The position numbers were made by a program, and so were the translations under genes. A stretch of DNA of 50,798 bases, taken from contig JAFEEB010000014.1 of NCBI GenBank assembly GCA_018241325.1, positions 21,959-72,756 of the forward strand. Direction: 5' to 3'. The stretch comes from Pseudomonadota bacterium. GTDB taxonomy: Bacteria; Pseudomonadota; Gammaproteobacteria; Burkholderiales; Burkholderiaceae_C. Positions 1-50,798 of this stretch are shown piece by piece. Positions within the stretch are counted from its first letter, which is position 1, and the number at the start of each line of letters is the position of its first letter. The notes beneath the pieces are model-generated. The model had not been told where the DNA came from and did not search any database. It saw only the letters and a program-made list of their open reading frames with translations.

Positions 1-252
1 TCCATCATCTACACCGACATCGGCCGCGACGGCATGCTCTCGGGCATCAACGTCGAGGCCACCGTCACGCTGGCGCAGGCGCTGTCGATCCCGGTGATTG
101 CGTCGGGCGGCTTGTCGAGCATGGCCGACATCGAGGCCCTGTGCGCCGTCGAGGGCGAGGGCGTCGAGGGCGTGATCTGCGGGCGCGCCATCTACTCGGG
201 CGACCTGGATTTTGCCGCTGCACAAGAGCGCGCGGACGCACTCAAGGGTTGA
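1..252 (+). CDS. hisA: HisA, phosphoribosylformimino-AICAR ribotide isomerase (C-terminal part)
   Basis: Reading frame 1 is open from the first base and gives the last 83 residues of a (beta/alpha)8 isomerase of histidine biosynthesis. It converts ProFAR to PRFAR, the substrate of HisF/HisH. Visible are TDIGRDGM, which carries the second catalytic aspartate of the HisA family, the phosphate-binding strand VIASGG, and the final loop [11 protein letters not shown]. The family is about 245 residues, so roughly two thirds lie upstream of the window. The paralogue hisF follows, but 767 bp separate the two because a toxin-antitoxin pair sits between them on the other strand. Confidence 0.95.
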
Positions 253-265
253 AAAGATTCCGGCA

Positions 266-281
266 GGCGCGTCTTCGCGCC
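266..281. terminator. Hairpin between convergent hisA and vapC
   Basis: GGCGCG, loop tctt, CGCGCC form a perfect 6-bp stem between the hisA stop (252) and the stop of the opposite-strand PIN gene (296). No T-run follows, so a bidirectional terminator role is only inferred from the position. Confidence 0.4.
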
Positions 282-295
282 AAGTGCTGCGGACT

Positions 296-691
296 TCAGC
301 GAATCACCTGCACGTGCACACCCGTCGCCGCCTCGTCCAAATCGGCCCACGCTCGGTCTGCGGTGACGGCCGTCGCCCCCATGCCGCGCGCCAGCGCCAG
401 GCAAGCGCGATCGCCCAGCGACAAACCCAGCTCGCGCGTCGTGGCCCGCAACAGCGCGCTGGTGCTGGCTTGCTCGACATCGAAGTCGATGGCTTGCACG
501 TCCATTTGGTGCAACAGGCGGCGCCATTCGTCGGGAGCCAGCCCTTTGTCCACCAGCTTGCTGCCCACTTCGGCCACGTTGACGCTGCTGGCCACGCACT
601 CATGGTCTTCGAGCAGCGCGTCCACCACGGCGCTGCCCCGCTCGTTCTGAACCAGCGCCAGCAGCGCCGAAGCATCCAGCACGTACAACAT
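296..691 (-). CDS. vapC: VapC-type PIN-domain ribonuclease toxin
   Basis: A 131-residue PIN-domain protein beginning MLYVLDASALLALV. The four acidic residues expected of the Mg2+-dependent PIN RNase site are at D6, E41 (NVAEV), D94 (SLGDRACLALA) and D112 (TADRAW). PIN toxins of type II systems cleave RNA and are neutralised by the protein encoded just upstream. The gene follows the AbrB-type antitoxin gene by 9 bp on the minus strand, the usual antitoxin-first order. All key residues are intact, so it could be active. The subfamily substrate (tRNA or rRNA) cannot be told from sequence. Confidence 0.88.
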   Translation of the reverse strand: MLYVLDASALLALVQNERGSAVVDALLEDHECVASSVNVAEVGSKLVDKGLAPDEWRRLLHQMDVQAIDFDVEQASTSALLRATTRELGLSLGDRACLALARGMGATAVTADRAWADLDEAATGVHVQVIR

Positions 692-700
692 GGCGTGCGA

Positions 701-958
701 TTACTCGCGTGCCGCTTCGGCGCGGCGTTCGGCAATCAGCTCACCGGCCAGGCTCACGTCCTTCGGCACCTTCAGGCGTTTCATCGTTTGGGCAAAATAC
801 GCCCGCCGTTGCGCCGTGCGGTGGCTGGCCGAGGTCAGCACCAAGCTACCATCCCTGACTTCGGCATAAATCCGCGTGCCGGGCTTGAAGCCCAGTTGCT
901 CGCGCAGGGCCACCGGCACCAGCACGCGGCCATTGTCGGAAATGCTCAGTGTGGTCAT
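701..958 (-). CDS. vapB: VapB-type antitoxin, AbrB/SpoVT-like DNA-binding protein
   Basis: An 85-residue protein. Residues 1-45 form a swapped-hairpin AbrB/MazE-like domain (GRVLVPVALREQLGFKPG, then a short beta segment ending SLVL). The C-terminal half is charged and helical (KRLKVPKDVSLAGELIAE) and would wrap the toxin. The pairing with a PIN toxin 9 bp downstream supports a VapB role. Such antitoxins usually repress their own promoter with the toxin as co-repressor; a small repeat at 972-995 upstream of the start could be the operator. The pair lies inside the histidine gene cluster on the opposite strand, which suggests later insertion. Confidence 0.85.
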   Translation of the reverse strand: MTTLSISDNGRVLVPVALREQLGFKPGTRIYAEVRDGSLVLTSASHRTAQRRAYFAQTMKRLKVPKDVSLAGELIAERRAEAARE

Positions 959-971
959 AAGTCACTTTTGA

Positions 972-995
972 TGTCAGAAATTTGATTCTGTCAGA
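972..995. promoter_or_regulatory. Candidate operator between vapB and hisF
   Basis: The 61-bp divergent spacer between vapB and hisF contains the direct repeat TGTCAGA at 972-978 and 989-995 (17-bp pitch) and an overlapping inverted repeat CAGAA (975-979) / TTCTG (986-990). Paired sites of this size are typical of VapB operators. No footprint evidence exists here, so the call rests on position and symmetry. Confidence 0.3.
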
Positions 996-1019
996 TTGAT
1001 GGAAATTGTCAAACAAGCA

Positions 1020-1799
1020 ATGCTCGCCAAACGCATCATCCCCTGCCTGGACGTGACCGGCGGTCGCGTGGTCAAGGGCGTCAACTTCGTCGAACTGCGC
1101 GACGCGGGCGACCCGGTGGAGATCGCCGCGCGCTACAACGAGCAGGGTGCCGACGAGCTCACTTTTCTGGACATCACCGCCACCAGCGACGGGCGCGACC
1201 TGATCCTGCCCATCATCGAGGCGGTGGCCAGCCAGGTCTTCATTCCGCTCACCGTGGGCGGCGGCGTGCGCACCGTGGCCGACGTGCGCCGGCTGCTCAA
1301 TGCCGGTGCCGACAAGACCAGCTTCAATTCGGCCGCCATCGCCAACCCGCAGGTGATCCGTGACGCCTCGGCCAAGTACGGCGCGCAATGCATCGTGGTG
1401 GCCATCGACGCGCGCCGGCGCACCGGCGACGACCTGGCCGCGCGCGGCGAAGGCTGGGACGTGTACAGCCACGGCGGGCGGCAAAACACGGGCCTCGACG
1501 CCGTGGCCTGGGCGCGCCGGATGGCCGAATACGGCGCCGGCGAGATCCTGCTGACCAGCATGGACCGCGACGGCACCCAGATCGGGTTCGACCTGGAACT
1601 GACGCGCGCGGTCAGCGATGCGGTGGATGTGCCCGTGATCGCCTCGGGCGGCGTGGGCACGCTCGATCACCTGGCCGACGGCATCCAGACCGGCGGCGCC
1701 GACGCGGTGCTGGCCGCCAGCATCTTTCACTACGGCACCTTCACCGTCGCGCAGGCCAAGCAGCACATGGCCGGGCGTGGCATTCCGGTGCGCCTGTAA
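1020..1799 (+). CDS. hisF: HisF, imidazole glycerol phosphate synthase cyclase subunit
   Basis: A 259-residue (beta/alpha)8 cyclase. With HisH glutaminase it converts PRFAR plus ammonia to IGP and AICAR. The ATG at 1020 is chosen because it gives the family N-terminus [12 protein letters not shown], placing the catalytic aspartates at D11 and D130 (VVAID) as in characterised HisF; an upstream in-frame TTG (996) and ATG (999) would add 7-8 residues. Phosphate sites TVGGGV and IASGGVG are present. No strong Shine-Dalgarno is seen. Because the vapBC pair separates it from hisA, hisF probably needs its own promoter in the 958-1020 gap or read-through from hisA. Confidence 0.96.
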
Positions 1800-1970
1800 G
1801 CCGGTGCGCTCGCACAGCCCCATGTCACGGCGCCGGCACATCCACTCCCATTTTCCCGTCTGGCCGCCGCCCGCAGGCCCGCTTGATCTGCATCATTTCG
1901 GCGCCATGCCGGCCACCGGTGGCGCGTGTTCCAATTCCGTGTGTGATTTCCGTTTGTCGAGGAGCCTCTT

Positions 1971-3314
1971 TTGACCCCCCAAAGCCTTGAAGATTTCATG
2001 GGCGCCATCCAGCGCCGCGACCCCGGTCAGCCCGAATTTTTGCAAGCCGTGCGCGAGGTCGTGATCTCGCTGTGGCCCTTTCTCGAAAAGAACCCCAGGT
2101 ACCGGGAATACGGCGTGCTCGAGCGCCTGTGCGAGCCCGACCGCGCGATTCAGTTTCGCGTGGCGTGGGTGGACGACCAGGGCCAGACGCAGGTCAACCG
2201 CGCCTTTCGCGTGCAGCACAACATGGCCATCGGCCCCTACAAGGGCGGCATGCGCTTTCACCCCAGCGTCAACCTGTCGATCCTGAAGTTCCTGGGTTTC
2301 GAGCAGACCTTCAAGAACGCGCTGACCACGCTGCCCATGGGCGGCGGCAAGGGCGGCAGCGACTTCGACCCCAAGGGCAAGAGCGACGGCGAGGTGATGC
2401 GCTTTTGCCAGGCGCTGATGTGCGAGCTGTATCGCCACCTGGGTGCCGACACCGACGTGCCCGCGGGCGACATCGGCGTGGGCGGGCGCGAGGTCGGCTT
2501 CATGGCCGGCATGATGAAAAAGCTGGCCAACAACGCCAGCAGCGTGTTCACCGGCAAGGGCATTGCCTTTGGCGGCAGCCTGATGCGCCCCGAGGCCACG
2601 GGCTACGGCACGGTGTACTTCGCGCAGGAGATGCTGCGCCGCAAGCAGATGGGCTTCGACGGGCGCACCGTCAGCATCTCGGGCTCGGGCAACGTCGCGC
2701 AATACGCGGCCGAGAAGGCCATGGAGCTGGGCGCCAAGGTGGTCACGCTGTCCGACTCGGGCGGCACCCTGGTGCACGAGCACGGCCTGACGCACGGCAT
2801 GCTGCAGGACCTGATGGAGTTCAAGAACGTGCAGCGCGGGCGCTTGCAGGACTTCTGCAAGGAGCACAAGCTCAAGTTTGCCGCCGGCAAGCGCCCCTGG
2901 CACGTGCCGGTGGACATCGCGCTGCCCTGCGCCACGCAAAACGAATTGGACGCCGCGGATGCCAAGCACCTGATCGGCAACGGCGTGGTCTGCGTGGCCG
3001 AGGGCGCCAACATGCCCAGCACGCTGGAGGCGGTGGACGCCTTTCTGGCCGCCGGCACCCTGTACGCGCCGGGCAAGGCCAGCAACGCCGGCGGCGTGGC
3101 CACCTCGGGCCTGGAGATGAGCCAGAACGCCATGCGCCTGTCCTGGTCGCACAGCGACGTGGACCTGCGCCTGCACGAGATCATGAAGGACATCCACGGC
3201 AACTGCGTGCGCCACGGCGAGCGCGAAGACGGCACGGTGAACTACGTCGAGGGCGCCAACGTCGCCGGCTTTGTGAAAATTGCCGATGCCATGCTCGCTC
3301 AGGGCGTTTATTGA
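1971..3314 (+). CDS. gdhA: Glutamate dehydrogenase, hexameric type, probably NADP-dependent
   Basis: A 447-residue protein, the same length as Escherichia coli GdhA. It reductively aminates 2-oxoglutarate to glutamate. Start is TTG at 1971, preceded by the strong ribosome site GAGGAG at about 1960. The active-site segment PMGGGKGGSDFDPKG carries the substrate lysine at K127, and the Rossmann part contains VSISGSGNVAQYAAEKA. Assignment as the NADP enzyme follows from small size and similarity to the bacterial biosynthetic class. It sits between hisF and hisI, interrupting the histidine cluster, on the same strand; the 171-bp spacer upstream holds no other gene. Confidence 0.94.
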   Translation: MTPQSLEDFMGAIQRRDPGQPEFLQAVREVVISLWPFLEKNPRYREYGVLERLCEPDRAIQFRVAWVDDQGQTQVNRAFRVQHNMAIGPYKGGMRFHPSVNLSILKFLGFEQTFKNALTTLPMGGGKGGSDFDPKGKSDGEVMRFCQALMCELYRHLGADTDVPAGDIGVGGREVGFMAGMMKKLANNASSVFTGKGIAFGGSLMRPEATGYGTVYFAQEMLRRKQMGFDGRTVSISGSGNVAQYAAEKAMELGAKVVTLSDSGGTLVHEHGLTHGMLQDLMEFKNVQRGRLQDFCKEHKLKFAAGKRPWHVPVDIALPCATQNELDAADAKHLIGNGVVCVAEGANMPSTLEAVDAFLAAGTLYAPGKASNAGGVATSGLEMSQNAMRLSWSHSDVDLRLHEIMKDIHGNCVRHGEREDGTVNYVEGANVAGFVKIADAMLAQGVY

Positions 3315-3336
3315 CAACCCCCGTCCGGTATTGACT

Positions 3337-3357
3337 CCCTCTCCCTCTGGGAGAGGG
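3337..3357. terminator. Perfect 9-bp hairpin after gdhA
   Basis: CCCTCTCCC, loop tct, GGGAGAGGG lies 22 bp after the gdhA stop and is followed by gcaggggtgagggcg. This CCTCTCCC-type palindrome resembles a repeat scattered through many proteobacterial genomes (recalled, not searched). A second short hairpin, GCCCC-aaa-GGGGC, is at 3501-3513. The remainder of the 248-bp gap to hisI shows no gene. A transcription-end or mRNA-protecting role is inferred. Confidence 0.55.
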
Positions 3358-3562
3358 CAGGGGTGAGGGCGGGGCGCTGAATCGAGCCGCCGCGCGTCGG
3401 GCGCCGCTGCCCCGCACCCCAGCCCGGGGCTGGCGGCCAGACGCCGCCACTCTTCCGGCCGTGCAGTTCCGCGCAGGCAGAACTGGAGCCGCGGCCTTCA
3501 GCCCCAAAGGGGCGAGGGAGCAGGGCAGGGCGGCTGCCACGCGGATCGCGGAGAATCCCCTC

Positions 3563-3952
3563 ATGAACTGGTTGGACGACATCAAGTGGGACGCGCAAGG
3601 CCTGGTGCCCGCGATCGCGCAGGAGCAAGGCACGGGTGACGTGCTGATGCTGGCCTGGATGAACCGCGAGGCGCTGGCCAAGACGGCCGAGCTGGGCCGC
3701 GCGGTGTATTTCAGCCGCTCGCGCAAGCGGCTGTGGTTCAAGGGCGAAGCCTCGGGCCACGTGCAGCAGGTGCACGAAATCCGCATCGACTGCGACCAGG
3801 ACGTGGTGCTGCTCAAAGTCACGCAGCTGGGCCACCAGCCGGGCATTGCCTGCCACACGGGGCGGCACAGCTGCTTTTTCAGCGTGCTGAAGGACGGCGC
3901 CTGGCAAGCCGTCGATCCGGTCTTGAAAGACCCCGAATCCATCTATAAATAA
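3563..3952 (+). CDS. hisI: HisI, phosphoribosyl-AMP cyclohydrolase
   Basis: A 129-residue zinc enzyme that opens the adenine ring of PR-AMP, step 3 of histidine synthesis. Start ATG 3563 follows GGAGAA at 3550 and gives [10 protein letters not shown]. Conserved blocks are [23 protein letters not shown] and the metal-binding run with three cysteines in IDCDQD, GIACHTG and HSCFF. It is the single-domain form, as in other betaproteobacteria, with the pyrophosphohydrolase encoded separately by hisE 5 bp downstream. The open frame extends upstream to 3461, but that extension lacks family similarity. Confidence 0.96.
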
Positions 3953-3957
3953 GGGCC

Positions 3958-4359
3958 ATGTCGCAACAAGACGTCCTGGCGCACCTCACCGCCGTCATCG
4001 AAAGCCGCAAGCCGGCGGCCGGGGGCAACCCCGACACCAGCTACGTCGCGCGCCTGCTGCACAAGGGCCCCGACGCCTTCCTCAAGAAGATCGGCGAGGA
4101 AGCCACCGAGGTGGTGATGGCCGCCAAGGACGCCGAGCACCAGCCCGGCGTGGCGCAGGCGCGCGAAAAAATCGTGGCCGAGATGGCCGACCTGTGGTTT
4201 CATGGCATGGTGGCGCTGGCGCACTTCGGCCTGTCGTCCGCCGACGTGGTGGCCGAGCTGGCGCGCCGCGAGGGCCTGTCGGGCATCGAGGAAAAGGCGC
4301 TGCGCAAGGTGCGCGAGCGCGAATCGACCGAAATCAACGACCGAGGAGCCGGTGCATGA
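3958..4359 (+). CDS. hisE: HisE, phosphoribosyl-ATP pyrophosphatase
   Basis: A 133-residue, all-alpha MazG-like pyrophosphohydrolase that turns PR-ATP into PR-AMP, feeding HisI. The acidic metal-binding helices are visible as [16 protein letters not shown] and [13 protein letters not shown]. It starts 5 bp after hisI, and its stop overlaps the next start in an ATGA, so hisI, hisE and the DUF4870-like gene are likely translated from one mRNA. The C-terminal tail [15 protein letters not shown] is longer than in many homologues and probably disordered. Confidence 0.95.
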
Positions 4360-4751
4360 GCAACAACGACATCATCGACGTGACCACCAAGGGCGCGCCG
4401 CCCGAGGACAGCCTCAAGACCTGGGGCTGGGTCAGCTACATCCTGCACCTGATCGTGGCCGTGGCGGCCGTCGTTCCGGGCGCGCAGGTCAGTATTGCGC
4501 TGCTCATCATCGCGCTGGTGATGGACCTGGTGAAGCGCGACGATGCGGCGGGCACCTGGCAGGCCAGCCATTTCAGCTGGCGCATCCGCACCGTGCTGTG
4601 GGCGGGCGTGCTCTACGTGCTCACGTTTCCTCTTTTCCTGTTGTTCTATCTGCCGGGCGCCATTGCCTGGCTGGTCATTTCGGTCTGGTTCCTGTATCGC
4701 ATCGTCCGGGGCATGGTGGCGATGAACGCCGGCAAGCCGATCGATGGCTGA
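4356..4751 (+). CDS. Small integral membrane protein, DUF4870-like
   Basis: A 131-residue protein with a polar N-terminus (about residues 1-25) followed by hydrophobic segments near [43 protein letters not shown] and [19 protein letters not shown]. The segment pattern and the YRIVRGM-type ending match DUF4870 family proteins, whose function is unknown. Its ATG overlaps the hisE stop (ATGA) and its own end overlaps the next start by 8 bp. Coupling to hisE is positional and does not imply a role in histidine synthesis. Confidence 0.75.
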
Positions 4752-5802
4752 GCCGCGAGCGGGCGCGCCGCGCACCCGCACCCCCCGCCTGCGCGGCGCC
4801 AAGACGGACGGCCCGCGCGAGGTCAACCTGGCGCTGCAAGGCGGCGGCTCGCACGGCGCCTTCACCTGGGGCGTGCTGGATGCCCTGCTGGAGGACGGCC
4901 GCTTGGCCTTCGAGGGCGCCAGCGGCACCAGCGCCGGCGCCATGAACGCCGTGGTGCTGGCCCACGCCCTCACCCGCGCGCGCCTGGACGGCTTGAAAGG
5001 CCAGGATGCGCACGAGGCGGCGCGCGCCGCCTTGTCCGCTTTCTGGGGGCAGGTGGGCCTGCTGGGCAACTTCAGCGCCGGTCTGCCCTTGCCGGCGGCG
5101 CAGGCCGTGGCATCGTGGTGGGCGCAGTGGCTTTCGCCGGCGCAAACCAACCCGCTGGGCGTCAACCCCTTGCGGACCCTGCTGGGCCGACAGGTCGATT
5201 TCGAGCTGCTGGCGCGCGGGGAGGCGATGAAGGTGTTCGTCTGTGCCACCAACGTGCGCACCGGCGTCGGCGAGGTGTTCAGCGACAAGCGCCTGACGGT
5301 GGATGCCGTCATGGCCTCGGCCTGTCTGCCCACGGTGTTCAAGCCGGTGGAGATCAAGGGTGAGCTGTACTGGGACGGCGGCTACTCGGGCAACCCCGCC
5401 ATCTATCCGCTGATCTACAACACGCGCAGCAGCGACGTGGTGCTGGTGCAGATCAACCCGGTGGCGGTCAAGTTCGACGCCAGCGCCGGCGCGCAGGACA
5501 TCATGGATCGCGTCAACGAGATCACCTTCAATGCGCCGCTGCTGGCCGAGTTTCGCGCCATCGACTTCGTGGCCCGCCTGCTCGACGAGGGGCGGCTGGA
5601 CCCCGCTCGCTACAAGAAGATGCTGCTGCACCGCGTGGACGGCGGCGCGGCGCTGGCCGGTTTTGGCGCCACCAGCAAGCTGCGCGCCGACGCTCCGTTT
5701 TTGCAGCGCCTGTTCGAGCTGGGCCGTGGCGTCGGCCAGCGCTGGCTGAAGACCCACGTCGAGCACATCGGCGTGCAAAGCACCGCCACCGAAGCCGAGT
5801 AA
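4744..5802 (+). CDS. Patatin-like phospholipase family protein
   Basis: A 352-residue acyl hydrolase of the patatin fold. The oxyanion loop is GGGSHG, the nucleophile is S63 in GTSAG, and the catalytic partner is D211 in WDGGYSGN; all are intact, so lipid acyl hydrolase activity is expected. No clear signal peptide is present (the start [18 protein letters not shown] is basic and polar), so it is probably cytoplasmic or peripheral. It overlaps the preceding gene by 8 bp (ATGGCTGA). The substrate is unknown; related bacterial proteins act on phospholipids or polyhydroxyalkanoate-type esters. Confidence 0.88.
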   Translation: MAEPRAGAPRTRTPRLRGAKTDGPREVNLALQGGGSHGAFTWGVLDALLEDGRLAFEGASGTSAGAMNAVVLAHALTRARLDGLKGQDAHEAARAALSAFWGQVGLLGNFSAGLPLPAAQAVASWWAQWLSPAQTNPLGVNPLRTLLGRQVDFELLARGEAMKVFVCATNVRTGVGEVFSDKRLTVDAVMASACLPTVFKPVEIKGELYWDGGYSGNPAIYPLIYNTRSSDVVLVQINPVAVKFDASAGAQDIMDRVNEITFNAPLLAEFRAIDFVARLLDEGRLDPARYKKMLLHRVDGGAALAGFGATSKLRADAPFLQRLFELGRGVGQRWLKTHVEHIGVQSTATEAE

Positions 5803-5834
5803 CCGCCACTGCCCGCCGCAAGGAGCCCTTTTGC

Positions 5835-6209
5835 ATGAGCGCCACACCATCGCACGACCCGAACTGCATCTTCTGCATGATCGTCGCCGGCCAGATCCCG
5901 TCCAGAAAGGTCCACGAGGACGATGAACTGCTGGCCTTTCACGACATCGCCCCTTGGGCGCCCGTGCACTTTCTGATCATCCCCAAGGCGCACATCGCCT
6001 CCATGATGAGCGTGGGTCCCGAGCACGAGCGCCTGCTGGGCCGCATGATGGCGCTGGCGCCCCGGCTGGCCATGGAACAGGGTTGCAACCCCTATCCGGC
6101 GGGCGGGTTTCGTCTGGTTGTCAACACCGGCACCGAGGCGGGGCAGGAGGTGCATCACCTGCATCTGCACGTCATCGGTGGGCCGCGGCCCTGGCGCAAA
6201 GGCCTTTGA
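5835..6209 (+). CDS. HIT-family nucleotide hydrolase, HinT-like
   Basis: A 124-residue histidine-triad protein. The triad HLHLH spans H108, H110 and H112, preceded by [12 protein letters not shown], as in HinT-type purine phosphoramidases that hydrolyse AMP-lysine and related adducts. An N-terminal [12 protein letters not shown] with two cysteines may bind zinc, as in several HIT proteins. Start ATG 5835 follows AAGGAG at 5820. It lies just upstream of tatA in the same direction; the linkage of hint-like genes to tatABC is common in this group, but no functional link is known. Confidence 0.93.
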
Positions 6210-6256
6210 GCGCGCGTCGCCGGCGCGTGCCGGAACCGCGCGGCACCCCCGCAGTC

Positions 6257-6262
6257 TAAAAT
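6257..6262 (+). promoter_or_regulatory. Candidate -10 element (TAAAAT) upstream of tatA
   Basis: TCTAAAATC lies 41 bp before tatA. The same TAnAATC pattern occurs upstream of petA, tRNA-Thr, dusB, yqgE and in the thiD-pilG spacer, which makes it a plausible sigma-70 -10 box in this genome. No convincing -35 is seen. Confidence 0.35.
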
Positions 6263-6303
6263 CAGCACAGAAGCGCCCAAACGCCGGCGCAAGGAGTAGC
6301 ACC

Positions 6304-6540
6304 ATGGGTTCATTTTCGATTTGGCACTGGTTGATCGTGCTGCTGATCGTGGTCATGATTTTCGGCACCAAGAAGCTCAAGAACATCGGCTCCGACCTGG
6401 GCGGCGCCGTCAAGGGCTTCAAGGACGGCATGAAGGACGGCGCGGCCGATGCGCCGGCCGACGCGCCGGCCGGGCAGGTCACCAACAGCACCCCGGCGCA
6501 CAAGGACACCATCGACGTCGAGGCCAAGCAAAAAGGCTGA
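6304..6540 (+). CDS. tatA: TatA, twin-arginine translocase pore-forming subunit
   Basis: A 78-residue protein with one N-terminal membrane helix ([17 protein letters not shown]), the hinge [10 protein letters not shown], an amphipathic helix and an acidic/alanine-rich tail. TatA oligomers form the passage for folded proteins delivered by TatBC. Start ATG 6304 follows AAGGAG at 6291. tatB begins 20 bp after its stop. The Rieske protein encoded at 15118 may be one of its cargo proteins. Confidence 0.96.
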
Positions 6541-6560
6541 TGGCCACCGGTTTCTGATTC

Positions 6561-7034
6561 GTGCTTGATCTCGGCATCTCCAAGATGGCGCTGATCGGGG
6601 CCGTGGCCCTGATCGTCATCGGCCCCGAAAAATTGCCGCGCGTGGCCCGCACCGTGGGCACGCTGCTGGGCAAGGCGCAGCGCTACGTGGCCGACGTCAA
6701 GGCCGAAGTCAACCGCGCCATGGACGTCGACGAGCTCAAGAAGATGAAGGAGACCGTCGAGTCGGCCGGCCGCGAGGTCGAGCAGGGCATCCGGGAGACC
6801 TCGGCGTCCTTCGAGAAGGACTGGAGCGAGGCCACCGCCGGCCTGGATGCGCCCCACCCCGACGACCCGCTGCCCGATGGCGGCTGGACGCCTGCGCCCG
6901 AATACCGCCGCCCCAACAAGAACTGGCGCGTCAAGCGTGGCGCCACGCCCCAGTGGTACAAGGCGCGCCAGGGCGTGCGCCGCCAGGTGCAGTCCGGTGC
7001 GGCGCGCGTGGCGCGCTTTCGGCCGAAAAGGTGA
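6561..7034 (+). CDS. tatB: TatB, twin-arginine translocase subunit
   Basis: A 157-residue protein with a GTG start at 6561 giving [20 protein letters not shown], the usual TatB N-terminal membrane helix with the [13 protein letters not shown] hinge. A long charged helix follows ([20 protein letters not shown]), then a proline-rich and basic tail. With TatC it forms the receptor for RR signal peptides. tatC is separated by 187 bp occupied by a palindromic repeat, so TatC supply may not be fixed to that of TatAB. Confidence 0.95.
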
Positions 7035-7221
7035 TCACCCCCTTGCTCCACTCGCTGCGCGATGTTCCGGCATCTCCCCTCAAGCGGGCTGAGCCTGCGC
7101 ACAAAACGTCCAGCGGACGTTTTGTTGGCTGGCGAAGAGCCGGGCCCGTGGCCGGGGAAACCCCGGCCACGTCGATCGCTGGCATGACCTGCTTCGCGGC
7201 CTTAAGACTCTTTGAGTTCGC
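7035..7221 (+). repeat. Palindromic intergenic repeat between tatB and tatC
   Basis: The spacer contains CTCCACTCGCTGCGCGATGT, two strong hairpins, and a CTGCTTCGCGGCC then CTTTGAGTT ending. Hairpin one is ACAAAACGTCC (7101-7111), loop agc, GGACGTTTTGT (7115-7125). Hairpin two is CGTGGCCGGGG (7147-7157), loop aaa, CCCCGGCCACG (7161-7171). Both stems are perfect over 11 bp. The same order of motifs (CACTCGCTGCGCGATGTTTC, GGCCGGGG-aga-CCCCGGCC, GCCTGCTCCGCGGCC, CTTTGGGT) recurs at 42070 and twice at 49032, defining a dispersed family. The first hairpin is particular to this copy. No coding sequence is seen in it. Confidence 0.85.
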
Positions 7222-8025
7222 ATGAGTAGTCCCAAACCCGACCCCGACGACGAACTGGCCGGCACCGAGCAGCCCTTCGTCGCGCACCTGATGGAGCTGC
7301 GAGACCGGCTGATCAAGTCCATCGTGGCCGTCGGCGTCGTGGCTGGCGTGCTGGCCATCTACCCGGGCCCCGGCCACCTGTACGACCTGCTGGCGCAGCC
7401 GCTGATCGCGCACCTGCCCCACGGCGCCACGCTGATCGCCACCTCGGTCATCTCGCCTTTCATGGTGCCGCTGAAAATTCTGCTGATGGCGGCCTTCATG
7501 ATCGCGCTGCCGGTGGTGCTCTACCAGGTCTGGGCCTTCGTGGCGCCGGGGCTTTACTCGCACGAAAAGCGCATGGTGCTGCCACTGGTGGTGTCCAGCA
7601 CCCTGCTGTTTTTTTCGGGCGTGGCGTTTTGCTACTTCCTGGTGTTCGGGCGCGTGTTTGCCTTCATCCAGAGTTTTGCGCCCAAGAGCATCACGGCGGC
7701 GCCAGACATCGAGGCCTACCTCAGCTTCGTGCTCACCATGTTCCTGGCCTTCGGCATGGCCTTCGAGGTGCCCATCGCGGTGGTGGTGCTGGCGCGCCTG
7801 GGCGTCGTCAGCGTCGAGCAGCTCAAGCACTTTCGCGGCTACTTCATCGTGCTGGCCTTCGTGGTGGCGGCCGTGGTGACGCCGCCCGACGTGGTGTCGC
7901 AGCTGGCGCTGGCCATTCCGATGTGCCTGCTCTACGAGCTGGGCATCTGGGCCGCGCGGGTGTTCATCAAGACCACCACGGCGCCCGAGGACAACGAAGC
8001 CTCCTCCGAAGTCGCCAAGCCCTGA
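7222..8025 (+). CDS. tatC: TatC, twin-arginine translocase receptor subunit
   Basis: A 267-residue polytopic protein with six predicted membrane segments. The family cytoplasmic start HLMELRDRLIKSI recognises the twin-arginine motif; the second conserved loop reads YQVWAFVAPGLYSHEKR. The membrane segment around VVAAVVTPPDVVSQLALAIPM is typical of the C-terminal half. The N-terminal extension MSSPKPDPDDELAGTEQP is acidic and probably soluble. It is followed 26 bp later by a dispersed repeat and then by the convergent Deg protease gene. Confidence 0.97.
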   Translation: MSSPKPDPDDELAGTEQPFVAHLMELRDRLIKSIVAVGVVAGVLAIYPGPGHLYDLLAQPLIAHLPHGATLIATSVISPFMVPLKILLMAAFMIALPVVLYQVWAFVAPGLYSHEKRMVLPLVVSSTLLFFSGVAFCYFLVFGRVFAFIQSFAPKSITAAPDIEAYLSFVLTMFLAFGMAFEVPIAVVVLARLGVVSVEQLKHFRGYFIVLAFVVAAVVTPPDVVSQLALAIPMCLLYELGIWAARVFIKTTTAPEDNEASSEVAKP

Positions 8026-8050
8026 CTCGGTCCTGCGCGTTGCTGCTAGC

Positions 8051-8110
8051 GACGATTTTGGCCGCTGGCCGGCTCTGGATCAGCGCAGGCAGCTATTCAA
8101 ACGATAGCTG
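8051..8110 (+). repeat. Dispersed ~55-bp repeat between convergent tatC and degQ-like gene
   Basis: Begins around GATTTTGGCC and ends CAGCTAT (8090-8096), loop tcaaacg, ATAGCTG (8104-8110), a perfect 7-bp stem. It matches the pattern GGCCTCCAGCGC...GCGC..(C)AGCTATnAAAA..ATAGC seen at 35946, 23916 (inverted), 13131 (inside nif3) and 34903 (inside purH, inverted). The position between two convergent stops would suit a bidirectional terminator. Confidence 0.7.
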
Positions 8111-8137
8111 ACTTGGCCGAACTCGCCGCTCATCCCC

Positions 8138-9292
<1,155 letters not shown>

Positions 9293-9451
9293 GGATGGCG
9301 GGTTCTCGGTGACAGGGGCAGTGGGCGGCGCGCAAATTGTAGGGTGCGCGATGGATCCCCGATGACGACGTGCGCCGATCGGCGGCAAAACGGCAGGCCG
9401 CCGGTGCCTGCGTTCGCCGGCGCGAATCGAGGTCAGTCGATCCGCGCGCGC

Positions 9452-10786
9452 TCAGCGCATCTCGAACAGCTCCTGGTGGAACGCGCTGGCCGGCAGGCCC
9501 TGCGCCAGCAGGTCGGCGCGCAGCGCCTGGCCGAAGCCGGCCGGGCCGCAGAACCACACGCTGGCGTCGCGCCAGCCGGCAACCATCCGGCGCAGGCGCT
9601 CGCCAGACAAGAGGCCGTCGCGCGCATCCACCAGCACGTGCAGGCGAATGCCGGCCGCTTGCGCGTCGGCGCGCATCTTGCCCAGCGCCACGGGGTCTTC
9701 CACCACGGTGCTGTGGATCAGGTCGATCTCGTGCGGGCCGCCGCCTTCGCGCGCCAGTTGCTTCATGCGGGCGATGAAGGGCGTGATGCCGATGCCCGCG
9801 CCGATCCAGATCTGGCGCGCTTGGGGGCCGCCGAAGGTAAAGCACCCGTAAGGGCCCTCCACCGTCACCCGCTGGCCCACGCTCAAGGTCTGCGGCAATT
9901 GCGCCGTGTGGTCGCCCAGCGCCTTGGTGACGAAGGTGACGCGCGGGTTTTCGGGGTGCCAGGCCGAGGCGATGGTGTAGGGGTGCGCGCCCTCGGCGCG
10001 GCTGCTGGTGACGAAGGCGAACTGCCCCGCCTGGTGGCCGCGCCAGCCCGCGTCGATGCGCACCGTCGTCTCCAGCACGCCCAGCGCCGGATAGTGTTGC
10101 AGCGCCTCGATGGCGCCGCCCGCCGTGCGCCCCGCGCCCACGCGGCCCAGCAGCACCAGCAGCGCCGACACGGTGCCGGCGGCCGTCAGCAGCGCCATCG
10201 CCCAGCCGATGGGCTGCGACCAGTAGTCGAACTGCAGCAGCACCACGGTGTGGAAGACCAGCACCAGATAGGCCACGGCCAGCAGATGGTGCGTCTTGAC
10301 GAACAGGCGATAGGGAAAGCGCTTGATCAGCGCCAGCGCGATCAGCACCACGGCGGCGTAGAAAGCCCATTCGCCCAAGTCTTCGGCGGTGTGGCGCCAG
10401 CCGCGCAGCACGGCTTCGATGCCGCTGGATTCGGGCGGCTGCCCGCGGCGCGCGGGCCGGGTCAGCCAACCCCAGCCGACCGCCCATTTGGTGCCCTGGG
10501 CCCACAGCCAGTGCACGGTGCCGGCAACGAGCGCGCCCACGCCCAGCCACTTGTGCAGCCGGTACATCTTGTCCAGCCCGCGCAGCTGCGGCTCCAGCCA
10601 CACGGGTCGCACGGCCAGCACCATGGCCAGCGACATCATGCCCATGACCAGCACGCCGCTGTACTGCACCCACACGGTGCGAAACGCGAAGTAGCCGGCT
10701 TGCGCGGGCCACAGCGTGTCGGCCAGCAGCCACAGGCCGCTCAACGCGGCCAGAAAGCCCCAGAACACCCAGACCATTCGCTTCAT
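9452..10786 (-). CDS. Ferric-reductase-like flavocytochrome
   Basis: A 444-residue membrane flavoprotein. The N-terminal half has about six membrane segments with the paired histidines expected for two haems (RLHKWLG, TVHWLW, KTHHLL, VFHTVV), as in the ferric-reductase-like domain shared with NADPH oxidases. The C-terminal half is a ferredoxin-reductase module: FAD-binding HPYTIASAW, phosphate loop EGPYGCFTF, NAD(P)-binding GAGIGITPFIARM, and a terminal WFCGPAGFG. It would pass electrons from NAD(P)H through FAD and haem across the membrane; the acceptor (Fe3+, O2 or another) is unknown. The ATG at 10786 has GAGGA 8 bases upstream and is preferred over one at 10870. Confidence 0.87.
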   Translation of the reverse strand: MKRMVWVFWGFLAALSGLWLLADTLWPAQAGYFAFRTVWVQYSGVLVMGMMSLAMVLAVRPVWLEPQLRGLDKMYRLHKWLGVGALVAGTVHWLWAQGTKWAVGWGWLTRPARRGQPPESSGIEAVLRGWRHTAEDLGEWAFYAAVVLIALALIKRFPYRLFVKTHHLLAVAYLVLVFHTVVLLQFDYWSQPIGWAMALLTAAGTVSALLVLLGRVGAGRTAGGAIEALQHYPALGVLETTVRIDAGWRGHQAGQFAFVTSSRAEGAHPYTIASAWHPENPRVTFVTKALGDHTAQLPQTLSVGQRVTVEGPYGCFTFGGPQARQIWIGAGIGITPFIARMKQLAREGGGPHEIDLIHSTVVEDPVALGKMRADAQAAGIRLHVLVDARDGLLSGERLRRMVAGWRDASVWFCGPAGFGQALRADLLAQGLPASAFHQELFEMR

Positions 10787-11000
10787 CGTGATTCCTCGCG
10801 TCGTTCCATCCCTGGGGATCATAGGGACGCCATCTTGCGTATTGCGAAGCGCGTGTAAACGGGAGGTCAAGGGGTTTGATGGGAGTCAACCCATCGTGAA
10901 ATTGCATTTGAAGAAGTGGGCGCCAGCCGTGCTGCCCGACTCTTGGCCGGCCGCGATCGCGCGAGGCCGTTCACCCCGCAAATGCCGGCGCCAGCGGCTT

Positions 11001-11939
11001 CTATTCGTGGGGCGTCGACCCGGCATGGCACCGGTGCCACTGCATCCGGTCGCTTGTCTGGCCTTTCTCGCCGTAACACCAGCCCTGCCGGTAGAGCGCA
11101 CGGCCCAGGCGCTGGCGTTCATCGCAGGCGGGTTGCGTGCGCGGGTCGTCGCCGTGCAAGCCGCGGCACAAGGTGTTTTGCTCCCGCCATTGCGTCTGCA
11201 TGCGTGCGGCTTGCGGCGGCGGCGGTCCGCCATGGGCCGTCAGCCAGTCTTGCACGGCCTGGCGCGCCGCCAGCGCCTGCCAGCTCATCTGACTCTCCTT
11301 GGGGTGAATCGCGAAATAGGGCTCGAACGTCTGGCCCGAGCGGTTGCGCAGCAGGGGGTCGGCGCCGGCCTTCAGCAGCGCAAGCATGGCCGCGTAGTCG
11401 TTGATCTGCGCGGCCACGTGCAGCGGCGTGTCGCCCTGGCGATCGGCCAGGTTGGGGTTGGCGTGGCGGGCCAGCAGCAGGCGCACGGCGTCGTCGTTGC
11501 GGTTCATCAAGGCTTCGGACAGCACCGACGCCTGGGTGCGTCCATCGGTCAGGTCGGGGCTTGCACCGTGGTCCAGCAGGATTTGCAGATACGGCCTTTT
11601 CTTGGCCATGGCCGCCGTGTGCATGGCGGTTTGCTGCGCATAGCCCTGTTGCGCGGGGTCGGCCCCCAGATCGAGCAGCAGCGCCAGCATGCGCGGCTGC
11701 TCGCGCAGCATGGCCCATTGCAGCAGGGTGACATCGTCTTGCCCGCGCGCAGACAGCCGGGCGCCCGCCTGCACGAGCTGGCGCACCCCGGTCGCATCGC
11801 CCGCGGCAATGGCACGCGCCAGCACGGCCGTCGGCGCATCCGCAAACACGCGCGCGGGATCGGGGCTGGCCTGCACGCCCGCGACCAGTACCAGCGCCAA
11901 GGCCGCGGCAATCAGCCAGCCGAGCCGTGCGCGCTGCAC
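11001..11939 (-). CDS. Secreted ankyrin-repeat protein
   Basis: With a GTG start at 11939 the product is 312 residues and starts with a clear signal peptide (basic QRAR, core LGWLIAAALALVLVAG, cut after VQA). At least four ankyrin repeats follow: LLQWAMLREQ..LLDLGADP, TAMHTAAMAKK..LLDHGASP, LSEALMNRND..LLARHANP and DTPLHVAAQIND..LKAGADP. The C-terminal 70 residues contain four cysteines (NTLCRG, QPACDE, GWCYG, HRCHAG) that may form disulfides in the periplasm. Longer starts up to 12104 run through the preceding gene in another frame and lack a signal. It lies 25 bp after the upstream secreted-protein gene. Binding partner unknown. Confidence 0.78.
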   Translation of the reverse strand: MQRARLGWLIAAALALVLVAGVQASPDPARVFADAPTAVLARAIAAGDATGVRQLVQAGARLSARGQDDVTLLQWAMLREQPRMLALLLDLGADPAQQGYAQQTAMHTAAMAKKRPYLQILLDHGASPDLTDGRTQASVLSEALMNRNDDAVRLLLARHANPNLADRQGDTPLHVAAQINDYAAMLALLKAGADPLLRNRSGQTFEPYFAIHPKESQMSWQALAARQAVQDWLTAHGGPPPPQAARMQTQWREQNTLCRGLHGDDPRTQPACDERQRLGRALYRQGWCYGEKGQTSDRMQWHRCHAGSTPHE

Positions 11940-11964
11940 CCGGCCGCAGTCCGGCGTACGCCGA

Positions 11965-12522
11965 CTATCGGATGTTGCCCACACTGTTTTTGGCCAGGGA
12001 TCGCGTTTGATCGACGTACCACCGGTCGGCACTGGCCCGGCCATCGATCTTGGCGCGCCGGGCATATTCAGGCGCCAGGTTTTTGACCGCAGCGCCCACC
12101 GCATGGCCTGCGGCGCGCCCCCAGGCGGCAGCGCTGGCCTGCCCGTCGGCCCGCGTGCGGCGTTCCACTTCGGGGCGAATCACCGCAAACGCCGCCTCTT
12201 CCGAGCGCTTGCGTGTCGCAGCCGGCACGCCGTTGACGATGCGGTCACCGCGCTGGGCTTGCTGCCCGGGGCCGTTGCCTGCGCTGGCCGCCTCGCCATT
12301 GCAACCCGTCAGATGCCGGTTGGCGTCGTAGCAGATGCCGTTTCGCGCATCCCGGCTGTGGTTGTCGCGGTTCAGCGCCTGATTGGTGGACCGATGGACG
12401 TTGCTAGTCAACGTGGACTGGAGCATCTGCGTGGAGCATGACAGACACTGCGCCTGCGCCGGAGCGATTGCGGCCATGCCCAACAAGAGCAGCCCGGTGG
12501 GGAGATGGTGGCGGTTCCTCAT
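11965..12522 (-). CDS. Hypothetical secreted protein
   Basis: I do not recognise this family. It encodes 185 residues from ATG 12522, which has GAGGA about 10 bases upstream; an ATG at 12558 would add 12 residues. The N-terminus MRNRHHLPTGLLLLGMAAIA with cleavage near AQA is a signal peptide. The mature part begins with CLSCSTQ, has further cysteines (GICYD, LTGCNG), is rich in N, R, Q and A, and contains no membrane segment. It is followed on the same strand by the secreted ankyrin gene, so the two may form a periplasmic pair. No enzymatic motif is seen. Confidence 0.65.
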   Translation of the reverse strand: MRNRHHLPTGLLLLGMAAIAPAQAQCLSCSTQMLQSTLTSNVHRSTNQALNRDNHSRDARNGICYDANRHLTGCNGEAASAGNGPGQQAQRGDRIVNGVPAATRKRSEEAAFAVIRPEVERRTRADGQASAAAWGRAAGHAVGAAVKNLAPEYARRAKIDGRASADRWYVDQTRSLAKNSVGNIR

Positions 12523-12637
12523 GCGCTGGTCCTCGGACTGAGGGTTTGAGTGTGGCATCGATTCGCTGGCGGCGAAATTCTGTCCCGTGGCATGGCCCGC
12601 ATGCTACCCGCCTGGGCGCGTGGTTCACAATCGCCCG

Positions 12638-13432
12638 ATGCACACCCGCAGTTCCACGCGATCCACCCCGGCGCATGTCGATCGCGCCACCTTGCTGGCC
12701 GCCTTCGACGCCGAACTGCAACCCCAGCGCTTCAAGGACTACGGGCCCAACGGCCTGCAGGTGGAGGGCAAGGCGCGCATCGGCAAGATCGTCAGCGGCG
12801 TGACGGCCAGCCGTGCGCTGATCGACGCGGCCATCGACGCGAAGGCGGACGCCCTGTTCGTGCACCACGGCCTGTTCTGGCGCGGGCAGGACGGCACGGT
12901 GACGGGCTGGATGAAGCAGCGCCTGCAGCGCCTGCTGGCGCATGACATCAACCTGTTCGCCTACCACCTGCCGCTGGACGCGCACCCCACGCTGGGCAAC
13001 AACGCCCAGCTCGGGCTGCGGCTGGGCCTGGTGGCCGAGGGGCGCTTCGGCGAGCAAGAGCTGGGCTTCATCGGCCGGCCAGCCGACGGCGTGCCGCTGG
13101 CCGACGCGGCGGCCCTGGTCCAGCGCCTGGAAAATATATTGAATCGGCCTGTGGCGCAGGTAGGGCAAGCGCAAGCAGCTATCAAAAAGATAGCTTGGTG
13201 CAGCGGCGGCGCGCAGAGCTACTTCGAGGCCGCCATCGCCGCGGGCGCGCAGGCCTTCATCACGGGCGAGATGTCCGAGCCCCAGGCGCATCTGGCGCGC
13301 GAGTGCGGCGTGCTGTTTTACGCCTGCGGCCACCACGCCACCGAGCGCTACGGTGCGCCGGCGCTGGCTGGACATGTGGCGGCGTCGCTTGGCGTGGCGC
13401 ACGAGTTCATCGACATCGACAACCCGGCATGA
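12638..13432 (+). CDS. Nif3-like dinuclear metal centre protein (YbgI family)
   Basis: A 264-residue protein of the Nif3/YbgI family, conserved but of unsettled function; members bind two metal ions and have been linked to GTP cyclohydrolase I type 2 or DNA-related roles. Metal ligands are seen in FVHHGLFW, AYHLPLDAH and CGHHATER. The ATG at 12638 has no Shine-Dalgarno and lies 6 bp after CACAAT, so a leaderless mRNA is possible. Residues about 166-187 (ENILNRPVAQ to KKIAW) are encoded by DNA that matches a repeat found elsewhere between genes. The stop overlaps an ATG (13429) in the pdxA frame. Confidence 0.9.
   Translation: MHTRSSTRSTPAHVDRATLLAAFDAELQPQRFKDYGPNGLQVEGKARIGKIVSGVTASRALIDAAIDAKADALFVHHGLFWRGQDGTVTGWMKQRLQRLLAHDINLFAYHLPLDAHPTLGNNAQLGLRLGLVAEGRFGEQELGFIGRPADGVPLADAAALVQRLENILNRPVAQVGQAQAAIKKIAWCSGGAQSYFEAAIAAGAQAFITGEMSEPQAHLARECGVLFYACGHHATERYGAPALAGHVAASLGVAHEFIDIDNPA
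13131..13198 (+). repeat. Copy of the ~55-bp dispersed repeat inside the nif3-like gene
   Basis: The stretch has GAATCGGCCT, then GGCAAGCGCAAGC, then AGCTATC (13177-13183), loop AAAAA, GATAGCT (13189-13195). It matches the repeat at 35946 in order and spacing. It is read in frame and leaves the protein about the same length as YbgI homologues I recall, so it seems to have replaced native codons instead of lengthening the gene. Confidence 0.6.
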
Positions 13433-13485
13433 CGCCGCCTTGCCCGAGCGCCGCGGCCTGGCCGATCCAACCGCCTGCACCCGTC

Positions 13486-14523
13486 ATGAAGAAACCCATG
13501 GTCATCACCCAGGGCGACGCTGCCGGCATCGGCCCCGAAATCATCGTCAAGGCCTGGCTCGAGGCCCCGGAGGTGCTTGCGGGCTGCTTTGTGGCGGGCG
13601 ATGTGGCCACGCTGCGCCGTGCCGCCGGCTGGGTGCAGGGCGAGGGCGTGAGCGTGCCGGTGGCGCAGATCACGACGCCTGCCGAGGCGGCGGCGGTGCC
13701 GCCGCGCTGCATCCCCGTGTTGCAGGCCGTGGCGGTGGCGGGGCTGGTCACGCCCGGTCGGGTCAGCGCTCAGGCGGGGCGCATGGCCGGTGACTGCGTG
13801 GTGTGGGCCGCGCGCGCGGCGCTGCGCGGCGAGGTGGGGGCGGTGGTGACGGCGCCGCTGAACAAGGAGGCGCTGTCGGCCGCCGGCGCACCGTATGCGT
13901 CATTCCCCGGCCACACCGAACTGCTGCAGGCCGAGGCGGCGCGGCATTTGGGCTGCACGCCCGCGCAGGTGCCGGTGCGCATGATGCTGGCCAACGACGA
14001 GCTGCGCACCGTGCTGGTCAGCATCCACGTGTCGCTGCGCGAGGCCATCGAGCGGGTGCGCGCGGCCAACGTGCTGGAGACCCTGCGCATCACCCACCAC
14101 GCGGTGGGCGCCGCGCTGGGGCGCGCGCCGCGCATCGGCGTGGCGGGGCTCAACCCGCACGCGGGCGAGGGCGGCTTGTTTGGCCGCGAGGAGATCGAGC
14201 AGATCGCGCCCGCCGTGGCCCAGGCGCAGGCCGAGGGCATCGACGCGCGCGGGCCGTTTGCGCCCGACACCGTGTTCATGCGCGCGCGCGCCGCCCACGG
14301 ACGGTCGGGCGAATTCGATGTGGTGGTCGCCATGTACCACGACCAGGGCCTGATCCCGGTGAAGTACCTGGGCGTGGAGCGCGGCGTGAACGTGACCCTG
14401 GGCCTGCCCTTCGTGCGCACCAGCCCCGATCACGGCACCGCGTTCGATCGGGCCGGCAGCGGGCGCGCCGATGCGCAGAGCCTGCTGGCGGCCATTCGCA
14501 TGGCGCGCGATTTGATGTCGTGA
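13486..14523 (+). CDS. pdxA: PdxA, 4-hydroxythreonine-4-phosphate dehydrogenase
   Basis: A 345-residue NAD-dependent dehydrogenase of the DXP-dependent pyridoxal phosphate pathway. ATG 13486 gives MKKPMVITQGDAAGIGPEI, the family start. Other family blocks are TAPLNKEAL, FPGHTELL, the metal histidine region NPHAGEGGLFGREE and MYHDQGLIPVKYLG. An in-frame ATG at 13429 overlapping the nif3 stop would add 19 residues (MTPPCPSAAAW...) without family similarity, though it would give translational coupling. It is convergent with mscL, whose stop is 13 bp away. Confidence 0.94.
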   Translation: MKKPMVITQGDAAGIGPEIIVKAWLEAPEVLAGCFVAGDVATLRRAAGWVQGEGVSVPVAQITTPAEAAAVPPRCIPVLQAVAVAGLVTPGRVSAQAGRMAGDCVVWAARAALRGEVGAVVTAPLNKEALSAAGAPYASFPGHTELLQAEAARHLGCTPAQVPVRMMLANDELRTVLVSIHVSLREAIERVRAANVLETLRITHHAVGAALGRAPRIGVAGLNPHAGEGGLFGREEIEQIAPAVAQAQAEGIDARGPFAPDTVFMRARAAHGRSGEFDVVVAMYHDQGLIPVKYLGVERGVNVTLGLPFVRTSPDHGTAFDRAGSGRADAQSLLAAIRMARDLMS

Positions 14524-14536
14524 ATCCCCGGCTGCT

Positions 14537-14959
14537 TCAGCGCTTGAGGCTGTCGCGAATCTCGCGCAGCAGTTGCACTTCTTCCGGCGGCTCGGCCGGC
14601 GCGGCGGGTGCGGGCGCCGGCTCTGCCTTCTTGAGCCGGTTGATCTGCTTGACCATCATGAAGATGATGAAGGCCAGCAAGATGAAGTTGACCAGGATGG
14701 TGATGAAATTGCCGTAGGCGAACACGGCGCCGGCCTTTTTGGCCGCGTCCAGACTCAGCCCCGTCGCCTGGCCGGCCAGCGGAATGTAGTAGTTGGAAAA
14801 ATCCAGCCCGCCGACCAGCTTGCCGACCAGCGGCATGACCAGGTCGCCGACGATCGAATCGACGATCTTGCCGAAGGCGCCGCCGATGATCACGCCCACC
14901 GCCAGGTCCATGGCATTGCCCTTGACCGCGAACTCCCGAAACTCCTGCATCATGCCCAT
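14537..14959 (-). CDS. mscL: MscL, large-conductance mechanosensitive channel
   Basis: A 140-residue channel that opens under membrane tension to release solutes on hypo-osmotic shock. It shows the N-terminal amphipathic helix [20 protein letters not shown], the pore-lining glycine/alanine helix [20 protein letters not shown], a periplasmic loop, TM2 ([21 protein letters not shown]) and the C-terminal bundle [12 protein letters not shown] after a Pro/Ala linker. ATG 14959 has AGGGGAA upstream. It is divergent from petA, with 158 bp between them. Confidence 0.97.
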
Positions 14960-15061
14960 GATGTGCTTCCCCTTTGACTTGGAACAAGAGGCGCGTATTG
15001 TGCCGCAGCGCCAGGGGCGCCGGCGTGCCCCTGGCGTGGCGAACGGCTTGACTTGCTCCGC

Positions 15062-15067
15062 TACAAT
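15062..15067 (+). promoter_or_regulatory. Candidate -10 element (TACAAT) upstream of petABC
   Basis: CTACAATCC lies 50 bp before petA and fits the TAnAATC pattern seen at several other starts in the window. A TTGACT at 15048 is too close to be its -35. Transcription would begin near 15074 and cover petA-petB-petC. Confidence 0.4.
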
Positions 15068-15117
15068 CCTTCGCTGATTCGCGTAGAAAAACACCCGCCC
15101 CGATTTCGAGGAATGCC

Positions 15118-15744
15118 ATGAGTGACGCCCCACCCAGCAATTTCACCCCCGCGCCCCTGGACAGCAGCAAACGGACCTGGCTGATTGCGTCCACCGCCGC
15201 CGGTGCGGTCGGCACGGTGGCGCTGGCCACCCCCTTCGTCGAAAGCTTTTCCCCCTCCGAGCGCGCCAAGGCCGCCGGCGCCGCGGTCGAGGTGGACATC
15301 TCCGCCCTCAAGTCCGGCGAGCGCATGATCGTCGAGTGGCGCGGCCAGCCGGTGTGGGTGTTCAAGCGCACGCCCGAGATGCTGGCCACGCTCAAGACCA
15401 CCGAGAGCGAGGTCGCCGACCCGATGTCCAAGCGCACCGATTTTCCGACGCCCGAGTGGGCGCAGAACATCGACCGCGCGCCCGAGGCCCACAAGGACAT
15501 CCTGGTCGTGGTCGGCATCTGCACGCACCTGGGCTGCTCGCCGGTCGAGAAATTCAAGGCCGGCCCGCAGCCCTCGCTGCCCGACAACTGGGTCGGCGGC
15601 TTTTTCTGCCCCTGCCACGGTTCGACCTTCGATTTTTCCGCGCGCGTGTTCAAGGACAAGCCGGCGCCCGCCAACCTGGTGGTGCCGCCCTACACGTACC
15701 TGTCCGACACCCGGCTGTTGATCGGCGAATACAAGAAGGCATAA
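15118..15744 (+). CDS. petA: PetA, Rieske iron-sulfur subunit of cytochrome bc1
   Basis: A 208-residue membrane-anchored Rieske protein (ubiquinol to cytochrome c1 electron transfer). The N-terminal [20 protein letters not shown] is an uncleaved, Tat-like anchor, but with KR where the twin arginine is expected. The [2Fe-2S] ligands are C135 and H137 (CTHLGC) and C164 and H167 (CPCHG), with C140 and C166 for the disulfide. It heads petA-petB-petC. The KR variant of the Tat motif is tolerated in some Rieske proteins; export by the tatABC set at 6304-8025 is inferred. Confidence 0.97.
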
Positions 15745-15755
15745 CGAGGCGCGCC

Positions 15756-17201
15756 ATGGCTGAATTCAAGGAAATTTCCCCCAACGCGTCCGCGGGCGCC
15801 AAGCTCCACAACTGGTTCGACAACCGGTTCCCGACCCTGTTTGCGGAATACCGCAAACACATGTCGGAGTACTTCGCGCCCAAGAACTTCAACTTCTGGT
15901 ACTTCTTCGGCTCGCTGGCGCTCTTGGTGCTGGTGATCCAGATCGTCACGGGCATCTTCCTGACGATGAACTACAAGCCCGACGCCGCCAAGGCCTTCGA
16001 GTCGGTCGAATACATCATGCGCGACGTGCCGGGCGGCTGGTTCATCCGCTACATGCACTCCACGGGGGCATCGGCCTTCTTCATCGTGGTGTACCTGCAC
16101 ATGTACCGCGGCCTGATCTACGGCAGCTACCGCAAGCCGCGCGAGCTGGTGTGGGTCTTCGGCTGCGCGATCTTCCTGGCGCTGATGGCCGAGGCCTTCA
16201 TGGGCTACCTGTTGCCCTGGGGCCAGATGTCCTACTGGGGCGCGCAGGTGATCGTCAACCTGTTCTCCGCCATCCCCTTCATCGGGCCCGACCTGTCGCT
16301 GCTGATCCGCGGCGACTACGTGGTGGCCGATGCCACGCTCAACCGCTTCTTCGCGTTCCACGTCATTGCCGTGCCCCTGGTGCTGCTGGGCCTGGTGGTG
16401 GCGCACCTGCTGGCGCTGCACGACGTGGGCTCCAACAACCCCGACGGCATCGAGATCAAGAAGGGCCCCAAGGGCAATCGCTGGTCGCCCGACGCGCCGA
16501 CCGACGGCATTCCCTTCCATCCGTACTACAGCGTGCACGACATCGTCGGCGTCAGCGTCTTTCTGATGGCGTATTTCGGCATCGTGTTCTTCGCGCCGGA
16601 GATGGGCGGCTACTTCCTGGAGTTCAACAACTTCATCCCGGCCGATCCGCTGGTCACGCCGCCGCACATCGCGCCGGTGTGGTATTTCACGCCCTTTTAT
16701 TCCATGCTGCGCGCCACCACCGACACCATGGTGCACGTGCTGATGGTGATCATCGTGCTGGCGGTGATCCTGAACTTCGTGAGGTCGCGCAGCTCGACCG
16801 CCAAGAAGGGCGCCATCGCCGTGATCGGCCTGATCGCCATTGGCCTGCTGAGCGTCTTCGACGCCAAGTTCTGGGGCGTGGTGGTCATGGGTGGCTCCGT
16901 CATCATCCTGTTCTTCCTGCCCTGGCTGGACCGAAGCCCGGCGCGCTCGATCCGCTACCGTCCGGGCTGGCACAAGACGGTGTATGCCGTGTTCCTGATC
17001 TGGTTTGCCGCGCTGATGGTGCTGGGCATCATGGCCCCGGGCCCGATCTTCTCGCAGGGCTCGCTCGAGTGGCTGACCAACGAGCGCGTGGCGCTGGTGG
17101 GCACGCTGTTCTACTTCGGCTTCTTCCTGCTGATGCCGTGGTGGAGCCAGCTGGGCACGCCCAAACCGGTCCCCGACCGCGTGACCTTCAAGCCCCACTG
17201 A
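15756..17201 (+). CDS. petB: PetB, cytochrome b subunit of bc1 complex
   Basis: A 481-residue full-length cytochrome b (N- and C-terminal parts fused), with eight membrane helices plus a C-terminal extension after about residue 400 ending PVPDRVTFKPH. Haem histidines are in MHSTG...VYLHMY (13 residues between) and AFHVIAV...VVAHLL (14 between). The Qo-site motif appears as APVWYFTPFYSML. Start ATG 15756 follows ACGAGG, 11 bp after petA. It carries electrons from ubiquinol across the membrane to the Qi site. Confidence 0.97.
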   Translation: MAEFKEISPNASAGAKLHNWFDNRFPTLFAEYRKHMSEYFAPKNFNFWYFFGSLALLVLVIQIVTGIFLTMNYKPDAAKAFESVEYIMRDVPGGWFIRYMHSTGASAFFIVVYLHMYRGLIYGSYRKPRELVWVFGCAIFLALMAEAFMGYLLPWGQMSYWGAQVIVNLFSAIPFIGPDLSLLIRGDYVVADATLNRFFAFHVIAVPLVLLGLVVAHLLALHDVGSNNPDGIEIKKGPKGNRWSPDAPTDGIPFHPYYSVHDIVGVSVFLMAYFGIVFFAPEMGGYFLEFNNFIPADPLVTPPHIAPVWYFTPFYSMLRATTDTMVHVLMVIIVLAVILNFVRSRSSTAKKGAIAVIGLIAIGLLSVFDAKFWGVVVMGGSVIILFFLPWLDRSPARSIRYRPGWHKTVYAVFLIWFAALMVLGIMAPGPIFSQGSLEWLTNERVALVGTLFYFGFFLLMPWWSQLGTPKPVPDRVTFKPH

Positions 17202-17224
17202 AGACGCCCCGGAGTACAACAACC

Positions 17225-17995
17225 ATGACAAGCTGGAAAAATTTCGTCTTCGGATTGGCCCTTGCGCTGGGCGCCACCCTTGGGGCCCAGGCCTCAGGCA
17301 CGGGGGGCATCGCCTGGGACAAGGCACCGGGCAAGATCAACGACAACGCCTCGCTGCAAGACGGTGTCAAGATCTTCGTCAACTACTGCCTCAACTGCCA
17401 CTCGGCCGCCTACATGCGCTTCAACCGCCTGAAGGACATCGGCCTGACGGACGACCAGATCAAGGACAACCTGCTGTTCACCAGCGACAAGGTGGGCGAC
17501 ATGATGAAGGCGGCCATCGACCCCAAGCAGGCCAAGGCCTGGTTCGGCGCCAACCCGCCCGACCTGACCCTGATCGCGCGCTCGCGCTCGGGCGCCGGCG
17601 GCACGGGGGCCGACTACATCTACACGCTGTTCCGCTCCTACTATCGCGATGATTCCACCCCCACGGGCTGGAACAACCTGGCCTTCCCCAACATCGGCAT
17701 GCCCCATCCGCTGTGGCAGCTGCAGGGCGAGCGCAAGCCGATTTACAGCACGGTGGAATCCCATGGGCACGAGACGCACGTCTTCAGCGGCCGTTGGGAG
17801 CAAGTCAGCCCGGGCACGATGAGCCCGCTCGAATACGACAAGGCGGTGGCCGACCTGGTCAACTACCTCAAATGGATGGGCGAGCCTGCGCAGAGCAAGC
17901 GCGTGGCCATCGGCGTGTGGGTCCTGTTGTTCCTGCTGGTGTTCACCTTGATTGCCTGGCGCCTCAACGCGGCGTACTGGAAAGACGTCCAATAA
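17225..17995 (+). CDS. petC: PetC, cytochrome c1
   Basis: A 256-residue periplasmic haem protein with a cleaved signal peptide (KNFVFGLALALGATLGAQAS), haem-binding CLNCH, a candidate axial methionine in NIGMPHPLW, and a C-terminal membrane anchor (AIGVWVLLFLLVFTLIAWRL). It accepts electrons from the Rieske centre and passes them to soluble cytochrome c. Start ATG 17225, 23 bp after petB. A terminator-like hairpin follows at 18008. Confidence 0.97.
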   Translation: MTSWKNFVFGLALALGATLGAQASGTGGIAWDKAPGKINDNASLQDGVKIFVNYCLNCHSAAYMRFNRLKDIGLTDDQIKDNLLFTSDKVGDMMKAAIDPKQAKAWFGANPPDLTLIARSRSGAGGTGADYIYTLFRSYYRDDSTPTGWNNLAFPNIGMPHPLWQLQGERKPIYSTVESHGHETHVFSGRWEQVSPGTMSPLEYDKAVADLVNYLKWMGEPAQSKRVAIGVWVLLFLLVFTLIAWRLNAAYWKDVQ

Positions 17996-18007
17996 CAGTC
18001 ATCGGTT

Positions 18008-18032
18008 GCCCGGGCGCTGACGCTCGGGCTTT
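18008..18032 (+). terminator. Terminator candidate after petC
   Basis: GCCCGGGCG (18008-18016), loop ctga, CGCTCGGGC (18021-18029), then TTT. The 9-bp stem has one G-T wobble. It lies 12 bp after the petC stop, before sspA, and is the most terminator-like hairpin in the first half of the window. Confidence 0.6.
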
Positions 18033-18099
18033 GCTGGAGTGGGGCGGGCCCGGCCTGGGCTGGCTTCCACTCCTTTGGTTTTCAAGGAGTTGACTCGCC

Positions 18100-18711
18100 A
18101 TGATGGTGCTGTATTCAGGAACGACCTGCCCGTTTTCGCATCGCTGCCGCTTCGTGCTGTTCGAAAAAGGCATGGACTTCGAGATCCGCGACGTGGATCT
18201 CTACAACAAGCCCGAGGACATCAGCGTGATGAACCCCTACGGGCAAGTGCCGATCCTGGTCGAGCGCGACCTGATCCTGTATGAGTCCAACATCATCAAC
18301 GAGTACATCGACGAGCGCTTTCCGCACCCGCAGCTCATGCCGGGCGACCCGGTCGATCGCGCGCGGGTGCGCCTGTTCCTGCTCAACTTCGAGAAGGAGC
18401 TGTTCACCCACGTCAGCGTGCTGGAAAACCGCGCCACCAAGAGCAACGAGAAGGCGCTGGAAAAGGCGCGCGGCCACATCCGCGATCGCCTGACGCAGAT
18501 GGCGCCGGTGTTCCTGAAGAACAAGTTCATCCTGGGCGACAATTTTTCCATGCTCGACGTGGCGCTGGCGCCGCTGCTGTGGCGCCTGGACTACTACGGC
18601 ATCGACCTGTCCAAGAACGCCGCGCCCCTGCTCAAGTACGCCGAGCGCATCTTCTCGCGCCCGGCCTACATCGAGGCGCTGACGCCTTCCGAAAAAGTGA
18701 TGCGCAAGTAA
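18100..18711 (+). CDS. sspA: SspA, stringent starvation protein A (GST-fold RNA polymerase partner)
   Basis: A 203-residue glutathione-S-transferase-fold protein. The N-terminal thioredoxin-like part has YSGTTCPFSHRCRFVLFEKG and the cis-proline region YGQVPILVERD..ESNIINEYIDE; the C-terminal half is helical. SspA family members bind RNA polymerase in starvation instead of acting as glutathione transferases. The placing between petABC and sspB is the standard order in beta- and gammaproteobacteria and decides SspA over a plain GST. Start ATG 18100 follows AAGGAG at 18084; a second ATG is at 18103. Confidence 0.93.
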   Translation: MMVLYSGTTCPFSHRCRFVLFEKGMDFEIRDVDLYNKPEDISVMNPYGQVPILVERDLILYESNIINEYIDERFPHPQLMPGDPVDRARVRLFLLNFEKELFTHVSVLENRATKSNEKALEKARGHIRDRLTQMAPVFLKNKFILGDNFSMLDVALAPLLWRLDYYGIDLSKNAAPLLKYAERIFSRPAYIEALTPSEKVMRK

Positions 18712-18729
18712 GCGCGCCGCCCGCCTGCC

Positions 18730-19209
18730 ATGAACGCGCTGGAATCCGCATCCACCCGTCCGTACCTGATCCGCGCCCTGTACGAGTGGTGCGCGGACAA
18801 TGCGCTCACCCCTTACGTGGCCGTGCATGCCGACGACAGCGTGCAGGTGCCGCGCGAATACGTGCAAAACGGCGAGATCGTGCTCAACGTCAGCACCGAC
18901 GCCACGAGCGGCCTGCGGATCGGCAACGAATTCATCGAGTTCAAGGCGCGCTTTGGCGGCGTGCCGCGCGAGATCATCGTGCCCATCGACCGCGTGATCG
19001 CCATCTACGCGCGCGAGAACGGCCAGGGCATGGCCTTTCCCTTGCAGGTTCGCGCCCCCGGCGCGGACGAAGCGCCGGAGCCGGCATCGCTGGACACGCC
19101 TGCCGCGCCCAGCCTGGTCGAGTTGGTCGATGATGGCGATCCCCCCGGGCCGCCCGATTCCACGTCCGCGGGCGGGCGCAAGCGGCCCGCGCTCAAGCGC
19201 ATCAAGTAG
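18730..19209 (+). CDS. sspB: SspB, ClpXP protease specificity-enhancing factor
   Basis: A 159-residue adaptor that tethers ssrA-tagged peptides to ClpXP. Residues 8-115 form the substrate-binding domain (RPYLIRALYEWCADNALTPY, LNVSTDATSGLRIGN, IDRVIAIYARENGQGM). A disordered linker follows and the end RKRPALKRIK is the ClpX-binding tail. It lies 18 bp after sspA and would be co-transcribed with it. Confidence 0.95.
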   Translation: MNALESASTRPYLIRALYEWCADNALTPYVAVHADDSVQVPREYVQNGEIVLNVSTDATSGLRIGNEFIEFKARFGGVPREIIVPIDRVIAIYARENGQGMAFPLQVRAPGADEAPEPASLDTPAAPSLVELVDDGDPPGPPDSTSAGGRKRPALKRIK

Positions 19210-19246
19210 CCATGGGTGGCGGCTGTTTGGTCGCCGGGCCCTTGGT

Positions 19247-19252
19247 TAGAAT
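19247..19252 (+). promoter_or_regulatory. Candidate -10 element (TAGAAT) for tRNA-Thr
   Basis: GGTTAGAATCG lies 12 bp before the mature tRNA 5' end, the right distance for a short precursor leader. A weak -35 (TGTTTG, 19224-19229) is 17 bp upstream. Confidence 0.45.
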
Positions 19253-19264
19253 CGGCGCCGGTTC

Positions 19265-19340
19265 GCCGCCTTAGCTCAGTTGGTAGAGCACCCGCCTTGT
19301 AAGCGGTAGGTCGTCAGTTCGAATCCGACAGGCGGCACCA
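19265..19340 (+). tRNA. tRNA-Thr (anticodon UGU)
   Basis: A 76-nt cloverleaf. Acceptor GCCGCCT pairs with AGGCGGC, the D-arm is GCTC..GAGC, the anticodon loop CTTGTAA gives anticodon TGT (reads ACA), and the T-arm contains GTTCGAATC. The 3' CCA is encoded. The first pair of the anticodon stem (C27-T43) is a mismatch; the other four pair. It sits between sspB and the convergent dciA. Confidence 0.95.
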
Positions 19341-19350
19341 TGTCACTCTC

Positions 19351-19372
19351 ACCGGCGCGTCAGCGCGCCGGT
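19351..19372. terminator. Hairpin shared by tRNA-Thr and dciA ends
   Basis: ACCGGCGCG (19351-19359), loop tcag, CGCGCCGGT (19364-19372) is a perfect 9-bp stem 10 bp after the tRNA and overlapping the dciA stop codon (19360-19362). It could end transcription from both sides. No T-tract follows on the plus strand. Confidence 0.5.
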
Positions 19373-19680
19373 TCCCGATGCACCCGGATCCGAATGTCGG
19401 CCACGGGTCGACCGTGGGCCTCCAGCGCCAGGCGAAAGGCCGGCAGCAACTGCCGCACCTTGGCCGCCGCGGCCGGATTGGGCACCAGCAGGCACCATTG
19501 CGATTCGTCGATCGGTCCGGCCACCACGCCGGTGCGCAGTGCGGGGGGCAGCAGGGGCCGAATGATCTCCAGCCGCGCCGAGGATTCGGCCAGGCGCTCG
19601 CGCAGCGGCGCCAGCCCGGCGGCGCCGTCCAGGGCCGTGGCCACCGGGACGGCTTGGCGAGGATTCGTGAAAGGGGGCAT
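19360..19680 (-). CDS. dciA: DciA-like DUF721 protein, probable replicative helicase loader
   Basis: A 106-residue protein starting MPPFTNPRQAVPVATALDGA (ATG 19680). The KH-like DUF721 core is seen in LAPLRERLAESSARLEIIRP LLP and QWCLLVPNPAAAAKVRQLLP. DciA replaces DnaC-type loaders for DnaB helicase in most bacteria and is often encoded beside secA, as here in divergent orientation. The match is to a short, poorly conserved domain, so the name rests partly on position. An ATG at 19770 would add 30 residues without family support. Confidence 0.72.
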   Translation of the reverse strand: MPPFTNPRQAVPVATALDGAAGLAPLRERLAESSARLEIIRPLLPPALRTGVVAGPIDESQWCLLVPNPAAAAKVRQLLPAFRLALEAHGRPVADIRIRVHREPAR

Positions 19681-19866
19681 GGCGGCGGACCCGGAGCGCG
19701 GGTTTGGGCGTGAGTAAAATGGCAAGTTTGTCGCGCTGACGGCTGGATGGCGCCGCCCCATGTTGAACACGGCGGCGCCGACCCTATCTTCGCATCATCT
19801 GGAACCCACCTACACCGCTGGTTGCACCCTGTGGCGCGACGTTTGCGCAGCGGCGACCGCTCACGC

Positions 19867-22653
19867 ATGGCCACGACCTTCCTCACCAAGATTTTCGGCA
19901 GTCGCAACGACCGCCTGCTCAAGCAATACCGCAAAGTCGCGGCCCGCATCAACGCGCTCGAACCCGAATTCGAAAAGCTCGGCGACGATGAATTGCGCGG
20001 CAAGACCCAGCAGTTTCGCGATCGCCTGGCTGCAGGCGAGACAATCGAGCAGTTGCTGCCCGAGGCGTTTGCCGTGGTGCGCGAGGCCTCCAAGCGCGTC
20101 ATGAAGATGCGCCACTTCGACGTGCAGCTGGTGGGTGGCATGGCGCTGCACGAGGGCAAGATCGCCGAGATGCGCACCGGCGAGGGCAAGACGCTCACCG
20201 CCACGCTGCCGGTGTACCTGAACGCACTGGGCGGCAAGGGCGTGCACGTGGTCACCGTCAACGACTACCTGGCCAATCGCGACGCGCAATGGATGGGGCG
20301 CCTGTACGGCTTTCTGGGCCTGACGGTGGGCGTGAACCTGCCGCAGATGCCGCGCGAGGACAAGCAGGCCGCCTACAACGCCGACATCACCTACGGCACC
20401 AACAACGAGTACGGCTTCGACTACCTGCGCGACAACATGGTCTACGAGGTGGCCGACCGCGTGCAGCGCAAACTGAACTACGCCATCGTGGACGAGGTGG
20501 ATTCGATCCTGATCGACGAGGCGCGCACGCCGCTCATCATCAGCGGCCAGGCCGAGGACCACACGGCCATGTACGTGGCCATGAACCAGGTCGCGCCGCT
20601 GCTGGTCAAGCAGGAGGGCGAGGCCGACCCGCGCACCGGCGAGGGCGTGACCAAGCCGGGCGACTTCACGGTCGATGAAAAAGCGCACCAGATCTACCTG
20701 ACCGAGCAAGGCCACGAGACCGCCGAGCGCGTGCTGGTCGAGCGCGGCCTGATCGCCCCCGGCGCCAGCCTGTACGACGCGGCCAACATCGCGCTGATGC
20801 ACCACCTGTACGCGGCCTTGCGCGCGCACTACCTGTTTCATCGCGACCAGCACTACGTGGTGCAAACCGGGGAGCAGGGCGCCGAGATCGTCATCGTGGA
20901 CGAATTCACCGGCCGCCTGATGAGCGGTCGCCGCTGGAGCGACGGCCTGCACCAGGCGGTGGAGGCCAAGGAGGGCGTGCCCATCCAGGCCGAGAACCAG
21001 ACCTTGGCCTCGATCACGTTCCAGAACTACTTTCGCCTCTACGGCAAGCTGGCCGGCATGACCGGCACGGCCGACACGGAGGCCTACGAGTTCCAGGAAA
21101 TCTACGGCCTGGAGACGGTGGTGATCCCGCCCAACCGGCCCAGCAAACGCGACGACCAGCTCGACCGGGTCTACAAGACCACGTCCGAAAAATACACCGC
21201 GGCCATCGCCGACATCCGTGCCTGCTACGACAAGGGCCAGCCGGTGCTGGTGGGCACCTCGTCCATCGAGAACTCCGAAATCATCGCCGAGCTGCTGCAA
21301 AAGGCCAAGCTGCCGCACCAGGTGCTCAACGCCAAGCAGCACGCGCGCGAGGCCGACATCGTGGCGCAGGCCGGCCGGCCCAAGATGATCACCATCGCCA
21401 CCAACATGGCCGGGCGCGGCACCGACATCGTGCTGGGCGGCAACGTGGACAAGGCCGTCGAGGCGCTGGCGCAAGACCCGGCCCTGGACGAAGCCGCCCG
21501 CGCCGCGCGCGCGGCCGAGCTGCGCGCCCAGTGGGAAAAGGACCACGCCCAGGTGGTCGCCCTGGGTGGCCTGCGCATCATCGCCACCGAGCGGCACGAG
21601 AGCCGGCGCATCGACAACCAGCTGCGCGGGCGTTCGGGCCGCCAGGGCGATCCGGGCTCCTCGCGCTTTTACCTGAGCCTGGACGATCCGCTGATGCGCA
21701 TTTTTGCCGGCGACCGCGTGCGCGCCATCATGGAGCGCCTGAAGATGCCCGAGGGCGAGGCCATCGAGGCGGGCATCGTCACGCGCAGCATCGAGAGCGC
21801 GCAGCGCAAGGTCGAGGCACGCAACTTCGACATCCGCAAGCAGCTGCTCGAGTACGACGACGTCTCCAACGATCAGCGCAAGGTGATCTACCAGGAGCGC
21901 AACGACATTCTGGACGCCACCGACCTGAGCGAGCAGATCGCCGCCTTCCGCGAAGGCAGCATGACCGACCTGGCGCGCCAGTACGTGCCATCCCAGTCGG
22001 TCGAGGAGCAGTGGGACATCCCCGGACTGGAGAAGGTGCTGGCCGAGCAGTGGCAGCTGGAGCTGCCGCTGGCCAAGGAGGTCGAGGCCTCCAGCGCCAT
22101 CACCGACGAGGACATCGCCGAGAAGGTCGTCAGCGCGGCCAACCAGAGCTATGCCCAGCGCCTGGAGCAGGTCGGCGGCGAGAACTTCCACCCCTTCGAG
22201 CGCGCCGTGCTGCTGCAAAGCATCGACATGCACTGGCGCGAGCACCTGGCCGCGCTGGACTACCTGCGCCAGGGCATTCACCTGCGCAGCTACGGCCAGA
22301 AACAGCCCAAGCAGGAATACAAGCGCGAGGCCTTCGAGCTGTTCGGCCAACTGCTCGACGTGGTCAAGAACGACGTCACGCGCACGCTGATGACCGTGCG
22401 CATCCAGTCCAGCGAGCAGATCGAGCAGGCCGCGCAGGACTTCGAGGCGCGCGGCGAGCGCGTCAGCAACGTGACCTACACCGCCCCGACTGAAACGGGT
22501 GAGGCCGAGAGCGTGCCGGAGGCCGCCGCGCGCGGCATGGCGGCAGCCGCCGCAGCGGGCGCCGCCGCCGCCGTGCCCCGCGTCGGCCGCAACGATCCCT
22601 GCCCTTGCGGAAGCGGCAAAAAATACAAGAACTGCCACGGTGCCTTGAGCTGA
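19867..22653 (+). CDS. secA: SecA, preprotein translocase ATPase
   Basis: A 928-residue motor that drives unfolded preproteins through SecYEG. Start ATG 19867 gives [20 protein letters not shown]. Nucleotide-binding domain 1 has Walker [12 protein letters not shown] and Walker [18 protein letters not shown]; the second domain has [10 protein letters not shown] and [12 protein letters not shown]. The C-terminal zinc finger [16 protein letters not shown] that binds SecB and phospholipid is intact. The 186-bp spacer to dciA carries a TAAAAT box at 19715-19720; no secM-like gene is seen. Confidence 0.98.
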
Positions 22654-22689
22654 CGTGGTTTCTCTGTCCTTTGGAGGTTTTCAAACGCC

Positions 22690-23919
22690 ATGCCCGTCCA
22701 TCTGACCGCCACCGATCCAGCACAACTTTTGCCAGTCGTCGGCGTGCGGCCGGGGGTCGCGCAAGCGGGCATACGCAAGGCCGGGCGCGACGATTTGACG
22801 GTGTTGCTGCTGGACGATGGCGCCAGCGTGGGCGGCGTGTTCACGCAAAACCGCTTTTGCGCCGCGCCCGTACAGGTGTGCCGCGAGCATCTGGCGGGCG
22901 GCGCGCCGATCCGCGCCATCGTCATCAACACCGGCAATGCCAATGCCGGCACGGGCGAGGATGGCTTGGCGCGTGCGCGCCAGACCTGCGCCGCGCTGGC
23001 GGGTCTGCTCAACATCGAAGCAAACCAGGTGCTGCCCCTGTCCACCGGCGTCATCATGGAGCCGCTGCCGGTCGATCGCATTGCCGCCGGCCTGCCGGCC
23101 GCCCTGGCCGCGGCGGGCGTCGATCAATGGGGTCGCGCCGCCAGCGCCATCATGACCACCGACACGGTGCCCAAGGCCTTCAGTGCCAAGGCGCGCGTGG
23201 GCGGGGTCGAAGTGGCCGTCACCGGCATCGGCAAGGGCGCCGGCATGATCCGTCCCAACATGGCCACCATGCTGGGTTTTGTCGCCACCGACGCCTGCAT
23301 CGACGCGGCGCTGCTCACGCCGCTGGCGCGCGAGCTGGCCGAGGGCTCGTTCAACCGCGTCACCGTCGATGGCGACACGTCCACCAACGACAGCTTTTTG
23401 CTCATCGCCACCCAGCGCGCCGGCAACGCGCCCATCACCACGCTCGAATCGGCGGACGCGCAGGCGCTCAAGGCGGCGCTGCTCCAGGTTGCGCGCCAGC
23501 TGGCCCAGGCCATCGTGCGCGACGGCGAAGGCGCAACCAAGTTCATTACCGTGCGCGTCGAGGGCGGGCGCGACGCTGCCGAATGCCGTCAGGTGGCCTA
23601 TGCCATCGCGCATTCGCCCCTGGTCAAGACGGCGTTTTTCGCCAGCGACCCCAACCTGGGGCGCATTCTGGCGGCGGTGGGTTACGCCGGCATCGCCGAC
23701 CTCGACCAGACCCAGATCGATTTGCACCTGGACGACGTGCACGTGGCCACCGGCGGCGGGCGCCACCCGCAGTACCGCGAAGAAGACGGCCAGCGCGTGA
23801 TGAAACAGGCCGAGATCACCGTGCGCGTGGGTCTGGGCCGGGGCACCGCCCATGACACGGTCTGGACCTGCGACCTGAGCCACGATTACGTGAGCATCAA
23901 CGCCGATTACAGATCTTGA
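22690..23919 (+). CDS. argJ: ArgJ, glutamate N-acetyltransferase / ornithine acetyltransferase
   Basis: A 409-residue self-cleaving N-terminal nucleophile enzyme that recycles the acetyl group in arginine synthesis. The cleavage site is between A192 and T193 in NMATMLGF, preceded by the oxyanion-forming GKGAGMIRP. Substrate loop TTDTVPKAF and the C-terminal VSINADYRS are family features. Whether it is mono- or bifunctional (using acetyl-CoA as well) cannot be read directly. Start ATG 22690 follows TTGGAGG at 22671. The stop codon lies at the edge of a dispersed repeat. Confidence 0.96.
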
Positions 23920-23971
23920 TAGCTACTTTTCTGATAGCTGTCAGCGCTTGTTGCCTGGGCGCTGGAGGCCT
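23916..23971 (-). repeat. Inverted copy of the ~55-bp dispersed repeat after argJ
   Basis: Read on the minus strand it runs GGCCTCCAGCGCCCAGGCAA, CAAGCGCT, ACAGCTATCAGAAAAGTAGC, matching the copy at 35946. It starts at the argJ stop and ends 3 bp before the next start codon. Its GGAGG (23964-23968) is the Shine-Dalgarno sequence of the DUF815 gene. Confidence 0.7.
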
Positions 23972-23973
23972 GA

Positions 23974-24840
23974 ATGAATGAAAATCTGACGCGCCTGATC
24001 GAGCGGGCCGAACAACTCATCACCCGCATCGAGGCCGTTCTGCCCCAGCCCCTGGGCGCGCCCGACTGGGCAGAGGCCATGGCCTGGCGCTACCGCAAGC
24101 GCGCCTCGGGCATGGGGGCGCTGGAGCCGGTGCGCCATCTGGCCGCGATGGCCTTGTCCGACCTGAAGGAAATCGACGCGCAAAAAGACAAGATCGAGCG
24201 CAACACGCGCCAGTTCGTCGAAGGCCGGCCGGCCAACAACGTGCTGCTGACGGGCGCGCGCGGCACGGGCAAGTCCTCGCTCATCAAGGCTTGCCTGAAC
24301 GCTTTCGCACCGCAGGGCCTGCGCCTGATCGAGGTGGACAAGACCGACCTGGTGGACCTGCCCGACATCGTCGAGGTGGTGAGCCAGCGGCCCGAGAAGT
24401 TCATCGTCTACTGCGACGACCTGAGTTTCGACGAGGGCGAACCGGGCTACAAGGCGCTCAAAAGCATTCTGGACGGCAGCGTGGCGGCCAGCACCCCCAA
24501 CGTGCTCATCTATGCCACCAGCAACCGCCGCCACCTGCTGCCCGAGTACATGAAGGAAAACCTCAGCTACACCCACACCGAGGACGGCGAGGTGCACCCC
24601 GGCGAAGTGATCGAGGAAAAGATTTCGCTGTCCGAGCGCTTTGGCCTGTGGGTGAGTTTCTATCCTTTCACGCAGGCTGAATACCTGGCGATTGCCGCGC
24701 AGTGGCTCAGCGCCCTGGGCGCCAGCGCGGCGCAGATCGAGGCCGCCCGGCCCGAGGCCCTGGTGTGGGCGCTCGAGCGCGGTTCGCGCTCCGGCCGCGT
24801 GGCCTGGCAGTTCGCGCGCGACTTCATGGGAAGGCATTGA
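23974..24840 (+). CDS. DUF815-family AAA-type ATPase
   Basis: A 288-residue P-loop ATPase. Walker A GARGTGKSS has its lysine at K100, Walker B is FIVYCDDLSFDEGE, and a sensor-like asparagine sits in YATSNRRHLLPEY. The N-terminal 90 residues are helical and family-specific. DUF815 proteins are widespread, usually single-copy and of unknown function; no catalytic domain besides the ATPase is present. The start ATG 23974 has GGAGG 5 bp upstream, supplied by the dispersed repeat. The gene stands between argJ and a Nudix gene in the same direction. Confidence 0.88.
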   Translation: MNENLTRLIERAEQLITRIEAVLPQPLGAPDWAEAMAWRYRKRASGMGALEPVRHLAAMALSDLKEIDAQKDKIERNTRQFVEGRPANNVLLTGARGTGKSSLIKACLNAFAPQGLRLIEVDKTDLVDLPDIVEVVSQRPEKFIVYCDDLSFDEGEPGYKALKSILDGSVAASTPNVLIYATSNRRHLLPEYMKENLSYTHTEDGEVHPGEVIEEKISLSERFGLWVSFYPFTQAEYLAIAAQWLSALGASAAQIEAARPEALVWALERGSRSGRVAWQFARDFMGRH

Positions 24841-24965
24841 TTCCCCCCTCTGCGTCGCCTGCGGCGCCTTCCCCCAGGGGACGACGCCAGTGGCCGGCGC
24901 AGGTCCGGCCGCGGCGCCCTTGCATGGCCTGCTCCGCGGCCATCTGACTCCTTGCGCTGCGTACG
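24841..24965 (+). repeat. Intergenic repeat after the DUF815 ATPase gene
   Basis: The 141-bp spacer carries CCCCCTCTGCGTCGCCTGCG, CCCCCAGGGGACGACGCC, GGCCGGCGC..GGTCCGGCCGCGGCG and GCATGGCCTGCTCCGCGGCC. The last motif is shared with the palindromic repeats at 42070 and 49032. The layout is one I associate with Comamonadaceae intergenic DNA (recalled). No gene is seen. Confidence 0.55.
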
Positions 24966-24981
24966 CCATGAATGAACCGAA

Positions 24982-25455
24982 ATGACCGACATCCTGACTG
25001 CGGACGGGCATGTGCCGCGTGACGTGCCGGGCGAGCGGACGATCGTCGAGGTGGCCGTCGGCATCTTGCTGCAACCCGATGGCCGCTTCTTGCTGACCTC
25101 GCGCCCGCCGGGCAAGGTCTATGCGGGCTACTGGGAGTTCCCGGGCGGCAAGCTGGAAGCCGGCGAAAGCGTGGAGCAGGCGCTGGCGCGCGAGCTGCAT
25201 GAAGAGCTGGGCGTGGTGATCGAGCCAGCGGCCATCACCCGCTGGCGTGAGCAGTGCGTGGACTATCCGCACGCCTTGGTGCGCCTGCATTTTTGTCGTG
25301 TCACGGCGTGGCGCGGTGCGCTGCAAATGCGCGAAGGCCAGGATGCCGCGTGGGAGCGCCTGCCGGTGGGCGTGCAGCCGGTGCTGGCGGGCACGCTGCC
25401 CGTGCTGCAATGGTTGCGCGAGGAGGCGGGTGACGTGACCCCTCGTCCGGCGTGA
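24982..25455 (+). CDS. MutT-like Nudix hydrolase
   Basis: A 157-residue Nudix protein. The Nudix box GGKLEAGESVEQALARELHE followed by ELGV matches G-x5-E-x7-REUXEEXGU exactly. The preceding LLTSRPPGKVYAGYWEFPGG and following YPHALVRLHFCRVTAW resemble MutT, which removes 8-oxo-dGTP from the nucleotide pool. Start ATG 24982. It is convergent with yacG, 51 bp away. Confidence 0.88.
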   Translation: MTDILTADGHVPRDVPGERTIVEVAVGILLQPDGRFLLTSRPPGKVYAGYWEFPGGKLEAGESVEQALARELHEELGVVIEPAAITRWREQCVDYPHALVRLHFCRVTAWRGALQMREGQDAAWERLPVGVQPVLAGTLPVLQWLREEAGDVTPRPA

Positions 25456-25506
25456 GGAGCCCGCCCGGCGCGGGCCGGCCTGCCTGATCGGGCGTTGGTC
25501 CCCGGA

Positions 25507-25710
25507 TCAATGCGGCGGGTGCGCGGGAGGCTCGTCCGGATCGTCCTGCACGGCGACGCGAAAGCGCTCGTTGGCCCAGTCGCCCAGATCGTGCAGCTTG
25601 CAGCGCTGGCTGCAAAACGGCCGCCAGGGGTTGTCCGGCGCATAGCGGCTGGGGCCGCCGCAGGCGGGGCAGCGCACGGTGGGAGCCGGGGAGGGCGTGC
25701 GGCTGTTCAC
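25507..25710 (-). CDS. yacG: YacG, DNA gyrase inhibitor / zinc-binding protein
   Basis: A 67-residue zinc protein. The four cysteines are in CPACGG and FCSQRC, followed by KLHDLGDWANERFRV, the family signature; the tail is acidic and proline-rich. YacG of Escherichia coli binds GyrB. The start is taken as GTG 25710 (MNSRTPSPAPTVRCP). This GTG lies in the border motif CCAGTGAAC of a 63-bp repeat array, with AGGGT 10 bases upstream as ribosome site. The frame stays open through the whole array to 25902, so a longer product of 131 residues with repeat-derived N-terminus is possible. Last gene of the pilB-to-yacG block. Confidence 0.88.
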   Translation of the reverse strand: MNSRTPSPAPTVRCPACGGPSRYAPDNPWRPFCSQRCKLHDLGDWANERFRVAVQDDPDEPPAHPPH

Positions 25711-25897
25711 TGGACGACCCTGCACGCTGCGCGCTGCGGGATTCGCGCTTGGGAGCGGCCCGGCGCGCAGATTGCACCAACCCTGCGCGCTGCGCGCTGC
25801 GGGATTCGCGCTTGGGGGCGGCCCGGCGCGCAAATCGGACAAACCCTGCGCGCTGTGCGCTGCGGGATTCGCGCTTGGGAGCGGCCCGGCGCGCTCA
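25703..25897 (-). repeat. Tandem 63-bp repeat array 1 (3 units) between zapD and yacG
   Basis: Units on the plus strand start at 25722, 25785 and 25848 with a 63-bp period; the last is truncated at the border. The core GGGATTCGCGCTTGGGAGCG then GCCCGGCGCG is nearly invariant (unit 2 has GGGGGCG); the AGATTGCACC / AAATCGGAC part varies. The array begins at the zapD stop (border CGCTCA, 25892-25897) and ends at CTGTTCA (25703-25709), a distance of 3 x 63 - 1. The same core and borders recur at 31972. There are no unique spacers, so it is not a CRISPR array. Confidence 0.95.
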
Positions 25898-25898
25898 T
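25707..25898 (-). other. Repeat-encoded small ORF (63 codons), expression unknown
   Basis: ATG 25898 overlaps the zapD stop (ATGA) and the TGA stop overlaps the GTG start of yacG (GTGA). The product would be M-S followed by three copies of a 21-residue unit, APGRSQARIP...RRVCPIC, the last ending VVQ. It is arginine- and proline-rich with no known domain. The array of six units at 31976 gives an ORF with the same start, unit and end. It could be a real peptide or only the effect of a repeat whose length is a multiple of three and which lacks stops in every frame. Confidence 0.3.
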
Positions 25899-26650
25899 GC
25901 ACACAGCGCCAACTCGAAGGGCGCGTCGATGCGTTCGGACTGCAACTTGCCGTCGGGCTGCAGGCGCATCAGGCGCACGGACACGGCCAGCCGGTTGCCG
26001 CTGATTTCGGGCACCAGGCCCAGCGACTCATCCAGCCGCAGGCGCAGCAGCTGCACCGTGCGGCCTTGCGGCAGGCCCATCTGGTATTGACCGGCCGTGG
26101 CGGTCAGCATGCGCGGCTTGCCGGTGTCGCGCAGGATTTGCAGCAGCAGCGCGATGGCTTGCGCCATGGGCCCCAGCGAGGCCACCCAGCGCTGCAAGTC
26201 GGCGCGCCGGCTGGCCGCCTGGCCGTGCTGCCAGGCATGGTAGGCCGGCAGATCGAACCCGCAGGTGCCGCCCGGGATGGCGGCGCGGCTGCGGATGCCC
26301 ATCAGCCAGTCGTTGTCGGTCAGTTCGTGGCCGGGTTTGCCCAGCTGCTGGTTGAGCTGGCTGAAGGCGTCGTCCAGCCGCGCCAGGATGGCGTTCAGCG
26401 AGACCTCCGAGATGGCGGGGTTGCCGCGGTAGGCGGCCATCTGCGTTTTTTGCTTTTCCAGGTCCTTGAGCACGTCCGACTTCAGGTCGGCGCGGCTCGT
26501 CACGTCCATGATCTCGAACAGGGTGACCAGCGCAAAGTGGTGGTCCAGCGCCGCCTCGCGCGGCAGCAACTGGCCCAGTCGGCCGAACAGGTGCTCGAGC
26601 CGGAGATAGGTGCGAATGCGTTCGTTGAAAGGGTACTCGTACAGGATCAC
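25895..26650 (-). CDS. zapD: ZapD, cell-division protein that bundles FtsZ
   Basis: A 251-residue protein. GTG 26650 gives MILYEYPFNERIRTYLRLEH, the family N-terminus; length fits the 247 of Escherichia coli. The N-terminal alpha domain includes EHLFGRLGQLL and FFALVTLFEIMD-like text (HHFALVTLFEIMD), the C-terminal beta domain QMGLPQGRTVQLLRLRLDES. ZapD cross-links FtsZ protofilaments at the Z-ring. It lies 25 bp after coaE in the block pilB-pilC-pilD-coaE-zapD-yacG. Its TGA stop is fused to the border of the repeat array. Confidence 0.93.
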   Translation of the reverse strand: MILYEYPFNERIRTYLRLEHLFGRLGQLLPREAALDHHFALVTLFEIMDVTSRADLKSDVLKDLEKQKTQMAAYRGNPAISEVSLNAILARLDDAFSQLNQQLGKPGHELTDNDWLMGIRSRAAIPGGTCGFDLPAYHAWQHGQAASRRADLQRWVASLGPMAQAIALLLQILRDTGKPRMLTATAGQYQMGLPQGRTVQLLRLRLDESLGLVPEISGNRLAVSVRLMRLQPDGKLQSERIDAPFELALCA

Positions 26651-26675
26651 GCGCGGGCTTCCAGGCTGGGGCGCA

Positions 26676-27299
26676 TCATAGCCCCAAGCGCCGCGCCAGG
26701 ATGTCGAGTTGGACGCCCAGATCACGCACCGACACATCTTCGCCGTTGAACAGCACCCAGTCGGCGGCCGCCAGCCGCTGGCTGCGCGAAGCCTGCGCCG
26801 CCAGGATGGATTCGATCTCGCCACGCGCCAGGCCACTGCGGGCCATCACGCGTGCCATCTGCACCTCGGGCGGACAGTCGAGCACCAGCACGCGATCGAG
26901 CCGGGCGCGCCAGCGCGAGCCGCCCTCCACCAGCAGGGGAATGTCGTACACCAGCCACGCATGGCCCGCCTGGTGCGCTGCGCGGGTCTGGCGCTCGATT
27001 TCCTGGCCGACCAGCGGATGGATGATGGCCTCGAGTCGTTGGCGCGCGCCCGGGTTGCCATACACCTGCGCGCGCATGGCGGCGCGGTCCAGCGCACCGT
27101 CGGTGCCGATCAATCGGGGGCCGAAGGCGGCGGCGATGGCCGGCAACGCAGCGCCACCGGCGGCCGTGGTGGCGCGCGAGATGGCGTCGGCGTCGATGAT
27201 GGCGGCGCCATGCGTGGCCAGCAGGCCGGCCACCGTGCTCTTGCCGCTGCCGATGCCGCCGGTCAGGCCCAAGTGCAGGGGCGGGTTGCGGCGGGCCAT
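26676..27299 (-). CDS. coaE: CoaE, dephospho-CoA kinase
   Basis: A 207-residue P-loop kinase of the last coenzyme A step (dephospho-CoA + ATP to CoA). The P-loop is LTGGIGSGKST near residues 12-22, followed by the lid and substrate parts IIDADAISR, IHPLVGQEI and DIPLLVEGG. Start ATG 27299 lies 3 bp after the pilD stop, indicating co-transcription with the pilus assembly genes. Confidence 0.96.
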   Translation of the reverse strand: MARRNPPLHLGLTGGIGSGKSTVAGLLATHGAAIIDADAISRATTAAGGAALPAIAAAFGPRLIGTDGALDRAAMRAQVYGNPGARQRLEAIIHPLVGQEIERQTRAAHQAGHAWLVYDIPLLVEGGSRWRARLDRVLVLDCPPEVQMARVMARSGLARGEIESILAAQASRSQRLAAADWVLFNGEDVSVRDLGVQLDILARRLGL

Positions 27300-27302
27300 G
27301 GC

Positions 27303-28145
27303 CTACAAGCCGATCACCCGCAGGATGGCGGCCGGTCCGAACACCATGGCAGTGAGCCCGGCCAGGGCCAAGAACGGCCCGAAGGGCATTACCCCGCCCT
27401 CACGCAGCGCGTGCGAGAGCTTCATGCCGATGCCGATCAGCGCGCCGATCACCGACGCCATCAGGATGATGGGCGCCAGCGCCGGCCAGCCAAACCATGC
27501 GCCCAGCGCCGCAAACAGCTTGAAGTCGCCATAGCCCATGCCTTCCTTGCCGGTGACGAGCTTGAAGGCCCAGTACACCCCCCACAGCGAGACGTAGCCG
27601 GCCACCGCGCCCCAGACGGCGTGCGCCAGCGGCACGCCGGTCCAGCCCAGCGCGGCGGCGATCAGCCCGGCCCACAGCAGGGGCAGGGTCAGGTCGTCGG
27701 GCAGCAAGGTGGTGTCCCAGTCGATCAGGGTCAGCGCCACCAACAGCGCAGAGAACCCGCACCATGCAGCGGCCGCCGGGGACCAGCCCCAGCGCCAGGC
27801 GCACCACGCAAAGAGCAGGCCCGTGGCCAGCTCGACCAATGGATAGCGGGCGCTGATGCGGGCCTGGCATTGCGAGCAGCGCCCGCGCAGCAGCAACCAG
27901 CTGAGCACCGGAACGTTCTCGAACCAGCGGATGCCGTGGCCGCAGTGCGGGCAGCGCGAGCGCGGCGTGAGCAGGTTGAAGGGCGCTTGCTCGGGGACGG
28001 GCTGGCCCGTCAGCTCGGCGCATTGCTCGGCCCATTGGCGCTCCATCATCTTGGGCAGCCGGTGGATGACCACGTTCAGGAAGCTGCCGATGAGCAGGCC
28101 CAACACGCCACCGGCGGCGGCCTGCAACCACAGGGGTTCGATCAT
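27303..28145 (-). CDS. pilD: PilD, type IV prepilin peptidase and N-methylase
   Basis: A 280-residue polytopic enzyme that cuts the leader of prepilins and methylates the new N-terminus. The cytoplasmic tetracysteine motif is CPHCGHGI...CSQCQ. The aspartic protease pair is in IDWDTTLLPDD and in the GYGD of GKEGMGYGDFKLFAALG. About eight membrane segments. ATG 28145 shares one base with the pilC stop (TGATG). Confidence 0.96.
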   Translation of the reverse strand: MIEPLWLQAAAGGVLGLLIGSFLNVVIHRLPKMMERQWAEQCAELTGQPVPEQAPFNLLTPRSRCPHCGHGIRWFENVPVLSWLLLRGRCSQCQARISARYPLVELATGLLFAWCAWRWGWSPAAAAWCGFSALLVALTLIDWDTTLLPDDLTLPLLWAGLIAAALGWTGVPLAHAVWGAVAGYVSLWGVYWAFKLVTGKEGMGYGDFKLFAALGAWFGWPALAPIILMASVIGALIGIGMKLSHALREGGVMPFGPFLALAGLTAMVFGPAAILRVIGL

Positions 28146-29380
28146 CAGACGACCTGGCCCAGCTTGAAGATCGGCAGATACATGGACACCACGATGCCGC
28201 CGATGATGGTGCCGAGCACCACGATGATGATGGGCTCCATCAGGCTGGACAGGCCGGCCACCATCTCGTCCACCTCGGCCTCGTAGAAGTCGGCGGCCTT
28301 GCCCAGCATGTGGTCGAGCGAGCCGGATTCCTCGCCGATCGCGCTCATCTGCAACACCATGCTGGGAAAGATGTTGACGTTGGTCATGGCGGTGGTCAGG
28401 CTGGTGCCGGTGGACACCTCCTGCTGGATCTTGTCGGTGGCCAGCTTGTAGACCGAGTTGCCCGAGGCGCCGCCCACCGAGTCGAGTGCCTCGACCAGGG
28501 GCACGCCGGCGGCGAACATGGTGGACAGCGTGCGCGTCCAGCGCGCGATGACGGACTTTTCGATCAATTCGCCGAAGATCGGCAGCTTGAGCAGCAGGCG
28601 GTCCATGAACATCTGCATCTTTTCGTTGCGCTTCCAGGCCTGCATGAAAAAGTAGAACCCGAAGCCGATGCCGCCGAAGATCAGCCACCACCACTGCACG
28701 AAGAACTCGCTGATGGCAATCACCAGCAGCGTGGGGGCGGGCAGGTCGGCGCCGAACGAGGTGAACACTTCCTTGAAGGCCGGAATCACGAAGATCATGA
28801 TGACCGAGACCACCACGAAGGCCACCACCATGACGGCGATCGGGTACATCAGCGCCGACTTGATCTTGGACTTGATCGCCTCGGTCTTCTCCATGTAGGT
28901 GGCCAAGCGGTCGAGCAGGCTGTCCAGGATACCGGCGGCCTCGCCGGCTTCGACCAGGTTGCAGTACAGGCTGTTGAAGTAGATCGGGTATTTGCGAAAC
29001 GCCGCCGACAGCGAGGTGCCGGTTTCGACGTCCGTGCGGATGTCGTTGAGCAGCTTGGTCACGCTGGGGTTGGGGTTGCCGCGCCCAACGATGTCGAAGG
29101 CCTGCAGCAGCGGCACGCCGGCTTTCATCATGGTGGCCAGCTGGCGCGTGAAGATGGCGATGTCCCGGGGCTTGATCTTCTTGCCCGAGCGCATGCGGCG
29201 CTTTTTCAGCTTGGTGACGATGACGCCCTGGCGGCGCAGCGTGGCGTGGACCTGATTTTCGCCGCCGGCGCGCGTCTCGCCGCGCACCACCTTGCCGTTG
29301 CGATCCTTGCCCTCCCATTCGTAGACGGATTCCTTGACGCCGCTGCGCGGCGTCGATCGGGTTGCGGTTTGGGTTGCCAT
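28145..29380 (-). CDS. pilC: PilC, type IV pilus inner-membrane platform protein
   Basis: A 411-residue protein with two tandem GspF-type domains (about 75-200 and 280-405), each ending in membrane helices; features are FTRQLATMMKAGVPLLQAFD and the second-copy WTRTLSTMFAAGVPLVEALD. It couples the PilB ATPase to pilin polymerisation. The N-terminus is basic and soluble. 24 bp separate it from pilB. Confidence 0.96.
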   Translation of the reverse strand: MATQTATRSTPRSGVKESVYEWEGKDRNGKVVRGETRAGGENQVHATLRRQGVIVTKLKKRRMRSGKKIKPRDIAIFTRQLATMMKAGVPLLQAFDIVGRGNPNPSVTKLLNDIRTDVETGTSLSAAFRKYPIYFNSLYCNLVEAGEAAGILDSLLDRLATYMEKTEAIKSKIKSALMYPIAVMVVAFVVVSVIMIFVIPAFKEVFTSFGADLPAPTLLVIAISEFFVQWWWLIFGGIGFGFYFFMQAWKRNEKMQMFMDRLLLKLPIFGELIEKSVIARWTRTLSTMFAAGVPLVEALDSVGGASGNSVYKLATDKIQQEVSTGTSLTTAMTNVNIFPSMVLQMSAIGEESGSLDHMLGKAADFYEAEVDEMVAGLSSLMEPIIIVVLGTIIGGIVVSMYLPIFKLGQVV

Positions 29381-29404
29381 GACGTGGATTTCGGTTGGAG
29401 CGGC

Positions 29405-31144
29405 TTACTGATTGGTGCAGGCCAGGACTTCTTCGAGCGAGGTGACCCCCAGCCGCACCTTGTGCAGACCGGATTGGCGCAGCGAGCGCACCCCCTCGGT
29501 GCGCGCCTGCTCGGCGATTTCAAGGGCGCTGCCATCGGCCAGGATGATGCGCTGCAGCTCTTCGGTGATCGGCATCACCTCGTAGATGCCCACGCGCCCC
29601 TTGTAGCCGTTGTTGCAGGCGTCGCAGCCCACCGGCCGATAGGGCGTCCAGCTGCCGTCGATCTCGGTTTCGGGAAAGCCGGCATCGAGCAGGTTTTCGT
29701 GCGGGATGTCGGCGGGCTGCTTGCATTTGGCGCACAGGCGGCGCGCCAGGCGCTGCGCGGTGATCAGGATCACGCTGGAGGCGATGTTGAAGGGCGCGAT
29801 GCCCATGTTGCGCATGCGCGTGAGCGTGGTGGGCGCGTCGTTGGTGTGCAAGGTGGAGAGCACCAGGTGACCGGTCTGCGCGGCCTTGATGGCGATGTCG
29901 GCGGTTTCCAGGTCGCGGATTTCGCCCACCATGATGATGTCCGGGTCCTGGCGCAGGAAAGCGCGCAGGGCGACGGCGAAAGTGAGTCCGGCCTTCTCGT
30001 TGACGTTGACCTGGTTGACCCCGGGCAGGTTGATTTCGGACGGGTCTTCGGCGGTGGCGATGTTCACGCCCGGCTTGTTCAGCAGGTTCAGGCAGGTGTA
30101 GAGCGACACCGTCTTGCCCGAGCCGGTGGGGCCGGTGACGAGGATCATGCCGTACGGGCGCTCGATGGCGGTCAGCAGGCGCGCCTTTTCCTCGGGCTCG
30201 TAGCCCAGCGCCTCGATGCCCATGCGGGCGCTGCTGGGGTCCAGGATGCGGATGACGATTTTTTCGCCGAACAGCGTGGGCAGGGTGCTGACGCGAAAGT
30301 CGATCACGCGCTCGGGCCCCACCTTGAGCTTCATGCGGCCGTCTTGCGGAATGCGCTTCTCGGCAATGTCCAGGCGCGAGATCACCTTGATGCGCGAGGC
30401 CAGCTTTTCCTTGATGGCCACCGGCGGCGAGACGATTTCCTGCAGTTCGCCGTCGATGCGAAAGCGCACGCGGTACTGGTGCTCGTAGGGCTCGAAGTGC
30501 AGGTCCGAGGCGCCCAGGCCGATGGCGTCCAGGAGCACCTTGTGCAGGAACTTGACCACCGGGGCGTCTTCGACGTCCGAGGGGGCGTCCTCGGTGGTGT
30601 CGGGCGGCGCGTCCGAGACCAGGGAGCCCTCGTCGAAATCGAAGCCGGTGCCGATGATGCTGTCCATCGAGTCGGCGACGGATTTGCCGTGCTTTTCGAC
30701 CAGGCGAACGAGCTTGTCGAACTCGCCAATGACCCACTCGACCCCCATCTGGGTGATGAACTTGATGCGTTCGGCGGCCTCGTGGTCGGACGGGTCGGCG
30801 GTGACGACCACCAGGCGCCCGCCGCGCTTGCTGAGTGCCAGCAACCGATACTTCAGGGCCAGCTTGACGTCCAGCAAGTCCTTGGGCAGGCGCGCCGGAT
30901 CGAGCGCATCCACATCGATCAGGGGTGCCGAAAAGGCCTGCGCCAGCGTGTGGGCCAGATCGGACGCCGAGATCGCGCCCGACTGGATCAGTTCGGGGAT
31001 GTACGCCTCGCCGGTGGCCAGCGCCTTGCGGTGCACCTCCTCGGCCGCCTTCTGGCTGACCTTGCCGGCAATGACCAAGGCCCGACCGACGCCGGGCAGG
31101 GCGCTGGACAGGGGCTCTCGGAGGGACGATTCGGATACGGCCAT
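29405..31144 (-). CDS. pilB: PilB, type IV pilus extension ATPase
   Basis: A 579-residue hexameric ATPase. The N-terminal MshEN-like domain covers about 1-150. The ATPase core has the Asp box RFRIDGELQE, Walker A GPTGSGKT, Walker B QDPDIIMVGEIRD, the His box STLHTND, and a zinc site formed by CAKC and CDAC. It powers pilus extension. A cognate retraction ATPase (PilT) is not in the window. The 161-bp spacer to alkB contains no clear promoter that I would name. Confidence 0.97.
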   Translation of the reverse strand: MAVSESSLREPLSSALPGVGRALVIAGKVSQKAAEEVHRKALATGEAYIPELIQSGAISASDLAHTLAQAFSAPLIDVDALDPARLPKDLLDVKLALKYRLLALSKRGGRLVVVTADPSDHEAAERIKFITQMGVEWVIGEFDKLVRLVEKHGKSVADSMDSIIGTGFDFDEGSLVSDAPPDTTEDAPSDVEDAPVVKFLHKVLLDAIGLGASDLHFEPYEHQYRVRFRIDGELQEIVSPPVAIKEKLASRIKVISRLDIAEKRIPQDGRMKLKVGPERVIDFRVSTLPTLFGEKIVIRILDPSSARMGIEALGYEPEEKARLLTAIERPYGMILVTGPTGSGKTVSLYTCLNLLNKPGVNIATAEDPSEINLPGVNQVNVNEKAGLTFAVALRAFLRQDPDIIMVGEIRDLETADIAIKAAQTGHLVLSTLHTNDAPTTLTRMRNMGIAPFNIASSVILITAQRLARRLCAKCKQPADIPHENLLDAGFPETEIDGSWTPYRPVGCDACNNGYKGRVGIYEVMPITEELQRIILADGSALEIAEQARTEGVRSLRQSGLHKVRLGVTSLEEVLACTNQ

Positions 31145-31305
31145 TGAAGAAATGCGTAGACAACGGAAATCTTAACGATCATCGCCCATACGTGAGCATC
31201 TGTAAACGATCGAATGCCCGCATTGTGTGCCGCAGTCAACAAAATCGGCCCTGGCCGAGCGCGAAAGTGGCCCGATGTTGTTGCAAGGCGCCAAATGGGC
31301 GTGGC

Positions 31306-31965
31306 CTAACCCGCCTTGCGGAAGGTCAGGTTGATGCGCCGATCCCCCGTCATGGGGTGCCGCCCCGCCCCGATGGGGGCCACGCCGTGAAAACGCAGGC
31401 GATCGCGCCCGCCCCACACGACGACGTCGCCATGAAACAGCGGCACGCGCAGGCAGCGGTCCGCGCGGCGCGCGCCGCCCCACAGGAACACGGCGGGCAA
31501 ACCCAGCGACACCGAGACGATGGGCCAGCCGAAGTCGCGCTCGTTGCGATCCTGGTGCAGGGACAGGCGCGTTGCGGGCGCGTAGCGGTTGATCAGGCAG
31601 GCGTCGGGCGCAAAGCCGTCGAAGCCGGCGGCTTGGGCGGCGTCACGCGCCAACCGGCCGAAAGCGGGCGGCATGGCGGGCCAGGGCTGCGCGCTGTCCG
31701 GGTCGTCCGGGCGGTAGCGATAGCCGGCGCGGCTGCTGGTCCAGCCCAGCGCGCCGCAGTTGGTCAGCGGCACCGACATGCTCTGGCCTCCTGGCGTGAG
31801 CATATGGCGAAACGGCGCTTGTGCCACCACGGCTTGCAGCGCGCTCCACAGCGCCGGCGCCTGCGGCAGGGCCCAGCCGCGCAGCACCACGGCCTGCGGC
31901 CCCAGCGGGGTGCGCGTGCCCGTCAGCGGCGCCTGGTCGGCAAACAGATCGCTCGTGTCGGACAT
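31306..31965 (-). CDS. alkB: AlkB-like 2-oxoglutarate/Fe(II) dioxygenase
   Basis: A 219-residue enzyme that oxidatively removes methyl groups from 1-methyladenine and 3-methylcytosine. Iron ligands are in LHQDRNE (H, D) and the distal FHGVAP (H); the 2-oxoglutarate-binding arginines are in RRINLTFR. Substrate region NRYAPATRLSLH is typical of the DNA-repair AlkB group. The start is ATG 31965 (MSDTSDLFADQ). The frame stays open into the repeat array to 32163, but that extension is repeat-derived. The ribosome site for 31965 is weak. Confidence 0.93.
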   Translation of the reverse strand: MSDTSDLFADQAPLTGTRTPLGPQAVVLRGWALPQAPALWSALQAVVAQAPFRHMLTPGGQSMSVPLTNCGALGWTSSRAGYRYRPDDPDSAQPWPAMPPAFGRLARDAAQAAGFDGFAPDACLINRYAPATRLSLHQDRNERDFGWPIVSVSLGLPAVFLWGGARRADRCLRVPLFHGDVVVWGGRDRLRFHGVAPIGAGRHPMTGDRRINLTFRKAG

Positions 31966-31971
31966 GCTCGG

Positions 31972-32355
31972 GCGTTCACTGGGCGACCCTGCGCGCTGCG
32001 CGCTGCGGGATTCGCGCTTGGGAGCGGCCCGGCGCGCAGATCGGACAAACCCTGCGCGCTGCGCGCTTCGGGATTCGCGCTTGGGAGCGGCCCGGCGCGC
32101 AAACCCGACGTCCCCTCCGCGCTGCGCGCTTCGGGATTCGCGCTTGGGAGCGGCCCGGCGCACAAATCGGACAAACCCTCCGCGCTGCGCGCTGCGGGAT
32201 TCGCGCTTGGGAGCGGCCCGGCGCGCAGATCGGACAAACCCTCTGCGCTGCGCGCTTCGGGATTCGCGCTTGGGAGCGGCCCGGCGCGCAGATCGGACAA
32301 ACCCTCCGCGCTGCGCGCTTCGGGATTCGCGCTTGGGAGCGGCCCGGCGCGTTCA
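31972..32355 (-). repeat. Tandem 63-bp repeat array 2 (6 units) between yqaA-like gene and alkB
   Basis: Plus-strand units begin at 31991, 32054, 32117, 32180, 32243 and 32306, exactly 63 bp apart. The core GGGATTCGCGCTTGGGAGCG then GCCCGGCGC is identical in all six. The short linker varies (GATCGGACAAACCCT in most, AACCCGACGTCCCCT in unit 2). Border motif GCGTTCA occurs at 31972-31978 and 32349-32355, 377 bp apart (6 x 63 - 1), so each unit seems to be bounded by TGAACGC on the minus strand. The array starts at the upstream gene's stop codon, as in array 1. Confidence 0.96.
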
Positions 32356-32356
32356 T
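31976..32356 (-). other. Repeat-encoded ORF (126 codons), expression unknown
   Basis: ATG 32356 overlaps the stop of the yqaA-like gene (ATGA). The product would be M-N, then six copies of a 21-residue unit APGRSQARIP...RRVCPIC, ending RRVAQ and a TGA in the border CAGTGAAC, ten bases before the alkB ATG. One unit reads RRGRRVC because of the variant linker. The CPIC element could bind metal or form disulfides, but no family is recognised. All six frames are open across the array, which weakens the case that this frame is the coding one. Confidence 0.3.
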
Positions 32357-32844
32357 GGCGGCGCCAGGCTCACTGGTTGCGGCCACAGATAGAGCAGGCC
32401 GCCGGTCATGACCAGGTAGCGTGCGAATTTTCCGGCCAGCATCCAGCCGGCGCAGGGGGCCAGGGGCAGGCGCAGCCAGCCGGCGACGGCGCACAGGGGG
32501 TCGCCCACCACGGGCAAGAAGGAGAAAAAGCAGGCCCGCGGCCCCAGGCGGCGCAGCCAGTCCAGCGCGCGCAGGTGGGTGGGCGAGTGGCGATAGCGAT
32601 CCAGCACCTGGTGCGCGCCCCAGCCCATCCACCAGGTCAGCACGCCGCCCAGCATGTTGCCCAGCGTGGCCACGCCGATGGCGGGCCAGAACAGCGACGG
32701 GCTCAGCTTGACCAGGCCGAACACCGCCGGCTCCGAGCCCAACGGCAGCAGGGTGGCCGAGACGAAGGCCACCACGAACACGGTGGACAAGCCGTATTCG
32801 GGCAGCGCCAGCGCCTGCAGCAGGGAGTTGAACCACGCTTCCAT
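32353..32844 (-). CDS. DedA/SNARE-associated-type membrane protein, YqaA-like
   Basis: A 163-residue membrane protein starting MEAWFNSLLQALALPEYG. It has membrane segments near STVFVVAFVSATLLPLGSEP, ATLGNMLGGVLTWWMGW and PRACFFSFLPVVGDPLCAVA, with the conserved F-P-V-G-D-P turn and KFARYLVMTGG at the end. This matches the short YqaA branch of the DedA superfamily, members of which are thought to move lipids. Its TGA stop lies in the ATGA at the border of repeat array 2. It is divergent from dusB. Confidence 0.85.
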   Translation of the reverse strand: MEAWFNSLLQALALPEYGLSTVFVVAFVSATLLPLGSEPAVFGLVKLSPSLFWPAIGVATLGNMLGGVLTWWMGWGAHQVLDRYRHSPTHLRALDWLRRLGPRACFFSFLPVVGDPLCAVAGWLRLPLAPCAGWMLAGKFARYLVMTGGLLYLWPQPVSLAPP

Positions 32845-32910
32845 GATGGCGGCAAGTGTAGGCCGAGCCAAGGCGGGCGCGCCATTTCGATTGCTGAAAT
32901 TTTGGGCAGC

Positions 32911-32916
32911 TAGAAT
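32911..32916 (+). promoter_or_regulatory. Candidate -10 element (TAGAAT) upstream of dusB
   Basis: GCTAGAATCGAC is 45 bp before dusB, in the 117-bp divergent spacer with the yqaA-like gene. It fits the recurring TAnAATC pattern. TTGCTG at 32891 is a poor -35 with short spacing (14 bp). Confidence 0.4.
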
Positions 32917-32961
32917 CGACGCTCTCCACTGCCGACCGTTTGCCGCGGCGGCGCACGCGTG

Positions 32962-34011
32962 ATGCAGATCGGTCCCCACGTCCTTCCCAACCCGCTGTTT
33001 GTCGCCCCCATGGCCGGGGTGACGGACCGGCCGTTTCGCCAGCTGTGCCGCGCCTTCGGCGCCGGCTATGCGGTCAGCGAGATGGTGACCTCGCGCAAGG
33101 ACCTGTGGCACACGCTCAAGACCTCGCGCCGCGCCGACCACACAGGCGAGCCCGGGCCGATCGCCGTGCAGATCGCCGGCACCGACGCCGCCATGATGGC
33201 CGAGGCGGCGCGCTACAACATCGACCGCGGCGCGCAGATCATCGACATCAACATGGGCTGTCCGGCCAAGAAGGTGTGCGACCAATGGGCGGGCAGCGCG
33301 CTGATGCGCGACGAAGCGCTGGCGCTGTCCATCATCGAGGCCGTGGTGGCGGCCTGCGCGCCGCACGGCGTGCCCGTGACGCTGAAGATGCGCACAGGCT
33401 GGTGCGCGCAGGTGAAGAACGCGCTGGCCATTGCGCGCGCAGCCGAGCAGGCGGGCGTGCAGATGGTCACCGTGCACGGGCGCACGCGCGAGCAGGGCTA
33501 CAAGGGCGAGGCCGAGTACCAGACGATTGCCGCCGTCAAGGCCGCGCTGCGCATTCCGGTGGTGGCCAACGGCGACATCGATTCGCCCGCCAAGGCGCGC
33601 GCGGTGCTGGCCGCCACCGGCGCCGACGCGCTGATGATCGGCCGCGCGGCGCAGGGGCGGCCCTGGATTTTTCGCGCCATCGCGCACCACCTGGCCACAG
33701 GGCAGGACTTGGCGCCACCCCTCGTGCTGGAGGTGCGGCGCGCCCTGCTGGGGCATTTGCAGGACCACTACGCGCTGTACGGAGAACACACCGGCGTGCG
33801 CTCGGCGCGCAAGCACATCGGCTGGTATGTGCGCACGCTGCCGGGCGGTGAGGCGTTTCGCGCCCGCATGAACACCCTCGAGTCCGCCGCCGCGCAATGG
33901 CAGGCTGTGGCCGATTTTTTTGACGAACTGGCGCAGGCGCACGAACGCCTGCCGCAGGCCGACGCGGCCGCAGCCGTTGGCCAGGGGGTGGAGGCCCCGA
34001 CCCAAGCATGA
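32962..34011 (+). CDS. dusB: DusB, tRNA-dihydrouridine synthase
   Basis: A 349-residue FMN enzyme that reduces uridines in the tRNA D-loop. TIM-barrel landmarks are APMAGVTDRPFR, the catalytic cysteine in MGCPAKKVC, VHGRTREQGYKG, ANGDI and MIGRAAQGRPWIF. The C-terminal RNA-binding helical domain has HIGWYVRTLPGG. ATG 32962 is preferred to an overlapping GTG at 32959. dusB-fis is a conserved pair: the stop overlaps the fis start (ATGA). Confidence 0.96.
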   Translation: MQIGPHVLPNPLFVAPMAGVTDRPFRQLCRAFGAGYAVSEMVTSRKDLWHTLKTSRRADHTGEPGPIAVQIAGTDAAMMAEAARYNIDRGAQIIDINMGCPAKKVCDQWAGSALMRDEALALSIIEAVVAACAPHGVPVTLKMRTGWCAQVKNALAIARAAEQAGVQMVTVHGRTREQGYKGEAEYQTIAAVKAALRIPVVANGDIDSPAKARAVLAATGADALMIGRAAQGRPWIFRAIAHHLATGQDLAPPLVLEVRRALLGHLQDHYALYGEHTGVRSARKHIGWYVRTLPGGEAFRARMNTLESAAAQWQAVADFFDELAQAHERLPQADAAAAVGQGVEAPTQA

Positions 34012-34271
34012 GCAACAAGAACCAGAACCACAGTCCGATCGAGCACAGCGTGCGCGCCAGCCTGGAGGCCTACTTTCGCGACCTGGACGGCACCGAGCCC
34101 GACGGCCTGTACGACATGCTGATCCGCGCGGTCGAAAAGCCGCTGCTGGACGTGGTGATGCACCACGCCGGCCACAACCAGAGCCGCGCCGCCGAGTGGC
34201 TGGGGCTGAACCGCAACACCCTGCGCAAGAAGCTCATCGAGCATCGCCTGGTGGGGGTTGAAAAATCCTGA
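34008..34271 (+). CDS. fis: Fis, nucleoid-associated DNA-bending regulator
   Basis: An 87-residue dimeric regulator. The C-terminal helix-turn-helix NQSRAAEWLGLNRNTLRKKL is nearly identical to classical Fis; the N-terminal region is polar. It is translated from the ATGA overlap with dusB, as in Escherichia coli where dusB-fis forms one operon. Growth-rate control of this operon is established there and likely but unproved here. Confidence 0.96.
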   Translation: MSNKNQNHSPIEHSVRASLEAYFRDLDGTEPDGLYDMLIRAVEKPLLDVVMHHAGHNQSRAAEWLGLNRNTLRKKLIEHRLVGVEKS

Positions 34272-34336
34272 TTTGATAGCGCGTTGCGCACGTCCCATCG
34301 GCGATAAGCCTTGTTTTAATTGAAATTTTCTTGCCC

Positions 34337-35938
<1,602 letters not shown>

Positions 35939-35945
35939 GCGTTTT

Positions 35946-36003
35946 CGATCAAATCGGCCTCCAGCGCTTGACCATCAAGCGCTGGTAGCTATTAAAATCA
36001 TAG
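35946..36003 (+). repeat. Dispersed ~55-bp repeat with strong hairpin between convergent purH and hemL
   Basis: ATCGGCCT then CCAGCGCTTGA (35961-35971), loop cca, TCAAGCGCTGG (35975-35985), a perfect 11-bp stem, then TAGCTATTAAAATCATAG. It fills the 59-bp gap between the two stop codons, and the hemL TGA (35998-36000) lies inside it. It is the clearest copy of the family and well placed as a bidirectional terminator. Confidence 0.8.
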
Positions 36004-37302
36004 TGATCGAAACACCTCGGCCGCGGCGCTGACGGTGGCGTCGATGTCCGCCTCGCTGTGCGCGCTGCTCACGAAGCCGGCCTCGTACAGCGCCGGCGCG
36101 ATGTACACGCCGCGATCGAGCAGGCCGTGAAAGAGCGTGTTGAAGCGCGCGCCGTCGCTCTTCATCACCTGGCCGTAGTTGCGCGGCAGTTCGGGCAGCA
36201 AAAAGAAGCCGAACATGCCGCCTTCGCTGTCGGCGGCAAAGGGCACGCCGGCCTTTTGCGCTGCCGCTTTCAGGCCATCGACCAGGCGATGGGTTTTGGC
36301 CGTGAGCGCCTCGAAGAAGCCGGGCTTGCCGATCTCGCGCAAGGTGGCCAGGCCGCAGGCCGTGGCCACCGGGTTGCCGCTCAGCGTGCCGGCCTGATAC
36401 ACCGGCCCCAGGGGCGCCAGCTGCTCCATCACCGCGCGCTTGCCGCCAAAGGCCGCCAGCGGCATGCCGCCGCCGATCACCTTGCCCATCACCGTGATGT
36501 CGGGCTCGAAGCCCGCAATCGAGCGCGCGTACACGCTTTGCGCGCCGCCCAGCGCCACGCGAAAGCCGGTCATCACCTCGTCGTAGATCAAGAGCGCGCC
36601 GTGCTGCGTGCACAGCTCGCGGCAGCGGCGGGTGAACTCGACCGAAGCGCGCACGAAGTTCATGTTGCCCGCAATCGGCTCCATGATCAGGCCGGCGATG
36701 CTGGCGCCGTGCTCGGCAAAGGCCTGCTCCAGCTGCGCGACATTGTTGTACTCGAGCACCATGGTGTGCTGCACCACCTCGGGCGGCACGCCGGCGCTGG
36801 TGGCGTGGCCGAAGGTGGCCAGGCCCGAGCCGGCCTTGACCAGCAGCGCGTCGGCGTGGCCGTGGTAGCAGCCCTCGAACTTGATGATCACGCTGCGCCC
36901 CGTGGCGCCGCGCGCCAGGCGGATGGCGCTCATGCCGGCCTCGGTGCCGCTGCTGACCAGGCGCAGCATCTCCATGCCCGGGCGCAGCGCGATGATGGCC
37001 TCGGCCAGCTCGATCTCGCGCTCGGTCGGTGCGCCGTACGAGAGGCCTCCGGTGACGGCCTTTTGCACCGCCTCCAGCACGGCGGGGTGGCCGTGGCCCA
37101 GGATCATCGGGCCCCAAGAGCCGATGTAGTCGATGTAGCGCGTGCCGCCCGCGTCCCAGAAGTAGGGGCCTTGCGCGCGCTGCACGAAGCGCGGCGTGCC
37201 GCCGACGGCGCGAAAGGCGCGCACGGGCGAGTTGACGCCGCCCGGAATTACGCGGCGCGCGCGCTCCATCAATAGGTCGTTGGGGTCAGTGCTTGAGGTC
37301 AT
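35998..37302 (-). CDS. hemL: HemL, glutamate-1-semialdehyde 2,1-aminomutase
   Basis: A 434-residue PLP enzyme that makes 5-aminolevulinate in the C5 haem pathway. ATG 37302 gives [20 protein letters not shown]. Class-III aminotransferase features are [31 protein letters not shown] and the Schiff-base lysine in [17 protein letters not shown]. The start overlaps the end of the thiD-like gene by 17 bp, so the two are co-transcribed. The stop codon is within the dispersed repeat. Confidence 0.97.
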
Positions 37303-38230
37303 GGTTTGGTCGGGAAGGGTCTTCGTGGGTCGGCGCATCGCCCGCGGGCGGTGCGTCGGGTGTGTCGGTTTCGGCCCAGAACAGGCGGTCGGGCACGGCC
37401 CGCCCCATGCCGGGGCAAAAGCCGTGGTCCAGCGCCTGGTCCAGGTATTGCAAGGCTTCGACGGTGGCTTCGCTCAGGTCCGAGCCGAGCGCCAGCAAGC
37501 CCGTCAGCGCCGCCGACAAGGTGTCGCCCGCGCCCATGAAGTCGGCCTCGATGCGCTCGAACTCCTGCACGGTCAGCTCGAGCTGCGGCGACACCAGCGC
37601 GTTGCCGATGCGCTCGCTGGGCCGCGGCAGCCCGGTGACCAGGAGGTAGGACACGCCGAGCTCGGCCGCGGCGCGCGCCAGGTCGGTGGCATCGGCGTGG
37701 CGGCGCGACGCCGATTCGGGCAGCAGCCAATGGCGCAGCGTGGTGTTGTTGCCCACCAGCACGGCGGTCTGCGGCAGCAGCAACTCGCGCACGGCGTCGT
37801 GGTAGTCGTCGATCTCGTGTTGGTCCCACCAGGACAGGTCCGGCATGTAGGTGATGACGGGCAAGTCGGGGTAGTCGCTGGCAAAGGAGGCCACGGCCGC
37901 GACCGCCTCGGGGCTGCCCACGAAGCCCACCTTGACGGCCAGCACGGGCATGTCCTCGGCGATCAGGCGGGCCTGTTCCGTGATGGCGACCGCATCCAGC
38001 GGCGCGTGGCCCACCGTCTCGCGGCTGTCACGCAGGTACGCGCCGGTCACCACCGGCAACAGGTGCGCACCCACCGAACCCAGCGCCAGCGCGTCGCCGC
38101 TCAGGCCGCCGCTGCCGGTCGGATCGATGGCGTTGAAGCTGACGATGCACGCCAACGGGGCCTCGTTTTCGGGCGGCGAAGGGTCACTGTCGCGCTCATG
38201 CGACGTTTCGGGGGCGTTCAAACCGGTCAT
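37286..38230 (-). CDS. ThiD-like hydroxymethylpyrimidine (phosphate) kinase
   Basis: A 314-residue ribokinase-fold kinase. The N-terminal substrate region [20 protein letters not shown] resembles the DPSGGAGIQADLK of ThiD, and the C-terminal catalytic anion hole is [14 protein letters not shown]. Between them the [20 protein letters not shown] block matches kinases that phosphorylate HMP or pyridoxal. Residues 1-25 are an acidic, probably disordered extension and the last 30 ([15 protein letters not shown]...) also. It overlaps hemL by 17 bp. It could instead be a PdxK-type kinase. Confidence 0.8.
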
Positions 38231-38536
38231 ATGCCCGTGCGGCCTCCTTTTTTACCCCAATCAGGCCGTCGAAGCGCCGAATCCGTGGATACAATCAATT
38301 GCATTTGGTGCGACTTTAGTAGTAAGCGAGCCGAAGACGCCAAACGAAATGGCTGGCGATCGGTGTACTGGGTGAGTTTTCATTGGTCCCGCGCATGGTA
38401 GCGCGCCGGTCGCGGATGCCGGGATCGAGGCACCGGGCCGGTTGCGGGTGCCGAAGGCGCAACGACACATGATTTTGCGCGAATGGGGCCTGGCCTCGCC
38501 CGCGCAGGGGAGCACAACTTGAGTTCGACAGGATCC
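38231..38536 (+). promoter_or_regulatory. Divergent spacer between thiD-like gene and pilG, with -10 candidate
   Basis: The 306-bp region has no supported gene. GATACAATC (TACAAT at 38290-38295) fits the -10 pattern in the pilG direction. GTTGCG (38440s) and CGCAAC (38460s) form a short inverted repeat nearer pilG. I looked for the small rubredoxin gene that I recall lying before pilG in related genomes and found no frame with two CxxC motifs. Confidence 0.35.
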
Positions 38537-38911
38537 ATGAAAGTTCTCGTCATTGATGACAGCAACACCATTCGCCGCAGTGCAGAGATTTTTCTCAAGC
38601 AGGGCGGCCACGAGGTGACGCTGGCCGAAGACGGCTTTGACGCCTTGTCCAAGGTGAGCGACAGCCTGCCCGACCTCATTTTTTGCGACATCCTGATGCC
38701 GCGCCTGGATGGCTACCAGACCTGCGCCATCATCAAGCGCAATGAAAAATTCGCGGACACCCCGGTGGTCATGCTCTCGTCCAAGGACGGGGTGTTCGAC
38801 AAGGCCCGCGGGCGCATGGTCGGCTCGCAAGACTATCTGACCAAGCCGTTCACCAAGGATCAATTGTTACAAACGGTCGCCCAGTACGGCGCGGTCGTTC
38901 AAGGGGAATGA
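38537..38911 (+). CDS. pilG: PilG, CheY-like response regulator of twitching motility
   Basis: A 124-residue single receiver domain. The acidic pocket is D7-D8 (MKVLVIDD), the phosphorylated aspartate D51 (IFCDILMPR) and the lysine K103 (YLTKPF). LDGYQTCAIIKRNEKF and SSKDGVFDKARGRMVGS are the PilG signature. In Pseudomonas it is phosphorylated by ChpA and promotes pilus extension. ATG 38537 has CAGGA upstream; an upstream TTG is possible. First gene of pilG-pilH-pilI-pilJ-chpA. Confidence 0.95.
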   Translation: MKVLVIDDSNTIRRSAEIFLKQGGHEVTLAEDGFDALSKVSDSLPDLIFCDILMPRLDGYQTCAIIKRNEKFADTPVVMLSSKDGVFDKARGRMVGSQDYLTKPFTKDQLLQTVAQYGAVVQGE

Positions 38912-38915
38912 TGGA

Positions 38916-39281
38916 ATGCCGATTCGCAGTGTATTGATTGTCGATGACTCGAAAACCGAGTTGCTCTATCTCAGCGAGATGCTCAAGGGTGCGGGCTACG
39001 CCGTGGCCACCGCCGAGAGCGCCGAGGATGCGCAGGCGCAGCTCGAGCGCCAAAAGCCCGACCTGATCCTGATGGACGTGGTGATGCCGGGCCAGAACGG
39101 TTTTCAGCTGACCCGCTCGCTGACGCGTGACCCGCGTTTTTCCGATGTGCCCGTGATCCTGTGCACCAGCAAGAACCAGGAAACCGACCGCGTCTGGGGC
39201 ATGCGCCAGGGCGCGCGCGACTACATCGTCAAGCCGGTCGATCAGACCGAGTTGATGGGCAAGATCAAGCGGCTCGACTGA
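38916..39281 (+). CDS. pilH: PilH, CheY-like response regulator
   Basis: A 121-residue receiver domain with D10-D11 (LIVDD), phosphorylation site D54 (ILMDVVMPG) and K106 (YIVKPVDQ). The end QGARDYIVKPVDQTELMGKI is typical of PilH, the second regulator of the Chp system, thought to drain phosphate or favour retraction. It starts 4 bp after pilG. Confidence 0.95.
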   Translation: MPIRSVLIVDDSKTELLYLSEMLKGAGYAVATAESAEDAQAQLERQKPDLILMDVVMPGQNGFQLTRSLTRDPRFSDVPVILCTSKNQETDRVWGMRQGARDYIVKPVDQTELMGKIKRLD

Positions 39282-39282
39282 C

Positions 39283-39810
39283 ATGGCAAAGCAGGCGCTG
39301 CGCGACTTTCAGAACCGCTTGGCCGAGCGCTTGCAGGCCGCGCGCACGCAGGGCGTCGCGGCGTCCTGGCTGGCGGTGCGCGCCGGCGCCGAGCGGCTGC
39401 TGGTGCCGCTCAGCCACGCAGCCGAGATCTTCCCCTGGACCGACATGCAGCGGGTGCCCTATGTCCAGCCCTGGTTCCTGGGCGTGGCCAACCTGCGCGG
39501 CAACCTGTGCGGCGTGGTGGACCTGGCGGCTTTCCTGCACGGTGGCGCGGCCGCGACAAGGCCGGCGCTGGCGCAAGCCCAATGCCGCCTGATCGGTTTC
39601 AACGCCCTGCTGGAATCCAATTGCGCCGTGCTGGTGGACGAGCTGCTGGGCATGCGCACCACGCAGGCTTTCGCGCAGTCCAGCGCACGCCAGCCCTCCG
39701 ACCCCGACTACGTGGGCCACACCTACGTCGATCACGAAGGCGGTCGTTGGCGCGAACTCAATTTGCAAGCGCTGTCGCAACAGCACGTTTTTCTCGAAAT
39801 CGGTGCGTAG
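39283..39810 (+). CDS. pilI: PilI, CheW-like coupling protein
   Basis: A 175-residue CheW-domain protein that links the receptor PilJ to the kinase ChpA. CheW core elements are LLVPLSHAAEIFPWTD, YVQPWFLGVANLRGNLCGVV DLA and the C-terminal WRELNLQALSQQHVFLEI. It starts one base after the pilH stop and is followed 15 bp later by pilJ. Confidence 0.94.
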   Translation: MAKQALRDFQNRLAERLQAARTQGVAASWLAVRAGAERLLVPLSHAAEIFPWTDMQRVPYVQPWFLGVANLRGNLCGVVDLAAFLHGGAAATRPALAQAQCRLIGFNALLESNCAVLVDELLGMRTTQAFAQSSARQPSDPDYVGHTYVDHEGGRWRELNLQALSQQHVFLEIGA

Positions 39811-39825
39811 CATCAAGGTGGAATC

Positions 39826-42069
39826 ATGGCTCTGACTGGCGATTTGTCGATGATGTTCAGGAAAAAAAGCCCGGCGGCGGACTCGGCCGACCAAGGCGAC
39901 ACGGTGGCGGTCCACGACCCGTCCAGCACCGTGTCGGAATACGACTCGGTCGATCACGAGGCCGTGGTCCCGGCGACCCCGTCCGAATCTCCCGGCAGTG
40001 CGGCCGACGACGTTTTCCTGATCCCGGTGCTGGGCCGACGCACTGCGGTGCAGCACCAGCGCGTGCTTTCGATCGTGCTGTCGGCGGCCTTGCTGGCGCT
40101 GGCGGTGCTGGTGTTCTGGATGGTGTCCAGCGCCGACCGGGTCGCGCAGCAGGTGGGCGCCACCGGACAGGCCTTGATGCAGTCGCAGCGCCTGGCGAAG
40201 TCGGTGTCGCAGGCCCTGCTCGGCAGCGCAAGCGCATTCCCGGAGGTCAAGGAAAGCGCCGACTCCCTTGCCTCCAACTTCGACGGCCTGCAAAACGGCC
40301 GGCCGGGCCTGGCGGCTCTGGGTGACGCCTACGAAGGCGAGCTGGGCAAGATCGCGCCCCTGGTGGACCGCGCGCAAAAAAGCGCCGCCGTTGTGCTGGC
40401 GCAGCAGAAGGTGATGACGCAGGTGGGGGGCGCCCTGCGCTTCGTCAGCCGCAAGTCCTCCGACCTGTCCGAGGCGGCCGAGACCGTGTCGGCGCTGAAG
40501 CTGCAGCACGGCGCGCCCGCGGGCGAAGTCGCCGCCACCGGACAACTGGTGATGATGGCCCAGCGCATCGGCAAGTCGGCCAGCGAACTGCTGACGGTCG
40601 AAGGCGTCAGCCCCGAGGCCATCTTCCTGCTGGGCAAGGATCTCAACTCATTCAAGGAACTGGGCCAGGGCCTGCTGGACGGCAACAGCGAGGCCCGCCT
40701 GGCGCCGGCGCGCGACGCACAGACACGCGACGCCCTCGCCGGCGTGCTCAAGACCTACGAGGAAATGCGCGTGCAGGCGGGCAGCATCCTGGGCAACGTC
40801 CAGGCGCTGGCGGCCGTGCGCGACGCGCAAAGCGCCATCGTTGCCGACAGCGAACCCCTGCGCAGGGATATCGAGAACTTGCAGTCGCGCCTGGCCGACG
40901 AGTCGGGCGTGGGCGCGGGCAGCTGGCTGCTGATGGCGCTGGTGCTGGCCGTGCTGGCGCTGGCGATTGCCGGCCTGGTCTATACGTGGCTGCACGAAAG
41001 CCGTCAGCGCCAGACGCTGGCCGAAACGCAGCGCCAAAGCGCCGTGCAGCAGGAGCTGGACGCCAAGCGCGTCAACGACGCCAACCAGGCCGCCATCTTG
41101 CGCCTGATGAACGAGTTGCAGACGGTGGCCGAGGGCGACCTGACGCAGGAGGCCACGGTGACCGAGGACATCACGGGCGCCATCGCCGACTCGGTGAACT
41201 ACACGGTGGAAGAGTTGCGCTCGCTGGTCGGCAGCGTGCAAAACACGGCCACGCGGGTGGCGCAAACCACGGCGCGGGTGGAGACCACCTCCTCCGATCT
41301 GCTCACCACCTCAACCGACCAGCTGCACGAGATTCGCCAGACCGGCCAGTCGGTGCTGGACATGGCCACGCGCATCAACGCGGTGTCCGAGCAAGCGCAG
41401 CAATCGGCCACGGTGGCTCGCCAATCGAGGCAGGCGGCCGAGTCGGGCTTGCAGGCGGTGCAGGACGCCATCGGTGGCATGAACGCCATCCGCGACCAGA
41501 TCCAGGAAACCTCCAAGCGCATCAAGCGCCTGGGTGAGTCTTCGCAGGAGATCGGCGAAATCACCGAACTGATCTCGGACATCACCGAGCAGACCAACGT
41601 GCTGGCGCTCAACGCCGCCATTCAGGCGGCTTCGGCCGGTGACGCCGGCCGCGGCTTCTCGGTGGTGGCCGAAGAAGTGCAGCGACTGGCCGAACGCTCG
41701 GCCGATGCCACGCGCCAGATCGCCACGCTGGTCAAGACCATTCAGACCGACACCCAGGACGCCGTGGCCGCCATGGAGCGCTCCACGCAGGGCGTGGTGG
41801 AGGGCGCGCAGCTGTCCGACCGCGCCGGCACCGCGCTGACCGAGATCGACAGCGTGTCGCGCCAGCTGGCGCAGCTGATCGAGCAGATCTCCGTATCGAC
41901 GTCCGCCGAAGCCGGCCAGGCCAACGAGGTGGCGGGCAACATCCAGCACATTTTTGCCACCACCGAGCACACCGGCGAGAGCACCCGTTCGACGGCGCAG
42001 CAGGTGCGCGAGCTGGCCCGCATGGCCGACGAGCTGCGCCAATCGGTGGCCCGGTTCAAGATTGCTTGA
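39826..42069 (+). CDS. pilJ: PilJ, methyl-accepting chemotaxis protein of the Chp system
   Basis: A 747-residue transducer. A cytoplasmic N-terminal tail of about 75 residues precedes TM1 (near 81-101, [19 protein letters not shown]); a periplasmic domain of about 260 residues with paired PilJ-type repeats ([20 protein letters not shown] and [19 protein letters not shown]) follows; TM2 is near 364-387. The cytoplasmic part has a HAMP-like linker and the signalling hairpin [20 protein letters not shown]. No methylation-enzyme tethering pentapeptide is seen at the end. Start ATG 39826 has AGGTGG upstream. A repeat separates it from chpA by 295 bp. Confidence 0.95.
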
Positions 42070-42247
42070 AGTGGCTCGTCCCCAGTCTTCACTCGCTGCG
42101 CGATGTTTCGCCTCCCACCGTCCGGGGGCATCGCTCCTGGCCGGGGAGACCCCGGCCGCGGCGATCGCTGGCGTAGCCTGCTCCGCGGCCTTCGGGCGCT
42201 TTGGGTCTCATCGGCTGCGGGTGGCGCGCAACGCCATGGATAACTGA
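42070..42247 (+). repeat. Palindromic intergenic repeat between pilJ and chpA
   Basis: Contains TCACTCGCTGCGCGATGTTT, core hairpin GGCCGGGG (42139-42146), loop aga, CCCCGGCC (42150-42157), GTAGCCTGCTCCGCGGCC and CTTTGGGTC. Same motif order as 7035 and 49032. The rest of the spacer up to 42364 (ending GGTATTGGAGTGCATTGACC) shows no gene besides a short ORF overlapping the chpA start. Confidence 0.85.
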
Positions 42248-42364
42248 TATGAGTTGCCCCCAAGCTGTTCGGCGGGCTCTTGGTCCCCGGGATTGAACAT
42301 CGCTGGCGTCGCGGCGCCAACCGCATTCGCGGGACATGAACAAGGTATTGGAGTGCATTGACCC

Positions 42365-45300
42365 ATGGTCACCGACCGCCTCACTGAAAACGCCCTCGCT
42401 TCGGCCGTGCCTGCGGGCGACCTGGGGCCTCTGGCCTGGGTCCTTGATGAAACGCGCAAGTCGATCCAGGCGGCCACCAAGGCGCTGCGGCGTTTTGCCC
42501 ATGAGGCCGAGCATGCGCGCGGGATCGACCTGGCCTCGGTCGATGCCAGCCAGTTGCGTGCGGCGCGGCAACAGCTGCACCAGGTGGCCGGCGCGCTCGA
42601 CATGGTGGGGCAGACCGTGGCGGCGCAAATGGTGCGCGGCATGGAAACGGCCGCCCAGCGTTTCACTGCGCAGCCCGAGACCTGCTCGGAGGCGGCTGCG
42701 GCCACGCTCGAGAAAGCCGGCTTTGCGCTGATCGAATTTGTCGAGAGCCAGCTGGGCGAGCACCCGCGTTCGGCGCTGGGCCTGTTCCCGCAGTTTCGCC
42801 AGGTCCAGGAGCTGGCCGGCGCCGACCGCATTCACCCGGCCGACCTGTGGTCCCACGCCTGGCGCTGGGCCGACCCGCAACTGCCGCCATCGACGCAGGC
42901 CTTGTCGTACGGCACGGCGGTGCGCAACCGCATGGATCACGGCGTGCTCAAGATCATGCGGCACGCCGACCGGCACGCGGCGGCCGAGCTGGCCACCGTG
43001 AGCCGGGGACTGGCGAGCGGCGCGGCGGCGGGGCATCCGACCGTGTTCTGGCAGTTGGGCGCCGGCTTTTTCGAGGCCTTGTCGGGCGCGCTGCCGATCG
43101 ACGCCTACGTCAAGCGCACGGCCTCGCGCGTGTTGTTGCAATACACGACGCTGGCGCGCGGCGATGCGCTCATTTCCGAGCGCCTGGCGCAGGACTTGCT
43201 GTTTTTCTGTGCCCTGGCACCCGCGAGCGCGGCTGCTCACGCGCCGGCACTCGCCGCCGTGCGCAGCGCCTGGGGCTTGCAGGCGCACGAGCCGGTGGAC
43301 TACGAACAGCCGAGCTTCGGCCTGTATGACCCGGCCGTGCTGGCGCAAGCGCGCCGACGCATCGAGGCGATGAAGGAAAACTGGTCGGCCCTGGCCGGCG
43401 GCGACCTGGCGCGCCTGAAGCCCAGCGTCGATCAACTGGGGCTGGTGGTGGAGTCGCTGGAGCGGCTGCATCCCGACAGCCAGCCCCTGACCCACGCCCT
43501 GCGCACGGTGGCCCAGCAGGTCTTGCGCAAAGGGCAGGAGCCCACGCCCGAGCAGGCCATGGAAGTGGCCACCACCGTGCTGTTCCTGGAGGCCTCGCTG
43601 GCCGAGTTCCGACCCCTGGACACCACCCTGGCCGCGCGCATGCGCGAGCTGGCCGCGCGGCTGCAGGCGGTCTGCGACGGGCAGCCGGTCGCGGGTCTGC
43701 AGCCCTGGATGGAGGAGCTGTATCGGCGCGTCAGCGATCGGCAGACCCTGGGCACCGTGGTGGGCGAGCTGCGCGTGACCTTGGCCGACGCCGAGCAGCG
43801 CCTGGACCAGTTCTTCCGCAAGCCCGCCGACCGCTCCGTCCTTGATCCGGTGCCGGGGCTGCTGGCGCAAATGCGCGGTGTGCTGAACGTGCTCGGCCTG
43901 GACCAGGCCGCGCTGGCCGTCGCCCGGATGCGCGAGCGCGTCGAGGCCATGCGCAACGACGAAGCGCCCGATGAATCACGGCAATCCGATGGGTTCGAGA
44001 AACTGGGCAACAGCCTGGGGGCCATGGGTTTTCTCATCGACACCCTCAGCTACCAGCCCGCGTTGGCGCGCAAGCTGTTTGTCTACGATGAGGCGCGCGA
44101 CGAGTTCCGCTTTCTGGGTGGACGCGTGGGTGGCGCCGCCGATCGTCCGGCGGGCCCCGACGCGGCACTCGCGCACGATCTCGCCCCTGCGGCGCCGTCG
44201 GCCATGGGCCCGCTCGAGGCGCTGCAGGACGAGCGTTCGCCCCAGCAACTGGAACAGGTGGCGGCACAAGCGGCCCTGGATGGCCGCCCCGCGCTGGCAC
44301 AGGCCGCCCACCATGCCGCGGCCGTGGCCCGCGAGAGCGACGACGTCTCGCTGGACACGGCGCTGCAACAATTGCACGCGGTCGAGGCGGCGCCCCGGCT
44401 GGATGCCGTTGTGGCGGACCCGTCGCCGGCCGAGTTGTCCTCCGATGACGACTTGCTGGACATCTTTCTGGACGAGGCGCGCGAGGTGACGGCGACCGGC
44501 TCGGCCGCGGTCCAGGCGCTGCACGCTGATCCGGCCGATGCCGAGCAACTGACCACCCTGCGGCGGGCGTTTCACACGCTCAAGGGCAGTTCGCGCATGG
44601 TCGGCCTGACACAGTTCGGCGCGGCCGCCTGGGCGCAGGAGCAGTTGCTCAACGCCTGGCTGGCCGAGCAAAAACCCGCCAACGACGCCTTGTGCGGTGT
44701 GGCCGGCGAGGCCTTGACGGCGTTGTCGTCCTGGGTCGAGGACATTGCAGGGCGCCGTGCGGGCGCGTGGTCGGCTGCGCCGTTCGAGGCCATGGCCGAC
44801 GCGCTGCGACTGCGCGGCGAGCGCATCGCGCTGGCCGGCTCGGTTGCGCCCTCGGCGCCGATGGTCGCGGCGGACCTGCCCCTTGACGCCGCCCACGCAC
44901 GTGGCGACGAGGCGGTGGGGATTGCACCCGACGCCGAGCCCGAAGCACCCGTGTTCGCACCCGAAGTCGCCGCCGAGTCGCCCGATCCGTTGTTGGCGGC
45001 CTTTGACCTGCCCGATCTGGAGCTGTCCGAGCCGATGGTGCTCGACGGCGTGCCGGAGGTGGTCGAGCCTGTGGCGGCCGAGTCGAACTTCGTCGACCTG
45101 ACCGAAGTTCAGGCGGATGCGGATGCCCTGGCCGCCGCGTTCGAGGCGCCGACAACCCTGTCGCCACTGGCCGCGGCCGAGACCCATGAGCCCCTGGATT
45201 TCGAGTTTCAACTGGAGCCCGACGCGCCCGCGCCGGCCATGTCCAGCGGCTTGATTGCGCTGGAGCTGCCCGACTTGCAGTTGCAGCCCGCGGCGTTGGC

Positions 45301-48300
45301 CGAGGCGGCGCCCCAACCCCTGCTCGAGGTCGGGGCGCCGCCCGCGGCCGAGGGCATGGCGAGCGCGCCCGAGTCCGCCGCCGCGCCGTCAGCGGACCCC
45401 GCGGTCACCTGGGTGGGGCCGCTGCGCATCAGCACGCCGCTGTACAACGTGTACCTGAGCGAGGCCGATCAGTGGTCGGCGCAATTGGCGTCAGATCTGG
45501 CCCAGTGGGGCCGCCATGTGCAGGCGCCGCTGCCCGAGCGCGCCACCGCGCGCGCGCATTCGCTGGCCGGCAGTTCGGCCACGGTGGGTTTCACGGCGCT
45601 GTCGGATTTGGCGCGCACGCTGGAACACGCGCTCGAGCGCCTGCAAGGCCAGCCGCAGGGCACGCCTGAGCAGGCCTTGGTGCTCGATCAGGCCGCCGAC
45701 GAGTTGCGGCGCATGCTGCATCAGTTTGCCGCCGGCATTCTCAAGGAGCCGGCACCGGGCGTTGTCGATGCCGTGCGGGCGCTGGAGCCAGCCGAGGCGC
45801 CGGCAAGCGCCTCGGATTTGCCCGTGGACGAGGCGCCATCGGCGATGGCGAGCGCCGACGCGGCCATCGGCGACGCCGGCCTGCACGTGCCCGATGCTGC
45901 GCTGGAGGGCGCCGCACCGCCCTCGCGCGCCATGCCATCCGCCTTTGCGCCCCTGGCGGCCGAGGCGACGCACTCCCTGGGCGCCGAAGGGCTCGCGGAT
46001 GGTTTTGCGGACGACATCGACGTCGCCGACGCGGTCGATCCGGATCTGTTTGCCATCTTCGAGGAAGAAGCCGACGAATTGCTGCCGCAGCTGAGTGCCG
46101 CGCTGCGGCAATGGGCCGAGCAGCCGCAGGATCTGGGCGCGCGTGCGCAGGCGCTGCGCGTGCTGCACACGCTCAAGGGCAGCGCCCGTTTGGCGGGGGC
46201 CTTGCGCCTGGGCGAGATGGCGCACCGAACCGAATCGGCCGTGGAGGTGCTGGGCACCGAGAGCATCACGGCGGCCGACGTCGAGCCCCTGCTGGAGCAC
46301 CTGGATCGCATCCAGGCTGATTTTCAGGCTCTGCGCACGAGCGCCGCGGCCAACGTGGACCAGATTCTTGCCGCGTCGCCGTCGGTCGCGCCGCCCGAGG
46401 CCGGCGCTTCGTGGGCGCCCAGTCCCGTGCCTGCCGAGTCCGACGACCACGCCCTCGCGCCCGAGCGCGGCGACGTGGCTGAGCCCACCGCGTTTTCGTT
46501 TGCCGCCGCGCGCGTCAGCGCCCGGCAGACCGTGCGGGTGCGCTCGCAACTGCTCGACCGGCTGATGAGCCAGGCGGGCGAGGTGATGAGCTCACGCGCC
46601 CGACTGGACAAGGACGTGACGCAGCTGCGCGCGGCCCTGGCGGACTTGACCGGCAACGTCGAGCGCCTGCGTGGGCAGTTGCGCGACGTCGAGTTGCAGG
46701 CCGAGACGCAGATGCAGTCGCGCATGGCCCAGTCCAAGGACACGGCGCAGAGCTTCGATCCGCTGGAGTTCGACCGCTTCACCCGCATGCAGGAGCTCAC
46801 CCGCATGATGGCCGAGTCGGTCAACGACGTGGCCACCGTGCAGCGCAACCTGCAGCGCGCGATTGACGCGAGCGAAGACGAACTGGTTGCCCAGGCGCGC
46901 CAGTCGCGCGACTTGCAGCGCGATCTGCTGCGCACCCGCATGGTCGAGTTCGACGGCATTTCGGAGCGCCTGTACCGGCTGGTGCGCCAGGCGTCCAAGG
47001 AGTCGGACAAACAGGTGCGCCTGGACATCGTCGGCGGCAACATCGAGGTGGACCGCGGCATCCTGGAGCGCATGACGCCCGCGTTCGAGCACCTGCTGCG
47101 CAACTGCGTCGTGCACGGCATCGAGGGCCCCGACACGCGCCGGGCCTGCGGCAAAGACGCCACCGGATCGATCACCATCGAAGTGCAGCAGTCGGGCAAC
47201 GACGTCGCGGTCCAGTTCCGTGACGACGGCGCCGGCCTGGACCTGGCGCGCATCCAGGCACGCGCGATCGAGCGCGGCCTGATCGCGCCCGAGCAGTCGC
47301 TGAGCGACGCCGAAACCCGCCAGCTGGTGTTCCAGCCCGGCTTCACCACGGCGTCCGAGGTGACCGACCTGGCCGGCCGCGGCGTCGGCCTGGACGTGGT
47401 GCGCACCGAGGTGCAGGCCCTGGGCGGGCGCATCGAGACCGAATCCGACGCGGGGCAGGGCACGGCGTTTCGCCTGGTTCTGCCGCTCACCACCGCCGTC
47501 ACGCACGTGGTCATGATTCGCATGGGCGATCTGCTCATCGGCGTGCCGGCCAGCCTGGTCGAGCGCGTGCACCGCAGCCGCCCGGACGAGCTGGCACGTG
47601 CCCATGCCGCCGGGACGATGCAATTCGACCAGGAAGCCGTGCCCTTCTTCTGGGGCGGCGCCCTGCTGCAGCACTCGGCGCGCAGCCGCGAGCCCGCGGC
47701 CAAGACCGCTCCGGTGGTGTTGCTGCGCTCGGCGGCGCAGCGCACCGCCATGCACGTCGATGAGGTGCTGGGCGGCCAGGACGTGGTGGTCAAGGCACTC
47801 GGTCCGCAGCTCTCGCGCCTGCCGGGCCTGGTGGCCATCACGGCGCTGGCCTCGGGCGTGGTCGCACTCATCTACAACCCGGTGGCCCTGGCCACGGTGT
47901 ATGGCGAGCAGGTGCGCGCCTTGCAACCCGCATCGTCCGACGTGCCCGCGGGTGCGGGCACCGTCACCCCGGCGACGGGCGAGGCCCTGGCGGCGCCGTC
48001 CGACATTCCGCTGGTGCTCGTGGTCGACGATTCCATCACCGTGCGCCGCGTCACCCAGCGCCTGCTGCAACGCGAGGGCTACCGCGTGGCCTTGGCGGCC
48101 GACGGCCTGCAAGGGCTCGAGCGCTTGCAGCAAGAGCGCCCGGCGGTGGTGCTCTCCGACATCGAGATGCCGCGCATGGACGGCTTCGACTTCCTGCGCA
48201 ACATCCGCGCCGACGCGGCCTGGCGCGAGTTGCCGGTGGTGATGATCACCTCGCGCACGGCCGACAAGCACCAGGATCATGCGCGCCGGCTGGGCGCCAA

Positions 48301-48391
48301 CCACTACCTGGGCAAGCCGTATTCGGAAGACGAATTGCTCGCTCTGGTGCGCTCCTACGCCCAGGCGGCCAAGGCGGCCGTGGCCGGCTGA
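42365..48391 (+). CDS. chpA: ChpA/PilL, hybrid chemotaxis histidine kinase of twitching motility
   Basis: A 2008-residue CheA-type kinase. Residues about 1-560 are a helical N-terminal region. Three Hpt-like domains carry H737 (RAFHTLKGSSRMVG), H1065 (RAHSLAGSSATVG) and H1268 (LHTLKGSARLAG), separated by acidic Pro/Ala-rich linkers. Then come the dimerisation helices, the ATPase with N-box HLLRNCVVHGIE (N1580), DDGAGLD, FQPGFTTA and GRGVGLDVV, a CheW domain, and a receiver with D1932 (VLSDIEMPRMDG). It would be governed by PilJ through PilI and phosphorylate PilG and PilH. ATG 42365 has only a distant GGAG. Pseudomonas ChpA is longer, with more Hpt domains. Confidence 0.95.
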   Translation: MVTDRLTENALASAVPAGDLGPLAWVLDETRKSIQAATKALRRFAHEAEHARGIDLASVDASQLRAARQQLHQVAGALDMVGQTVAAQMVRGMETAAQRFTAQPETCSEAAAATLEKAGFALIEFVESQLGEHPRSALGLFPQFRQVQELAGADRIHPADLWSHAWRWADPQLPPSTQALSYGTAVRNRMDHGVLKIMRHADRHAAAELATVSRGLASGAAAGHPTVFWQLGAGFFEALSGALPIDAYVKRTASRVLLQYTTLARGDALISERLAQDLLFFCALAPASAAAHAPALAAVRSAWGLQAHEPVDYEQPSFGLYDPAVLAQARRRIEAMKENWSALAGGDLARLKPSVDQLGLVVESLERLHPDSQPLTHALRTVAQQVLRKGQEPTPEQAMEVATTVLFLEASLAEFRPLDTTLAARMRELAARLQAVCDGQPVAGLQPWMEELYRRVSDRQTLGTVVGELRVTLADAEQRLDQFFRKPADRSVLDPVPGLLAQMRGVLNVLGLDQAALAVARMRERVEAMRNDEAPDESRQSDGFEKLGNSLGAMGFLIDTLSYQPALARKLFVYDEARDEFRFLGGRVGGAADRPAGPDAALAHDLAPAAPSAMGPLEALQDERSPQQLEQVAAQAALDGRPALAQAAHHAAAVARESDDVSLDTALQQLHAVEAAPRLDAVVADPSPAELSSDDDLLDIFLDEAREVTATGSAAVQALHADPADAEQLTTLRRAFHTLKGSSRMVGLTQFGAAAWAQEQLLNAWLAEQKPANDALCGVAGEALTALSSWVEDIAGRRAGAWSAAPFEAMADALRLRGERIALAGSVAPSAPMVAADLPLDAAHARGDEAVGIAPDAEPEAPVFAPEVAAESPDPLLAAFDLPDLELSEPMVLDGVPEVVEPVAAESNFVDLTEVQADADALAAAFEAPTTLSPLAAAETHEPLDFEFQLEPDAPAPAMSSGLIALELPDLQLQPAALAEAAPQPLLEVGAPPAAEGMASAPESAAAPSADPAVTWVGPLRISTPLYNVYLSEADQWSAQLASDLAQWGRHVQAPLPERATARAHSLAGSSATVGFTALSDLARTLEHALERLQGQPQGTPEQALVLDQAADELRRMLHQFAAGILKEPAPGVVDAVRALEPAEAPASASDLPVDEAPSAMASADAAIGDAGLHVPDAALEGAAPPSRAMPSAFAPLAAEATHSLGAEGLADGFADDIDVADAVDPDLFAIFEEEADELLPQLSAALRQWAEQPQDLGARAQALRVLHTLKGSARLAGALRLGEMAHRTESAVEVLGTESITAADVEPLLEHLDRIQADFQALRTSAAANVDQILAASPSVAPPEAGASWAPSPVPAESDDHALAPERGDVAEPTAFSFAAARVSARQTVRVRSQLLDRLMSQAGEVMSSRARLDKDVTQLRAALADLTGNVERLRGQLRDVELQAETQMQSRMAQSKDTAQSFDPLEFDRFTRMQELTRMMAESVNDVATVQRNLQRAIDASEDELVAQARQSRDLQRDLLRTRMVEFDGISERLYRLVRQASKESDKQVRLDIVGGNIEVDRGILERMTPAFEHLLRNCVVHGIEGPDTRRACGKDATGSITIEVQQSGNDVAVQFRDDGAGLDLARIQARAIERGLIAPEQSLSDAETRQLVFQPGFTTASEVTDLAGRGVGLDVVRTEVQALGGRIETESDAGQGTAFRLVLPLTTAVTHVVMIRMGDLLIGVPASLVERVHRSRPDELARAHAAGTMQFDQEAVPFFWGGALLQHSARSREPAAKTAPVVLLRSAAQRTAMHVDEVLGGQDVVVKALGPQLSRLPGLVAITALASGVVALIYNPVALATVYGEQVRALQPASSDVPAGAGTVTPATGEALAAPSDIPLVLVVDDSITVRRVTQRLLQREGYRVALAADGLQGLERLQQERPAVVLSDIEMPRMDGFDFLRNIRADAAWRELPVVMITSRTADKHQDHARRLGANHYLGKPYSEDELLALVRSYAQAAKAAVAG

Positions 48392-48425
48392 ACCGGCCCC
48401 GCGCCAAGGGCTGGGCCGGTAGAAT
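48392..48425 (+). promoter_or_regulatory. Hairpin and -10 box directly before yqgE
   Basis: ACCGGCCC (48392-48399), 13-nt loop, GGGCCGGT (48413-48420) forms a perfect 8-bp stem right after the chpA stop, and TAGAAT (48420-48425) begins at its last base. The TAGAAT box is only 6 bp from the yqgE ATG, so transcription from it would start at about the A of the ATG. Confidence 0.45.
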
Positions 48426-48431
48426 CGGGCC

Positions 48432-49031
48432 ATGGCCGATGCCACCCAGCCCATCAACCTGACGAATCACTTTCTGATCGCCATGCCGGGCATGGAGGAC
48501 GGCACCTTTGCGCGCAGCGTGGTCTACGTTTGCGAGCACAGCGAGCACGGGGCCCTGGGCCTGATCATCAACAAACCCGGCAGCATCAGCATGGCCGACC
48601 TGTTTGAAAAGGTCGATCTGCCCCTGGCGCGCGCCGAGCTGGGCGGGCAACCGGTGTTCCAGGGCGGCCCGGTGCAGACCGAGCGCGGCTTTGTGCTGCA
48701 CGAGCCCATCACGGCCGAGGGCCTGCCGCCCGACGAATCGATCTATGCCTCCACGCTGACAGTGCCCGGCGGCCTGGAGATGACCACCTCCAAGGACGTG
48801 CTCGAGGCCTTGTCCAACGGCGGGGGCCCGCGCCGCGTGCTGATCACGCTGGGGTATTCGGCCTGGAGCGAGGGCCAGCTCGAATCCGAGATCGCCGGCA
48901 ACAGCTGGCTCACGGTGGACGCGGACACCAGCCTGATCTTCGACGCGCCGATCGAGCTGCGCTACGAGCGGGCCCTGGCCCTGCTGGGTTTGCAAGCGTG
49001 GATGCTGAGCCCGGACGTGGGGCATGCGTGA
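48432..49031 (+). CDS. YqgE/AlgH family protein
   Basis: A 199-residue protein of the UPF0301 (YqgE/AlgH) family: LTNHFLIAMPGMEDGTFARS, CEHSEHGALGLIINKP, VFQGGPVQTERGFVLH and LGYSAWSEGQLE are its conserved blocks. The biochemical function is unsettled. It is usually followed by ruvX, as here, but with 426 bp of repeats between. No Shine-Dalgarno precedes ATG 48432; a TAGAAT box 6 bp before it suggests a leaderless transcript. Confidence 0.94.
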   Translation: MADATQPINLTNHFLIAMPGMEDGTFARSVVYVCEHSEHGALGLIINKPGSISMADLFEKVDLPLARAELGGQPVFQGGPVQTERGFVLHEPITAEGLPPDESIYASTLTVPGGLEMTTSKDVLEALSNGGGPRRVLITLGYSAWSEGQLESEIAGNSWLTVDADTSLIFDAPIELRYERALALLGLQAWMLSPDVGHA

Positions 49032-49457
49032 TGTGGCACACCCCCAGTCTCCACTCGCTGCGCGATGTTTCGCCTACCCCCTTGCAGGGGGCGCACCCAC
49101 TGACCGGGGAGACCCCGGCCACGGGCGCCTGGGCCTGGCCTGCTCCGCGGCCGCCTGGCTCTTTGGGTTTATGGCCTGTGGGCGGCGCGCAGCGCCAAGG
49201 ATCAGTGCAATGGCACACCCCCTTGCAGGGGGCGCACCCCCTGACCGGGGAGACCCCGGCCACGGGCGCCCGGGCTTGGCCTGCTCCGCGGCCGCCTGGC
49301 TTTTTGGGTTTTATGGCCTGTGGACGGGGCGCAGCGCCAGGGATCAGTGAAATGGCGCAGCCCCGGTCTCGCCACTCTCGGCGCGGCGTTGCGCCGGGTG
49401 TTTGCCGCCCGATGCGGCGGCTCTTTGGCCCCCTGGGTTTGCTGCGCTGCGGGCGTC
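49032..49457 (+). repeat. Tandemly duplicated palindromic repeat between yqgE and ruvX
   Basis: This 426-bp spacer has no supported gene. It opens with CTCCACTCGCTGCGCGATGT. Then a unit starting CCCCCTTGCAGGGGGCGCAC (49077) repeats at 49218, period 141 bp, ending near 49359. Each unit has CCGGGG-aga-CCCCGG (49104 and 49245), GGCCTGCTCCGCGGCC, CTTTGGGTTT-like and GGATCAGTG. A third, degenerate piece (CGGTCTCGCCACTC) runs to the ruvX start. The units differ at a few positions only, so the duplication is fairly recent. Same family as 7035 and 42070. Confidence 0.9.
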
Positions 49458-49862
49458 ATGACTGACGAGATTCCGCCGCATTTCCGCCAGTTTCTGGCCT
49501 TCGACTACGGCCTCAAGCGCACCGGCGTCGCCAGCGGCAACCGCATCACGCACAGCGCCACGCCACAAGGCACGATTGCCGCCGAGGGCGACGCCCGCTG
49601 GGCCCCCATTGCCGCCCGTCTGAAAGAGTGGCAGCCCGACGCGCTGGTGGTGGGCGTGCCGCGCCACCCCGATGGCGCCGAGCACGAGAACACGCGGCGG
49701 GCGCTGCGTTTTGCGCGCCAGTTGCGCGTGCGCTCGGGCCTGCCGGTGTACGAGGTGGATGAGCGCTACAGCACCACCGAGGCGCTGGCGGCGGGTGCGC
49801 GCGACGCCGACGCGGCGGCGGCGGCCATCATCCTGGAGCAGTTTCTGAGGAGTCTTGCATGA
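49458..49862 (+). CDS. ruvX: RuvX/YqgF, Holliday junction resolvase-like nuclease (rRNA processing)
   Basis: A 134-residue RNase H-fold protein. Catalytic acidic residues lie in LAFDYGLKRTGVA, VYEVDERYSTTEA and the final ARDADAAAAAIILEQFL; PRHPDGAEHENTRRALRFA is the family loop. In Escherichia coli YqgF acts in pre-16S rRNA 5' processing. ATG 49458 is the start; the open frame runs upstream only into repeat DNA. The stop overlaps the pyrR start (ATGA). Confidence 0.93.
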   Translation: MTDEIPPHFRQFLAFDYGLKRTGVASGNRITHSATPQGTIAAEGDARWAPIAARLKEWQPDALVVGVPRHPDGAEHENTRRALRFARQLRVRSGLPVYEVDERYSTTEALAAGARDADAAAAAIILEQFLRSLA

Positions 49863-50359
49863 GTTCATTGGCGCTGGATGCCGAGGCGCTGTATGGCGAG
49901 CTGGCGCGCGGCGTGCGCGCGCTGCTGGGCGCCGACACGCAGTTGGCCGGCGTGGTTTCGGGCGGCGCGTGGCTGGCCGAGCGCCTGCAGCGCGATCTGG
50001 GGCGCGCCGGCGCGGCGGGGGCGCTGTCCTCGGCCCTGCATCGCGATGACTTTGCCAAGCGCGGCCTGTCGGCGCATGGCCAGACCACGCTGCCGTTCGA
50101 GGTGCAGGGCGCCGACATCCTGCTGCTGGACGACGTGCTGTTCACCGGCCGCACCATTCGCGCCGTGCTGAACGAATTGTTCGACTACGGCCGGCCGGCG
50201 CGCGTGCGCCTGGCGGTGCTGGTCGATCGCGGCGGGCGCGAGCTGCCCGTGGCGGCCGAATTCGCCGCCGCGCGCGTGGCGCTGCCGGCCACCCAGTCGC
50301 TGCGGCTGGCGCGCGAGGGCGACGGCTCCTTCAGTTTTCACATTCAACCGCGGGCGTGA
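49859..50359 (+). CDS. pyrR: PyrR-like uracil phosphoribosyltransferase / pyrimidine regulator
   Basis: A 166-residue type I phosphoribosyltransferase with the PRPP loop [16 protein letters not shown] and the PyrR-type start of the core, [15 protein letters not shown] and HRDDFAKRG. It begins in an ATGA overlap with ruvX and stops 2 bp before pyrB. In Gram-positive bacteria PyrR binds pyr mRNA; in betaproteobacteria its regulatory role is less clear, and no PyrR-binding leader is obvious here. Confidence 0.93.
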
Positions 50360-50361
50360 TC

Positions 50362-50798
50362 ATGCTGGGCCGAACCAACCCCCAACTCAACAAAAACGGC
50401 GAGCTGATCCATCTGCTGTCCACCGAGGGGCTGAGCCGGGAGATGCTCACCCACATCCTGGACACCGCCGCGCAATTCGTCAGCGTGAGCGACCGCGAGG
50501 TCAAGAAGGTGCCACTGCTGCGCGGCAAGAGCGTGTTCAACCTGTTTTTCGAAAACAGCACGCGCACGCGCACCACCTTCGACATCGCCGCCACCCGACT
50601 GTCGGCCGACGTCTACACGCTGGACATCGCACGCTCATCGACCGCCAAGGGCGAGTCGCTGCTGGACACCGTGGCCAACCTGAGCGCCATGGCGGCCGAC
50701 CTCTTCGTGGTGCGCCACAGCGAAAGCGGCGCGCCCTACCTGCTGGCGCAGCACGTGGCGCCACACGTGCACGTCATCAACGCCGGCGACGGGCGCCA
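50362..50798 (+). CDS. pyrB: PyrB, aspartate carbamoyltransferase catalytic chain (N-terminal part)
   Basis: Starts [20 protein letters not shown] at ATG 50362 and is open to the window end (145 codons of a family of about 310-320). The carbamoyl phosphate loop [11 protein letters not shown] is present, followed by [11 protein letters not shown] with the catalytic serine/lysine region and [14 protein letters not shown]. It condenses carbamoyl phosphate with aspartate. The 2-bp spacing from pyrR indicates co-transcription, ruvX-pyrR-pyrB. Confidence 0.96.

Follow-up and report, generated by a model that had tools for sequence, protein, structure and literature searches.

What does a tandem repeat do when it opens on the stop codon of one gene and runs on toward the start of the next? 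The question is raised by two arrays in the window, the 50,798-nucleotide stretch of DNA analyzed here. Array 1 (25707..25898, minus strand) consists of three 63-bp units between zapD upstream (25895..26650, minus; PF07072, E = 2.7e-78; NF003656 ZapD) and yacG downstream (25507..25710, minus; PF03884, E = 9e-22). Its read-through ORF of 63 codons plus stop (25898-25707, minus) extends from an ATGA to a GTGA. The ATG (25898-25896) overlaps the zapD stop TGA (25897-25895), and the TGA (25709-25707) overlaps the GTG that starts yacG (25710-25708). Array 2 (31976..32356, minus) has six 63-bp units and a read-through ORF of 126 codons plus stop (32356-31976, minus), also from ATGA to GTGA, and its ATG overlaps the stop TGA (32355-32353) of a VTT/DedA-type gene (32353..32844, minus; PF09335, E = 2.4e-8; start inferred). 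The repeat-ORF TGA (31978-31976) again lies within the GTGA, but this GTG is out of frame with alkB (31306..31965, minus; NF011930 AlkB, E = 1.7e-99), whose ATG (31965) is located 10 nt past the TGA. The end of array 2 is not the alkB start, which counts against the explanation favored below. These coordinates confirm the first-pass annotation, which described ATGA on the preceding gene's stop at the head of both arrays, an in-frame ORF of 21-residue units up to a TGA in each, and an overlap with the downstream start at the far end of array 1 only.

Both arrays are members of a repeat family that is dispersed in Burkholderiales. A stop codon marks the 5′ edge of 77/84 arrays in five genomes, and this stop is in the upstream coding phase in 69/77 (1/3 expected, p = 1e-24). 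At the other end, a start stands at the expected 3′ place in 61/80 callable arrays, and the downstream coding phase matches the 3′ start in 64/80 (p = 1e-17). A later set of 46 arrays gave an edge stop in 43/46, a stop in coding phase in 40/46 and the expected 3′ start in 38/46. The survey therefore favors the first-pass reading, under which other copies would also lie on stop codons, and the observation in the window is above chance because those copies share both the stop-codon placement and the phase. The exceptions in the five genomes are 7/84 arrays without an edge stop and 8/77 stops that are out of phase with the called coding frame. In genome G429, 10/21 arrays lie behind CTGA stops; for 7 of these no start is in phase with the downstream gene, and the other 3 are uncallable. 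The TGA itself may belong to the element by descent, so weight is placed on phase agreement and on empty sites rather than on the presence of the TGA.

The empty sites are junctions in relatives that lack the element. Without it, yacG starts at an ATGA overlap with zapD in 19/22 readable relatives, and murE and murF meet at an ATGA or GTGA overlap in 22/22. The rpe–gph junction is empty with ATGA in G008 and with GTGA in G013, and it is filled in G017 and G020; only two empty sites are available here because rpe and gph are adjacent in few relatives. Unit number varies at this one locus, with two units in G017 and three in G020. At the counterpart of the array 2 site, the upstream gene is present in 11/17 other dedA–alkB loci, and an ATGA overlap occurs in G004 only (positions counted). 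The empty sites place the new start of the downstream gene at its old start position.

The full unit is a 66-nt cassette composed of an ATG, 20 codons, a TGA, hairpins and a GGAGGG sequence before the terminal GTG or ATG. Unit periods are 59-63 bp, plus one of 71, and single units are frequent (102/133 arrays). The SD of the element has a median duplex energy of -9.7; the 39 empty junctions give -4.8 and shuffled sequences -5.2. A strong SD could act without coupling. In the last unit of array 1, an SD-like GCAGGG (25723-25718) lies within the 3′ arm of hairpin 2 (25718..25740, minus; alignment columns 33-55, window position by counting). In favor of the relay proposed below, 2/4 pairs of the inner stem covary beyond permutation. 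Against it, RNAalifold on all 145 units returned weak structure in which hairpin 2 is absent, and a two-unit stretch of array 2 folded no better than shuffles (z = -0.05).

All six frames are open inside the GC-rich units, so an open frame by itself is weak proof. The path of a ribosome is preserved at 52/53 unit junctions in the first set and 17/18 in the later set, and across all sets at 68/69 distinct unit junctions with one base of slack permitted. Where the units measure 59/62 bp, every one of them forms an ORF of its own, 20-21 codons long, and the extra base of 63-bp units sits at different places in different species. Alignment column 37, where a T would create a TAG, has a T in none of 188 distinct units. 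An early stop is found in 2/145 units, and both make TGATG with the next start. Of the single units, 61 were callable: in 6 the frame is fused to that of the downstream gene, and in 1 it runs out of frame; single units with indels showed no clear frame bias on inspection by eye. A codon-position signal is absent from the peptide (entropies 0.341, 0.412, and 0.423), which does not appear to be conserved, whereas the site and the frame are.

We consider it likely, with a probability of about 0.7, that this is a dispersed repeat placed after the TGA of stop/start overlaps and acting as a translational relay between same-strand genes. The repeat would insert directly past the TGA of an overlap (mostly ATGA, some GTGA) between two genes on one strand. 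The cassette keeps the upstream stop, and its 3′ end has the order SD-spacer-GTGA/ATGA, so that the downstream gene gains a new ribosome-binding site and start. The ATG of the mini-ORF overlaps the upstream stop and its TGA the downstream start. After finishing the upstream gene, a ribosome could start again on the mini-ORF and unfold the SD-adjacent hairpin, then terminate at the end of the mini-ORF and re-initiate on the downstream gene. Tandem growth would preserve the relay in two ways: some units, mostly of 59 or 62 bp, would be crossed by hops via overlapping stop and start codons, and others, of 60 or 63 bp, by in-frame read-through with no stop between units. Both window arrays are of the read-through form. 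Since the element brings a start, a stop and a ribosome-binding site, it may part two genes yet let ribosomes pass, and we infer such passage from gene to repeat to gene from sequence. The earlier proposal of a termination-reinitiation spacer is thus upheld in part. It agrees with the overlap sites, the retained upstream stop, the new start and ribosome-binding site, the joining ORF and the path kept at the unit junctions; the G429 CTGA arrays and the single units that lack the frame speak against a pure coupling role.

The same features could come from a selfish or neutral repeat that prefers NTGA targets, with the mini-ORF a by-product and coupling irrelevant. Copies would then persist at overlaps because they do little harm, the 3′ SD and GTG letting the downstream gene start alone. 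The G429 CTGA sub-class without called downstream starts would be expected of such a repeat, as would the strong SD, the unconserved peptide and the loss of frame in some single units. We judge it unlikely in view of the frame held at 68/69 distinct junctions, despite the species-dependent position of the extra base in 63-bp units, and of column 37, where none of the 188 units has a T.

That the arrays encode a 21-residue repeat protein is highly improbable. The window ORFs are indeed open over 63 and 126 codons, but neither matches any family at the curated cut-off, variation is even across codon positions, the units of 59/62-bp arrays are separate ORFs, and single units are common; the absence of a family match and of a codon-position signal, together with the separate unit ORFs, led us to reject it. 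A role in transcription or RNA stability (as a promoter, attenuator, or processing hairpin), as proposed for other small repeats, would accord with the covarying pairs of the inner stem and with the senX3-regX3 region, which together with its MIRUs can drive regX3 (PMC4213456), but it is very unlikely: a simple scan revealed no promoter- or terminator-like site in either array, and the placement on the overlap and the frame rule are left unexplained. A tRNA was the sole Rfam match in the window at the gathering threshold.

MIRUs are the mycobacterial interspersed repetitive units reportedly described by Supply et al. in 1997. Judged by description, they are the closest known design, so the kind of element is already known. 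One account presents a short, dispersed, apparently mobile repeat that inserts at start codons and whose ORF is coupled at -4 spacing to the gene that follows (PMC12548453), so the first-pass claim of "a new kind of genetic spacer" is not supported. Two others describe tandem units with strain-variable copy number (PMC2734929) and a distribution said to be confined to M. leprae and the M. tuberculosis complex (PMC4213456). Compared by description, the present family likewise occupies stop/start junctions, its ORF sharing 4 nt with the next start, and its unit number also differs between genomes (rpe–gph, one locus). MIRU units are 77 and 53 bp, in contrast to 59-63 bp here, and copies of this family were found in Burkholderiales, mycobacteria being covered only by one collection scan, among the matches listed.

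The beta-proteobacterial repeat element (BRE) of Bordetella and Comamonadaceae is, like this family, a small GC-rich tandem repeat that is usually intergenic and VNTR-like (PMC3110155). Its description gives a length of 75-91 bp, places copies also inside genes and between convergent genes, leaves the function open and reports no start/stop rule or mini-ORF (PMC3110155); the periods here, 59-63 bp and one of 71, fall short of that length, which sets the two apart by description. A separate 84-87-bp CCCCCTCGGGGGGC repeat may, at a guess, be BRE. REP/RAYT repeats, as in this family, are short dispersed hairpin repeats that can lie next to coding regions or reach into them and can provide a stop codon (PMC3733652); the present family differs in its fixed orientation with flanking genes, mini-ORF and SD. 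Mobilization by a RAYT found no support in a Y1 transposase survey. PF01797 was not found in the element-bearing genomes G017, G020, G024, G429, and G432 and was found in element-poor genomes of the same genus, and the element core is absent near all 15 Y1 loci examined (of 30 fetched). Plasmid, phage and viral carriage gave no match at the sensitivity used. Searches of the literature collection used, including four 15-base strings of the element, found no description of this betaproteobacterial family.

A more specific version of the relay reading is tentative. The element may be a mobile cassette of ~62 bp, independent of MIRUs, that targets stop/start overlaps by means of a mobilizer recognizing NTGA; translation of the mini-ORF would open the hairpin at the next ribosome-binding site, and tandem lengths would be limited to those that are ribosome-permissive. 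If this is true, start/stop-targeting coupled spacers would be a general bacterial element class. The family provides many natural insertions with matching empty sites, murE-murF among them, that show how overlapping genes can take up DNA between them with both left intact, and it would extend the MIRU principle to another phylum. Given the frame rule and the hairpin, a simple reporter could test the coupling idea directly, and the element offers both a variable-number marker and a natural design for an operon spacer.

Array 1 (25707-25898, minus strand; three 63-bp units) lies between zapD and yacG, and array 2 (31976-32356, minus strand; six 63-bp units) lies between a VTT/DedA-type gene and alkB, on contig C5 of the window's source genome (G000, 93 contigs). 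Both arrays begin with ATGA. The TGA is the stop codon of the preceding gene, zapD or the VTT/DedA-type gene, and from the ATG runs an open reading frame, built of 21-residue units and closed by a TGA; the first-pass annotation had read this correctly in both arrays. It had also placed a far-border TGA on the yacG start, and in array 1 the closing TGA does overlap the yacG GTG. In array 2, the alkB ATG lies 10 nt after the closing TGA, and the GTG overlapping that TGA is not in the alkB frame. All six frames are open inside the GC-rich units, so an open frame by itself is weak evidence, and other copies were therefore examined.

The consensus cassette consists of ATGAGCGCGCCGGGCCGYTCCCAAGCGCGAATCCCGSAG, a short stem-loop, GGAGGG, about 7 nt, and then GTGA or ATGA, and spans 21 codons plus a stop from its first ATG. 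G000 has 33 copies of the unit core (≤3 mismatches), grouped in 17 arrays that were all read. When the GTDB collection was searched with the core, unanchored, at least 114 stretches matched. Among the matches listed, the full unit is found in Piscinibacter, Ideonella, Inhella, Pelomonas, Rubrivivax, Aquabacterium, Pseudacidovorax and Ottowia sp. GY511, and core-only matches include loci L074, L092, L095, L111, L113-L115, L126, L128 and L132. The occurrence of the element is patchy. One genome set has 7 of 41 genomes matching (own included; G010 and G011 core-only), a longer pattern anchored on TGA matches 4 of 399 genomes in an order-wide set (own included), and a family-wide set has matches in 29 of 200 genomes and 23 of 141 genera.

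Loci lacking the element locate the insertion point. Without it, zapD and yacG overlap by ATGA in 19 of 22 readable same-genus loci, leaving out one locus cut by a contig end. The murE-murF junction carries one unit in G000, and the corresponding point reads ATGA in 19 and GTGA in 3 of the 22 readable loci from 21 relatives, leaving out one locus where murE was not found. The rpe-gph junction is filled in G017 (two units) and G020 (three units) and empty in G008 (ATGA) and G013 (GTGA). At dedA-alkB, 11 of the 17 other loci have an identifiable upstream gene, with an ATGA overlap in G004 only. The empty sites indicate that the element inserts directly after the TGA and is bounded by NTGA at its left end and RTGA at its right. 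The murE-murF unit of G000 (L021) has one extra base that fuses its ORF in frame with murF, which would add a 21-residue N-terminal extension to MurF.

Placement was scored in 87 arrays read in five genomes (G000, G423, G426, G429 and G433); one more G429 copy, on the same stretch as another, was not tallied separately. A stop codon stands at the 5′ edge of 77 of the 84 arrays with a usable 5′ flank, in the contexts ATGA (53), CTGA (12), GTGA (9), TTGA (2) and CTAA (1), and is in the upstream gene's coding phase, called from codon-position GC, in 69 of these 77. Of 80 callable arrays, 61 have a start codon at the expected 3′ place that is in phase with the downstream coding sequence (downstream phase agreement, 64 of 80); both edges are as expected in 47 arrays. 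Another 46 arrays, taken later from among the family-wide matches after removal of 15 duplicates, gave a stop in 43, in phase in 40, and a start in 38. The edge stop is TAA rather than TGA at L125/L255 and L191 (CTAAGC, ATAAGC), the stop being retained despite the different sequence.

Three indirect signs in the sequences favour translation of the mini-ORF: the junction rule, column 37 and the early stops. The terminal stop of 59- and 62-bp units is overlapped by the ATG, GTG or TTG of the next unit, and units of 60 or 63 bp, lacking an in-frame stop, read through. Of 53 junctions, 52 follow this rule and one, at a 61-bp unit in L029, departs from it. The later set follows it at 17 of 18 junctions, the 18th (L479) having its stop/start overlap shifted by one base; overall, 68 of 69 distinct junctions keep it with one base of slack allowed. 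The extra base of 63-bp units differs in position between species and therefore arose more than once. Across 188 distinct units, column 37 holds C, G or A; a T there, creating TAG, is never seen, although related units are not independent. An early stop occurs in 2 of 145 units, both forming TGATG with the downstream start, and in none of 43 further units. The peptide itself lacks a codon-position signal. Arrays of 60-bp units with a CTCAT core variant (L446 and L453; genomes G619 and G483) read through in frame at every junction.

RNAalifold analysis of 21 hand-picked units gave two hairpins, the second (columns 33-55) covering most of GGAGGG; with all 145 units the consensus was weak and hairpin 2 absent. 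Inner stem pairs 41-47 and 40-48 are formed in 96% and 97% of the 145 distinct units compared to 73% and 89% after permutation (0/2000 as high for each). The remaining two inner pairs are formed in 95-96% with little or no excess over permutation, and the four are formed in 42 or 43 of 43 further units. Besides the weak consensus, two observations count against structure: the outer CCC/GGG pairs are almost invariant, and folding of two units of array 2 gave no improvement over shuffled sequences (z -0.05).

Single units end exactly on the downstream start in 53 of 61 callable cases; the other eight comprise six in-frame fusions with the downstream gene, one stop 2 nt short and one out of frame. 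Among 28 callable arrays, 23 are exact, two fused and three, including the window's array 2, end elsewhere. No call could be made for 16 of 105. In G429, CTGA stops precede 10 of 21 arrays, of which seven show no start in phase with the downstream coding sequence and three are not callable. This sub-class does without a start and, like the inexact ends, counts against a strict coupling role. Its nearly uniform copies (L253-L269), many with the stem GCGC-TTT-GCGC and none with a called downstream start, look as if a recent burst had targeted stop codons alone. The ribosome-binding site of the element is strong (median duplex energy with the anti-SD -9.7 versus -4.8 at 39 empty junctions), and the downstream gene might use it independently of coupling.

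The element is not accompanied by a Y1 transposase across genomes, and the plasmid, phage and viral records searched hold no match to it at the sensitivity used. A second small repeat, a CCCCCTCGGGGGGC hairpin with 84-87-bp periods, is found at L397-L426, L198, L216 and L032, with 34 pattern matches in G000. It shares a CGGGCCGYYCCAAG box with the present element and lies mostly off stop/start overlaps, with a few copies (L216, L414, L422) after ATGAGC, TTGAGC or GTGAGC. This second repeat may correspond to the BRE of Hot et al.; compared by description, BRE is longer than the present unit, and no stop/start rule is reported in section 14 of PMC3110155.

The closest design is that of the MIRUs, described in the available text of the review PMC12548453 as repeats, apparently mobile, whose insertion sites are start codons, with an internal ORF coupled to the gene at -4 spacing and a likely minimal effect on expression. 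By that description the design is the same as that of the present element, and the proposal of a 'new kind' of genetic spacer is not borne out. The available part of PMC4213456 confines MIRUs to M. leprae and the M. tuberculosis complex; the present family is therefore no MIRU by range. The rnc-fpg junction is repeat-filled in the M. tuberculosis complex, and the other mycobacteria listed in the section of PMC2734929 consulted have just 1-54 bp there. The element belongs to an already known kind of repeat. The best-supported reading, at a probability of roughly 70%, is that ribosomes ending the upstream gene would re-initiate on the mini-ORF and then on the downstream gene, a passage that we infer.
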